Source: a virus | IMG/VR virus record: IMGVR_UViG_3300045825_000260 | Location: 1 to 37,311 of that record | Strand: one strand, 5' to 3' | Length of the DNA stretch: 37,311 nt | In this document: piece by piece, positions 1 to 37,311 of the stretch | Position numbering within the stretch: the stretch's first letter is position 1 | Layout of the letters: each line of letters starts with the position of its first letter | Notes under the pieces: generated by a model | The model's input: only the letters and a program-made list of their open reading frames with translations | Told to the model about the DNA's origin: nothing | The model's database searches: none | Translations under genes and position numbers: made by a program

Positions 1-35
1 ACTTTGTAGATTGGCAGGTTTGTATGGATGGCCAT
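1..35 (-). CDS. avd: avd, N-terminal fragment (left-end copy)
   Basis: This is the first part of the DGR accessory protein gene, read on the minus strand from the ATG at 33-35 and cut by the window start. The same bases are complete at 36691-37047. If the molecule is circular this is not a separate gene. Confidence 0.8.
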   Translation of the reverse strand, partial: MAIHTNLPIYK

Positions 36-64
36 GCTGAAATACCAAAAAAATAACTAAATTA

Positions 65-433
65 CTAAATTACTGATCTGCGGACGGCACGCGCTCTGAG
101 CTTGACGTTCTTATGATTGAGGCTCTGGTAGCCGTAGCCGAAACTCTGACACCAGGCATAATCTGAGTAGTAAGAGTGCTGCGTATTTGACCAGTACCAT
201 TCTTTTTTGAACTGATCCGGAAGGTGTTTGTATAACAGCGCTTGTTCGACACGATCAGGCAGATCGCCGCCGATTGACGCAGCCCATTCCATCTGTTTAC
301 CCCACGATGCGTCATCGTTATCACCAGGGAGTAGGATTGCATGGTGACCGGTGCCATCAGGCTTGATGATCGCGCCGGCATAGATTTCGCCTTCATTCAG
401 TTCTGGTACTGCAATGGTTTTTTCGGTGTTCAT
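65..433 (-). CDS. DGR variable target protein 1 (C-type-lectin-fold, DUF1566-like)
   Basis: A 122-residue protein of the formylglycine/C-type-lectin-fold type diversified by DGRs. Conserved landmarks are GGDLPDRVEQALL at about residues 55-67, a YWSNTQHS motif, the variable stretch, and the ending LRARAVRRSVI. The last 37 residues or so are encoded by the variable repeat at 74-184. The start is well supported by AAGGAGG five bases before the ATG at 433. In the family the fold is a rigid scaffold whose surface residues vary to change ligand binding. The ligand is unknown here. The gene sits directly upstream of avd, as in many DGR cassettes, but inside an early-type operon rather than with the tail genes, so a virion location is not assured. 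A second version with other variable residues is at 37077-37311. Confidence 0.9.
   Translation of the reverse strand: MNTEKTIAVPELNEGEIYAGAIIKPDGTGHHAILLPGDNDDASWGKQMEWAASIGGDLPDRVEQALLYKHLPDQFKKEWYWSNTQHSYYSDYAWCQSFGYGYQSLNHKNVKLRARAVRRSVI
74..184 (-). repeat. DGR variable repeat VR1
   Basis: This 111-bp segment aligns without gaps to the template repeat at 36408-36518. In the core, positions 105-150, 11 substitutions are present and every one falls where the template coding strand has an adenine. Two further differences at 169 and 172 are at template guanines, near the 5' edge of the repeat. The 3' part (coding sense, 74-104) is identical to TR and should be the initiation-of-mutagenic-homology (IMH) segment. 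Confidence 0.95.
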
Positions 434-476
434 ATTGCCTCCTTGGTTGTGATTACTTCATAAAATAGTTTGCTGA

Positions 477-752
477 TCATGCTGCCGATCCTTGCGATTG
501 ATATTTTGGTAGCGGGCTGTTCATGTATAGTGGTTCCAGTTTTGCATCTCGGCGATTCGGGCAGGCAGCGCGGCCTGCGTCGGTGATACTCCAGACAAAA
601 TCATCATTAATTTGAATTAGGCCTTCGGTATTCATTTTGTAAAGCCATCCGCCAGAAGTAGGAAACGCTTCTTTCAGTTGCGCTGAATCCATTTTCCCCG
701 GCCTGAGCAGCAGGAGAATTCTCCCTGGCGTATTGGTAGCAGTAATTTTCAT
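477..752 (-). CDS. small winged-helix-like protein
   Basis: A 91-residue basic protein. Residues 11-65 read like a small winged helix-turn-helix domain: a helix GRILLLLRPGKMDSAQLKEAF, a turn, then YKMNTEGLIQINDDFVW and an ITDAGR strand-turn typical of wHTH wings. It may bind DNA and regulate the operon, but no specific family is recognised. The start is supported by GGAG spaced before the ATG, and it overlaps the preceding membrane-protein gene by 4 bp. The 43-bp gap to the next gene downstream, the DGR target, has room only for that gene's ribosome binding site. Confidence 0.7.
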   Translation of the reverse strand: MKITATNTPGRILLLLRPGKMDSAQLKEAFPTSGGWLYKMNTEGLIQINDDFVWSITDAGRAACPNRRDAKLEPLYMNSPLPKYQSQGSAA

Positions 753-1015
753 GATTTTCTCCGCAATAAAAACCGAACTAACCTAGGGTGTGAGTACATT
801 GCTGCCAGAATCCCGACCGGGCCGCCGCATAGTGTGGCAATGATCTCGCTTCCGGATGCGCCTGGCATGGTGCGCCACAGGTAGATCTGCGCACCGCCGA
901 TCAGGAAGCTAGTCAGTGCCGCAAGCACGTAATGATGACCTTGCACGTTGAGTTGTTGCAGGCCAAGCGCGAAAACCAGCGAGGCGGTAGATAAAAATAG
1001 GGTGAGCTCAACCAT
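749..1015 (-). CDS. small membrane protein, about three transmembrane segments
   Basis: An 88-residue hydrophobic protein. Apparent membrane segments are at about residues 2-18, 27-43 and 55-70, followed by a basic tail ending RFLLRRKS. I chose the internal ATG at 1015 over an upstream in-frame ATG at 1057 because AGGTG lies just before it and the start then overlaps the preceding gene by only 8 bp. Size and topology fit an inner-membrane protein such as a holin-like or superinfection-exclusion protein. Its place in the early leftward operon rather than the lysis cassette argues against a main holin. No family is recognised. Confidence 0.65.
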   Translation of the reverse strand: MVELTLFLSTASLVFALGLQQLNVQGHHYVLAALTSFLIGGAQIYLWRTMPGASGSEIIATLCGGPVGILAAMYSHPRLVRFLLRRKS

Positions 1016-1520
1016 GTTGCACCTGTTCAATTCGGATTGTTCTGCCCGATTGCTCATCGAGAATAGTGATTGAACGAATGTCTTTTGCCTGAATCGTGCG
1101 TTCTGCGCGTGACAGTTCTTTCATATCCTGCATGGCGCGGTACAACATCATCACGTCCATGTAGGGGAGTTGCGCTTCGATCTTGTGGATCCCCGCCAGT
1201 ACAGCGGCTTGTTCAAAATCGCGTAGTGACCATTCGCCCGTAGCGTCGCCGCGACGGCTGACATCATTCATCGCGCGCATCGCGCCTTCTACCACCGGCA
1301 TCACTGAGCTATCTTTTGGTTGTTTACGATACATCGCGCCCCATACGCAGTTGATCGCTTGCCCGATGCGGTCAAACTGGGTCTTATCAAAATAGCCTGC
1401 GCGCGCAGCAGCGATGCTACTGTGCAGCACGATGCCAAATTCATCACGTAGACTAGTGACCGGGATTCGTACATCCTTTGGGTGATAGGCTTTATTGCGC
1501 TTTGCTTTTGGCTTACTCAT
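1008..1520 (-). CDS. hypothetical phage protein, 170 aa
   Basis: A 170-residue, mostly helical soluble protein with a basic start (MSKPKAKRNKAYHPKD). It contains an arginine/aspartate-rich middle and ends with a beta-like segment (SITILDEQSGRTIRIEQVQ). No catalytic motif is visible. The ATG overlaps the stop of the upstream small gene as ATGA, which indicates translational coupling, and GAAGAAG precedes the start. Function unknown; position suggests an early accessory or DNA-metabolism role. Confidence 0.65.
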   Translation of the reverse strand: MSKPKAKRNKAYHPKDVRIPVTSLRDEFGIVLHSSIAAARAGYFDKTQFDRIGQAINCVWGAMYRKQPKDSSVMPVVEGAMRAMNDVSRRGDATGEWSLRDFEQAAVLAGIHKIEAQLPYMDVMMLYRAMQDMKELSRAERTIQAKDIRSITILDEQSGRTIRIEQVQHG

Positions 1521-1696
1521 GCTTCTTCAACCTCATCCAACGCCTCACAAGCTGCGAACACACGCTGTACGATGCTGGCGGCGCGTTGCTGGCATTCTGG
1601 CTTCACGCTAGGTTCGTTTTTTGTCCAATCGAGCTCTATTGCCGCATCGATGGCGGCTTGGCGTAATGCAGTAATTTTCAGTTTAAGCGTGCTCAT
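1517..1696 (-). CDS. hypothetical small helical protein, 59 aa
   Basis: A 59-residue protein starting MSTLKLKITALRQ and rich in alanine and glutamate, probably two helices. I chose the ATG at 1696 rather than 1735 because it overlaps the upstream 52-residue gene as ATGA and has GAGG eight bases before it. The following gene overlaps by 4 bp. Its function is unknown. Confidence 0.6.
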   Translation of the reverse strand: MSTLKLKITALRQAAIDAAIELDWTKNEPSVKPECQQRAASIVQRVFAACEALDEVEEA

Positions 1697-1851
1697 ATCG
1701 TGTGCCTCGCAAGCGCCCAGGAGACGGAGATGCACATTCCCTGTTTGCGGTAGTATCGGTAATGACCGATGCAGCGGATTACTCGTGTCAGCAAGTTAGC
1801 CTGGTGATACCCGCTCGGTTTGCGGCGGGGGAGTAGGATGGCGCGGTTCAT
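1693..1851 (-). CDS. hypothetical small basic protein, 52 aa
   Basis: A 52-residue basic protein beginning MNRAILLPRRKPSGYHQ, with a CIGHYRYYRKQG segment and ending WALARHTI. Both ends form ATGA overlaps with the flanking genes, a strong sign of a real translationally coupled gene although it is short. GAGG lies 11 bases before the ATG. The aromatic and arginine-rich helix pattern resembles many short phage proteins of unknown role. Confidence 0.55.
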   Translation of the reverse strand: MNRAILLPRRKPSGYHQANLLTRVIRCIGHYRYYRKQGMCISVSWALARHTI

Positions 1852-2234
1852 ACCGGCGTTCCCTCATCTTCATTTGAAATAATTGCCTGTACACCGAGTC
1901 GGAAAATGGCATCGAGCGCATCGTCCACCGTTCCATCCGGGTTGAGCATCAGAAATATATTGATAGCCACATCGGTGGCAACTACTCGATCGGGTATCAC
2001 GTTTACGGTATAGGTAGTAATGATGTGCTCCTCTTGTATCAGGGATGCTTCAGCGCTTTTGATGGAAGCAAATACTTGCTCTCGAATATGAGATGGTAGG
2101 AAGCTATCTGTGTCATATGGCCTTACGTAATCTGTGACCTCACCAGCAACAGCCTTCAGTGCGGCGAGCATTCCTGTGTTGATGCGGCAAATCTCGTTTT
2201 TTGGTACTGGTTGCGCTTTTGGTGGGTTCAACAT
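1848..2234 (-). CDS. hypothetical protein downstream of DGR target 2
   Basis: A 128-residue acidic protein beginning MLNPPKAQPVPKNEI and ending ISNEDEGTPV, with mixed helices and strands. The ATG at 2234 has GGAGA five bases upstream, the same leader (GGAGAAAATC) that precedes the gene at 752. The open frame actually extends upstream to 2804 only because of a 1-nt deletion in the DGR target 2 gene. I therefore annotate this gene from its own ribosome binding site. Function unknown. Confidence 0.65.
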   Translation of the reverse strand: MLNPPKAQPVPKNEICRINTGMLAALKAVAGEVTDYVRPYDTDSFLPSHIREQVFASIKSAEASLIQEEHIITTYTVNVIPDRVVATDVAINIFLMLNPDGTVDDALDAIFRLGVQAIISNEDEGTPV

Positions 2235-2277
2235 GATTTTCTCCAGCAAATGATCTGAGAAATGAATTGATAAATGA

Positions 2278-2717
2278 CTAAATAACTGATCTGCGGACGG
2301 CACGCGCTCTGAGCTTGAGGCCCTCCGACTGGTGCTCTGGGTGCCGTAGCTGAAACTCTGAAACCAGGCATAATCTGAGTCGTCAGAGTGCTGCGTGTTT
2401 GACCAATAAGCCTCTTCCTTAAACTCTTCATGCACGCATTCAAGCAACAGTGCTTGCTCAACACGGCTTGGCAGATCGCCACCGGCAGCCTTTGCCCGCT
2501 CCATCTGATTCGCCCAATTATCGGCAGCAAAATCAGTAGGCAATAAAATTATGTGGCATGTTTCACCGTTTGGGCGGGTGATAGAGCACAGGTATCTTTC
2601 ATCAGATGAAAGCGTTACGCCTTCGGGCAGATAGGGTGCTGGTAACTGTTCAAATGCGGCGATTAGGGCTGAAAGCCTGCTTTGTTCGGTCTTGATTTGA
2701 TCGAGTGTGACGGTCAT
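2278..2717 (-). pseudogene. DGR variable target protein 2, frameshifted in its variable repeat
   Basis: A second C-type-lectin-fold target. It starts at the ATG at 2717 (GGAGA upstream) and has a longer N-terminal region with a short helix (TLDQIKTEQSRLSALIAAFEQ) before the shared GGDLPSRVEQALL and AYWSNTQHS landmarks. Restoring one missing base between 2325 and 2326 gives the normal ending ARAVRRSVI with TAG at 2278-2280 and a protein of 146 residues. As written, the frame shifts inside the variable repeat, ends with the out-of-frame SERVPSADQ, and runs on into the next gene. The base may be truly lost in this molecule, lost during retrohoming, or an assembly error. Confidence 0.8.
2287..2396 (-). 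repeat. DGR variable repeat VR2 (110 bp, one base deleted)
   Basis: It aligns to the TR at 36408-36518 with one gap, between 2325 and 2326, where the template coding strand has a T. The other 14 differences in the core all lie at template adenines. The IMH end (2287-2317) and the 5' end, including GTCGTCAG, are identical to TR. Confidence 0.93.
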
Positions 2718-2745
2718 GGATGTCTCCGTTGGTTTGGTTTTAATT

Positions 2746-2866
2746 AGCATCAGGTAGGCGGCTGCTCGTAAAGCAGCGAGACATGGGCAATCGGCTTTTC
2801 TCATGCGGCGCTTTGTCGCGTTATCCGCTGCCGACCATGCTGCACTTGCTTCGCCTACCTGATGCT
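2746..2866. repeat. 15-bp perfect inverted repeat in the leftward leader
   Basis: AGCATCAGGTAGGCG at 2746-2760 is the exact reverse complement of 2852-2866, with 91 bases between. A smaller hairpin, GCTGC/GCAGC, lies just inside the left arm at 2761-2776. The element lies in the untranslated leader between the leftward promoter and the target 2 start at 2717. In the transcript it would form a long-range stem just ahead of the ribosome binding site. No convincing gene lies in 2718-2958. Confidence 0.7.
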
Positions 2867-2959
2867 GACTATGTATGCCGTGTTGGCCCCGATATGGGAG
2901 GACTACAGCTTGCGTCGCCTTGGCAGCGCATCTCCGCTGGGGTTGCGGTATGGGTAAAC

Positions 2960-2987
2960 TTTACACCTCTAGGTGTTATAGTGTCAA
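2960..2987 (-). promoter_or_regulatory. early leftward promoter PL
   Basis: On the minus strand TTGACA (2987-2982), a 16-base spacer and TGTAAA (2965-2960) form a good sigma-70 promoter reading into the target 2 gene. One operator fills the spacer and a second abuts the -35. The layout is almost the same as the rightward promoter at 4491-4518. Confidence 0.75.
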
Positions 2988-3000
2988 CACCTAAAGGTGT
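2963..3000. promoter_or_regulatory. operator pair OL
   Basis: Two perfect palindromes, ACACCTCTAGGTGT at 2963-2976 and ACACCTAAAGGTGT at 2987-3000, have centres 24 bp apart. They match the pair at 4478-4515 in sequence and spacing, so the phage repressor and the Cro-like protein are the likely ligands. Confidence 0.85.
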
Positions 3001-3057
3001 AATTGTGGCAAAATAAAAACCGTCAGGACTTCTGGCGGTTAAATTAAGGAGAAGTGA

Positions 3058-3159
3058 ATGCTGTATTTTAAGTTGCTGGATTGCTATAAGCAGGCGGCGT
3101 GGTGGGGAATCACGCGGTTTGATGCGGAATGTGGGTTAATCGGGGTTGGATTTAACTAG
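3058..3159 (+). CDS. possible 33-aa small protein
   Basis: A 33-codon frame beginning MLYFKLLDCYKQAAWW has AAGGAG six bases before its ATG. Upstream, CCGTCAG and CTGGCGG (about 3021-3039) can form a 7-bp hairpin. It reads rightward, away from the OL operators. No clear promoter was found for it, and it converges on the gene ending at 3228. The strong ribosome binding site is the only direct support. Confidence 0.4.
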   Translation: MLYFKLLDCYKQAAWWGITRFDAECGLIGVGFN

Positions 3160-3227
3160 CCGATGGTGAGGTGGTCCGGGTGGCGGTGGTGAGGAACTAT
3201 TTGTCTGTCATGGTGCGTTTTGGCCGA

Positions 3228-4061
3228 CTAAAGTTTTGATAGGTTGGTCACAAGGTTGTAAGTGAACCAGCCATCGCCAGTGATGAATATTTGTGGTTTT
3301 GCGGTCGCGGTATCACGCATAATTCCAATGCCGTTGCTATATGTCTCAAAACTAATTATTTTTTGATATGGGAAACGCACACTTTTTTTCTGTCCTGAAA
3401 AATAAATATTTTTGTCGGTAATGATGACCCATCCGCTGTCTACGTGCACCCGCTCGGTATGCTCTACCGGGCGTCCTTTGAATGCTGTGGTGCGGTAATA
3501 GACACCTTTTGCAATTTTTATACTGACGCCATTTGACGCACCAACGAACTCGCGCCGAGTTTTATCTTCCAGAAATTCGGCATTTTGAAATGCCCAAACT
3601 ACCTGCTCTCCCTTTTGATAATTTATTGCTGGCAAACCATCAAGCTGAAACCTGTTTGATATGATGCCATCGCACAAGTCGCGCAGCACCGCTGATTTTA
3701 CAACTTTCGAGAGCGCGCCATTTTGATTTAAGTCTCGTTGTGATAATTCGAAGCGGGATTGAAAAGTGGCGAGTTTTGTTTCTTCCGTCCTGTCCAAGAT
3801 GTCATCAAAAAGAAATTCATCCACCGCGGCTTCAAAGCCAGATACCATGTGTGCAATTCGTTCTGATGCGGGAATAAGGGCGGATTGTTCAATCTGGTCA
3901 AGTGCCATTTCAAGTTTATCAAGTCCATCATCGCCATCAATGATCGCTTTCGACACTGCGGCGATCATTTGTTGTTGGCCTTGATGATAGCGCGCTTCGC
4001 ATTCTGGGTGTTTTTTCTTAAAAAACCCAGCTGGTTTTTTGCAATACAGGCAATCACTCAT
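3228..4061 (-). CDS. accessory protein: zinc-binding N-terminus and PH/GRAM-like C-terminus
   Basis: A 277-residue protein. It begins with a likely zinc site (C4, C7, H18, C21 in CLYCKK...HPEC), followed by a helical region at about 25-140. The C-terminal beta-rich domain at about 160-277 (GWVIITDKNIYFSG, then VRFPYQKIISFETY) resembles bacterial PH/GRAM-like domains that bind lipids or proteins. It lies 29 bp downstream of the repressor gene on the same strand, so it is probably expressed in the lysogen. That position is typical of superinfection-exclusion, defence or lysogenic-conversion genes; this is inference. No strong ribosome binding site is visible, so coupling to the repressor transcript is likely. 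Confidence 0.7.
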   Translation of the reverse strand: MSDCLYCKKPAGFFKKKHPECEARYHQGQQQMIAAVSKAIIDGDDGLDKLEMALDQIEQSALIPASERIAHMVSGFEAAVDEFLFDDILDRTEETKLATFQSRFELSQRDLNQNGALSKVVKSAVLRDLCDGIISNRFQLDGLPAINYQKGEQVVWAFQNAEFLEDKTRREFVGASNGVSIKIAKGVYYRTTAFKGRPVEHTERVHVDSGWVIITDKNIYFSGQKKSVRFPYQKIISFETYSNGIGIMRDTATAKPQIFITGDGWFTYNLVTNLSKL

Positions 4062-4090
4062 TGTGTGGCTTTCGTGGAAATTGAATCACG

Positions 4091-4441
4091 TTATTTTTTT
4101 TCGCCGCTGGATTTTCTACTGAATTTAGCAATCGAATCAAGCAACTCCATTGCATCGTCTAGCCGGTCATCTGCTTGCATTTGCTCCAGGAGCATAACTC
4201 CACGCTTAATGCGCTCGTCTTCAATATGCGGGCGGCCTACCATTTCCCCCTCTCCGCTATCAAGCCAAAAGGGATTCACGCCGCAAGCTGCTGCAATTTT
4301 AATAAGCGCTGCGGTTTCCTGCTGAATTCCTCGTTCAAGCTTTGAAATTGTTTGTTGCGGCAAGCTAACTTTTTTGGAAAGCTCAATCTGCGTCAATTCC
4401 GCATATTCCCTGGCTGCCTTTATTCTGTTCGCTAAATTCAT
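4091..4441 (-). CDS. phage repressor, cI-like HTH protein
   Basis: A 116-residue protein with an N-terminal HTH_3/XRE domain at residues 2-60 (NRIKAAREYAELTQIELSKK, then PQQTISKLERG as recognition helix). It has no C-terminal LexA-type peptidase domain, so it is a short repressor rather than a self-cleaving one. The start at 4441 is chosen because the HTH begins there. The upstream extension to 4528 runs through the operators. The -10 box at 4456-4451 ends about 10 bases before the ATG, so the transcript should be leaderless or nearly so, as for lambda cI from PRM. It faces the Cro-like gene across the operator pair and is expected to bind ACACCTNNAGGTGT sites. Confidence 0.9.
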   Translation of the reverse strand: MNLANRIKAAREYAELTQIELSKKVSLPQQTISKLERGIQQETAALIKIAAACGVNPFWLDSGEGEMVGRPHIEDERIKRGVMLLEQMQADDRLDDAMELLDSIAKFSRKSSGEKK

Positions 4442-4450
4442 GTTTGTGAA

Positions 4451-4478
4451 GTTATAGCTCACCCAGCTTTCAGTCAAA
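4451..4478 (-). promoter_or_regulatory. repressor maintenance promoter (PRM-like)
   Basis: On the minus strand TATAAC (4456-4451) is preceded by TTTGAC/TTGACT (about 4478-4472) with a 15-16 base spacer. Operator 4478-4491 abuts the -35, an arrangement that in lambdoid phages allows the bound repressor to activate its own transcription. The predicted start is within a few bases of the ATG. Confidence 0.6.
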
Positions 4479-4515
4479 CATCTTGAGGTGTTGACTAGAT
4501 TACACCTTGAGGTGT
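4478..4515. promoter_or_regulatory. operator pair OR
   Basis: ACACCTTGAGGTGT at 4502-4515 is perfect; ACATCTTGAGGTGT at 4478-4491 has one mismatch. Centres are 24 bp apart, exactly as at OL. The perfect site lies in the PR spacer, and the imperfect one lies between PR and the repressor promoter. The single mismatch may make it the weaker site. Confidence 0.85.
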
Positions 4516-4518
4516 AAA
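4491..4518 (+). promoter_or_regulatory. early rightward promoter PR
   Basis: TTGACT (4491-4496), a 16-base spacer containing an operator, and TGTAAA (4513-4518). The segment ACACCTNGAGGTGTAAAG is shared with PL. Transcription should start near 4525, so the Cro-like gene at 4527 would have almost no leader. Confidence 0.75.
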
Positions 4519-4526
4519 GTGTGAGC

Positions 4527-4802
4527 ATGAATTATCTCCAAAAAACAATTGATCTGGTTGGCGGACAAAGTCAGCTTGCAAAGAAAATTACCAGATGGCA
4601 TTCCATGAATGGTGCTGGACTCATTGTCCGGCAGCAATATGTCTGGAAATGGCTTAACAGCGATTCGCCTATGCCTCCGGCTGAGCACTGCCGGGCCATT
4701 GAAGATATTACTAACGGCGCTGTCACTCGCTATGATTTGCGGCCTGATGTGTTCGGCGCTTCGGCTGACTGCGAATCCAATCAAACACAGGAGGCGGCAT
4801 GA
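4527..4802 (+). CDS. Cro-like / YdaS-like DNA-binding protein
   Basis: A 91-residue protein with the Cro/YdaS pattern: LVGGQSQLAKKI as first helices, QQYVWKWLNSD as recognition helix, then MPPAEHCRAIEDITNGAVTR and a short YDLRPDVF tail. It is expected to bind the same operators as the repressor and to favour lytic growth. I chose the ATG at 4527 instead of the GTG at 4521 because the predicted transcript starts about there. It is the first gene of the rightward operon and overlaps the next small gene by 4 bp. Confidence 0.88.
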   Translation: MNYLQKTIDLVGGQSQLAKKITRWHSMNGAGLIVRQQYVWKWLNSDSPMPPAEHCRAIEDITNGAVTRYDLRPDVFGASADCESNQTQEAA

Positions 4803-4909
4803 GCGCGCCTCTATCATCTTCTTGGTCCTCTCTGACCGAAGCCCGCGCTCCTGTGCGGTTTGTGCCACCCGTCCATGAGGTCGGGTGGCATTTTTTTGAG
4901 AAAGTTTAG
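4799..4909 (+). CDS. 36-aa small protein spanning a terminator
   Basis: A 36-codon frame (MSAPLSSSWSSLTEARAPVR...) has AGGAGG a few bases before its ATG and overlaps the Cro-like stop as ATGA, so it is very probably translated. Its last third is the DNA of the intrinsic terminator at 4863-4897. A ribosome translating it would sit on the hairpin, which suggests that translation could affect termination. Function unknown. Confidence 0.6.
   Translation: MSAPLSSSWSSLTEARAPVRFVPPVHEVGWHFFEKV
4863..4897 (+). terminator. early intrinsic terminator (tR1-like)
   Basis: TGCCACCC (4863-4870) pairs perfectly with GGGTGGCA (4883-4890), followed directly by seven T. It lies between cro and the CII-like gene, the place of tR1 in lambda, and within the 36-codon frame. 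Confidence 0.88.
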
Positions 4910-4978
4910 TTGTTTTCATGGTTGAAGAATAGCCGCAACAAAAAACAGCGGCAACGGAAATAAAAGAGAGGACGTTCC

Positions 4979-5473
4979 ATGACTTGCGAATACTTTGATT
5001 CAGATCCAGACGATGCACTTTATAACTTGGCTCGCCGCTATCCGGGCAAGCTGCCTGCTTTAGCCCTCAGGCTTGGGCGTGAAGAGTCCATGTTGCGTAA
5101 GCAGTTGTCGCCATCCGTCTTTACGCACCATCTTTCGCCTGAAGATTTCATTCGGATTATTGAGTTATGTGCTGAGGTGAATGTACCTGGTGCGTATCAA
5201 CCGCTGCACGCAATGTGCTTCCGGCTTGGTCATGTCGCCGTATCGCTGCCTGATGTTGCATCAAGTGCGGGCGAGCTGTTTCAACAGATATTGTTGATGA
5301 TGCGTGCTGAAGGTGATCTGGCTAAAAACATTCAGGATTCATTAGCGGATGACGGAAGGATTGATCGTCGTGAACTGACTGAGATTGAGGATCATCTTGA
5401 AAAGTGTATCGGCGCGCTGGCCACCTTGCGTGAGCAAGTTAGAGCAAAACATCGCAAGGATTTTCCAGCATGA
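4979..5473 (+). CDS. phage regulatory protein, CII-like family
   Basis: A 164-residue protein with the features of the phage regulatory CII family: LPALALRLGREESMLRKQLS as an HTH-like N-terminal segment at about 25-45, HHLSPEDFIRIIELC, and a helical C-terminus with DDGRIDRRELTEIEDHLEK. Members bind DNA and help to set the lysis/lysogeny decision. It follows the early terminator, as cII follows tR1 in lambda. GAGAGGA lies before the ATG, and the stop overlaps the primase start by 4 bp. Confidence 0.8.
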   Translation: MTCEYFDSDPDDALYNLARRYPGKLPALALRLGREESMLRKQLSPSVFTHHLSPEDFIRIIELCAEVNVPGAYQPLHAMCFRLGHVAVSLPDVASSAGELFQQILLMMRAEGDLAKNIQDSLADDGRIDRRELTEIEDHLEKCIGALATLREQVRAKHRKDFPA

Positions 5474-8043
5474 GCGCACTGGGATATAAGTCAAAGATTG
5501 ATTTCAAGCAAGTATCAGCAGCCGCATTAGGTCAATTAACTTCACTGGTTTCTGGTTGGCTGCCTGACGGTAAGAAAGCTGGGCCCGAGTGGAAAGCACG
5601 CAACCCAACACGTTCTGATACTAAGCCCGGCAGTTTCTCGATCAACCTGAATACCGGCGTCTGGTCTGATTTCGCAACAGGCGAATCCGGCGGCGATGCG
5701 ATCAGCTTGTATGCCTACCTGCATGGCATGAGCCCACTCGATGCAGCACGTGAAGTCGCGGCACAGATTGGTATGTCGGATGCAGGCGCACAACCCATCG
5801 CGCCCACGAAAAAGCCGCGCAGCGAATGGATACCAATATTGCCGGTGCCATCTGATTCCGGGCCATATCCAAAGGCCCACCCAATACGCGGTTTGTCACA
5901 GATGCATTGGGAATACCGCAATCAGGCAGGTGAGCTGCTTGGTGTGATTTACCGGTTTCAAACATCAGACGGCGGTAAGGAAGTATGCCCGTGTGTATAT
6001 GCGCGTCATCCTGTTACCGGTAAATGCGAATGGCGTTGGTTGTCATTCCCATCACCGCGCCCGCTGTATGGTCTGGATCGCCTACGTGATGGCGCTCCGG
6101 TGCTAGTGGTTGAGGGTGAAAAGTGCGCGGATGCAGGTCATGGCGTACTGTCAGATACCTTCGATGTCGTGAGCTGGCCGGGCGGTGGCAAGGCAGTGGA
6201 TAAGGCGGATTGGTCATTCTTGGCTGGGCGCAATGTGCTGATCTGGCCTGATTGCGATGCGCAGCGCGAAAAGCTGAGTAAGGATGAGCAATCCGCCGGC
6301 GCTTTACCGGAAAGCAAGCCGATATTGCCAGAAGCAGAACAGCCCGGTATCAAAGCTGCTGAAGCGATTGCGGCCCAGCTGTCGAAGCATGGTGCAAAAG
6401 TTCGTATCGTCGCCATTCCTGCACCTGGTGAAAAACCGTCCGGATGGGATATTGCGGATGCGATTGCTGAAGGATGGGGCTTTGATCAAATTATAGAATA
6501 TCTGCGCGCAAATCAGCGTGCACCTGCAGATTCTCCGGCACCACTTTCGAATTCTGCAACGGCGACGCAATCAGCCGTTGTCACACCAAAGTTAGATTCG
6601 TTGATCGCCCATTACGCGCTGGTTTACGGAAAAACCGATGTTTGGGACAGTCTGAATCGTCAATTGATCAAGAAAGCTGGGTTTGTAGCGCTGGTCGGTA
6701 ATGATCTGGCGAAGCAATGGCTGGCTCATGCTGATCGTCGCACCATCGATACGGAAGCGCTGCCGAAATTGCGGCGCGGTCGTGCAATCGAAGAGGGGGC
6801 GGGGGGTGGATTGGCTGTGATGTTACAGCGCTTCGTTTTGCTCTACGGGACTGTGACGGTGTGGGATAACGAGCTGCGCAAGGTTGTGGCAATGGAAAGT
6901 ATGCGTATGGCCTATTCGACTGACGATAAGGCAAAACGCTGGTTGGATCATCCTGCGCGTCTGATGATCGATGCGGATAACCTGGTGTTTGACCCAACGC
7001 AAAAGGTTTCACCAGATACACATGTGAATATGTTCGAAGGTTTTCCAGTTCACTCTAAACAGGATGAAGCGCTGTGCCAGCCGATCATTGATCTGTTATA
7101 TGAAATGTGCGGATCTGAAGAGGATTTATGCAGTGACACGGCGCACTGGATTTTGCGCTGGATCGCCTACCAGTTCAAAAATCCGGGCGCGAAGATGCAA
7201 ACAGCAATATTGATGTTTGGCGAAAAGCAGGGCACGGGTAAAAGTCTGTTCTGGGAAGGAATTGTGCGGGCTTTGTTTGGAAAATACGGCACGACGGCTG
7301 GCCAGCATCAACTTGATTCTCAGTTTACTGAATGGCGCTCATGCAAGCTATTTGTATTGTTTGAAGAGGTGTTGTCACGCAATGATCGATACAACCACCT
7401 TGGCACGATCAAACACATGATCACCGGGCGTGATCAGCGCATCAACCCGAAGGGTTTGCCTGAGCGGGTTGAAGCGAATCACATGAATTGCGTGTTCTTG
7501 TCCAATGAGCCGCAACCGATACCGCTGGAGCTGGAAGACCGCCGATTCATGGTGGTAGAGGCGCGCAATAGAATCAGTAATGAGTTCAAGGATCGTGTGG
7601 TGCATTCCATCAATAACGGTGGCATCGCAGCGTTCTATCATTTTCTGCTTAATTACGATCTGGGTGATTTCGACCCGCACACCAAACCACTGCGCACCAC
7701 TGCCCGCGACAAGATCGTTTCATTCGGCATGCCCGGATGGGAAGTGTTCTATCGAGAATGGAAGGATGAGCGTTTGGCGGTGCCGTACTGCTCATGCCTG
7801 ACCAGTGACCTATATCAGGCCTATAGGCGCTGGTGTGATCGCGCTTATGAGAAGCCGCTGACGCTGACTAAGTTTTCCTGCCTCCTTTCCAATCGTGAAA
7901 CGAAAAGCAAGCAGGAAGTCTGGTTTTCAAACAAGCGTAGCACATTCATGGTGTTTGAAATTTATCGTAAAGACGAAAAAGAATCTCTTAATAAACAATG
8001 CAATAGATTCAGAGAGTCTATATCTGGTCGTGAGGAATCGTGA
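5470..8043 (+). CDS. primase-helicase (TOPRIM plus SF3-type helicase)
   Basis: An 857-residue replication protein. Residues 1-105 form a primase-like N-terminal region (SGGDAISLYAYLHGMSPLDA). A TOPRIM-like segment starts near residue 210 (VLVVEGEKCADAG) with a second acidic motif (LIWPDCDA). A helicase domain has Walker A GEKQGTGKS at about 583-591, Walker B-like LFVLFEEV and a sensor segment CVFLSNEPQPIPLELEDRRF. The combination should prime and unwind phage DNA at its origin. The gene starts by a 4-bp overlap with the CII-like gene and is followed at once by an iteron-rich candidate origin. Confidence 0.88.
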   Translation: MSALGYKSKIDFKQVSAAALGQLTSLVSGWLPDGKKAGPEWKARNPTRSDTKPGSFSINLNTGVWSDFATGESGGDAISLYAYLHGMSPLDAAREVAAQIGMSDAGAQPIAPTKKPRSEWIPILPVPSDSGPYPKAHPIRGLSQMHWEYRNQAGELLGVIYRFQTSDGGKEVCPCVYARHPVTGKCEWRWLSFPSPRPLYGLDRLRDGAPVLVVEGEKCADAGHGVLSDTFDVVSWPGGGKAVDKADWSFLAGRNVLIWPDCDAQREKLSKDEQSAGALPESKPILPEAEQPGIKAAEAIAAQLSKHGAKVRIVAIPAPGEKPSGWDIADAIAEGWGFDQIIEYLRANQRAPADSPAPLSNSATATQSAVVTPKLDSLIAHYALVYGKTDVWDSLNRQLIKKAGFVALVGNDLAKQWLAHADRRTIDTEALPKLRRGRAIEEGAGGGLAVMLQRFVLLYGTVTVWDNELRKVVAMESMRMAYSTDDKAKRWLDHPARLMIDADNLVFDPTQKVSPDTHVNMFEGFPVHSKQDEALCQPIIDLLYEMCGSEEDLCSDTAHWILRWIAYQFKNPGAKMQTAILMFGEKQGTGKSLFWEGIVRALFGKYGTTAGQHQLDSQFTEWRSCKLFVLFEEVLSRNDRYNHLGTIKHMITGRDQRINPKGLPERVEANHMNCVFLSNEPQPIPLELEDRRFMVVEARNRISNEFKDRVVHSINNGGIAAFYHFLLNYDLGDFDPHTKPLRTTARDKIVSFGMPGWEVFYREWKDERLAVPYCSCLTSDLYQAYRRWCDRAYEKPLTLTKFSCLLSNRETKSKQEVWFSNKRSTFMVFEIYRKDEKESLNKQCNRFRESISGREES

Positions 8044-8050
8044 ATATGAC

Positions 8051-8318
8051 TACGCAGGGTTACGCAGGGTTTAATCAAACCCTGCAAGCACTCAAAGCCA
8101 ATGAATATGCGGGTTGCGCAGTGTTACGCAGGGTACGCAGGGTTATCGCGCATGTATGCGCAAATTTACACATTAGTTCATACACGTACTTAATTAACTT
8201 GATTTGTGTTTTTTTATTTCACATACGAGGTTTTAACCCTGCGTACCCTGCGTATCTATCTACAAGCCACGTAAATAAAGGGCTAGAAGCTACGCAGGGT
8301 TTGTTTCAACCCTGCGCA
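8051..8318. repeat. TACGCAGGGT iterons with AT-rich centre, candidate replication origin
   Basis: TACGCAGGGT occurs exactly at 8051, 8061, 8125, 8134 and 8291. Its exact reverse complement ACCCTGCGTA occurs at 8236 and 8245. Imperfect inverted copies lie at about 8078 and 8309. The copies flank an AT-rich stretch (about 8161-8225) with runs of T and A. Nothing else convincing occupies 8044-8336. The frame open through it (8040-8333) is made of the repeats and looks spurious. Iterons plus an AT-rich segment beside the primase-helicase gene fit a phage origin. Confidence 0.7.
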
Positions 8319-8336
8319 AGCCTGCGGAATTGATTT

Positions 8337-8597
8337 ATGAGCAATCTGCGAACCGAAATGCCTGTTGTGGCTGCATTCATTGATGAGATGCGCAAGGCGT
8401 TTGGCGTAGATGCAGTGAACCAGCAGATCCGGCGCGGCATGAAGGGTGAGCAAACGTTTTTCGCGACTGAGAATGGTCGCACGGTAGGAACAGCGATGGA
8501 TGTGCCAGATCCTGACAAAGTATTCAGCGGTGACAGATTGCTGGTGATCCCAGTGATGGAAGCGCCGAAAGGAGGCCAACGTGGCAGAGGTGCTTGA
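8337..8597 (+). CDS. hypothetical protein, 86 aa
   Basis: An 86-residue protein starting MSNLRTEMPVVAAFIDEMRKAFG, helical at first and then beta-rich (TFFATENGRTVGTAM), ending basic. No family is recognised. It starts 19 bp after the last iteron without a strong ribosome binding site and overlaps the next gene by 17 bp. It is probably an early or middle gene expressed with the replication unit. Confidence 0.6.
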   Translation: MSNLRTEMPVVAAFIDEMRKAFGVDAVNQQIRRGMKGEQTFFATENGRTVGTAMDVPDPDKVFSGDRLLVIPVMEAPKGGQRGRGA

Positions 8598-8781
8598 GCG
8601 ATGGATGTACGGTGATCCATTGCAAGCTGTGATGCGTAAAGAGTCGCAGAGCTGCAAAGGATGCAAATTCGAAGTTTCTGAAACCTAGTTTAACGAAAGG
8701 ATGATGCGATGCTTGAAGGACAAACAACACGGCGTGAAGTGCAAACAGTACAAACTAACTTTGATCGCGCCGAAGCAATGA
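8581..8781 (+). pseudogene. zinc-ribbon-like small protein interrupted by an in-frame amber codon
   Basis: AAAGGAGG lies five bases before a GTG at 8581. The frame reads 35 codons (MAEVLERWMYGDPLQ..., with CKGC at residues 25-28) to TAG at 8686-8688. The same frame then continues for 30 codons with a second cysteine pair (RCLKDKQHGVKCKQYK) to TGA at 8779-8781. That TGA overlaps the ATG of the next gene as ATGA. A CxxC...C...CxxY pattern across the TAG is what small phage zinc-ribbon proteins look like, so I infer one 66-residue gene broken by a single base change. TAG is an ordinary stop elsewhere here, so recoding is unlikely. Confidence 0.6.
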
Positions 8782-9170
8782 CCGAAATCAATGTTGTGTA
8801 CGGTAAGATTTTCGTTCCGGCAGAATTGGCGATTAAAATCTTCGAGTGGGCAAGATGGGTTCGCGTAAGTAAGGGACTTGATTCGCGTGGCCGTTGCGCG
8901 AGTGCTGAAGGGCGTTATGTATCAACTTATCCTGATTTTGACAGCAGCGCATATGTCGCTCAGCCTGACATGCGTGTGGTGCTTGCGGTTGAGCGCACTG
9001 TCTGCAATCCGATGTTTCCAGCAAAGCCGCGTGAGATTATTCGTCGTCAGTTTGTGGTCCGCGCTGAGCCAAAAGATATTGCCCGTGCACTGGGTATTCA
9101 TGGCCACAGTTATGGGGATGAACTGAAGCGCTCGATCGTGATGATTAAAAATCGTTTGACAACGCATTAA
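8779..9170 (+). CDS. possible late transcription regulator (Q/sigma-region-4-like)
   Basis: A 130-residue protein starting MTEINVVYGKIFVPAELA. The C-terminal half (PREIIRRQFVV, then PKDIARALGIHGHSYGDELKR) resembles an HTH used by sigma-region-4-like and late-activator proteins of phages. The start at 8779 gives an ATGA overlap with the zinc-ribbon frame; an earlier ATG at 8709 with AAAGGATG upstream is possible and could serve when the amber codon stops ribosomes. Being the last gene before the late terminator and packaging genes, it is well placed to be a late-gene activator or antiterminator. Assignment by position and weak motif only. Confidence 0.55.
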
Positions 9171-9196
9171 TCAATGTTTATTGTGCGCATACATTC

Positions 9197-9242
9197 TGAG
9201 TTGGTGAAGTTAAATCGTCCTTGCGGATGATTTGCCGACTCA
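9197..9242 (+). other. structured RNA element before the late operon
   Basis: AAATCGTCC (9212-9220) pairs with GGATGATTT (9225-9233) across a TTGC loop with one non-Watson-Crick pair, and an outer TGAGT/ACTCA stem (9197-9201/9238-9242) encloses it. It lies between the possible late regulator and a terminator, where a late-promoter pause or an antitermination RNA would be placed. Role inferred. Confidence 0.4.
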
Positions 9243-9253
9243 GTAAGGATAAC

Positions 9254-9279
9254 AAGCCAGCCTAATCCGCTGGCTTTTT
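9254..9279 (+). terminator. intrinsic terminator before the late genes
   Basis: AAGCCAGC (9254-9261) pairs with GCTGGCTT (9269-9276), with a run of T to 9279. It separates the early/middle unit from the packaging genes, like tR' ahead of the lambda late operon. Confidence 0.85.
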
Positions 9280-9296
9280 GCATTAGCGATATCAAT

Positions 9297-9860
9297 ATGA
9301 TCAGCATAGATGTTCAGCATAACTTCAAGCAGGTAGCAATTAAGCTGTTTGAGTTACGCACCGACGTATTGGAGAAAGCCAAAGTACGGGCGCTGAATAA
9401 GATTGCAGCACAGGCAAAGGTGGCAGCCAGCAAAGAGATACGCGCCGCTGGATACAACATGAAGGCGGCGGCTATCAAGCAGAAGATCACCATCAAGCGC
9501 GCATCAAGTGGCAATGCGGTGGTAGTCATCAAGTGCTCAGGTAGACCGATACCGCTGATTGCCTTCTCGGCACGTGAGACCAATAGTGGTGTATCAGTTA
9601 GCGTGAAGCATGGTCGCAAACTGATCAAAGGCGCTTTCATTGCCACTATGCCTTCAGGTCACCAAGGCGTGTATGTCCGCGTTGGCAATCAGCATAAGAA
9701 GATCAACGGCAAGTGGCACGGGTTACCGATCAAGGAATTGTTTGGGCCAAGTGTGCCAGCTGCGTTTGGCAATGAGATAGTACAGGCAGCACTAGCCAAG
9801 CTAGTTCGAGAGAAGTTCCCGACCATACTGGCGCACGAGATTAAGTTTGCCGGTCAGTAA
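9297..9860 (+). CDS. minor tail protein Z-like (GpZ family)
   Basis: A 187-residue basic protein resembling prophage minor tail protein Z: a long N-terminal helix rich in A/K (VLEKAKVRALNKIAAQAKVAASKEI split across residues 24-48), then beta strands and FGPSVPAAFGNEIV. In lambda gpZ acts at tail completion and DNA passage. Here the gene stands before the small terminase gene, far from the other tail genes. The ATG has only a weak ribosome binding site. The 109 bases after it contain no gene and a GGGG/CCCC hairpin. Confidence 0.7.
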   Translation: MISIDVQHNFKQVAIKLFELRTDVLEKAKVRALNKIAAQAKVAASKEIRAAGYNMKAAAIKQKITIKRASSGNAVVVIKCSGRPIPLIAFSARETNSGVSVSVKHGRKLIKGAFIATMPSGHQGVYVRVGNQHKKINGKWHGLPIKELFGPSVPAAFGNEIVQAALAKLVREKFPTILAHEIKFAGQ

Positions 9861-9969
9861 ATTCCAAGGTACTCCCTGGCAACCTGAACTGCGGGCACCA
9901 TGACCCCGAAAAAACTCTAGTAACCAGTTTCCTTAGGGGGGTGTAAATCCCCTGATTGACCATCAGACT

Positions 9970-10497
9970 ATGCTGACACAACAACAGATCGCAGATCACC
10001 TAGATATTAGCCAGCAGCAAGTAAGCGAGCTGCTGAAAAAACTTGGGTTGATCTGGCAAACTGAAACGCTGGATTCAATTCGTGTTGCGTATATCCGCCA
10101 GTTGCGCGGCATTGCAGCCGGGCACCGTAGTCACGACGGATTGGATCTAACTCATGAGCGAGTGCTAACCGAGCGCGTAGATCGTGAGCTGAAGCTGCTC
10201 CTAGTTGCAGAAAAGAAAGGCGTGCTGATTAATGTTGAGCAGCTGGAGCCTGAGTTGATGAATATGGTCGGCGCTTTTCGCGCTGAATTACTCGCTCGGG
10301 ATGATAAGTTGAAAGCTGACCTTGACGCTTTGTATGGTATCGAACTGGATTTGAATCTACTGAATGAACACACACACGCAGCACTTGCGCAGCTTGCTCG
10401 ATACGAGCCTGGCAGTGATGGCGCTTGTGCGCCGATTGGCTCACCTGCTCACACCGCCGGAACAGATGAGCACGCTGGAGTGGGCGCGCCGTCATAG
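9970..10497 (+). CDS. terS: terminase small subunit (Nu1-like)
   Basis: A 175-residue protein with an N-terminal DNA-binding HTH (LTQQQIADHLDISQQQVSELLKKL at about 2-24, written in two parts as QQIADHLDIS and QQVSELLKKL), then a charged helical region typical of Nu1-like small terminase subunits, which recognise the packaging site. The large subunit gene overlaps its 3' end in another frame. The last 25 residues (ACAPIGSPAHTAGTDEHAG) are low-complexity and may reflect the overlap. Confidence 0.8.
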   Translation: MLTQQQIADHLDISQQQVSELLKKLGLIWQTETLDSIRVAYIRQLRGIAAGHRSHDGLDLTHERVLTERVDRELKLLLVAEKKGVLINVEQLEPELMNMVGAFRAELLARDDKLKADLDALYGIELDLNLLNEHTHAALAQLARYEPGSDGACAPIGSPAHTAGTDEHAGVGAPS

Positions 10498-12415
10498 AGG
10501 AATGTCCGCAAAGGCATCGGCACGCCCCGGCAGATATAACCCTGACCTGACGCCATGGGTTGCTGGCATCCTTGATGCGCTAGATGATCCAACTGTTGTT
10601 GAAGTAGTTGCAATGAAATCCGCCCAGGTAGCGTGGACTGATGGCGTGCTGAACAACTATATCGGCAGACGGATTGACATCGATCCTTGTCCGATGATTG
10701 TGATGTTCGCGAAGGATCAGGCGGCAAAGGAATACAACGATGAGAAGTTTGTGCCGATGGTAGAGGCTACGCCTCGGTTATCACTCAAAGTTCCGGTGCA
10801 TAAGGCGCGTGATCGCGACAACCGAAATAATTTTAAATCGTTTGCTGGTGGCTTCCTGAAGTTCGTTGGCTCGAATAGCCCCAGCTCTGTGAAGTCAACA
10901 CCGGCACCGGTAGTGGCGATCGAAGAGCCAGACGACTGTAATGAGAATTTGAAAGACCAGGGTGACACGATCACCCTGCTGAAAGAGCGCACCAAGACTT
11001 ACGCGAGACGAAAAGTAATCTTCGGCGGGACGCCTACGATTGAAGGGTTGTCCAGAGTCGAAGCGGCTTACAAAGGGAGTGATCAGCGCAAGTTTTATAT
11101 CCCCTGCCACCACTGCAATGAGTCACATGTTTTGATGTGGGAATATGTACGCTGGCATGAAGATCCTGAGTGCAATCATGAAGTGTTTGGCAAGGCCAGA
11201 CCTGATACAGCGTATTACGTTTGCCCTCACTGTGGTGGCGAATGGAATGATGTTGAAAAAAATAAAAACGTCCGGCAAGGAGTCTGGCGTTCCAATGCTG
11301 AGTTTTACGGCGTTGCTGGTTTCTATATCAATGAATTGAATAGTCCTTTCCCCGGCTCGATATTACAGCGGCTGGTAGAAAAACGTCTCACCGCCGAACA
11401 TGCGTTGGAGCAGGGTGACGATACCAAGATGCGCAGCTTCCGGAATAACTCAGAAGGGCTGGCTTATGCTTATGCCAGCGAGTTGCCCGATGCGGATGCA
11501 CTGCGCGAAAGGGCTGAAGAATACGAAGAGCTCACCGTTCCCTGGGGCGGACTGGTACTGACTGCCGGCATTGACGTGCAGCATGATCGTCTCGCAGTGA
11601 TCATACGAGCATGGGGGCGAGGTGAAGAAAGCTGGTTGTTGTATTGGAATGAGATACACGGCCAGACGATGATTGCAGAACAGGGCGCCTGGATTGAACT
11701 GGATGCGCTGCTCTCCCGCCCATTCATTCATGCCAGTGGTGCGCAGTTTCACTTGAAGGCTGCCAGCATCGATTCGTCAGACGGGCAAACATCGGATGCG
11801 GTCTACGCTTATGTGCGCCGCCGGATGGGTCGGAACTACATGGCGGTAAAGGGCGCATCACTTGATGATGGACGTGAAATATTTAGCCCTCCCAAGGTGG
11901 CAATCGATACCAACCGACTGCAAAAGGCGCACAAATATGGCCTACGTCCTTTCATGGTCGGCACGCAACGCGCCAAAGATTTGATGCTAGGTGTGGATGC
12001 ACAGGGTGGACGAATCAAGCTGGAAGGCTCCGGACCCGGTCGAATGCACTGGTATAAAGAGGTGCGTACCGATTACTGGGAGCAGATCACCAGTGAAGTT
12101 AAAGCGCCGCACCGGACTGTACGCAATAAGAAGGTTTGGCAGAAGAAGTCCGGTGTGCGCAATGAGGCATTAGATTGCGAAGTGTATACATTACATGCGG
12201 CGCGCAGCATCAAACTGAACCTGTGGAAAGAGGAGCGTTGGCTTGCTGAAGAGTCGCGCATCAGGCAGCCCGATCTATTAGGTAGTGACGCGGGGATTGA
12301 ACCTCTGCCAGCACTGGAAAAGCCATCTGAACAAATAGCAGCACCTAAAAAGCAACCCGCCCCGAGCGGGTTTTTTAATGCCCAGACCAAGGGCTTCTCT
12401 TCAACCAAGTGGTAA
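10418..12415 (+). CDS. terL: terminase large subunit, GpA family
   Basis: A 665-residue packaging ATPase-nuclease of the lambda GpA family. Seen features are LEWARRHRGMS near the start, the SARPGRY motif, EVVAMKSAQVAWTD in place of the adenine/Walker A region, AIEEPDDC as Walker B, a zinc-ribbon-like CHHCN...CPHCGG, and a nuclease-side segment with TAGIDVQHDR and ALDCEVYTLHAA. It cuts concatemers and drives DNA into proheads with the small subunit. I chose the ATG at 10418; 10364 and 10466 are alternatives in frame. The 3' end contains an intrinsic terminator at 12354-12376. Confidence 0.93.
   Translation: MALVRRLAHLLTPPEQMSTLEWARRHRGMSAKASARPGRYNPDLTPWVAGILDALDDPTVVEVVAMKSAQVAWTDGVLNNYIGRRIDIDPCPMIVMFAKDQAAKEYNDEKFVPMVEATPRLSLKVPVHKARDRDNRNNFKSFAGGFLKFVGSNSPSSVKSTPAPVVAIEEPDDCNENLKDQGDTITLLKERTKTYARRKVIFGGTPTIEGLSRVEAAYKGSDQRKFYIPCHHCNESHVLMWEYVRWHEDPECNHEVFGKARPDTAYYVCPHCGGEWNDVEKNKNVRQGVWRSNAEFYGVAGFYINELNSPFPGSILQRLVEKRLTAEHALEQGDDTKMRSFRNNSEGLAYAYASELPDADALRERAEEYEELTVPWGGLVLTAGIDVQHDRLAVIIRAWGRGEESWLLYWNEIHGQTMIAEQGAWIELDALLSRPFIHASGAQFHLKAASIDSSDGQTSDAVYAYVRRRMGRNYMAVKGASLDDGREIFSPPKVAIDTNRLQKAHKYGLRPFMVGTQRAKDLMLGVDAQGGRIKLEGSGPGRMHWYKEVRTDYWEQITSEVKAPHRTVRNKKVWQKKSGVRNEALDCEVYTLHAARSIKLNLWKEERWLAEESRIRQPDLLGSDAGIEPLPALEKPSEQIAAPKKQPAPSGFFNAQTKGFSSTKW
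12354..12376 (+). terminator. intrinsic terminator inside the terL coding region
   Basis: AACCCGC (12354-12360), loop CCCGA, GCGGGTT (12366-12372) and six T (12371-12376). It lies 39 bases before the terL stop and is translated as part of it. All following head and tail genes are downstream on the same strand, so antitermination or partial readthrough is expected. Confidence 0.8.
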
Positions 12416-12418
12416 TAG

Positions 12419-12985
12419 ATGCCAATACCAGCAAACATAACAGCAGGCGATTCAGCGTCATGGACGGACAATCCGTTTAGAACTTTTGAAGGAGCGCTGC
12501 TGGATTCAGGAAAATATTCGCTTAGCTACGAGCTGCGCGGGTCTGGTGCGCCGATCACGTTGGCATCTGTAGTGAATGGATCTGGTTGGAAGATCAGTAT
12601 TGCCCCTGCGGTGAGTGCGAGTCTTGTTTCCGGCGTATGGTTTTGGGCTGCAATTTTGACCGCAACCGGTGAACGAATCACGGTTTCCCGTGGCGAAATT
12701 AGCGTCCAAAAAGATTTGTCAGCCGTAAATTCAGCTGGCTTTGATGGCCGAAGCGATGCAGAAAAAGCGCTATCAGATGCTGAATCTGCGCTGGCTAACC
12801 TGCACGCATCAGGTAAAAAAACTAAAAAATACACCATCGGAACACGTAATGCTGAGTATTACACCGCCCCTGAATTAATCGCGGCGATCAGTTATTGGCG
12901 TATCCGGGTATCGAATGAGCGCGCTTCCAAGTCAATCAAAGATGGACTGGGTAACCCTAAAAATTTAATGGTGCGATTTAAATGA
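12419..12985 (+). CDS. head-tail joining protein, gpW-like C-terminus
   Basis: A 188-residue protein with two parts. Residues 1-100 form an immunoglobulin-like or beta-rich region (ITAGDSASWTDNPF, then SGVWFWAAILTATGERI). Residues 105-165 resemble gpW: DAEKALSDAESALANL, GKKTKKYTIGTRNAEYY, then a helix (ELIAAISYWRIRVSNE). gpW helps stabilise DNA-filled heads and recruits the tail joining protein. It begins 3 bp after terL and overlaps the portal gene by 4 bp. Joining the two parts in one gene is unlike lambda gpW, which is 68 residues. Confidence 0.65.
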   Translation: MPIPANITAGDSASWTDNPFRTFEGALLDSGKYSLSYELRGSGAPITLASVVNGSGWKISIAPAVSASLVSGVWFWAAILTATGERITVSRGEISVQKDLSAVNSAGFDGRSDAEKALSDAESALANLHASGKKTKKYTIGTRNAEYYTAPELIAAISYWRIRVSNERASKSIKDGLGNPKNLMVRFK

Positions 12986-14583
12986 GCGGCTACAAGAAAC
13001 TGATGGGATGGATCGCGCAGCGTGCCTATAAGCAATCAGGAACCGCGCCAACAAAATCTCAACGCGCTTATGCCGGGGCTGGTGTCGGGCGTCTCACCAG
13101 CGACTGGTCAGCGCTGACAACCTCTGCTGATTCTGAGATCGTCACCAGCCTGCGCTTGTTGCGTGCCAGATCTCGCGAACTGGTTCGTGACAATGAATAT
13201 GCCAGCAATGCTGTACGCATAGTACAAAACAACGTCATCGGATGCGGCATTGGTCTACAGGCTCAAGTGGTCAACGGGCGCGGCAAGTTGCAGGACAACA
13301 TCAATGATGCGATTGAAATATCTTGGGCAAACTGGTCAGACCGTAAAGTCTGCCACACCGCCGGATTGCTTGGATTTGCCGACATCGAGCGATTAGTGGT
13401 CGGTCAGTTGGTTGAGGCCGGTGAAGTATTGGTACGCAAGATTAAGCGCCCATTCGGCGGATCAAAGATCCCGTTTGCACTTGAGGTTATTGAAGCTGAT
13501 CGCCTGATGGATCAATACCAGACTGCACGTGCCCCGAACGGTAACGGCATTCGCATGGGTGTTGAGTCAGACGAATGGGGACGTCCAGTCGCGTACTGGC
13601 TTCACCCGAATCATCCTGGAGATTATCAGTTCGCTTCGTTTCAACCATCCAAATTTTTACGTGTTCCAGCAGAAGAGATCATCCACTTATATATCGTGGA
13701 TCGTGTACCTCAGACGCGTGGCGTGCCTTGGTTCCATGCCACACTCAAGCGCATGAATAACATGGCCGGCTACGAGGAAGCTGAGATCGTTGCTGCGCGC
13801 GCATCGGCCAATATAGTCGGTTTCGTGAAGTCTCCTGAAACCGCACCAGGTGATGATGTGCAATCCGGTCAGCGCATCATCGATTCTGAACCGGGTACCT
13901 TCAAACAACTTCTGCCTGGCGAAGACTTTATCGGGTTTAACCCCAGTCGTCCTAACTCGCAGATGGAGCCCTTCATGCGATTCATGCTGCGATCCTGTGC
14001 GGCGGGAATCGGCATGAGCTATGAATCACTGAGCCGTGACTATTCGCAGAGCAATTACTCCAGCTCACGCCTAGCGTTATTGGATGACCGTGACCTGTGG
14101 CGCGTGTTGCAAGGTTTTTTTATTCGCAATTTCCGCGCTGAAATACATAAAGACTGGCTGGAGGCCGCTGTGTTATGTGGCGAGCTGGCGTTCCCGGATT
14201 TTTACAGCAACCGCGCAAAGTATGCCGCCGTGCGCTTTAAGCCGCGCGGATGGAATTGGATCGACCCAACTAAGGAAGTAACCGCCTATCGCCTTGCGGT
14301 TCGTGCTGGATTTATGACGGTAGCAGATGTGATTGCTAATACCGGCGGCGGCGTGGATGCCGAGGATGTATTCAAGGCACGCCGTCAGGAACTAGACATG
14401 ATGGCTGAGAACGATCTGATATTCGATACCGACCCGGCGCAAGTCACAGATAAAGGGCAAGCGCAACCGACCCCACCGGAGCAAGAGGGTGACGGAGCGG
14501 AATCGGAACAAACGGAATCACCCGCACAGGAATCTGCTGAACCCGTCGCTGATGGCGATGAAACAACGAAGAAGGATAATTAA
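12982..14583 (+). CDS. portal protein, lambda gpB family
   Basis: A 533-residue portal of the lambda/GpB family. Seen features are a leading basic segment, SLRLLRARSRELVRDNEYA, NNVIGCGIGLQAQV, the conserved HIPAEEI-like loop (VPAEEIIHLYIVDRVPQTRG), PWFHATLKRMNNMAGYEEAEI, and MSYESLSRDYSQSNYSSSRL. The C-terminus is acidic and low-complexity (QPTPPEQEGDGAESE). The dodecameric portal is the DNA entry channel. It starts within the previous stop and abuts the protease-capsid gene. Confidence 0.93.
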   Translation: MSGYKKLMGWIAQRAYKQSGTAPTKSQRAYAGAGVGRLTSDWSALTTSADSEIVTSLRLLRARSRELVRDNEYASNAVRIVQNNVIGCGIGLQAQVVNGRGKLQDNINDAIEISWANWSDRKVCHTAGLLGFADIERLVVGQLVEAGEVLVRKIKRPFGGSKIPFALEVIEADRLMDQYQTARAPNGNGIRMGVESDEWGRPVAYWLHPNHPGDYQFASFQPSKFLRVPAEEIIHLYIVDRVPQTRGVPWFHATLKRMNNMAGYEEAEIVAARASANIVGFVKSPETAPGDDVQSGQRIIDSEPGTFKQLLPGEDFIGFNPSRPNSQMEPFMRFMLRSCAAGIGMSYESLSRDYSQSNYSSSRLALLDDRDLWRVLQGFFIRNFRAEIHKDWLEAAVLCGELAFPDFYSNRAKYAAVRFKPRGWNWIDPTKEVTAYRLAVRAGFMTVADVIANTGGGVDAEDVFKARRQELDMMAENDLIFDTDPAQVTDKGQAQPTPPEQEGDGAESEQTESPAQESAEPVADGDETTKKDN

Positions 14584-16569
14584 ATGCCTATTAAACATAA
14601 GCTTGAGAAATTGGAGCCGCAACGCCGCGCACTTTCAATGCGCGGTCAGGAGATTAAAGCCGACACTGAATCGCGCACCGTGCGTTTCTCATTCAGCTCG
14701 GAAGAGCCTGTTGATATGTGGTACGGAACAGAAATCTTAAGCCATACACCTGGCGCGGTACGTATCGATCAAAGGCAGCAGACTATGCCGCTGCTATTTA
14801 ACCATGATCGTGATGACCTACTGGGCGTAGTCGAGTCAATCGGCGTTGGTGCAGATAAGCGCGGTTATTGCGATGTGCGATTTGGCCGTGATGATCGTGG
14901 TGACTGGGCAATGAAACAGTACAACGATGATGTCCTAGTAAACGTCAGTTTCATGTACCGGGTCTTCAAATTTATTGAAGATACTGAAGAGGAAACATAC
15001 ACGGCTATCGATTGGGAGCCGTATGAAATATCACTTGTGACCGTTCCTGCCGATGCATCAGTTGGCAAGGGACGCTCCGTCACTGACGAAGCGCAGCCCG
15101 TCAGTATTGAATCGCGGAGTAAGTCCGCAACAACCGCAGCACCGGCATCCGCCGAATCTTTAACTTTATCAGGAGACACTGACATGTTTAAACGCAAATT
15201 TGTAAAGCAGGACCCAGCAACTGACGGCACCACAGGAGCTTCCGGCGGAAACGGTATTGATCAAAATGCCCTGCGCCTTGAAGCTGCGACCAACGAGCGC
15301 CAACGCGCCGCAGAAATCGAAGCGCTGTGCCAGGCGCACGGCGTTGATGCCGACTTACGTCGCGGCTTGATCCAGCGAGGCGCTAGTGTTGCCGAAGCAC
15401 GCGGCGCGGTACTTGATATCGTATTGCAGCGTGGAGCAACACAAAAACCAACCGCCAGCCTGGGTAATGGTCATGCGCCCGATATGAGCGAAGGCGATAA
15501 GGGTCGCTACTCAATGCTGCGCGCAATCAATGCATCCATCTCCAACAACTGGAAGGATGCAGGTTTTGAGCTGGAAGTTTCCAACGATATCGCTAAGCGT
15601 ATGGGTAAGGATACCAAAGGCTTTTTCATGCCGACAAATATCCCGTTTGCGCAACGCGCTCAATATGCTTCAGGAGCAGCAGCGACCGGCGGCGCACTGG
15701 TAGCATCTAACCTGCTGACCGGAAGCTTCATTGAAGTGCTGCGCAACAAGGCGCGCGTTCTTCAGTTGGGCGCTACTGTATTGAGCGGCCTGACCGGGAA
15801 CGTAGTAATCCCACGCCAGACCGGCACGGGAAGCTCATACTGGGTTGCTGAGACGGGTTCAGTAACTGAATCTGAGGCGACTTTTGATCAACTTGCCTTG
15901 AGCTTCAAGAGCATTGGAACCAAATCAGCCATCACTCGCTCAATGCTGATGCAATCAACCCCGGATGTAGAAATGATTGCCCGCGCAGATCTGATCGCGC
16001 AATTGGCGCTCGGCATCGATCTCGCCGCATTATCGGGTTCCGGATCAAGCAATCAGCCGCTTGGTATCGCAAACACTGCCGGTATCGGATCAGTCGTGGC
16101 TGGTGCCAATGGTGCGCAGCTCACTATTGACCACCTTATCGCACTAGAAACAGCGATCGCAACAGCTAACGCCGATGTCGATAATATGGCTTATTTGGCG
16201 AATGCCAAATCAGTTGGCTGGCTCAAGGGGCTGAAATCTACCACCGGTCAATACTTGTGGACGAATCAACCAAACGGCGGTCGCGGTGCGACACCTGGTG
16301 AAATCAACGGCTACACCGTTGCACGATCCAATCAGGCGCGCGGCAATCTTACCAAGGGAACATCTTCAAGCATTTGCTCGGAATTGTTTATGGGTAACTG
16401 GTCTGAGTTGATCATCGGCGAATGGGGCGTTCTTGAAATCATGCCTAACCCGTATGACGCAACGCTTTTCCCTCAAGGCGGTGTTCTGTTGCGCGCCATG
16501 CAGTCTTGCGATATCGGTGTGCGTCATGCCGCCTCCTTCGCGACTATCTCAGACGCACTGACGTCTTAA
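14584..16569 (+). CDS. prohead protease-major capsid fusion (HK97 type)
   Basis: A 661-residue fusion. Residues 1-165 are an HK97-type prohead protease (FNHDRDDLLGVVES with the catalytic His, YEISLVTVPADASVG with the catalytic Ser). About residues 200-300 form the charged scaffold-like delta region (NERQRAAEIEALCQAHG). Residues 320-661 are the HK97-fold capsid (GALVASNLLTGSFIEVLRNK, VGWLKGLKSTTGQYLWTN). An internal start at 15184 with CAGGAGA seven bases upstream could produce the capsid without the protease. The protease would then be needed in small amounts only. The internal start is inferred from sequence. Confidence 0.92.
   Translation: MPIKHKLEKLEPQRRALSMRGQEIKADTESRTVRFSFSSEEPVDMWYGTEILSHTPGAVRIDQRQQTMPLLFNHDRDDLLGVVESIGVGADKRGYCDVRFGRDDRGDWAMKQYNDDVLVNVSFMYRVFKFIEDTEEETYTAIDWEPYEISLVTVPADASVGKGRSVTDEAQPVSIESRSKSATTAAPASAESLTLSGDTDMFKRKFVKQDPATDGTTGASGGNGIDQNALRLEAATNERQRAAEIEALCQAHGVDADLRRGLIQRGASVAEARGAVLDIVLQRGATQKPTASLGNGHAPDMSEGDKGRYSMLRAINASISNNWKDAGFELEVSNDIAKRMGKDTKGFFMPTNIPFAQRAQYASGAAATGGALVASNLLTGSFIEVLRNKARVLQLGATVLSGLTGNVVIPRQTGTGSSYWVAETGSVTESEATFDQLALSFKSIGTKSAITRSMLMQSTPDVEMIARADLIAQLALGIDLAALSGSGSSNQPLGIANTAGIGSVVAGANGAQLTIDHLIALETAIATANADVDNMAYLANAKSVGWLKGLKSTTGQYLWTNQPNGGRGATPGEINGYTVARSNQARGNLTKGTSSSICSELFMGNWSELIIGEWGVLEIMPNPYDATLFPQGGVLLRAMQSCDIGVRHAASFATISDALTS
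15184..16569 (+). CDS. candidate separate capsid product from an internal start
   Basis: The ATG at 15184 is in frame with the fusion gene and has CAGGAGA correctly spaced. It would begin MFKRKFVKQDP and give 461 residues: scaffold-like delta region plus capsid. If used, most capsid subunits would be made without the protease domain. The alternative is that only the fusion is made and cut by its own protease. Confidence 0.5.
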   Translation: MFKRKFVKQDPATDGTTGASGGNGIDQNALRLEAATNERQRAAEIEALCQAHGVDADLRRGLIQRGASVAEARGAVLDIVLQRGATQKPTASLGNGHAPDMSEGDKGRYSMLRAINASISNNWKDAGFELEVSNDIAKRMGKDTKGFFMPTNIPFAQRAQYASGAAATGGALVASNLLTGSFIEVLRNKARVLQLGATVLSGLTGNVVIPRQTGTGSSYWVAETGSVTESEATFDQLALSFKSIGTKSAITRSMLMQSTPDVEMIARADLIAQLALGIDLAALSGSGSSNQPLGIANTAGIGSVVAGANGAQLTIDHLIALETAIATANADVDNMAYLANAKSVGWLKGLKSTTGQYLWTNQPNGGRGATPGEINGYTVARSNQARGNLTKGTSSSICSELFMGNWSELIIGEWGVLEIMPNPYDATLFPQGGVLLRAMQSCDIGVRHAASFATISDALTS

Positions 16570-16582
16570 TCTAAAACGGGTC

Positions 16583-16604
16583 AGGGCGTTGAATATGGCG
16601 CCCT
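16583..16604 (+). terminator. weak hairpin after the capsid gene
   Basis: AGGGCG (16583-16588) pairs with CGCCCT (16599-16604), followed by an AT-rich TTATAATTTT. The stem is short and the T run is broken, so it may only stabilise the capsid mRNA end or terminate partially. Confidence 0.35.
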
Positions 16605-16626
16605 TTATAATTTTCAAGGAGTTGAT

Positions 16627-16851
16627 ATGTCAATTAAAAACTATATCGTGCGCCCCGGCTTTGTCTACCATACGCAAGATGATGCCGGACGGGATATTGT
16701 TCATGCTGAAGGCGAAACCGTTAGTTTGCCCGAAGAGGTAGGCGATAAGTTGCATCTGCTTGAGACAGTAGATACTGCTGTCGCCGCGAGTGTTCCGACA
16801 GCACTTGCATCCGAAGTCATCGCAGAAGTACCCGCAGTCGAGGCCGCTTAA
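16627..16851 (+). CDS. hypothetical small head-region protein, 74 aa
   Basis: A 74-residue acidic protein (MSIKNYIVRPGFVYHTQDD..., LPEEVGDKLHLLET) with an Ala/Val/Glu-rich tail. It has AAGGAG before its ATG and directly abuts the next gene. Its position right after capsid matches small completion or decoration-related proteins of other siphophages. No specific family is recognised. Confidence 0.6.
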   Translation: MSIKNYIVRPGFVYHTQDDAGRDIVHAEGETVSLPEEVGDKLHLLETVDTAVAASVPTALASEVIAEVPAVEAA

Positions 16852-17133
16852 ATGTTTATTGAGTCGCCGGATAACTTCCTGGATGATTTTGGTGTTCCTT
16901 GCAGTCAAGGAGCGACCAATTTCACGGGACTGCTTGATATGCCGGACCAAACTTTCGATTTGGGCGGAACGTCGATTCAGAGCAGTGAGTACAGTCTTAC
17001 ATTCCGCACCGGGATCGCTACCTTCCTGAATGGTGATGTTGTGACGGTATCAGGCGTTTCGTATGTCGCACGAGGCCCGGCTAACAAGCTGGATGATGGT
17101 GTATTCAGCGCAATTAAAATGAGCCGAGTATGA
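16852..17133 (+). CDS. head-tail joining protein, gpFII-like
   Basis: A 93-residue beta-rich protein with the pattern of lambda gpFII-like joiners: DDFGVPCSQGATNFTGLLD, then GDVVTVSGVSYVARG and a final strand. gpFII-like proteins cap the filled head and form the tail attachment site. Its start immediately follows the previous stop and its stop overlaps the next start. Assigned by size, order and strand pattern. Confidence 0.6.
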   Translation: MFIESPDNFLDDFGVPCSQGATNFTGLLDMPDQTFDLGGTSIQSSEYSLTFRTGIATFLNGDVVTVSGVSYVARGPANKLDDGVFSAIKMSRV

Positions 17134-17546
17134 GCAGCAATCGTGAGTTAATCGTGGCGCGTATGTCGGCAGCATTGAGCGGGATGTTGCCCAATGCAAT
17201 CCCGGTATATCGGTCACGCGAGCAGGCATTTTCGCGTGATGAGTTGCCTGCTGTCGTCGTTAAGCCTGGTGATGAGGAGACAATAGCCATTAGCGAATTA
17301 ATGGAAATGTCCCGGCTCAACATTCATGTGGAAATAATCGTGCGTGGCGATCCTTGGGATTGCCTCGCAGATCCAATTATTATTGCTGCGCATGGGCTGC
17401 TATTGAACGATTTTCCGCTTTCGGCACTTTGTTCAAAAATTCGCCGGACAACAGCGAAATGGGAGCCGCACGAAGCGGATCAAACTGCTGGCGTACTTAC
17501 GCAAACTTATCATGTGCAGTATCGCAGTCAAATCAATCAGCTATAG
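17130..17546 (+). CDS. tail terminator-like minor tail protein (gpU-like)
   Basis: A 138-residue protein (RELIVARMSAALSGMLPNAI, LPAVVVKPGDEET, then LNIHVEIIVRGD and QTYHVQYRSQ). The alpha-beta arrangement and place before the tube protein match gpU-like tail terminators, which stop tube growth and bind the head. It overlaps the previous gene by 4 bp. Confidence 0.65.
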   Translation: MSSNRELIVARMSAALSGMLPNAIPVYRSREQAFSRDELPAVVVKPGDEETIAISELMEMSRLNIHVEIIVRGDPWDCLADPIIIAAHGLLLNDFPLSALCSKIRRTTAKWEPHEADQTAGVLTQTYHVQYRSQINQL

Positions 17547-17554
17547 GAGCAATC

Positions 17555-17794
17555 ATGCCTAAATATAAGTCACCCGATGGTGTTGGAATTAATATTGGCG
17601 GTGAGCAGTTTGATGTAGATTCTTCTGGCTGTATCACAGTACCAAACGGCAATTATCATACGCTGTTAACACCCATTGGATTTGAATTACAGCCGAGTGA
17701 AGACGCCAATCCAGATCCAATTCAAGTTCCAGCAGCAGAGATTCCAGTGATACCTGCTGAAAGTCAGATTTCGGTAGATAACGCACAAGCGTAA
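17555..17794 (+). CDS. hypothetical small tail-region protein, 79 aa
   Basis: A 79-residue protein beginning MPKYKSPDGVGINIGGEQFD, with a beta-rich start and a Pro/Glu-rich tail. I chose the ATG at 17555, with TAGGAGC upstream, rather than the longer frame from 17354 that lies over the previous gene. Function unknown; found between tail terminator and tube genes. Confidence 0.65.
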   Translation: MPKYKSPDGVGINIGGEQFDVDSSGCITVPNGNYHTLLTPIGFELQPSEDANPDPIQVPAAEIPVIPAESQISVDNAQA

Positions 17795-17814
17795 TAAGTT
17801 TCTTTTCCCACATA

Positions 17815-17839
17815 AGCCCGCCTGATGCGGGCTTTTTTA
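17815..17839 (+). terminator. intrinsic terminator before the major tail gene
   Basis: AAGCCCGC (17815-17822), loop CTGAT, GCGGGCTT (17828-17835), and T to 17839. It lies between the connector genes and the tail tube gene, within the late unit. Confidence 0.88.
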
Positions 17840-17852
17840 TTGGAGGTTCACT

Positions 17853-18608
17853 ATGTATTTATTTGGCTCAGGCGCACTTTTCGGCATTCCCGTCACCGAT
17901 GTAAACGGCAATGCAGTTGCTAATCCAACACCAATTCAGTTTGGTGGTCTGCAAGATGTCTCGCTGGATATTAGTTTCGATATTAAGGAATTGTACGGCC
18001 AGCAACAATTTGCGCTTGATATTGCTCGCGGCAAAGGAAAGATCACCGGGAAGGCTAAGAAAGCCGTAATGAACGGCGCAACGCTTAATAACCTATTTTT
18101 CGGTATGACTGCGACAGCCGGTATTTTGAGCAACTATGATGATCTGGTCGGTGCTGTTATCCCGGCAACCCCTTTCACAATAACTCCAGTACTGCCGAAT
18201 TCTGGCGTATGGGCAACCGATCTTGGTGTTACCGATATCAACGGCAGGCCTTATACACGCGTCGCGACAGCTCCTGCAACCGGGCAGTATTCAGTGACAG
18301 CCGGTGCGTACCTATTTGCTGCTGCTGATACGGGCAAGACAGTATTTATCGCTTGCCAATACACAGCAACCAGCACAACCGCACAAAAGATTGTTGTCGC
18401 AAATCCGTTGATGGGATCAACGCCGACTTTCCGTGCTGAAATTTACGTTCCGTATGAAGGAAAGTCCCTGGTGATTTCACTTCCTGCCTGCGTATCTAAT
18501 AAGTTTTCCATTGCGACAAAAATGGATGACTACACCATTCCTGAGTTTGACTTTGCTGCCTTTGGCCCGAACGGCACTAGCCCGATGACCATCGCGATGT
18601 CTGAATAA
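17853..18608 (+). CDS. major tail (tube) protein
   Basis: A 251-residue protein that fits phage tail tube proteins: IQFGGLQDVSLDISFDIKEL near the start, a conserved GKITGKAKKAVMNGATLNNL loop, and a C-terminal strand set (FSIATKMDDYTIPEFDFAAF). It polymerises around the tape measure. It has TTGGAGG before its ATG, directly behind the terminator, so its expression might be separately tuned. Confidence 0.82.
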   Translation: MYLFGSGALFGIPVTDVNGNAVANPTPIQFGGLQDVSLDISFDIKELYGQQQFALDIARGKGKITGKAKKAVMNGATLNNLFFGMTATAGILSNYDDLVGAVIPATPFTITPVLPNSGVWATDLGVTDINGRPYTRVATAPATGQYSVTAGAYLFAAADTGKTVFIACQYTATSTTAQKIVVANPLMGSTPTFRAEIYVPYEGKSLVISLPACVSNKFSIATKMDDYTIPEFDFAAFGPNGTSPMTIAMSE

Positions 18609-18610
18609 TC

Positions 18611-18925
18611 ATGGCTAAAATCAAAGGAATTTTGTTTGATTTTGGTGGCGAATCGCTCGTTATTCCACCAATCTCACTGGGTGCGCTTGAACAGCTTAAA
18701 GATCGAATAGCTGCATTTACTGGTGATGTGACTGACGGAAAACAGGTCGGCACTGTTATTGATTCCACCTATGCAGCACTTCGCCGAAATTACCCCGATA
18801 TTACTCGCGATCAAGTTGCCGATTTAATCGATGTAGCGAATATGGCCGATGTATTCCAGTCTGTTATGGATGTTTCTGGCTGTCGACGCAAGGCAATCGA
18901 ATCGGGGGAGATTCCGGGGAATTAG
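18611..18925 (+). CDS. tail assembly chaperone, G-like
   Basis: A 104-residue protein in the position of lambda gpG: FDFGGESLVIPPISLGALEQL, a helical centre and a short Gly-rich end. It starts 2 bp after the tube gene. A second open frame follows in the -1 frame to 19149, so a fused G-T product by programmed frameshifting is expected. Such chaperones coat the tape measure during tail assembly. Confidence 0.8.
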   Translation: MAKIKGILFDFGGESLVIPPISLGALEQLKDRIAAFTGDVTDGKQVGTVIDSTYAALRRNYPDITRDQVADLIDVANMADVFQSVMDVSGCRRKAIESGEIPGN

Positions 18926-19149
18926 ATTGGAATGAGCTCGTTGCCTACGTCTGCTCTAACACCGGGTGGACGTGGGATTACGTGCTTGAAAATGTCGACA
19001 TTCCCCGCATGGAGTCTTTGAATAAATACTGGTCAGATCACCCGCCTCTGCAATGGATGGTCGCTGCCTATTTTGATATTAAGCCAAAAGATAAGCCCAA
19101 TAGTAAAGACGATATTGAACAGCTGCTTGCAATGTTCCAAACAAAGTAA
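18904..19149 (+). CDS. tail assembly chaperone T part, made by -1 frameshift
   Basis: The -1 frame from the run GGGGG (18904-18908) reads GGDSGELDWNELVAYVCSN... and ends at TAA 19147-19149, giving about 81 residues after the shift. It has no start codon with a ribosome binding site of its own. The content (WTWDYVLENVDIPRM, LNKYWSDHPPLQWM) is like the T region of other G-T chaperones. The slip is not the classic GGGAAAG; the five-G run TCG GGG GAG is the best candidate, and CCG GGG AAT just after it is another. Confidence 0.75.
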   Translation, partial: GGDSGELDWNELVAYVCSNTGWTWDYVLENVDIPRMESLNKYWSDHPPLQWMVAAYFDIKPKDKPNSKDDIEQLLAMFQTK

Positions 19150-19158
19150 AGGAAGATC

Positions 19159-21723
19159 ATGTCAGACAAAGATGTAGAGCTGAAAATTGGCGCGGATGGA
19201 TCGCAGGCGGAAGCTGAATTTGCCAAAATTGGTAATGCAGCCGAAAAGGCTGGGCAGCGCATTCAGGAAACCATTCGGGAAGCCAGTTACAACATGGCTT
19301 CCAGTACAAAAGCTGCAACAGAGCAAATGAGCTCGCACTTTTCTAAGCTTACTGACAGCTTTGCCAGCGTTAATAAAATGCTCGGCGCTTTTACTGCTGT
19401 ATTGGCCGGCGGCGCTGTTTTCAAGTCTGGCATCGATGAGAGCAACAAGCTTACCGGTGAAGCCATGAAAATGGGTAAACAGCTCGGCATAACTGCAACT
19501 GAGGCATCTGTCTTGAATGTTGCCCTGGGCGATGTGTATGTTGAAACAGATACGATGCTGGCAGCCAACCAGAAGTTGACAAAAACACTAGGCACCAACG
19601 AAAAAGCATTCAAAGATCTAGGCGTTGCAACCCGTGACCAGAACGGTAATTTTCGCAGCTCTTTGGACATCATGCTTGATACCAATGCTCACCTTTTAAC
19701 TTTTAAAGAAGGCATCGACCGCAATATTGAAGGTCAGAAAATTTACGGCAAGCAATGGGCTGAAGTACAAGGGATTTTAAAGCTCACTACTGCAGGCATG
19801 GATGATGCGCGCAAAAAGTGCGATGAGCTTGGTCTTGTTGTCGGCAAGGAAAATGTTGCCGCAACAATTGCCTATAAAGCATCTATGAATGATGTGGGTG
19901 ATGTTTTGAGCGCGCTTAAAAAGTCAATTGGTGATGCGCTTCTTCCAATTCTAACTGACCTTGGAAACTGGTTTTCAGATTATGGCCCGCAAGCCGTTCT
20001 TGTTATGAAGGGCGCAATTGGCGGTCTTGCAGCTGTCTTTTACGGCCTGAAAATGGCGGTTGAGATCGTATGGGAAGTGATTAAGGTATTTGTTCAGACC
20101 GCTGTTATTCAATTGATGCGATTTGCCGACTCTGCTAGCAAGGCGCTTGAGTTTGATTTTGAAGGCGCGAAGGCTGCTTGGAAAACGGGCGGCGATGCGA
20201 TTGCTGATAATTTTGGCGAGGCGCTGGACCGGATAACGGCGAAGGCTGAGGCCAACCGCGACAAGATGACAAATTTGTTTGCCGCGCCTACTGCAACCAC
20301 TAAAAAAAGCGGCGGTGAAAGCTCTGATGGTGGCGCTGAGAAAAAGAAAAAAGCGGAATCTAAAATGCCCGAGTGGAAGGCGGAGCTAGAAGCTCGAAAG
20401 GAAGTCGAAGGGCAGTTCTTCAAAAATTCTTTGGCAGAAGATGAAGCGTTCTGGCAACAGAAGTTACTTGCTGCAAAAGGTAATGCAAAAGAAGAAATTG
20501 CAGTTAGGCACGAGTTGTTTGCCATTCATAAGACGCTGGCGGTGCAAAAATTTACCGATGAAATGGATGGGCTAAAAGCTGAAGAGGCAGCCGCTAAGGC
20601 CGGCAGCCTAAAGCGAATTGATCTTGCGGCGCAGGTAGCAACGCGCGTTGGCGAAACCTACGGGTATGAGTCTCGCGAGTATATGTCCGCAATTAAAGAG
20701 GTTCAGAAAACGGCTGAAGAATGGAATAAAGATCAAGAAAAGCTTGAGGCAATGAAGATTCAGCGCACTAGAGATCATCAGTTATCTGAAATCAATATGG
20801 AGCGCGATCGATTGGCTATGATGAAAAATCTCGGACAGGTTTCGGATCAAGAAGAAATCTCTGCGTTGAAGGTTTTAGAAGAGAAAAAATATCAGATTGA
20901 AGTCCTAGCGCAGCAGGACAAAATAGCAATGCTCAAGGATGATCAGGTAGCGCAGCAACAACAGCTTGATGAGCTAGCAAAAATGCAAGAAAAGCATGAT
21001 GCGGATATGGGAAAACTGGATGTGCAGCGGGTTCTTGCTGTTAAAAAGTCATGGGATACCATGCTTGGGGCTGTGTCTGGTGCATTTGAACAGTCGCTCA
21101 ACGGGATGATTCAGGGCACGCAAACCTTCCAGAAATCCATGGCAAACATAGGTCAGGCAATATTGGCTGAGTTTATCAAGATGGGAGTAAAGAAAGCCAC
21201 AACCTGGGTTGCAAATGAGCTAACTATGACCACCGCGACCGTTGCCGGGACTACTGCGCGCGGTGCAGCTGAAACAGCGGGCGCGACTGAATCAATGGCT
21301 GTTAGCGGTATGACCTCGATCAAAAGTATTTTGAATTCAGCCTGGGAGACCATGGCGAACGTTTATAAATCTATTGCTGCAATCCCTGTAGTCGGCCCTG
21401 TGATGGCACCCATGATGGCGGGTGCCGCATTCGGTGTTGTGGCGGGTGTAGCTGGAAAAATTGCCTCATCAGCAGGTGGTGAATGGCAAGTTCCTGCGGA
21501 TCGTTTAAATCTGGTCCATAAAAATGAAACTATTCTGCCCGCCCATATCGCTGAGCCATTGCGCAATATGGTGACAGGTGGCGGTAACTTTGGGGCGGGC
21601 GGCGGCCACACTATCAATATCAGCGCAACCGATACGCAAGACGTACTGAGATCACTGCAAAAAGGAGGGGCTTTGCAAAAGGCTCTGACCGACCTTAATC
21701 GCAACTTCAATTTCCCTAAATAA
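19159..21723 (+). CDS. tape measure protein
   Basis: An 854-residue protein with the expected features: a charged start, long helical and coiled-coil regions (about 400-650, rich in E, K, Q), hydrophobic stretches (LGAFTAVLAGGAVF near 75-90; AIGGLAAVFYGLKMAVEIVW near 285; PVVGPVMAPMMAGAAFGVVAG near 750), and a C-terminal Gly-rich end. It sets tail length and is delivered with the DNA. AAAGGAAG precedes the ATG. It follows the G-T chaperones as usual. Confidence 0.92.
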   Translation: MSDKDVELKIGADGSQAEAEFAKIGNAAEKAGQRIQETIREASYNMASSTKAATEQMSSHFSKLTDSFASVNKMLGAFTAVLAGGAVFKSGIDESNKLTGEAMKMGKQLGITATEASVLNVALGDVYVETDTMLAANQKLTKTLGTNEKAFKDLGVATRDQNGNFRSSLDIMLDTNAHLLTFKEGIDRNIEGQKIYGKQWAEVQGILKLTTAGMDDARKKCDELGLVVGKENVAATIAYKASMNDVGDVLSALKKSIGDALLPILTDLGNWFSDYGPQAVLVMKGAIGGLAAVFYGLKMAVEIVWEVIKVFVQTAVIQLMRFADSASKALEFDFEGAKAAWKTGGDAIADNFGEALDRITAKAEANRDKMTNLFAAPTATTKKSGGESSDGGAEKKKKAESKMPEWKAELEARKEVEGQFFKNSLAEDEAFWQQKLLAAKGNAKEEIAVRHELFAIHKTLAVQKFTDEMDGLKAEEAAAKAGSLKRIDLAAQVATRVGETYGYESREYMSAIKEVQKTAEEWNKDQEKLEAMKIQRTRDHQLSEINMERDRLAMMKNLGQVSDQEEISALKVLEEKKYQIEVLAQQDKIAMLKDDQVAQQQQLDELAKMQEKHDADMGKLDVQRVLAVKKSWDTMLGAVSGAFEQSLNGMIQGTQTFQKSMANIGQAILAEFIKMGVKKATTWVANELTMTTATVAGTTARGAAETAGATESMAVSGMTSIKSILNSAWETMANVYKSIAAIPVVGPVMAPMMAGAAFGVVAGVAGKIASSAGGEWQVPADRLNLVHKNETILPAHIAEPLRNMVTGGGNFGAGGGHTINISATDTQDVLRSLQKGGALQKALTDLNRNFNFPK

Positions 21724-21725
21724 TT

Positions 21726-22319
21726 ATGGGACAGTCAATTTTTCCAGAATTACCCGGCTTGACGATGGAGACGCAAGTTTCCCCCCGTTTCAATACCAAG
21801 ATCAACGCCGCCGTATCTGGATTTGAGGTGCGCGCGGCTTACATGGTTTTCCCGTTGTGGAAATTCACATTCAAGTACGAATTTATCCGTGACGACGCAA
21901 CAAATGAGCTGAAAACGCTGCTCGGGTTTTTCAATGCCCGGCTCGGATCGTTTGATTCGTTTTTGTACTCCAGCCCGATAGATAACTCAGTCACCGCGCA
22001 ATCGTTTGGCACCGGCACCGGATCTTCAACATCGTTCCAGTTAGTACGCGCTTATGGCGGCTTTACTGAGCCCGTGCAAAACCTAAATGGTGCGCCGTCT
22101 ATCTATGTAAACGGTGCTCTGACTGCTTGCACGATAAGCGGCGCAGGATCAGTGCTGTTCGCCGCGCCACCAGCAAACGGCGCGGTACTGACGTGGACCG
22201 GTTCGTTTTATTACCGATGCCGATTCATGGCAGACACCATCGATGCCCTGCAATTTTTGCAGAAACACTACAGCATGAATAAATTAGAGATCGTCGGCAG
22301 CCCGATGAATAAGGTCTGA
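21726..22319 (+). CDS. distal tail protein, DUF2460 family
   Basis: A 197-residue protein typical of DUF2460 (the TIGR02217 gene-transfer-agent-like family): FPELPGLTMETQVSPRFNT, LLGFFNARLGSFDSFLYSSP, and a C-terminal WTGSFYYRCRFMADTI. It is the first of a four-gene tail-tip set with DUF2163, NlpC/P60 and a large hub protein. It probably forms the ring at the distal tail end. Confidence 0.88.
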   Translation: MGQSIFPELPGLTMETQVSPRFNTKINAAVSGFEVRAAYMVFPLWKFTFKYEFIRDDATNELKTLLGFFNARLGSFDSFLYSSPIDNSVTAQSFGTGTGSSTSFQLVRAYGGFTEPVQNLNGAPSIYVNGALTACTISGAGSVLFAAPPANGAVLTWTGSFYYRCRFMADTIDALQFLQKHYSMNKLEIVGSPMNKV

Positions 22320-22321
22320 CC

Positions 22322-23173
22322 ATGAAAGCCGCTTCAGCCGCAACCATCGCAATCCTTGCCGGCAATCAGTTCATGATGGCTGAGCTGTACTCACTGACAC
22401 TGCTCACCGGTGTTGTGCTTCGCTTCACGGATGCTGATGGGGATCTTGCTTATAACGGCAATATCTATGCCGCCACCAGCCCGAAGATCATGCGTGACCG
22501 TACAAAATTAACGGTCGGTATCAGCGTGGACACGATGAATGTCACGATGTTCTGTGGTGCGAACGATTTCATCCAGGGCGTGCCGATTCCCCAGTTCGTC
22601 AATAACGGCGGGTTTGATGGCGCGCGGCTAAAGGTCGATCGCGTATTCATGGCAACTTATGGCGACACGTCGGCAGGCGTGGTTAATATTTTCACCGGCA
22701 CGATTTCGGACGTTACGCCATCGCGCACTCAGATATTGCTGACGGTCAGCTCAGATATGCAGATGCTCAATATCCCGATGCCGCGCAACGTGTATGCACC
22801 AGCCTGCTCGCACAGCCTGTATGACTCCGCATGCGGCGCGGTCAAGGCTAGTTTTGGCGCAACTTCCTCCTGTACGTCTGGCACAACCACGCTACAGATA
22901 TACAGCGCGCTTGCTCAGGCGGATGGATATTTTGACACCGGCACAATCACATTTAGCAGCGGGCAGAACGCGGGTGCAACACGTACGATCAAGAGTTATG
23001 TCGGCGGCGTGATCACGATGTCGACACCACTATATTTCCTGCCTGCTTCGGGCGATGCATTTACCGCTTATGCCGGGTGCGACAAGACGCAGGCCACTTG
23101 TAACAGCAAATTCAACCGCGTGATTAGTTTCCGTGGATTCCCATTCATTCCTGTTCCAGAGGCCAGCGTATGA
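22322..23173 (+). CDS. tail tip protein, DUF2163 / BR0599 family
   Basis: A 283-residue protein typical of DUF2163: VLRFTDADGDLAYNGNIYAA at about 35-55, SVDTMNVTM, PRNVYAPACSHSLYDSACG, and a C-terminal cysteine motif (AGCDKTQATCNSKF). The cysteines resemble the metal or disulfide motif seen in related tail-hub proteins. It overlaps the NlpC gene by 4 bp. Confidence 0.9.
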   Translation: MKAASAATIAILAGNQFMMAELYSLTLLTGVVLRFTDADGDLAYNGNIYAATSPKIMRDRTKLTVGISVDTMNVTMFCGANDFIQGVPIPQFVNNGGFDGARLKVDRVFMATYGDTSAGVVNIFTGTISDVTPSRTQILLTVSSDMQMLNIPMPRNVYAPACSHSLYDSACGAVKASFGATSSCTSGTTTLQIYSALAQADGYFDTGTITFSSGQNAGATRTIKSYVGGVITMSTPLYFLPASGDAFTAYAGCDKTQATCNSKFNRVISFRGFPFIPVPEASV

Positions 23174-23601
23174 GCGACCAAGTACGTCGGGCGATCATCG
23201 ATGAGGCGGTTACATGGCTGCGCACGCCTTATCACCACATGGCTGCAATTAAAGGCGCGGGCGTGGACTGCGCGCAGATCCTCATCGAAGTGTATGCCGC
23301 TATCGGGTTGGCGGACAAGCCGGATGTTGGTAACTACGCGCCGGACTGGATGCTGCATCGATCTGAAGAAATATATTTGGGCTGGTTGGAAAAATACTGC
23401 ATCGAAGTCGAAGCGCCAATGATGGGCGATATCGTCATGTTCAAGTTTGGCCGCTGCTTCTCTCATTCCGGCATCGTTACAGAATGGCCGCGCCTGATCC
23501 ATGCGCAGCGTGAGGACGGCTGCTGCTATGCGGATGCAGGTCAAGGAAATCTCGCTGATCGCGAGGCTCGGTTCTTCTCATTTTTTGGTAAGTCAGCATG
23601 A
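23170..23601 (+). CDS. NlpC/P60 peptidase, tail-associated
   Basis: A 143-residue cysteine peptidase of the NlpC/P60 fold. Catalytic Cys34 is in GVDCAQIL and His99 in CFSHSGIV, with a third polar residue probably in LIHAQ. It likely opens cross-links in host peptidoglycan during DNA entry. It is placed between DUF2163 and the hub protein, as in the TIGR02219 gene order, with 4-bp overlaps on both sides. Confidence 0.92.
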   Translation: MSDQVRRAIIDEAVTWLRTPYHHMAAIKGAGVDCAQILIEVYAAIGLADKPDVGNYAPDWMLHRSEEIYLGWLEKYCIEVEAPMMGDIVMFKFGRCFSHSGIVTEWPRLIHAQREDGCCYADAGQGNLADREARFFSFFGKSA

Positions 23602-26600
23602 GCGGTGGCAATAAGACAATCTCAACCTCAGACGTTCGCCTGGGCGGGTTGCAGATACAGAACACCGGTTATGGGGTTTGTATTCCGATTCTGTATGGCA
23701 CGAACCGTGCGAAGCCGAACCTGATTGAGTACACGAATTTCATTGCTACCCCACACACGACGACATCGAGCGCTGGCGGGAAGGGTGGTGGCGTCACCAC
23801 GTCAAACACGACATTCAGCTATACAGCGGCGGTAATACTCGGGATTTGTGAGGGGCCCGTAGCCGCTTTTGGTCGGCTGTGGCTGGATAAAAACTCACCA
23901 GTCGCGCCATCGCAATACGGCCTGAGTATGTTTGGCGGGAGTTATCCGCAAACACCTTGGTCATGGATGACGACTTACAACCCGTCTCGCGCTATCGGTT
24001 ATCAAGGCATCGCCTATGCTGCATGCGGAAATTACAGCCTGGGTAGTAACGCATCGATCGGCAATCACAGCTTCGAGGTAACTGGCACCGGCACGCTGCG
24101 AAACGGTTATGACGTGAACGCCATCGATGTCATCGCGGATTTTCTGAATAACGCGAACTATGGTGCGATGTTCCCGTACCTGGGCGACACTACGGCAGCA
24201 TGGAATTATTGCCAAGCAAATGGCGTATTCATCAGTCCGATCCTTGATACACAGCAACCCGCGCAGCAATGGCTGACGCAGTTTGCCAAGATAGCGAACG
24301 CCGGACTGGTTTGGAGTAGCGGGTTGCTCAAGATCGTTCCTTATGGCGATCAGGCTGTCACCGGCAATGGCGCGACCTATACGCCGTCAGTCACGCCGAT
24401 TTATGACCTGACTGATGATGATTTTCAGGGTGGGAATGGCGATCCTGTCACGGTCACGCGCAAGCGTCAGGCGGACGCCTTCAACTCGGTGCAGGTCGAA
24501 TACCTGAATCGGAACAACTACTACAACATTGAGCCGGCCACCGTCACCGATATGGCGAATATTGAAGCGTACGGGCTTCGCGCCATGGCTTCGGTATCGC
24601 TGCATGAGATATGCGTGCCGACGGTTGCAAAGCAAGTTGCCCAGGCATTTTTGCAGCGTGAGTTGTATGTGCGTAATACCTACACGTTTATCCTGACGTG
24701 GAAATATTGCCTGCTTGAACCGATGGATGTAGTGAGTCTGACAGATGTTGCGCTCGGGCTGAGTTTTACACCGGTGCGCATTGTCTCGATTGAAGAGAAT
24801 TATGACGGCCTGCTGACCGTTACCGCTGAAGAAATGCCCTACGGCGTGTCACAGCCTGCGCATTATCCGCACACAGGCGGCACGGGATATTCGCCCAGCA
24901 ATAACGTCACCGGTGGCCTGGTGAATACCCCTGTCATTTTTGAGCCGCCAAACGTGATGAGCGCGCCGAATCTTGAGGTCTGGATGGCGGTCAGTGGCGG
25001 CACGGATTGGGGCGGTTGCAATGTATGGGTCAGCGAAGATAACGCGACCTACCGGAATATCGGCAGAATCACCAGCCCTGCGCGTCATGGCGTTCTCTCG
25101 GCCAGTCTTGCGGGTGGTGTTGATCCAGACACAACGCACACGCTTTCGGTTGATATGTCAGCCAGTCGCAGCCAGTTGTTATCAGGCACGCAGGCCGACG
25201 CGGACAGTCTGAAAACATTGATGTGGGTCGATGGTGAACTGATGTCATATCAGAACGCCACTCTCACCGCTGCTTACCATTACGATCTGACTTATTTACG
25301 TCGTGGTGTGGATGGCACCGCAATCGGCGTTCATGCTGTTAATTCGCAGTTCGCACGTCTCGATGATGCGATTTTCAAATATGTTGTGCCGGTCGGTATG
25401 GTTGGCCTGCCGGTCTGGATCAAGTTCGCCAGCTTCAATTCCTTCGGCGGCGGCGTTCAATCGCTAGCTGATTGTACGGCTTACAACTACACCATCCTCG
25501 GTAATCGTCCCGTTGGCCTGACCGCAATCACCGCGACTGGTGGAATGTTCCTGAACGATCTGTCGTGGACATTTGGGGCGGTGCAGCGCGACCGAGACTA
25601 CACAGAAATTTTTGGCAGTACAACAAACGATCGCACCACAGCGACTACGTTGACCGCATCGAAAAGCCCGACGGCGAACTGGAAGCATACCGGACTGACT
25701 CCTGCTCAGACTTGGTTTTACTGGGCGCGGACGGTTGATAACTCAGGGAATACCTCTGATTGGTATCCGGCAAGCTCCACCGGCGGCGTCGCGTGCGCAC
25801 CGAGTGCAGACGCTTCCGCCCTGATGACGCAGCTGACCGGCCAAGTCAATCTGACGCAGCTTAATCCTGCGCTGGCAAACTCGTTTGTTGTCGGGTCTGT
25901 CAATGGCGTGACTGAAGTCGGGCTCAATGGAAACATGATTATCGACGGCTCGATTGTGGCGCGGAATATTGCCGCGAATAGTCTGACGGCAGCGCAAATC
26001 AACGGTACGAATCTTTCGGTGAGCGGGTCTCTTTCGGGCGCTGACATCACCGGCGCAACCGGCACCTTTGGCGGCCTGCTGGCAGCCGGCGTGGTCGACA
26101 TCACAAAGCTGATCGGAACAACGACGAATTACCTTACACCCGGCACCTATACGCTAACTGTCCCTACTGATAAAACCTCGATGCGGGCAACATTAGTTGG
26201 GGGCGGCGGGAATGGCGGAACAGGGGCGCCATCAAATATTGGTGTAGAGGGTGGTGGTGGTGGCGGCGGTAGCGGGTATCTGAGCACCGCGATATTTAAT
26301 GGACTTACTCCTGGTGCAACATATACCTTGACCGTCGGGTCAGGAGGTCAGGCAACAATAATTGCAGGCCTTGTTTCTGCCGCGTCTGGTAGTAATGGAG
26401 GCAATGGATCACGCACTCCGGGAGGCGCTGGCGGGGCAGGAAGAATAAATGGAGTTGCAGGGCAAAATGCCAGTGCTACGAGCGGATTTTGGCCAAAAGG
26501 CGGAAATGGTGCAGCCGGATATCTAGCGGGCCCAGTTGCGGGAAGTGGCGCAACAGAAGCTTATGCGTCAAGTATTGGTGGAGTTGGCGGAAGTGGCTAT

Positions 26601-26786
26601 GGAGCTGGTGGCGGTGGTGGTGCCGGATCTCCTAACTCGATATATTACATGGCGCCAACGGCGGGCGGAGCAGGTGCCGGCGGCATGGGAATCATTGAAT
26701 TTTTTAATCCGAACGGTGTAGTGATCCGAAATGAGTGGGATGCGCTGTTATCCGCTTTAACTAGACAGGGAATTGCATCGGTATGA
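23598..26786 (+). CDS. tail tip hub / host specificity protein with glycine-rich domain
   Basis: A 1062-residue central tip protein (GTA-TIM-barrel-like/gpJ-type role). It has an N-terminal DVRLGGLQIQNTGYGVCIPI, the hub region with YDLTDDDFQGGNGDPVTVTRK, then fibronectin-like segments (about 600-740). The last 200 residues are a striking glycine-rich domain (about 865-1035) with runs such as EGGGGGGGSGY, GAGGGGGAG and AGGAGAGGMGIIEF. Gly-rich polyglycine-helix domains are used by some phage adhesins to present receptor-binding loops. It overlaps the next gene by 4 bp. Confidence 0.88.
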   Translation: MSGGNKTISTSDVRLGGLQIQNTGYGVCIPILYGTNRAKPNLIEYTNFIATPHTTTSSAGGKGGGVTTSNTTFSYTAAVILGICEGPVAAFGRLWLDKNSPVAPSQYGLSMFGGSYPQTPWSWMTTYNPSRAIGYQGIAYAACGNYSLGSNASIGNHSFEVTGTGTLRNGYDVNAIDVIADFLNNANYGAMFPYLGDTTAAWNYCQANGVFISPILDTQQPAQQWLTQFAKIANAGLVWSSGLLKIVPYGDQAVTGNGATYTPSVTPIYDLTDDDFQGGNGDPVTVTRKRQADAFNSVQVEYLNRNNYYNIEPATVTDMANIEAYGLRAMASVSLHEICVPTVAKQVAQAFLQRELYVRNTYTFILTWKYCLLEPMDVVSLTDVALGLSFTPVRIVSIEENYDGLLTVTAEEMPYGVSQPAHYPHTGGTGYSPSNNVTGGLVNTPVIFEPPNVMSAPNLEVWMAVSGGTDWGGCNVWVSEDNATYRNIGRITSPARHGVLSASLAGGVDPDTTHTLSVDMSASRSQLLSGTQADADSLKTLMWVDGELMSYQNATLTAAYHYDLTYLRRGVDGTAIGVHAVNSQFARLDDAIFKYVVPVGMVGLPVWIKFASFNSFGGGVQSLADCTAYNYTILGNRPVGLTAITATGGMFLNDLSWTFGAVQRDRDYTEIFGSTTNDRTTATTLTASKSPTANWKHTGLTPAQTWFYWARTVDNSGNTSDWYPASSTGGVACAPSADASALMTQLTGQVNLTQLNPALANSFVVGSVNGVTEVGLNGNMIIDGSIVARNIAANSLTAAQINGTNLSVSGSLSGADITGATGTFGGLLAAGVVDITKLIGTTTNYLTPGTYTLTVPTDKTSMRATLVGGGGNGGTGAPSNIGVEGGGGGGGSGYLSTAIFNGLTPGATYTLTVGSGGQATIIAGLVSAASGSNGGNGSRTPGGAGGAGRINGVAGQNASATSGFWPKGGNGAAGYLAGPVAGSGATEAYASSIGGVGGSGYGAGGGGGAGSPNSIYYMAPTAGGAGAGGMGIIEFFNPNGVVIRNEWDALLSALTRQGIASV

Positions 26787-27055
26787 GTATTCTACAGCTA
26801 ACCAAAACTCTACCGGACGGACGCTCCGTAGAATTCCATGTTCCAGCCGAGTTCCACCTGGATATGTCCACGCACGATATGCAGATCATCGTCGAATCAT
26901 ACGAAACTGAAGAGGCTGCGCGCAATAGAACGATGTCATCTGCGAAGTCTGTAGTTGATGTCCCGTTACCCGACTGGTCGCCAATCTATGCCGACAACCT
27001 GCTCAACTTCGTCACATCAGATTCAGCGTGGAGCGACGCGCAAATCCTCCCTTGA
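26783..27055 (+). CDS. hypothetical tail-fibre-associated protein, 90 aa
   Basis: A 90-residue acidic protein beginning MSILQLTKTLPDGRSVEFHV and ending AWSDAQILP. It starts inside the hub gene stop. The position between hub and fibre suggests a small structural or assembly protein, but no family is recognised. Confidence 0.6.
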   Translation: MSILQLTKTLPDGRSVEFHVPAEFHLDMSTHDMQIIVESYETEEAARNRTMSSAKSVVDVPLPDWSPIYADNLLNFVTSDSAWSDAQILP

Positions 27056-27106
27056 TTTATTGACATTTTCAAACAGCTAAATAGCGTAGCGTAAAAAGGA
27101 TATACC

Positions 27107-30100
27107 GTGACCACAACTCGCATAATTACCAACGCCGGATCGCCGCTCACTAAGCCGGACGGATTGCCACTAGCCTTCGTACAAGTATCGTTCCTGCTGT
27201 CATCGATTACAGCAACTCCGTGCGACGTATTTGACGCTGTGACAGGTGAGCGTGTGGTCGGCAGCGTAACCGCTGTCACTGATGCGTCTGGTGTATTTAG
27301 TGTGGCGCTGTGGCCAAACGATCGTGGCAGCATCGCCAGCCAGTACGTCTGCGCGATCAATTATCCCGGCGCGGGAAGCTTTGGTGCTGGCGTTCCGTCT
27401 GGATCAACGCCGCTCACATGGCTGCAATTTAAGACATCAGGCCTGCCGGTTACACCTCAGATTGTCACGGCACTGACGGCCTATATCGCGCAGATGGATG
27501 CGGATGTTGCAACAGCACTGGCGCAAGCAAATATCGCGACGGCAGAGGCCGCGATTGCAACCGCTGATGTTGCGCTTACGCATGCTGACGTTGTATTGAC
27601 TCATGCCGATGTAGTGCTCACGCATGCTGACGTAGTATCAACTCATGCCGATGTAGCGCTTACGCACACCGATGTATCCCTGACCCATGCAGACGTTATC
27701 CTGACTGATGCAGACGTTGCGGCAGCGGCAGCAAGTGCGGCAAGCGCAGCATCAAATGCGGCTTTATTGTCAGCAGCACTCGCAACATTTCGCTCAAAGT
27801 GGCTTGGCAGTTTTGCGACTGACCCAGCCGTCGATGGCAATGGCAACGCGCTGGCCACTGGCGTGGAATATTTCAACAGCGTAGAAAACAAACTGCGCGT
27901 TTATGGTGCGACCGGCTGGGCTGATTATGACGATGCTGCGCAGACCGAGACTACAAACGCAGCACTGTCTGCCGTATCTGCATCGAGTAGCGCATCTGCT
28001 GCTGCAAACTCACTGGCGGCGGCTGTCATTCAAGCTGCGTTGGCAACATCAAACGGGCAAGCGCAAGTATCGTTAGCGGCTGCGCAGGCGGTACTGGCGA
28101 CCACCAATGGCGCTGCGCAAGTAACGCTGGCTATTGCTCAAGCTGTCGCCGCTGCTAACTCAGCAACTTCGTCAGCAACCAGCGCAACCGCATCCGCATC
28201 AAGCGCAGCGCAAGCGGTGATCGCTCAAACTCTCGCACAAGCAGCATGGGCGGCATCAACCGCGCCGACCGAGCGGATTGCGGCAGTAAGCAAGACTTTC
28301 TTCACGAACTCGGCCATCGTTGCTGCAATCATCTACGACACGCGCAAGGATAGTGACGGCGGCGCATGGCGCAATCGTTGTCAGGCAACGAGCTGGTATA
28401 ACGAAACGATCTATGGCGTGTATCGCGGTGAGCGCGCAACCGAAGCGGCCTGCCGTGCGATCAGTGGCGCGACTACGAATGACTTTTTCCACAACACCAC
28501 AGACGGTAAGTTCTACGCACTGAACGCCACGTCAGGTGTCACTGAGGTTTTCCGTGGAGGTCGTAGCGAATTTCCTGAGATTGTTGCGATTACAATTAAT
28601 GGAAATAACGCAATTGTGTGGGATCTGACAGATAGCTCGGTTCCTATGTGGATAGTCATCCCTATTACAGTTGGAGGAGGGTGGGTTTACTTCGGACACT
28701 CACAAGCATCTAGCATCACCGCAATAAACGGCGCAATGCTGTTTGGAACGCAGGATGGTGTTGTGTTTGCTGACATGATTCGAGATAGGGGCAGAATTAT
28801 CACGGGCTCTGCTTCTTACGGCGGATGGGATTCATTACCTCTTTCAATGCGAAATGCAACACTCCATACTTATGCGCAAGGAACTGTCGTAGGATTGCCC
28901 GCAATTGCAAATTCTACAGTCAACTCCATCGCAGCCACCGTCCTTCCAAACGCACCTATTGATCCTGCAACTGGTCTTCCTGTACCCACAATTGCTGTAT
29001 TCACCGCTGGCGGCGTGAGCGTGATCAAGGATGATGGGACGGTAGTGAATAGCGCAAACGCAAGCAGTGCAAGTTTCGGCGGATTTTACAAAAACGGGGA
29101 TTTATTGTGGTCAACTGGCGCTGGCTCAATTGAGTTTTTTGCCGCATCTCCTATCTCGGCAGGATTTGGCGGGACAAGATATAACGGTGGAAATGCAACG
29201 ATACCTGCCACATCAGGATTGGCGGCGAGTAAAAGGATAGCGTTAGCTTCTTATCTGGTATTAGGCTCTGCGATTCTTGAGTTTATTAAAGAAAATCCAA
29301 CAACACCGTCTGCCGGAATGGTTGCCGCCATTACTAACACCTACAACACGGGTTGGATGAATGGTGACATTCGTTTGGCCGCGCTGGCTGATACGGTTGC
29401 TGAGACTGTGGGTGGAGCCAATCTCATAGCTGGTGATTCTGCCAACTTTAATGGCGGAACGGTTGGAAGCTGGTCTGCTCCGTATCTAAGCGCTATCGCT
29501 GTTGTAGCAAATCAGTTAGTCGTTACTGCCACCGGAACTAACCCATACGCTGCGCTATATAGCATCCACACTACCATCGGCAAGGCATACAGAGTGTCTA
29601 TTGATGCTGTAGCTAAGACTGCTGGTGTCACTAATGTGTCCTTGTATATTGGCAATGCAAATGGACTTGCTCAAAGCCAATATGGAATTATCTGGCTATC
29701 ACTACTTCCGGTAGGTGCCGCTTTCATATTTATCGCAACAACTACTACGTTATGTCTTCAGGCGTCCGCGACGTGCGCTGTCGGTGATACTTTCACGATA
29801 GACAACATCTCAGTAATTGAATGCGCGGCAGACCGAAGCGTAAAAGCTAATCCTCTGACTGTAGTGGGTGGTCTGACTAAGTCAGCAGTGAACACAAATT
29901 CGCAGCTTGTCGCATGGTCTGGATTCTCAACGGCTAATTATTTGCTACAGCCCTATTCAGCAAACTTAGATTTCGGGACAGGTGATTTTTGTTACGCAGC
30001 TTGGATTGACGCATCCAGTGGGAATCAGGTGCTATTTTCAAGAGGAAGTGGCACAACAGCAGGTTCAATTTTATGTTTTATAAATGGGGGCGGAACTCCT

Positions 30101-30925
30101 ATTTTATTTTATATTCATAATGGAACATCGTGGGTGCAGTTTAATTCAGGGAATATCCCGCCTACAAAAGGCCTATACATGGCCGTTCGCCGGAGCGGGG
30201 TATTGGAGCACTGGTTCAATGGTGCAATGATCAGCTCTGTGGCTTGCGCGCTGACAGTAACTAACACTACTGCTTCACTCATGATTGGTAATCGGCAGGA
30301 CGCGACGCAAGGTAATTTAGTATTTTCGGCACTTTTTCGTGCAACCGCCACAGCCCCGTCAGTCGACCAGATAGCCTACATCTACGAAACAGAGCGCAAG
30401 CTGTTCGAGCCAAATGCGAAATGCACCATCGACGGCATATCAACCGCCGTAACCACGCTGGCCTACGACGAAGTGACCGATCTGCTCGATGTCGGCACGT
30501 CATGGGGTAGATCGACATTCAAGGGGCTTGTGCGTCAATCATCAGAGGCCACGACCAACGGCTCGGCGGTGGCCTATGCCGCATACGACGGCAACCAGAT
30601 CACAGTCGGCACAACGGGCGCGAAGCTCTATATCCCGTCAAAGTATCTGCGCGATGAGCTGAACCGTGCCGCTGAGCAGAAAAAGCAGTTTGGTCAGCAG
30701 CTGGTCAAAAAGACATTCGTCGCAACTTCAGGCCAGACCGTGTTCATCATGGGTATGAATGAGGTGGTTAGTTCAGTCTATCAGCAGGGCTTATTGAAAG
30801 ATGAATCGGCGGGTGCTGGATTTTACTCGTTGTCGTTTGATGGTTTCCGCTGGTCTATCACGCTCGGAACTGGCGCAACAACCAGTGACCGCATCACTGT
30901 GTTCTATACGAAGGTGCTGCCGTGA
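27107..30925 (+). CDS. long tail fibre / tail tip receptor-binding protein
   Basis: A 1272-residue fibre starting at GTG with AAAAGGA upstream. Residues 1-115 form an immunoglobulin-like or attachment domain. Residues 153-204 contain a heptapeptide repeat (ADVVLTH-type), then Ala/Ser-rich segments that probably form coiled coil (to about 390). Residues 960-1090 look like a concanavalin/LamG lectin fold (NLDFGTGDFCYAAWIDASS, VLEHWFNGAMI). The end resembles fibre C-termini (GTGATTSDRITVFYTK). The DGR variable repeats are not in this protein. Confidence 0.88.
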   Translation: MTTTRIITNAGSPLTKPDGLPLAFVQVSFLLSSITATPCDVFDAVTGERVVGSVTAVTDASGVFSVALWPNDRGSIASQYVCAINYPGAGSFGAGVPSGSTPLTWLQFKTSGLPVTPQIVTALTAYIAQMDADVATALAQANIATAEAAIATADVALTHADVVLTHADVVLTHADVVSTHADVALTHTDVSLTHADVILTDADVAAAAASAASAASNAALLSAALATFRSKWLGSFATDPAVDGNGNALATGVEYFNSVENKLRVYGATGWADYDDAAQTETTNAALSAVSASSSASAAANSLAAAVIQAALATSNGQAQVSLAAAQAVLATTNGAAQVTLAIAQAVAAANSATSSATSATASASSAAQAVIAQTLAQAAWAASTAPTERIAAVSKTFFTNSAIVAAIIYDTRKDSDGGAWRNRCQATSWYNETIYGVYRGERATEAACRAISGATTNDFFHNTTDGKFYALNATSGVTEVFRGGRSEFPEIVAITINGNNAIVWDLTDSSVPMWIVIPITVGGGWVYFGHSQASSITAINGAMLFGTQDGVVFADMIRDRGRIITGSASYGGWDSLPLSMRNATLHTYAQGTVVGLPAIANSTVNSIAATVLPNAPIDPATGLPVPTIAVFTAGGVSVIKDDGTVVNSANASSASFGGFYKNGDLLWSTGAGSIEFFAASPISAGFGGTRYNGGNATIPATSGLAASKRIALASYLVLGSAILEFIKENPTTPSAGMVAAITNTYNTGWMNGDIRLAALADTVAETVGGANLIAGDSANFNGGTVGSWSAPYLSAIAVVANQLVVTATGTNPYAALYSIHTTIGKAYRVSIDAVAKTAGVTNVSLYIGNANGLAQSQYGIIWLSLLPVGAAFIFIATTTTLCLQASATCAVGDTFTIDNISVIECAADRSVKANPLTVVGGLTKSAVNTNSQLVAWSGFSTANYLLQPYSANLDFGTGDFCYAAWIDASSGNQVLFSRGSGTTAGSILCFINGGGTPILFYIHNGTSWVQFNSGNIPPTKGLYMAVRRSGVLEHWFNGAMISSVACALTVTNTTASLMIGNRQDATQGNLVFSALFRATATAPSVDQIAYIYETERKLFEPNAKCTIDGISTAVTTLAYDEVTDLLDVGTSWGRSTFKGLVRQSSEATTNGSAVAYAAYDGNQITVGTTGAKLYIPSKYLRDELNRAAEQKKQFGQQLVKKTFVATSGQTVFIMGMNEVVSSVYQQGLLKDESAGAGFYSLSFDGFRWSITLGTGATTSDRITVFYTKVLP
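27563..27718 (+). repeat. 21-bp tandem repeat coding seven heptapeptides
   Basis: Seven consecutive 7-residue units of the form (A/T)DVxLTH, with codon drift between units, followed by a partial ADV. The period of seven and V/L placement fit a trimeric coiled coil in the fibre shaft. Such tandem repeats can change copy number by slippage. Confidence 0.8.
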
Positions 30926-31167
30926 TTGCGAAAATACGCGCGGCAATCAAATCATTCTTCGCTCTCGATCCGGAACCGCATGACAAGTTCGATGAGTGGC
31001 CTGTATCCACCAGCCAGTTCATACGAGAATACCACGTTAAGCGCGTTGATCGAAGCAAGCTAACTGAGTGTGATCAAACGTGTCCGCTGGTGGAGTCAGA
31101 AGGCGGATGCGTTTACCTGCTCGATGACCAGTGCATGATCGACGGTCTTCAGACTCCACTGAAATGA
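30922..31167 (+). CDS. hypothetical protein, 81 aa, cysteine-containing
   Basis: An 81-residue protein starting at a GTG that overlaps the fibre stop as GTGA. It has a hydrophobic-basic start (MIAKIRAAIKSFFALDPEP) and four cysteines in the second half (ECDQTCPLVESEGGCVYLLD, then QCMIDG). The next gene starts inside its stop as ATGA. Function unknown; it may be a small fibre or lysis accessory protein. Confidence 0.6.
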   Translation: MIAKIRAAIKSFFALDPEPHDKFDEWPVSTSQFIREYHVKRVDRSKLTECDQTCPLVESEGGCVYLLDDQCMIDGLQTPLK

Positions 31168-31697
31168 TTTTTAACCTAAACCGACTAGACGAAACGGAAA
31201 ATAAGATGAACGATGAAGTCATACAACCTGTCATTGAACGCCGCCGATCTGCCGATCATGAAGCGAGTAGTATCAAATCCGATATCAGACACATGGCCGA
31301 GGCGATCGACAAGCTCGGGCGCGTGGTGAGTGAAATGCACGAGGACTTGACCAAGATCGCCGTGCATGATGAGCGGTTATCGACAATGACACTCGCCCAG
31401 GAGCGCGCCTTTGCTGAGATCGACAAAATCCAAAAGAAGATTGGCGACCACATGGTTGATGAGAAAACGCCGCACCCACTGTATTCCCGCTTTATTTGGA
31501 TCGGGACCGGGATCGGCAGCACATTGACGATCATCTGGCTGCTGGGCGGGTGGGCGGTGATCAATTCGTTTAAAGAGCAAAGCGCATTGAATGCGCAGAT
31601 CAGCATGCACATCCATGACGACAAGGTAACCAGCCTTGATGATGTACGCGAGATGGTGCGGCGCGAGTTGCGCGATTCTGGTTTAACCACTAAATAG
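31164..31697 (+). CDS. coiled-coil protein with one membrane segment
   Basis: A 177-residue protein. Residues 35-110 are a charged coiled coil (SDIRHMAEAIDKLGRVVSEM, AFAEIDKIQKKIG), and a single hydrophobic segment follows (FIWIGTGIGSTLTIIWLLGG at about 122-141), then a charged tail. I chose the ATG at 31164 for its ATGA overlap; 31206 (MNDEV) is the alternative start. Directly upstream of the lysis gene, it may be a holin partner or antiholin, but this is inferred from position and topology. Confidence 0.6.
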   Translation: MIFNLNRLDETENKMNDEVIQPVIERRRSADHEASSIKSDIRHMAEAIDKLGRVVSEMHEDLTKIAVHDERLSTMTLAQERAFAEIDKIQKKIGDHMVDEKTPHPLYSRFIWIGTGIGSTLTIIWLLGGWAVINSFKEQSALNAQISMHIHDDKVTSLDDVREMVRRELRDSGLTTK

Positions 31698-31706
31698 GAG
31701 GAAGTT

Positions 31707-32651
31707 ATGAGTAGAATTAGAGTTGATTTTGCCCGTGTCTCGGGCGTGTTTATCGTTGCAACGGTGCTGGTTGCCGTTTCTGCACCGCTTGCAGATCTGG
31801 TTGGCGAGCCTGCTTATGCACCATGGCTGCTGTTTGCCGGGCTTGCGCTGTATGGGGTAGGGCTGTCGCATATCCTTCGCCGTGTGCTGTTCCCGTACAT
31901 TGATCTGAAGTCGTTCTCAGAGTCAGCCCGGCATGAGCCAACGGGCGCAGGGCTGGTATTCGTCGGCGTCTGCCTAGTGTTGGCCGCTTTCGTCAGTCTG
32001 ATGGGTAATGTGGTACATGCCGATGAACTGCTGCCGGTGAATGCAAAACTGTATCTACCGATACTGAAAGCAGAGCAGGCGTTCTATTGGGCTGATATGC
32101 CGCTACCGTCCGCGTTGGGCGCTCAAGTCGAGCAAGAAACCTGTGCGTCCCTGAAGTCGAAAAGTTGCTGGTCACCACACGCTGAACTTCGGACAAGTCG
32201 AGAGCATGGGGTAGGACTTGGCCAGATTACAAAGACTGCACGATTTGACGCCTTGGGCGAAGTGGTGGCCAGTAATCGGCAGGCGCTGAGCGGATGGGGG
32301 TGGAGTTCGAACCTATACGATCCTAAATTCCAGCTGCGCGCCCTGGTACTCAAAGATAAGCAGGGTTACGCGATGATTCACGGCGCATCAAGTGAGCCGG
32401 ACCGTCTGGCGTTTTCTTTTGCGGCTTATAACGGCGGGGCTGGCGGCGTAATCTCAGATCGAAAGATGTGTCAGGCAACGCGGGGCTGTGATGCTGGCCG
32501 GTGGTTCGGTAACGTCGAACACACGTCACTGAAGAGGAAGACAGCAGTCGCCGGGTATGGGGTCAGTTTTTTTCAGGTGAACCGTGATTATGTTCGCAAT
32601 GTGATGGTGGTGCGCCGATCACGGTACACGCACTACTTCGGCGAGGTGTAG
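31707..32651 (+). CDS. holin-endolysin fusion (membrane domain plus transglycosylase)
   Basis: A 314-residue protein with AGGAGG before the ATG. Residues 1-105 carry about three membrane segments (VSGVFIVATVLVAVSAPLAD; AYAPWLLFAGLALYGVGLSH; GAGLVFVGVCLVLAAFVSL) with the look of a phage holin. After VVHADE the soluble part is a lytic-transglycosylase-like domain with a likely catalytic Glu at 142-144 (QVEQETC), SPHAELRTSREHGVGLGQIT, and AFSFAAYNGGAGG. Holin and lysozyme are usually separate genes. The fusion may make a membrane-tethered enzyme that acts when the membrane is breached. Function by domain recognition only. Confidence 0.75.
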   Translation: MSRIRVDFARVSGVFIVATVLVAVSAPLADLVGEPAYAPWLLFAGLALYGVGLSHILRRVLFPYIDLKSFSESARHEPTGAGLVFVGVCLVLAAFVSLMGNVVHADELLPVNAKLYLPILKAEQAFYWADMPLPSALGAQVEQETCASLKSKSCWSPHAELRTSREHGVGLGQITKTARFDALGEVVASNRQALSGWGWSSNLYDPKFQLRALVLKDKQGYAMIHGASSEPDRLAFSFAAYNGGAGGVISDRKMCQATRGCDAGRWFGNVEHTSLKRKTAVAGYGVSFFQVNRDYVRNVMVVRRSRYTHYFGEV

Positions 32652-32652
32652 C

Positions 32653-33144
32653 GTGAATCTACTCACATCGCTGGTCCCGTGGCCTTATCGCTTGCTGGCA
32701 ATGGTTTTGTTTGCAGTCGCTCTAATCGGTTTCGGTTGGGTAAAAGGGGCGAGTCAGGTGCATGCTGAATGGGATGCCGCGATCAGCAAGCAGACTATTC
32801 AAGTCGCCCAGGTAAAACAGCATCAAGCCGAAATCACTACGGAAGTGGTGACTAAGTACGTCGATAAAATTAAACTCGTTCACGACCAGGGCGAGACAAT
32901 CATCAAGGAGGTTTCTCATTATGTCCCGTCTGATACTTGCATTCTGCCTGCTGGCTTCCGGTTGCTGCACGACGCCGCCGCCAGTGGTGAGCTACCCGAC
33001 GCCACCCGAAGCGCTGATGCGCAGCCCGTCACCGCTCAAGATGTTGCCAGCACCATCGCCAGCAACTACCAACAAAGCCGCGAAATAGCCACGCAGCTGG
33101 AGTCGCTGCAGGAATGGGTTAGGCGGCAGTCGAGCGCGCGCTGA
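32653..33144 (+). CDS. i-spanin, Rz-like
   Basis: A 163-residue protein with an N-terminal membrane anchor (YRLLAMVLFAVALIGFGWVK, about 12-31) and a helical periplasmic region rich in Q, E and K. It starts with GTG at 32653, one base after the lysis gene stop. With the nested Rz1 lipoprotein it should span the periplasm and disrupt the outer membrane in the last step of lysis. Confidence 0.85.
   Translation: MNLLTSLVPWPYRLLAMVLFAVALIGFGWVKGASQVHAEWDAAISKQTIQVAQVKQHQAEITTEVVTKYVDKIKLVHDQGETIIKEVSHYVPSDTCILPAGFRLLHDAAASGELPDATRSADAQPVTAQDVASTIASNYQQSREIATQLESLQEWVRRQSSAR
32921..33088 (+). CDS. o-spanin, Rz1-like lipoprotein nested in Rz
   Basis: A 55-residue lipoprotein encoded in another frame within the Rz gene. 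AAGGAGG lies seven bases before the ATG. The signal segment MSRLILAFCLLASGC ends in a lipobox (LASG-C) with Cys15 as the lipidation site, and the mature part is proline-rich (TTPPPVVSYPTPPEA), as in Rz1. It is too short to be found by simple length cut-offs. Confidence 0.85.
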   Translation: MSRLILAFCLLASGCCTTPPPVVSYPTPPEALMRSPSPLKMLPAPSPATTNKAAK

Positions 33145-33160
33145 ACCACGATGCAACATG

Positions 33161-33189
33161 CGGACAATAAATCCTAGTTTATGTATAAT
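33161..33189 (+). promoter_or_regulatory. promoter ahead of the tRNA-Cys-like segment
   Basis: CGGACA (33161-33166), a 17-base spacer and TATAAT (33184-33189). Transcripts would cover the 33190-33314 region and end at the terminator 33321-33352, making an RNA of about 155 nt that contains a tRNA-like 3' part. Whether it is expressed is unknown. Confidence 0.45.
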
Positions 33190-33267
33190 GCGACCTCTGC
33201 AACATATCACAAGTTGGTAACGCGGTAGGCAAAGTTCTACAACCCGCATGAATACTGAGTTTTAACA

Positions 33268-33314
33268 GGATTGCAAATCCAGTTAGCCCAGTTCGACTCT
33301 GGGACGCACCTCCA
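33268..33314 (+). other. attP candidate: 3' part of a tRNA-Cys gene
   Basis: The 47 bases read as the 3' end of tRNA-Cys: anticodon loop TTGCAAA with GCA anticodon, T arm CCCAG-TTCGACT-CTGGG, 3' acceptor strand ACGCACC, discriminator T and CCA. The matching 5' acceptor strand GGTGCGT is absent upstream, and the 5' half of the anticodon stem is imperfect, so this is not a whole tRNA gene. Temperate phages often carry such a piece to restore the host tRNA after integration. It stands 178 bp before the integrase, as expected for attP. Confidence 0.75.
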
Positions 33315-33320
33315 AAAATT

Positions 33321-33352
33321 ACCCGCTAAATCAATAGTTTAGCGGGTTTTTT
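33321..33352 (+). terminator. intrinsic terminator after the tRNA-Cys-like segment
   Basis: ACCCGCTAAA (33321-33330) pairs with TTTAGCGGGT (33338-33347) across a 7-base loop, with T to 33352. It separates the lysis/attP unit from the integrase promoter. Confidence 0.9.
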
Positions 33353-33374
33353 ATCGCCTACAGAATATGATTTA

Positions 33375-33404
33375 TTGCATATTTTCCCTGTAAAACCCTA
33401 TAAT
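33375..33404 (+). promoter_or_regulatory. integrase promoter
   Basis: TTGCAT (33375-33380), an 18-base spacer and TATAAT (33399-33404), reading into the integrase at 33493. The leader contains two possible hairpins, CCACCC/GGGTGG near 33418-33433 and CCGCACA/TGTGCGG near 33452-33472, that might affect expression. No gene is visible in 33145-33492. Confidence 0.6.
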
Positions 33405-33492
33405 CCGCGCCCTAATCCACCCCTGCAGGGTGGCAAAACCACCCCGCACACGGACTGTTGTGCGGTGAAGTGAGTTTTATGCGAGGCGCGAA

Positions 33493-34575
33493 ATGGCATC
33501 AAAGCGAAGTAGGGGAACATCATGGGAATACATCATAAAGCGCAAGGGGTTACTCCCTAAGCCTGTAAGCATGACGTTTCGTGATGAGGCTGAAGGTGAT
33601 GCATATGTTGCGCATCTTGAAAAGCTATTAGACGCGGGAATTGTGCCGGAAGAGTTCCGCAAGGAGGCAAAGGCGATTACCAATATCGGCATGGCAATCG
33701 ATCAATACCAGGAAGAGGTGCACATCACCAATGATGATGTGATCTTACTCAATGCGATGCGCAGCGCCGTAGGAAGCAAGACGCTTTCGCTAGTTAATTA
33801 TGCCTGGGCTGAATCATGGGTGCGTGATTTGCGTGATGCTGGTGGCGCACCCTCATCGATCCGTAAAAAGGTCGGTGCATTGGCGCGCTGTTTAGACTGG
33901 CTGGTTCGCCGGTCCGATACGATGCTGGCAGCTAACCCACTGCGCATCCTACCAAAACGATATTCAACGACTGCTGTCGGCCGAAAAGATGTTGAGCGTG
34001 ATAGGCGGCTGCAGAGTGATGAGGAAGTGCGTATCTTGGCGATATTGAATGGACATAAGCCAGACGATAAGCAGCGGGCTGTAGTTACGGTTGATTCCGA
34101 TGCGTGGCGCTTGATGTTTGTCCTGGCACTAGAAACCGCGATGCGAATGCGGGAGATTTACACACTGACTCGCGATCAGGTTGATTTCGACAAGCGGACA
34201 ATTTTTCTGGATAAGACGAAAAACGGAGATAAGCGCGAAGTTCCTATGTCTTCAGTAGCATTGGCAGCTGTAAAGGAATACTTGACAACTCATCCTGATA
34301 ATCAGATCTTCCCATTTTGGGACAATTCGTATGATCCAAAAGCCTTACAGGCTACATCAAACCGAACTAGTCACAAGTGGGCAGCGATATTTTCAGCGGC
34401 AGGATGTGCAGATCTGCATTTTCACGATCTTCGGCATGAGGCAACGAGCCGATTCTATGAGCGAACTACGTTGACTGATATTCAAATAAGCCGTATCACC
34501 GGGCACCGCAACATGGCGATGCTCCGGAGATACAGCAATCTACGCGGGGCTGATTTGGCAGACCGTCTCTGGTGA
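33493..34575 (+). CDS. int: tyrosine-recombinase integrase
   Basis: A 360-residue phage integrase. The N-terminal part has an Arm/SAM-like core-binding domain (about 75-150). The catalytic domain shows Arg218 (TAMRMREI), HDLRH at 311-315, GH at 337-338 and the nucleophile Tyr347 (LRRYSNL). It should recombine attP with a tRNA-Cys gene in the host. Its stop TGA abuts the stop of the convergent excisionase-like gene at 34576, so the 3' ends share TGATCA. The start at 33493 follows the in-frame GCGAGGCGCGAA; no strong ribosome binding site. Confidence 0.95.
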   Translation: MASKRSRGTSWEYIIKRKGLLPKPVSMTFRDEAEGDAYVAHLEKLLDAGIVPEEFRKEAKAITNIGMAIDQYQEEVHITNDDVILLNAMRSAVGSKTLSLVNYAWAESWVRDLRDAGGAPSSIRKKVGALARCLDWLVRRSDTMLAANPLRILPKRYSTTAVGRKDVERDRRLQSDEEVRILAILNGHKPDDKQRAVVTVDSDAWRLMFVLALETAMRMREIYTLTRDQVDFDKRTIFLDKTKNGDKREVPMSSVALAAVKEYLTTHPDNQIFPFWDNSYDPKALQATSNRTSHKWAAIFSAAGCADLHFHDLRHEATSRFYERTTLTDIQISRITGHRNMAMLRRYSNLRGADLADRLW

Positions 34576-34872
34576 TCATGCGGCTATCGGTAAATCTGGA
34601 AGTATTGGCAGAATACGGCGCCTTCCGTTACGCACTTCGGCCAAAGCTGTTTTAACCTTCACCGGAACACCTGAGCGGTATGCTTCGCGACGCTTCTCTG
34701 TCTGAATACGCACTTGTTCGGCAAGATATGCATCCAGATCCTCGCTACGGAAAATCCAGCACAGAGAAATTTTAGCCCCAGGTAATTCACCGGAATGAAT
34801 CAGATCATCAAGCGAGGTGGCAGAAACCGCCAGATACTGCGCCGCCTCGTCGTGCGTATAGGTTTTTTTCAT
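34576..34872 (-). CDS. excisionase-like HTH protein
   Basis: A 98-residue protein with a MerR/AlpA-type winged HTH (THDEAAQYLAVSATSLDDLI, then ELPGAKISLCWIFRSEDLDA) and a basic tail. Such proteins bend DNA as excisionases or act as small regulators. It lies next to the integrase and is the last gene of the leftward operon, with AAGGA before its ATG. The upstream gene stop overlaps its ATG. Its place in the operator-controlled leftward unit fits xis. Confidence 0.7.
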   Translation of the reverse strand: MKKTYTHDEAAQYLAVSATSLDDLIHSGELPGAKISLCWIFRSEDLDAYLAEQVRIQTEKRREAYRSGVPVKVKTALAEVRNGRRRILPILPDLPIAA

Positions 34873-35300
34873 TCTGTAATCCTTTGGGCAAGTTTAACCT
34901 TCATCTCATCTAGTTCAGCGCGCAGCACATCGATCTGTAATCCGTATTCAAGTTGTGCTTGCGCGATGGCGCGGAAATAGCTTAATTTATCCCGCTCACT
35001 CTCCGTACGGAGTGCCGCGTTTTCAGCGCGCAGATCGTCATCACTTTGTATCGGAACATACGTTCTCTGCTCATCCGGGCGCATGACCTTGAACGATCCG
35101 TTCTGCCCGAAGCGCAGCCAGTTACCCTGGTGAATGCACAATAGCGACATTCCTTTTCCTCGCGCCATGATCGTGCCGCGTTCAAGTTCAAAACCTTCAT
35201 AACCTAGCTCGCGCAATTCTGCGGATACCGTGCTGAGATTTGTACCGTCCCATTGTAGTAGTCGTGCTTTGTATGCTCTTTTTTGATGTGTCCAGTTCAT
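34869..35300 (-). CDS. unknown protein coupled to the DGR reverse transcriptase
   Basis: A 143-residue protein. The first 85 residues are beta-rich (KARLLQWDGTNLSTVSAEL, GNWLRFGQNGSFKVMRPDEQ), and a coiled coil follows (DLRAENAALRTESERDKLSY to the end). The ATG overlaps the reverse transcriptase stop as ATGA, with CGGAG before it, so its translation is linked to that of the RT. It matches none of the DGR accessory types that I know (Avd, HRDC, MutS-like). It may be a regulator or an unrelated phage protein. Confidence 0.65.
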   Translation of the reverse strand: MNWTHQKRAYKARLLQWDGTNLSTVSAELRELGYEGFELERGTIMARGKGMSLLCIHQGNWLRFGQNGSFKVMRPDEQRTYVPIQSDDDLRAENAALRTESERDKLSYFRAIAQAQLEYGLQIDVLRAELDEMKVKLAQRITE

Positions 35301-36403
35301 GTTTTTCTCCGATAAATTTTTGTTAAGTTCCCGTTAATCGTGTGGCCGCGATATCGCAGGATGTTTGAAATCTTCGCGCGCTGGTGATAGCTGTTTGATG
35401 CCTGGCGAAATAGGCCGTAATAACTGTTGGCTGTTTCAAATAAGTCTTTGGTGTCGATACTATGGATTCGCTTGATCGCTTCGTTCACTGTACGTTTGCG
35501 CGTTGTACGGCACCATGGACGAATGACTTGGCCAACAAAGTCCACGCCGCGCGATACCGGTTGCAGAATGGTTTTTGATGGGTTGATCTTGGCGCGTAAT
35601 TTGTCAGCCAGAAACTCCTCGATCCGCGCTTTTGCGGCATTCAGCCATTGCGGCGATTCGTGAAGCAACACGAAGTCATCGACATAGCGGATATAGTGTT
35701 TCGCGCCGATCTGGTGTTTGACGAACTGATCCAACGAATCGAGATAAATGTTGGCGAAAAACTGCGATGACAAATTGCCGATCGGCAGGCCAAGATGCGC
35801 CGGGTGATTCACCAGGCGTTTATGTCTCGGTACCAGATCCGGCATGTCCGGATTACCGCGCAGCTCGTAGTCCTGGCGCGGATCGTGAAACAGAATCGTG
35901 TTGGATAGTTGCATCCACCATGGCTCAGTGACACGTTTTGCGATCAAGTCGCGTAGGATGTTCTTATCGATGCTGACAAAGAAGTTAGCTAAGTCCAGTT
36001 TCAGGTAGTGCGCTGGCCGGCTCCAGTTCTGCGTGATGCTGCGAATCTTCGTCTCGATGCGCTGGGCTGCATACAGTGTGCCGCGTCCTGGTATGCATGC
36101 GCAGCTGTCTGCAACGAACGATGCATAAAATCGCGGTGAGACTCGATTATAAAAAAGATGGTGCACGATGCGATCGCGGAAATCTGCGGCCCACACTTCG
36201 CGCGGTTTTGGGCGGGTGATTACAAAGCAGATCGAGCGGCACGGGTGATAGGTACCATCTCTCAGCTCATCGTTAAGATCGCATAGGTTTCGCTCAAGGC
36301 TCTGTTCGAAAGCCAAGGCGCTGGCAGTATTGCGTTTTGACTTCCGGCAGTCGATGTAAGCCTGCACCAGTTCGGCAAAGGTGAAATCAGCATGGTGGCG
36401 CAC
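35297..36403 (-). CDS. DGR reverse transcriptase
   Basis: A 368-residue retroelement-type reverse transcriptase. Motifs are FRDRIVHH, YLKLDLANFFVSIDK, LGLPIGNLSSQF with the DGR-typical GxxxSQ at about 209-214, YVDD at 240-243, and a C-terminal thumb region (RIHSIDTKDLFETANSYYGL). It copies TR RNA to cDNA with errors at adenines, with Avd as partner. I chose the GTG at 36403, which gives the usual length and N-terminus (FTFAELVQAYIDCRKSK). There is no strong ribosome binding site. The frame remains open upstream through TR to 36727, so the true start is uncertain. It overlaps the next gene by 4 bp. Confidence 0.93.
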   Translation of the reverse strand: MRHHADFTFAELVQAYIDCRKSKRNTASALAFEQSLERNLCDLNDELRDGTYHPCRSICFVITRPKPREVWAADFRDRIVHHLFYNRVSPRFYASFVADSCACIPGRGTLYAAQRIETKIRSITQNWSRPAHYLKLDLANFFVSIDKNILRDLIAKRVTEPWWMQLSNTILFHDPRQDYELRGNPDMPDLVPRHKRLVNHPAHLGLPIGNLSSQFFANIYLDSLDQFVKHQIGAKHYIRYVDDFVLLHESPQWLNAAKARIEEFLADKLRAKINPSKTILQPVSRGVDFVGQVIRPWCRTTRKRTVNEAIKRIHSIDTKDLFETANSYYGLFRQASNSYHQRAKISNILRYRGHTINGNLTKIYRRKT

Positions 36404-36407
36404 GGTT

Positions 36408-36518
36408 TGATCTGCGGACGGCACGCGCTCTGAGCTTGTTGTTCTTATGATTGTTGTTCTGGTTGCCGTTGTTGAAATTCTGATACCAGGCATAATCTGA
36501 GTCGTCAGAGTGCTGCGT
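36408..36518 (-). repeat. DGR template repeat TR
   Basis: A 111-bp template between avd and RT. In the target frame it reads NTQHS-type start, YAWYQNFNNGNQNNNHKNN and the ending KLRARAVRRS. Its many AAC/AAT codons are the signature of adenine-directed diversification. It matches VR1, VR2 and VR3 over their whole length. Five bases separate it from the chosen RT start. The upstream stretch 36519-36690 has no convincing gene and probably belongs to the template RNA. Confidence 0.96.
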
Positions 36519-36690
36519 CGTGTCGTGCTATCTACGTCGCCACACCGAAGGCTTGCGCCGATCAGCGAGGAAACTGCGCCAGACCTATCCTGGGTAACTA
36601 GCCCGGAGGTTTCTGGGGTGCGCATGTCGGTAGCCATATTGGCCAGCGGCACAACCAGATCAAGATTTCGCACAGGGACGGTAACCATGA

Positions 36691-37047
36691 CTACCGTACA
36701 GCGGGCGACGTTGCTTTGCGGCGCCATCCATTAGCCTGCTTTCCTACGCTGTTAGTCAGCTCGATCGCACTAGCATATTGCCCGGTAGAGATTAGCCGCT
36801 TGTCTCGTGAGAGGCGCAGTAACAGCTCACATACCTGTAGGCGTTCGATCAGATCGGTTAAGTGTGGCGCCTTGTCCTGGGCGCAATTCGCACGAAAAAC
36901 AAGAGCCATAATCTCAACACATTCGTCACTGACCTTACCGCCGATTGAGCGCTTGAACTCGCGCGGCATATTCTTGACTAGCTCAGTTACAACGTCGAGC
37001 AGGTCATAGGCAACTTTGTAGATTGGCAGGTTTGTATGGATGGCCAT
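36691..37047 (-). CDS. avd: Avd, DGR accessory variability determinant
   Basis: A 118-residue, mostly helical, basic protein of the four-helix-bundle Avd/S23-like family: YKVAYDLLDVVTELVKNMP, PREFKRSIGGKVSDECVEI, then APHLTDLIERLQVCELLLRL and ISTGQYASAIELTNSVGKQ. Avd forms a pentamer that binds nucleic acid and the reverse transcriptase and is required for retrohoming. It follows the target gene and precedes TR, the order of the Bordetella phage BPP-1 cassette. The promoter is not local; transcription from the upstream operon is likely. Confidence 0.92.
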   Translation of the reverse strand: MAIHTNLPIYKVAYDLLDVVTELVKNMPREFKRSIGGKVSDECVEIMALVFRANCAQDKAPHLTDLIERLQVCELLLRLSRDKRLISTGQYASAIELTNSVGKQANGWRRKATSPAVR

Positions 37048-37076
37048 GCTGAAATACCAAAAAAATAACTAAATTA

Positions 37077-37311
37077 CTAAATTACTGATCTGCGGACGGC
37101 ACGCGCTCTGAGCTTGCTGCCCTTACGAAGGCCGTACTGGTCGCCGTTGAGGAAATACTGATACCAGGCATAATCTGAGTAGTCAGAGTGCTGCGTATTT
37201 GACCAGTACCATTCTTTTTTGAACTGATCCGGAAGGTGTTTGTATAACAGCGCTTGTTCGACACGATCAGGCAGATCGCCGCCGATTGACGCAGCCCATT
37301 CCATCTGTTTA
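37077..37311 (-). CDS. DGR variable target protein 1, second variant (cut by window end)
   Basis: This is the C-terminal 77 residues of the same target protein as at 65-433, with the same conserved framework (GGDLPDRVEQALL, YWSNTQHS, LRARAVRRSVI) but a different variable part: YAWYQYFLNGDQYGLRKGS here against YAWCQSFGYGYQSLNHKNV at the left end. The 5' part lies beyond the window or, if circular, is the part at 300-433. Confidence 0.9.
   Translation of the reverse strand, partial: KQMEWAASIGGDLPDRVEQALLYKHLPDQFKKEWYWSNTQHSDYSDYAWYQYFLNGDQYGLRKGSKLRARAVRRSVI
37086..37196 (-). repeat. DGR variable repeat VR3 (second state of VR1)
   Basis: A 111-bp gapless match to TR. All 13 core substitutions lie at template adenines. 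One more difference, at 37181, is at a template guanine and is shared with VR1. The IMH segment is identical to TR. Confidence 0.94.

Follow-up and report, generated by a model that had tools for sequence, protein, structure and literature searches.

The leftward gene run and the join

The window, that is, the whole stretch of viral DNA analysed here, is a record of 37,311 nt that closes into a circle of 37,012 bp through a 299-nt overlap of its ends. Positions 1-299 repeat positions 37013-37311 with 19 differences, all of them within 105-172; these are two variants of the variable repeat VR1 in one assembly, which differ at 18 adenines of the template repeat (TR) and at one other site (binomial 8e-8). 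The first-pass annotation had assumed that the ends are joined. In support of this, gene order is colinear across the join in L087, a Gallionella MAG whose reverse transcriptase (RT) is 89% identical to that of the window. The exact avd/target 1 junction string gave 0 matches among the viral contigs searched, and the join is accepted because of the end overlap and the synteny with L087, not because of that string.

On the circle, the minus-strand genes run from the leftward promoter PL through target 2, six small genes, target 1, avd, TR, RT and a gene without family to a xis-like gene. This directly observed order, and the strands, agree with those first proposed.

2278..2717, minus: target 2, C-type-lectin-like, first gene past PL; a 1-nt deletion in VR2 breaks its frame
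2286..2396, minus: VR2, from the TR/VR repeat comparison
1848..2234, minus: small gene g129, about 129 aa
1693..1851, minus: small gene g52, 52 aa
1517..1696, minus: small gene g60, 59 aa
1008..1520, minus: small gene g170, 170 aa; phmmer matches in 8 locus records including itself
749..1015, minus: small gene g88, 88 aa counted from an inner ATG; weak holin-like match (phrog_7045, 8e-6)
477..752, minus: small gene g91, 91 aa
65..433, minus: target 1, 122 aa, C-type lectin fold, C-terminal VR
74..184, minus: VR1 variant a
37086..37196, minus: VR1 variant b, at the same place of the circle as variant a
36691..37047, minus: avd (bAvd PF22296, 2e-14; phrog_3206, 1e-34)
36516..36710, minus: RT-15 structured RNA (RF03018; 168 bits against a gathering score of 82), overlapping the end of avd and running into TR
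36408..36518, minus: template repeat TR
35297..36403, minus: DGR-type RT (RVT_1; phrog_1423, 4e-117), start GTG at 36403
34869..35300, minus: gene without family ("unknown gene"), 143 aa; no accepted family in profile searches
34576..34872, minus: xis-like excisionase (HTH_17, 4e-12; phrog_66; TIGR01764 over its cut-off)
33493..34575, plus: tyrosine integrase (phrog_1, 9e-39), convergent with xis
8048..8316, plus: iteron-like repeats behind the primase gene, a candidate replication origin

Overlaps and gaps were taken along the direction of transcription, with start codons adjusted by eye. The many ATGA overlaps noted earlier were found again: six 4-nt overlaps of this type were counted (g129/g52, g52/g60, g60/g170, g88/g91, RT/unknown gene and unknown gene/xis), while g170 and g88 overlap by 8 nt. 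The gap between g91 and target 1 is 43 nt, and that between target 1 and avd, which spans the join, 29 nt. No tRNA was predicted by ARAGORN where the att site presumably lies.

The PL operon of phage lambda is leftward, early and repressor-controlled, it ends in xis, and paired operators are present at PL and PR. Lambda has no DGR; in the window, the DGR and its targets fill the stretch between PL and xis. With a predicted excisionase in its leftward operon, the window would belong with the lambda-like PL operons.

A lambda-like switch precedes the DGR

The region upstream of target 2 carries the following features:

2958..2987, minus: PL promoter, TTGACA-18-TAAAGT, leftward, by consensus scan; outward promoters also lie at the mirrored operators of relatives
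2963..2976: operator OL (ACACCTCTAGGTGT), exact palindrome half-sites, mirrored block
2987..3000: operator OL (ACACCTAAAGGTGT), palindrome, mirrored block
3010..3040, minus: predicted intrinsic terminator, directly ahead of PL, for the transcript of the cI gene; stem at 3040-3018 with a T-rich tail
3228..4061, minus: 277-aa gene between cI and PL, without match in profile searches
4091..4441, minus: cI-like repressor, 116 aa, HTH only (phrog_4, 6e-14)
4478..4515: operator pair OR, mirror of OL (4478-4491 with 1 mismatch, and 4502-4515)
4491..4520, plus: PR promoter, TTGACT-18-TAAAGT, by consensus scan
4521..4802, plus: cro-like repressor (phrog_35, 4e-17), ATG at 4527
4979..5473, plus: CII-like regulator (phrog_101, 7e-29)

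PL had been said to carry the same operator pair as PR. This is borne out by the paired sites ACACCT-NN-AGGTGT at both promoters, which lie in two 43-nt operator/promoter blocks flanking the cI-like gene as mirror images of each other (84% complementary). Promoter-like matches in the PL/PR region are at chance level (6 found, 6.6 expected), so the argument relies on the operators. With cI and cro in divergent orientation and operators common to PL and PR, this is a lambda-like immunity region, in which no N gene was identified. The hairpin at 3010..3040 folds with -8.3 kcal/mol (z -2.1), and its stem lies 18-40 nt ahead of the first PL operator. The cro-like gene is probably leaderless, its ATG standing a few bases past the -10 element, and the repressor would, to judge from its 116 aa, be too short to hold a self-cleaving domain. 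The PL leader, 230 nt long, is strongly structured; it was compared by eye with that of L002, where the target begins right at PL.

The element is a DGR with lectin-fold targets

A DGR-type RT, avd, adenine-centred VR changes and a VR in a target of C-type lectin fold identify the element as a DGR. Substitutions fall at TR adenines in 11/13 cases for VR1a, 13/14 for VR1b and 13/14 for VR2, whose alignment also has a 1-nt gap. In a second variant pair, L014/G010, 5/5 differences, read by eye, are at TR adenines. The avd product also matches NF033474 (E 1e-15, below that model's cut-off). The structure predicted for target 1 (pLDDT 95.2) has the C-terminal domain of Lcl as its best PDB match (E 1e-3, TM 0.65), and the protein matches Lcl_C with E 3e-6, below the family cut-off. 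Since only 13 of 176 VR ORFs have a hydrophobic 19-residue stretch, most VR-bearing proteins look soluble. A literature search for RT-15 by name returned nothing and, at the level of listings, one by accession returned only an apparently unrelated match.

The layout is conserved among relatives

RT-15 RNA was present, over the gathering score, in 53/53 records of relatives; 47 of these records entered the target counts and 43 the RecT and ERF counts. TR/VR pairs were found in 83 of 86 loci, with every VR upstream of RT and on the RT strand. Among the matches listed, from which about 40 TR matches were excluded, all 110 target-like ones (47 records) lie upstream of RT on its strand, within 10.7 kb; in a few cases a single gene contributes several of them (G010 across its contig ends, and one split in G014). 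Xis, near int, is on the RT strand in 13/13 cases, int being reversed in 5/13, and 35 records have an HTH_3 match within 12 kb, the gene in 31 of them being upstream of RT and on its strand. By these sequence comparisons, the layout is a family trait among the relatives. The RTs found in a plasmid search were all below 60% identity. The 80 loci from an avd scan of viral contigs stand outside the comparative counts; strand counts based on crude gene calling were set aside, as this method assigned wrong labels to several genuine genes in the window.

Mirrored operators were found at 27 of the 97 loci with enough upstream DNA, the window among them, in 25 RT clusters and with operator sequences that mostly differ. 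The search for mirrored 2+2 operators identified 18/64 loci against 0/64 shuffles, the arm search 5 further loci, and the search of genome loci 4/33 accepted against 0/33 shuffles, with one further match dropped. Shuffles were made in triplet blocks, one per locus for the 2+2 and genome-loci searches and five per locus for the arm and named-phage searches. Dropping L093 as a doubtful GC-rich match gives the 27 loci (28 if it is included). Also excluded were arm pairs scoring below 20, a 108-nt inverted repeat at the end of L037, and three-site palindrome sets (at least 3 sites), which occurred at 39/64 loci and 8/64 shuffles. L003 and L090, and likewise L015 and L018, are near-duplicates by RT; genome loci with an RT below 40% identity (L117, L121, L122, L124 and others) are other DGR groups and were counted in the 33 where long enough. 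Of five named phages, three gave no mirrored operators in the search and one only a weak match.

Terminators and promoters along the unit

The claim that the unit has no visible terminator held in the window, save for a 5-bp stem inside RT (35554-35542), the single terminator-like site on the minus strand of 36403-34576. A mismatch-free scan, which overlooked the 3010..3040 hairpin, found no minus-strand site between 2987 and 1, and a separate scan found none from PL to RT. Totals of terminator-like sites were at chance level (6 against 6.8 expected, and 5 against 4.2). Among relatives, a predicted terminator that would end the cI transcript just before PL is present at 21/27 loci, the window included, compared with 8/335 windows between PL and RT (Fisher 2e-22); from PL to RT, the 27 loci together have 11 sense and 32 antisense terminators. 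Some relatives do have one inside the unit (Burkholderia phage Magia, before the proximal target; Cruim01; Haboob; L055), which implies read-through.

A separate promoter for avd/TR, which would have spoken against a single unit, was not seen in the window: the minus strand of 34576-37311 and 1-1953 has no sigma-70-like site of at least 9/12, and the overlap of RT-15 RNA with avd leaves no room for one between them. One 10/12 match lies on the minus strand at 1981-1954, inside g129. At the mirrored operators of 23 loci, promoters of at least 9/12 point outward at 32/46 sites and inward at 5/46; promoter-like sites occur at PL in 17/23, before the proximal target in 0/22 and before avd in 0/23, against a background of 13/882.

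The match at 1981-1954 would fit another reading: the DGR could be a moron expressed in the lysogen from a promoter of its own, co-linear with the operon only because lambdoid early-left regions gather cargo on one strand, and its variable proteins could serve the host, for example by excluding other phages. The terminators that adjoin targets of Magia, Cruim01 and L055 also favour this reading, as does DGR activity in uninduced hankyphage lysogens, reported in passages of PMC12135933. We consider it unlikely: no consensus promoter precedes avd or the proximal target in the loci just counted, the Magia terminator stands just 12 nt before the next gene and must be read through, the terminator just before PL recurs, and xis follows the strand of RT in all 13 cases. 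The conserved geometry, the mirrored operators and the terminator before PL instead support the earlier proposal that the DGR belongs, with xis, to a repressor-controlled leftward operon.

Comparison with known phages

In Magia (NC_070954), as in the window, cI, a lectin-fold target, a second target, avd, RT and the excisionase share a strand; its RT is 64% identical to that of the window and RT-15 RNA is present. Unlike in the window, the two targets of Magia are separated by genes for an exonuclease, a RecT-like protein and an ATPase, its integrase is on the RT strand, its internal terminator is also in the depositors' annotation, and the search found no mirrored operators. Shewanella phage QDWS (OK094664) has targets, avd, RT-15 and RT on one strand, mirrored operators and a PL of TTGACA-17-TTTAAT, but differs in its integrase, on the RT strand, and in a methylase that separates RT from the xis-like match. 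The DGR of Bordetella phage BPP-1 shares the order avd-TR-RT and adenine-directed VR changes; its RT is about 31% identical, and it acts on the tail protein Mtd (PMC11792537). The Bacteroides hankyphage has a CI-like repressor, and when this is silenced, both the expression of phage genes and mutagenesis by the DGR increase; unlike the window, it is Mu-like and transposable and its DGR rewrites a tail fibre, and a lambda-type PL operon with xis is not described in the passages of the report (PMC12135933).

The first-pass annotation knew of no description of this arrangement. This stands for the PL operon of DGR, targets and xis, of which the listings and passages returned by a literature search gave no description. 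It does not stand for the parts: the Magia gene order was annotated by the depositors, in a phage for which a literature search found no paper, and repressor-linked DGR activity is established in the hankyphage (PMC12135933).

A model for DGR control by the lysogeny switch

Taken together, the sequence evidence suggests that the window is probably a temperate phage with a lambda-like PL operon that holds the DGR, its targets and xis and is repressed and insulated in the lysogen. The cI-like repressor would bind the operator pairs of the two promoters, and PL would be shut in the lysogen. There, the transcript of cI and the 277-aa gene would end at the terminator before PL, and the DGR operon would thus be both repressed and insulated. 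Upon induction or fresh infection, PL would fire leftward, with read-through, across the two lectin targets, avd, the TR RNA, RT and xis. RT-15 may serve as the leader of the TR RNA, and error-prone cDNA made from TR would rewrite VR1 and VR2 during excision and replication of the phage, possibly by homing behind the replication fork. "Off" in the lysogen may mean just "low", since hankyphage lysogens have DGR activity without added inducer (PMC12135933).

PL control could also be real and mainly set target expression, with mutagenesis limited elsewhere (replication, host nucleases) and VR diversity arising at a low rate in all states. For the BPP-1 DGR in E. coli, the direction of replication and ExoI do have a strong influence (PMC12875486). 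However, PL would still be the sole visible source of TR RNA and RT, and hankyphage virions obtained after repressor silencing had more DGR-type mutations (PMC12135933); we regard this reading as improbable, even more so than a moron with its own promoter. Installation of the cDNA by a phage ssDNA-annealing protein encoded in the operon ("natural recombineering") was considered and rejected as a general explanation, with RecT in 5/43 and ERF in 1/43 records and no such protein identified in the operon of the window.

When phage DGRs act is a stated open question (PMC11792537; PMC12875486). The layout, present in many proteobacterial phages, offers a direct, testable answer: the lysogeny switch would govern DGR, targets and excisionase alike, and these would be insulated from the cI transcript; if it is true, new protein variants would arise only once the dormant virus is reactivated or a fresh infection begins. 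The layout also casts doubt on the widespread idea that DGRs of phages act on tail proteins (PMC8144416), because every target-like match among those listed sits in the early operon of the RT-15 clade. We tentatively speculate that DGRs of this clade diversify small, mostly signal-less early C-type-lectin proteins, not tail fibres. Each induction or infection might then supply a new repertoire of binders inside the cell, directed for instance at changing host defences or competing phages; it would be made together with the excisionase and installed behind the leftward fork of phage replication.

Organization of the leftward unit

The virus record is that of a temperate tailed phage: its plus strand encodes portal, major head, tape measure, tail and lysis proteins, and cI-like, cro-like and CII-like genes were found in the window. 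Read from its sequence, its diversity-generating retroelement (DGR), the DGR targets and the excisionase-like gene xis would most likely be run by a single cI-controlled operon starting at PL and insulated by a terminator. The features concerned are:

2987-2958, minus strand, leftward promoter PL
4491-4520, plus strand, rightward promoter PR
2278-2717, minus strand, target 2, carrying variable repeat VR2
65-433, minus strand, target 1, carrying variable repeat VR1
1848-2234, small gene g129
33493-34575, integrase

PL and PR mirror each other, with paired ACACCT-NN-AGGTGT operators and TTGAC(A/T)-18-TAAAGT promoters; two genes lie between them, cI (116 aa) and one of 277 aa. On the cI strand, just before PL and 18-40 nt from the first operator, there is a hairpin with a T-rich tail (-8.3 kcal/mol), overlooked by the mismatch-free terminator scan, which would keep the lysogenic cI transcript out of the DGR operon.

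Read leftward from PL, the minus-strand genes are, in order, target 2, six small genes, target 1 and avd; then come the structured RNA RT-15 (RF03018; 36516-36710; 168 bits), the template repeat (TR), RT, a 143-aa gene and xis, whose end coincides with that of the convergent integrase. The unit contains six 4-nt gene overlaps. RT-15 overlaps the avd 3' end and TR stops 5 nt short of RT, which leaves hardly any room for a separate TR promoter. Window scans found no minus-strand terminator within the unit except a 5-bp stem inside RT, and no good minus-strand promoter except a promoter-like site within g129 that matches at 10/12 positions.

Transcripts from PL would cross int in the antisense direction and only then meet the bidirectional terminator-like hairpin past the integrase (33321-33347). 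In the PL leader (2718-2952), a long stem is predicted at -89.4 kcal/mol (z -4.9); it may be an antitermination or attenuation element or the remnant of a repeat element. A small protein encoded in the early operon (749-1015) has a weak holin-family match.

A probably circular genome with two VR1 variants

The contig ends (1-299 and 37013-37311) are one 299-nt sequence with 19 differences, all at 105-172 and 18 of them at TR adenines (binomial 8e-8). The most fitting interpretation of the record is thus a circle of 37,012 bp captured with two VR1 variants, a trace of DGR-made diversity left in the sampled population. The same gene order runs across the join in L087, from a Gallionella MAG, the closest well-flanked relative found.

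A second phage contig, G010 (loci L129/L130; the contig of L014), is broken within a target VR, and its two ends, which overlap by 144 nt, differ at 5 positions, 5/5 at TR adenines. The G006 contig is likewise broken at a target, with identical 127-nt ends. The large tail fibre gene of the window contains a 21-nt tandem repeat (27542-27709).

The layout is conserved in relatives

Searching with RT yielded 80 viral loci and, in genomes, 42 loci whose close members were mostly betaproteobacterial by record title; in phage records, nine had about 60-65% identity, and all others among the matches listed were below 36%. The 118 close RTs formed 97 clusters at 90%. RT-15 was present in 53/53 records searched (a Pfam integrase in 42/53) and lies directly 5' of TR in the DGR clade of the window; it seems likely that this Rfam family has a DGR function. 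TR/VR pairs were found in 83/86 loci, the exceptions being L022 and L077, with short upstream DNA, and L026; every VR was upstream of RT on the same strand. When 47 whole records were searched with a target profile, the 110 target-like matches among those listed were all on the RT strand and at most 10.7 kb upstream of RT (circular records allowed for), so none of those listed lies in late genes.

An HTH_17 gene, detected at all in only 16/47 records, was on the RT strand in 13/13 records where it was near the integrase, and the integrase was reversed in 5 of the same 13. Upstream on the RT strand, an HTH_3 gene was present in 31 of the 35 records having an HTH_3 match within 12 kb, and nine records carry a second HTH_3 gene diverging from the first, about 250-330 nt apart. 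At L088 (9658-11088), TR/RT directly follow the target and avd was not found there, possibly a VR-TR collapse through recombination or assembly.

Mirrored operators and terminators in relatives

Mirrored sets of two plus two palindromes, separated by 0.6-3.5 kb, were present in 18/64 loci (window included) versus 0/64 shuffles; an arm search gave five further loci, and 4/33 genome loci were accepted versus 0/33 shuffles. Since the operator sequences are mostly unlike between loci, the design is conserved and the DNA is not. Most loci gave no operators, owing to short flanks or different geometry. Promoter-like sites at the mirrored operators pointed outward in 32/46 cases and inward in 5/46. 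They occurred at PL in 17/23 (background 13/882) and never before the proximal target (0/22) or avd (0/23). A terminator stood within 400 nt before PL at 21/27 loci (antisense direction, 5/27), and in 8/335 windows between PL and RT.

Among five named phages, the mirrored set was clear in QDWS, weak in Haboob, and not found in Cruim01, Magia and LPPA56. Some relatives have a terminator within the unit (Magia, Cruim01, Haboob and locus L055). In Magia, annotated by its depositors and with the same gene order as the window, it ends 12 nt ahead of the next gene, so the Magia DGR would need read-through or antitermination. The lambda PL operon is transcribed past terminators by such means.

Proposed mechanism

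In the lysogen, PL would be shut by cI and the terminator would bar the cI transcript. Upon induction or new infection, PL would yield the targets, avd, TR RNA, RT and xis during excision and replication. Iteron-like repeats at 8048-8316 suggest a replication origin right of PR, and a fork moving left from it would be codirectional with both targets. For the BPP-1 DGR in E. coli, a study found that editing is favoured when the target is oriented along the replication fork (PMC12875486). In the hankyphage, silencing of a CI-like repressor increased phage gene expression and DGR activity, which was also seen in cultures without inducer (PMC12135933). Our searches of open-licence PMC papers turned up none that places a DGR in a PL operon behind an insulating terminator.

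The targets

The high-confidence model of target 1 (pLDDT 95.2) has a C-type lectin fold, closest to the Lcl C-terminal domain. The VR-bearing ORFs (n=176) have a median of 187 aa, 13 of them with a hydrophobic 19-residue stretch. Their early-operon position suggests that the targets are something other than ordinary tail fibres, unlike most reported viral DGR targets (PMC8144416). In VR2 (2286-2396), a 1-nt deletion puts target 2 out of frame and joins it to the ORF that follows; the target frames of the related records G003 and G018 also contain single stops.

Follow-up and report, generated by a model that had tools for sequence, protein, structure and literature searches.

A candidate retrohoming frameshift allele in the second target gene of a phage DGR

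The locus considered here is best compared with the diversity-generating retroelement (DGR) of Bordetella phage BPP-1 (Avd-RT-TR-VR; in part after PMC12875486), in which an accessory protein (Avd) and a reverse transcriptase (RT) are found together with a template repeat (TR) beside the RT gene and a variable repeat (VR) with adenine-directed changes, the latter residing in a target gene with a C-type-lectin-like (Lcl_C) match. Template slippage is discussed in passages of PMC12875486, which also mention, citing Wu et al. 2018, an earlier proposal that AAC repeats slip by multiples of three. That variable repeats break contigs and assemblies is stated in passages of another publication (PMC8008677). 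The literature covered comprised, by term matches only, PMC8144416, PMC8008677, PMC3521204, PMC6642488 and PMC4159848. No paper whose title and abstract were considered describes VR frameshifts of one or two bases; such frameshifts may be in print in Wu et al. 2018 or Handa et al. 2018, 2021.

The window, i.e., the whole stretch of DNA that was analysed, is the virus record IMGVR_UViG_3300045825_000260 at its full length of 37,311 bases. Its DGR resembles that of BPP-1 in Avd, the RT, the TR beside the RT gene and the adenine-directed VR; a C-type-lectin-like target would be a further likeness, the Lcl_C match being weak here (28 bits, below the cut-off). Unlike BPP-1, the window harbors two target genes, one of which carries a VR with an out-of-frame base loss.

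The DGR and the ends of the contig

Marker genes for a large terminase, a portal, a major head protein, a tape measure, a tail fibre and an integrase point to a temperate tailed phage. The DGR is found on the minus strand and is, as judged from its sequence, of the ordinary Avd type. The Avd accessory protein is located at 36691..37047 (minus strand; bAvd PF22296, 54.5 bits, cut-off 40), the full-length TR of 110 bases at 36409..36518 (minus strand) and the DGR-type RT at 35297..36415 (minus strand; RVT_1, 62 bits). The open reading frame (ORF) listed for the RT extends to 36727, while the probable start is a GTG directly after the TR. TR, RT and Avd are all intact in sequence. The RT is at most 78% identical to RTs in IMG/VR and at most 88% identical to RTs in genomes, and most of these loci have TR-VR pairs.

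The first target gene (65-433) contains VR1, which was read twice, once at each end of the contig. Allele a, at 75..184 (minus strand), is in frame with 11 of its 13 substitutions at TR adenines, and allele b, at 37087..37196 (minus strand), is also in frame, with 13 of 14 at TR adenines. The terminal overlap, i.e., 37013..37311 compared with 1-299, is identical at 280 of 299 positions, and the 19 differences all fall within VR1; TR adenines account for 18 and TR position 13 (G/T) for the remaining one. Because the two ends are one stretch that differs in VR1 only, the best reading of the record is a circular molecule of 37,012 bp or a circularly permuted genome, left unclosed by the assembler because two VR1 alleles are present. 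The same end pattern is seen in another IMG/VR contig (L009/G007), which has VR-like matches at both of its ends (5-49 and 36952-36996).

At window positions 169 and 172 (TR positions 16 and 13), allele a of VR1 differs from the TR at non-adenine G positions. These differences, one of which also separates the two alleles, perhaps mark the end of the homing tract. According to the alignment, the 3' end of the VR is unchanged relative to the TR. The Lcl_C match of the VR1 target (28 bits) and that of an intact relative of the VR2 gene (24.9 bits) both lie below the cut-off of 34.9.

The missing base in VR2 and its effect on the second target

VR2, the variable repeat of the second target gene, is located at 2288..2396 (minus strand). 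The first-pass annotation had noted that one base is absent between 2325 and 2326 and that all other changes in this repeat are adenine-directed, and the alignment bears out both statements: VR2 comprises 109 bases compared with 110 in the TR, and 14 of its 14 substitutions are at TR adenines (an in-frame length of 111 bp, given earlier, included one extra flanking base). On either side of the lost base, the immediate neighbor is a substituted adenine. Only if the gap is set at TR position 72 are all 14 substitutions adenine-directed; any other placement leaves at least one non-adenine change. Because the repeat, the adenine bias, Avd and the RT together make up a canonical DGR, the match between VR2 and the TR is not a chance match. 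At the non-adenine positions of the TR, VR2 is identical in 71 of 72 cases and lacks the remaining one, which indicates little ordinary mutation since the last homing event.

The base loss destroys the C-terminal portion of the protein encoded by the second target gene. The conserved ending ARAVRRSVI and its TAG (2278..2280, minus strand) are kept in the unshifted frame, as they are in a relative, L246. The shifted frame passes this native stop and reads on through the downstream gene to 1848, which yields an ORF of 318 aa (1848..2804, minus strand); by homology to L246 and a second relative, L085, the natural start of the target is probably the ATG at 2717. The absorbed gene (1848..2234, minus strand) has its own ATG at 2234 and gave no Pfam or PHROG match.

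In both relatives, the gene is in frame. L085 (IMG/VR 3300021137_000431) encodes an intact protein of 147 aa, which ends in QLRARFVRRSVIK followed by its own stop and shares 92% aa identity with the window gene over the 106 residues that precede the VR. In L246 (genome G469, which falls in the same family as the Gallionella MAG G008), the VR2 and VR1 genes are 82% and 85% identical, respectively, to those of the window at the nucleotide level. There the VR2 gene ends with RARAVRRSVI and a stop, after which a homologue of the gene absorbed in the window follows as a gene of its own. For the part before the VR, the dN/dS ratio is 0.12 relative to L085 (dN 0.038, dS 0.321) and 0.18 relative to L246 (0.093/0.508), values that show purifying selection on the N-terminal part of the second target. 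Since the gene is in frame and separate in two relatives and shows this purifying selection, the frameshift is recent, and it is private to the window record among the records compared. Neither the 31 conserved bases of the VR end nor 47 bases from the contig end had an exact match in any other record of viral_contigs, so that the search yielded only the one VR2 allele for this phage, and a blastn search with the VR2 region gave no match among annotated phages.

L246, the closest relative, differs from the window in another respect: at 6545-7882 (G469), other genes, among them one for a 172-aa protein that by eye is HNH endonuclease-like, take the place of Avd, the TR and the first part of the RT, yet both VR genes have kept their frame.

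The read-through and the next gene share one frame, which stays open for ~150 codons, and with an intact TR the shift is reversible in principle, observations that would fit a second target joined purposely to its neighbor or switched by repeated homing. However, L246 keeps the gene apart from the homologous next gene and L085 ends at its own stop, and on this evidence such a functional fusion was rejected as scarcely credible. It also agrees poorly with the nine other frameshifted VRs described below, in which the shifted frame reaches a stop 0-22 codons past the VR end in eight cases and after 44 codons in L257; recoding signals were sought by eye only. The fusion is thus better regarded as a by-product of the base loss, and the in-frame joining looks accidental.

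Out-of-frame indels in related variable repeats

DGR loci were gathered from IMG/VR, GTDB genomes and further genomes using RT queries. A TR was sought in the 450 bp before the RT, and VRs within the fetched stretch were aligned to it with a scoring that hardly penalises changes at TR adenines; at least four substitutions, 70% of them at adenines, were demanded, and minus-strand VRs were left out. Loci L001-L004, L085, L086 and L088-L096 stand outside this main survey, which covered 203 loci (16 without a VR) and reduced 405 alignments to 331 distinct VRs from 155 records. Two aligned repeats, in L119 and L120, were dropped as spurious and 15 new VRs were added, giving 344; the genomes examined last contributed a further 29, without any frameshift, which brought the total to 373.

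Initially, 11 VRs had a gap that closes the conserved frame. One of these, L099 (-23 bp), was taken off the list: its counterpart L006 (99.4% identity over 11 kb) carries identical substitutions and no deletion. At ~6890-7160, L099 lacks another nearby stretch in addition to the 23-bp piece of the VR, and the difference between the two is probably an assembly fault. Ten of the 373 VRs (2.7%) remain, with insertions of one base (L033, L145, L175, L184 and L194) or two bases (L041 and L069) or with deletions of one base (the window, L165 and L257), all inside the hypervariable core. The rest of the set of 344 comprises 333 VRs, and all but one of these (332) keep the conserved frame open over at least 60 codons, which means that frame breaks are seen only in hypervariable cores. 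Out-of-frame gaps at the 5' edge in L051, L054, L073 and L101 were discounted as alignment beyond the VR start, the frames being open. The single exception, L152, belongs to a distant DGR in which the VR gene (3770-4023) contains TAG codons in frame, of which one recurs in the TR; read with TAG as Q, the segment becomes YWSSTQSSS, which suggests stop-codon reassignment.

With the indel site taken as uniform over the VR and 100 bp upstream, the product of the core fractions is 2.5e-7 for the 11 initial cases, a rough figure that includes L099, whose gap lies just outside its substitution span, and that does not allow for the lower read coverage of variable alleles. The ten cases are also not fully independent, since L033 and L041 have TR and target in common, as do L175 and L184. 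In each of these pairs of related phages, the same target is frameshifted by different indels, hinting at slip-prone templates or dispensable targets. In-frame insertions of three bases within the core were found in 9 of the 373 VRs.

The gaps lie close to substituted adenines in all ten cases: such an adenine is found at most 3 nt 3' of the gap, i.e., on the side that the RT copies first. When random indels were simulated (268 made, 261 recovered), 55% had a substituted adenine within this distance, which gives 0.0024 for ten out of ten, with a measure that was picked after the data had been seen.

These data bear on the possibility that an ordinary replication error removed the base from VR2 once homing had last taken place. 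Such losses can befall any gene, and a single sequence gives no date. However, VR2 shows no other non-adenine change in 72 positions, the site has substituted adenines on both sides, and the survey found no frame break in the upstream parts of other target genes, compared with ten in the short cores. An ordinary deletion is considered highly improbable.

An artefact of assembly or sequencing must be weighed more seriously. VR2 may have been hypervariable in the sample and covered by few reads, such that an erroneous or chimeric path lost a base; with low coverage per VR allele in metagenome assemblies, the hypervariable core is where errors would accumulate as well. Variable repeats are known to break assemblies (stated in passages of PMC8008677), the contig does break at VR1, so that VR diversity troubled the assembler, and the deletion that sets L099 apart from L006 is present in one assembly only. 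Among ~102 VRs from isolate-type or cellular-genome records (73, assigned by record names and by the IMG number convention, and the 29 mentioned above), one is frameshifted (L175), and metagenome assembly may thus contribute to the other nine. On the other hand, the VR2 site is outside any homopolymer, and k-mer chimeras in an AAC-rich region would be expected to shift the sequence by three bases rather than one. The assembly passed VR2 unbroken, which by itself is no proof of one dominant allele. The best single argument for real frameshifts is L175, in which the frameshifted VR sits beside three in-frame VRs on a contig of 499,522 bp that belongs to a genome of 6.5 Mb. This contig is 100% identical to an IMG/VR record over 10,001 bp, and the two probably derive from the same underlying sequencing data; when searched for elsewhere, the L175 allele was present in its own contig only. 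Taken together, an artefact is unlikely as the source of the VR2 gap and ranks second among the explanations.

Origin of the frameshift and comparison with known systems

The likeliest of the explanations is an error in retrohoming. At a probability of roughly 60%, the phage's DGR itself produced VR2 as a real null allele, through slippage of the RT at mutated adenines. The RT would copy the TR RNA from its 3' end, misincorporate at an adenine, lose register and skip one template base before it continues, and retrohoming would then write the shortened cDNA into VR2. In favor of slippage are the 71 of 72 non-adenine positions kept in VR2, the position of the lost base between two substituted adenines, the recurrence of out-of-frame indels in related DGRs, all with a substituted adenine within 3 nt, the L175 case, the intact frame in L085 and L246, and the core insertions of three bases together with the AAC slippage in multiples of three treated in passages of PMC12875486; against it stand the low coverage of single alleles, the L099 deletion and the single frameshift among the isolate-type or cellular-genome VRs, as discussed above. 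Hence, the suggestion of the first-pass annotation that the base loss reflects a retrohoming error is the best supported one, with the loss during reverse transcription itself as its inferred part. The allele may persist because it is recent and because the first target, with VR1, remains intact. Since the TR is full length, a later round of retrohoming would overwrite the null VR2, a repair that, with the RT and Avd also intact, is possible in principle.

We propose the term retrohoming frameshift allele for a class in which an indel of one or two bases would arise during reverse transcription and lie within the hypervariable core, leaving the conserved frame undamaged on either side; in the placement of its gap, VR2 fits this description as judged from its alignment. 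If the indels are real, the DGR RT lost register in ~3% of standing VRs, which represents a measurable cost of diversification and a reason for keeping more than one target, and the link between misincorporation and slippage can be put to a plain test. For annotation, a fused or truncated DGR target may represent an off-allele rather than a gene fusion. A more speculative and quite improbable extension is that out-of-frame slippage serves as built-in, reversible silencing: with a chance of a few percent per homing round, and an undamaged template that lets the next round restore the gene, phages with several targets would display changing subsets of receptor-binding proteins.

The proposed slippage is similar to the in-frame AAC slippage (Wu et al. 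2018, as cited in passages of PMC12875486) in that both concern indels relative to the TR in the adenine-rich core of the VR. In contrast to slippage in multiples of three, the indels in the window and in the survey comprise one or two bases, and the frame is lost. A likeness is also found to the DGRs with inactivated RTs of the DiGReF study (in the matching passages of PMC3521204), in which one part is broken, changes are otherwise restricted to adenines and the inactivation is taken as recent. There, however, it is the RT that is broken, while here the RT, Avd and the TR are intact and the broken part is the target.

What the first reader, a model, noticed from the sequence alone, without database searches (positions are those of the whole stretch)
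37013..37311. The two ends capture two mutational states of the same variable gene
The 299-bp ends are copies except for 19 differences, 18 of which are at template adenines. If the contig is circular, its two ends come from molecules that differ only where the DGR acts. This is direct evidence that the system is active in the sampled population, and the diverse VR may be the reason the assembly failed to close there.
Basis: partly seen in the sequence, partly recalled or inferred. Interest (0 to 1): 0.9.

Follow-up and report, generated by a model that had tools for sequence, protein, structure and literature searches.

The report
Two phage variants at contig ends
The two ends of this phage sequence are overlapping copies of one stretch that differ almost only where a known mutation machine (a diversity-generating retroelement) rewrites a binding protein, so they most likely record two variants present in one sample; the kind of system is already well known.

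Summary
Bases 1-299 and 37013-37311 match at 280 of 299 positions; all 19 differences lie at 105-172 and 18 fall on template (TR) adenines (p = 2e-9). The window is one 37,311-bp IMG/VR virus record with an ordinary phage DGR (target, avd, RT-15 RNA, TR, RT; minus strand). The copies sit exactly at the two contig ends, and joining them completes both split genes. The closest relative (L202) has holin, target, avd, TR and RT on one molecule. Relatives often carry tandem targets, but in 85-86 such pairs the VR flanks never exceed 82% identity; here 231 flanking bases are identical. The repeat stops 127 bp past the last difference, the top k of JGI's metaSPAdes protocol. Two related contigs show the same break: G009's ends differ only at TR adenines, and G006's 127-bp overlap starts one base after a VR variant. 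Best reading: a circular genome cut where two VR alleles part and rejoin in the assembly graph. This shows recent diversification, not activity at sampling time. DGR activity in metagenomes is already documented (PMC8144416): a clean new member of a known kind.

The parts
1..299 (.). left contig end: copy of the end repeat (avd start, intergenic gap, 3' part of target 1 with VR allele V1)
   Evidence: 94% identical to 37013-37311
37013..37311 (.). right contig end: second copy of the end repeat with VR allele V2
65..433 (-). DGR target 1, 122 aa, C-type-lectin-like (Lcl_C-like) protein; allele V1
   Evidence: Lcl_C E=3e-6 (below the gathering score); model pLDDT 95 and Foldseek to Lcl C-terminal domain and C-type lectins
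37077..37311 (-). target 1 again, cut by the contig end; allele V2; completed by 300-433
   Evidence: joined reading frame is open and 122 aa long
74..184 (-). variable repeat V1; 11 TR adenines changed
37086..37196 (-). variable repeat V2; 13 TR adenines changed
36691..37047 (-). avd, DGR accessory protein
   Evidence: bAvd PF22296 1.9e-14, phrog_3206 1.1e-34
36516..36710 (-). RT-15 RNA directly upstream of the TR
   Evidence: RF03018, 168 bits
36408..36518 (-). template repeat TR
   Evidence: 88%/83% to V1/V2, differences at its adenines
35297..36403 (-). DGR reverse transcriptase (in-frame GTG start at 36403 inferred)
   Evidence: RVT_1 8.3e-17; 80 viral relatives at 66-78% identity
1848..2804 (-). 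second DGR target gene, its VR at 2286-2396 with a 1-nt deletion that shifts the frame

Best explanation
The record is one turn of a circular (or circularly permuted) temperate-phage genome, cut open by the assembler at the hypervariable repeat of DGR target 1. The RT copies the TR RNA with errors at adenines and the cDNA replaces the VR. At least two VR versions therefore coexisted in the reads. In a k=127 de Bruijn graph they form two parallel paths around a shared circle; the assembler entered by one allele (V1, left end) and left by the other (V2, right end), stopping where the paths rejoin. Shown: the overlap, the adenine bias, the intact genes after joining, and the same pattern in related contigs. 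Inferred: circularity, coexistence in one sample, and the assembly route.
For: Overlap starts at base 1 and ends at the last base. Joining restores both target 1 and avd. L202 (RT 89% identical) carries g1008-holin-target-avd-TR-RT on one contig, so the left-end genes really neighbour avd. 18/19 differences at TR adenines, with no shared new base at co-mutated sites. The flank after the last difference is 127 bp; JGI metaSPAdes runs use k up to 127 (PMC10434106, PMC10604447), and G006, G013 and G054 show exact 127-bp end overlaps. G009's ends overlap 144 bp and differ at 5 positions, all TR adenines. G006's 127-bp overlap begins one base after the last VR variant. Of 11 relatives with end overlaps, 2 break at a VR, 0.2 expected, p = 0.017. 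In paralogue target pairs of relatives the flanks reach at most 78% (upstream) and 82% (downstream) identity, against 100% here.
Against: No reads, so no link across the join and no allele counts. The left flank is 104 bp, not 127, so only one side fits the simple graph picture. One difference (172) is not at a TR adenine. Contig ends in general are only mildly and not significantly enriched near VRs (rough estimate). Tandem targets are common in relatives.
Confidence: 0.86

Rival explanations
1. Two tandem copies of target 1 (a recent duplication that includes the avd start) lie on one molecule, and the contig ends happen to fall at the copy edges. Each copy's VR was rewritten separately.
For: Most relatives carry two or three VR targets, usually about 400-500 bp apart, upstream of avd; Magia has two on a finished genome; the window has a second target at 1848-2804.
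Against: Paralogue flanks in relatives are at most 78-82% identical, here 100% over 231 bp including 35 bp of avd; the repeat is flush with both contig ends; joining leaves no spare gene fragment.
Confidence: 0.08
2. The phage has real terminal direct repeats of about 299 bp that contain the VR, so each virion holds two alleles.
For: Repeat exactly at both ends.
Against: In most of 80 relatives, among them viral records derived from isolate genomes and Magia, the VR-avd junction lies inside the contig; end overlaps of other relatives lie elsewhere and have assembly k-mer lengths of 121-127 bp; replication would be expected to homogenise the two copies (inference).
Confidence: 0.03
3. The two alleles come from two separate strains or pooled samples whose VRs diverged long ago, so the DGR need not be active now.
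For: Nothing in one contig dates the retrohoming; source pooling is unknown.
Against: No difference in 231 flanking bases and no shared new base at six co-mutated adenines point to recent rewriting.
Confidence: 0.3

Closest known systems
Bordetella phage BPP-1 type DGR (mtd-avd-TR-RT)
   Same: target, avd, TR, RT in this order on one strand; adenine-specific differences; C-type-lectin-fold target (BPP-1 facts from own knowledge)
   Different: small free-standing Lcl_C-like targets near a holin-like gene instead of one tail-fibre protein; RT-15 RNA precedes the TR here
Burkholderia phage Magia DGR (MT701587)
   Same: small lectin-fold targets, avd, TR, RT in the same order; VR mismatches 8/8 and 11/11 at TR adenines
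   Different: Magia has two adjacent targets on a finished genome; in the window only one target lies next to avd and the second is about 2.2 kb further upstream
DGRs with population variation in metagenomes (Roux et al. 2021, PMC8144416)
   Same: VR diversity within natural populations, taken as recent activity; SNVs at 70.1% of VR loci, 50-75% of DGRs with signs of recent activity
   Different: there from mapped reads; here read from the two ends of a single contig
Contig G009 (IMGVR_UViG_3300044796_000303)
   Same: both contig ends lie in the same VR and differ only at TR adenines
   Different: overlap is 144 bp and ends inside the VR

Membership tests
Diversity-generating retroelement | reverse transcriptase of the DGR type beside the repeats | tested here: met
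   RVT_1 8.3e-17; TR/VR pairs beside the RT in nearly all of 80 related loci; IGNLSSQ motif seen in the sequence (motif rule from own knowledge)
Diversity-generating retroelement | TR/VR pair whose differences fall at TR adenines | tested here: met
   inside the VR homology V1 has 11 changes at A and 2 at G, V2 13 at A and 1 at G
Diversity-generating retroelement | accessory Avd protein | tested here: met
   bAvd PF22296 and phrog_3206
Diversity-generating retroelement | target with C-type lectin (or Ig) fold, VR at its C-terminus | tested here: met
   AlphaFold2 model pLDDT 95; Foldseek best hit 8q4e Lcl C-terminal domain E=4e-4, then C-type lectins; changed residues are 87-109 of 122
Diversity-generating retroelement | mutagenic retrohoming shown by experiment | not testable with these tools
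   needs live phage or a reporter
Circular genome with an assembly overlap at its ends | repeat starts at base 1 and ends at the last base | tested here: met
Circular genome with an assembly overlap at its ends | overlap identical | tested here: not met
   94%, all differences inside the VR; explained by allelic paths, not proved
Circular genome with an assembly overlap at its ends | joined genes intact and syntenic with relatives | tested here: met
Circular genome with an assembly overlap at its ends | reads spanning 37012 to 1 | not testable with these tools
   raw reads not available

The most novel reading that the evidence does not exclude
Each phage molecule really carries two physical copies of the VR region (a terminal repeat or a tandem duplication that includes the avd start), so that a single virus holds two independently rewritten alleles of one binding protein.
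Probability: 0.08. Interest if true: 0.5.

Novelty: new member of a known kind. Interest (0 to 1): 0.32.

Why it matters
It gives a read-free sign of DGR diversification: when a circular phage contig is cut at its VR, the two ends can keep two alleles. Two further contigs of this family (G009, G006) are cut at a VR in the same way, so public assemblies could be screened for such end pairs. It also warns that completeness tests that look for exact end repeats can miss DGR phages whose genomes are in fact complete.

Tried and rejected
A 30-mer from the VR 3' flank found no other contig in viral contigs (near records may be hidden), so no third allele could be read. Chimera between tandem VRs: rejected, because the shared VR stretch is well under 127 bp and both ends show the same target-avd junction. 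General enrichment of contig ends at VRs: of 28 contigs whose upstream end lies within 3 kb of the RT, 7 end inside or within 127 bp upstream of a VR; against a rough uniform expectation of about 4 this is not significant, so I rely on the exact registers in G006 and G009 instead. A Bacteroidales RT query found only one further viral locus. The metagenome collection could not be scanned. Papers were searched for an earlier report that VR diversity breaks assemblies; none was found among the open-licence papers, which is no proof that none exists.

Full report
Observation. The claim is exact. Bases 1-299 and 37013-37311 align without a gap, with 19 differences at 105-172 (also found). Against the template repeat (minus strand of 36408-36518), 18 of the 19 are at TR adenines (p = 1.9e-9). 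The exception, 172, is a TR G: T in the left copy and G in the right. The left copy has 11 and the right copy 13 changed adenines; six are changed in both and never to the same base. Both versions leave the 122-aa target open and change 12 residues.

What the window is. It is a single IMG/VR virus record of 37,311 bp with a tyrosine integrase, an excisionase-like protein, a repressor-like HTH protein, a portal and a tail protein, so probably a temperate tailed phage. The DGR lies on the minus strand: target 1, avd (36691-37047), RT-15 RNA (36516-36710), TR (36408-36518), RT (35297-36403). Target 1 has a C-type-lectin-like fold: model pLDDT 95, best solved match the Legionella Lcl C-terminal domain, then many C-type lectins. 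Hosts of the nearest cellular relatives are Gallionella and other Betaproteobacteria, which suggests, but does not show, the host.

One locus or two? Most relatives carry two or three VR targets near avd, as does the finished isolate genome of Burkholderia phage Magia, and multi-target DGRs are described in PMC10743442. The tandem reading therefore had to be taken seriously. Three facts go against it. (1) In 85-86 within-phage paralogue pairs the flanks of the VR reach at most 78% and 82% identity with gaps allowed (ungapped 74% and 79%), whereas the window's copies are identical over 231 flanking bases, 35 of them inside avd. (2) The repeat begins at base 1 and ends at the last base, and joining restores both cut genes. 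(3) The nearest relative, L202, has g1008, holin, target, avd, TR and RT on one contig, so the window's left-end genes belong next to its right-end genes. L202 itself has two targets there.

Why the contig broke there. The right end lies exactly 127 bp beyond the last difference. JGI's metaSPAdes protocol uses k = 33 to 127 (PMC10434106 and PMC10604447), and three relatives have exact end overlaps of 127 bp (G006, G013, G054). That is where two allelic paths would rejoin in the graph. The left flank is 104 bp and is not explained by k; a low-coverage tip would do it, but this is a guess. Independent support: contig G009 ends in its own VR on both sides, with 126 identical bases and then five differences, all at TR adenines; the 127-bp overlap of G006 begins one base after the last VR variant; G007 ends inside a VR. 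Among 11 relatives with end overlaps, 2 break at a VR where 0.2 are expected (p = 0.017). A looser test on all contig ends is not significant.

What it shows about activity. A retrohoming event overwrites the tract with a fresh copy of the TR, so one event is enough to make either allele from the other (mechanism from established DGR knowledge). With 0 of 231 flank differences the two lineages are close (upper bound 1.3%). This is good evidence of recent diversification, but not of activity at the time of sampling, and it cannot tell a single sample from a pooled assembly. Such variation is known: Roux et al. found SNVs at 70.1% of VR loci and signs of recent activity in 50-75% of DGRs (PMC8144416).

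Verdict. Confirmed observation, mostly right reading, known kind of system. The useful extra is that the pattern recurs in related contigs and could be screened for without reads.

Noticed in passing
window 2286-2396 (target 2 at 1848-2804, minus strand): A second VR made from the same TR has a 1-nt deletion (around the T of CATAAG); apart from it the changes sit at TR adenines. The frameshift makes target 2 run on into the next ORF; a later retrohoming event would naturally replace this tract, or it may be an assembly error in a polymorphic VR.
   Followed up: partly
window 1-461 versus L202 3458-4388: Target 1's body resembles L202's distal target A (85% nt), but its junction with avd resembles L202's avd-proximal target B. 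This suggests that recombination between tandem VRs removed one target in the window's lineage.
   Followed up: partly
window 36516-36710 (minus): RT-15 RNA (RF03018, 168 bits) sits directly upstream of the TR, overlapping the end of avd and the start of the TR; it is probably part of the DGR RNA.
   Followed up: no
window 27542-27709: A 21-bp tandem repeat array inside the 1272-aa ORF 27107-30925, which matches a tail fibre family.
   Followed up: no
window 2958-3000 and 4478-4520: A 43-bp inverted repeat pair, 84% complementary, built of ACACCT...AGGTGT motifs, flanking the region with the repressor-like gene 4091-4528; possible operators.
   Followed up: no
window 159-180, minus strand: Seven TR adenines in the 5' part of the VR are unchanged in both alleles, and that part of target 2's VR is identical to the TR too; either the cDNA tract ends near 150 or selection keeps them.
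   Followed up: partly
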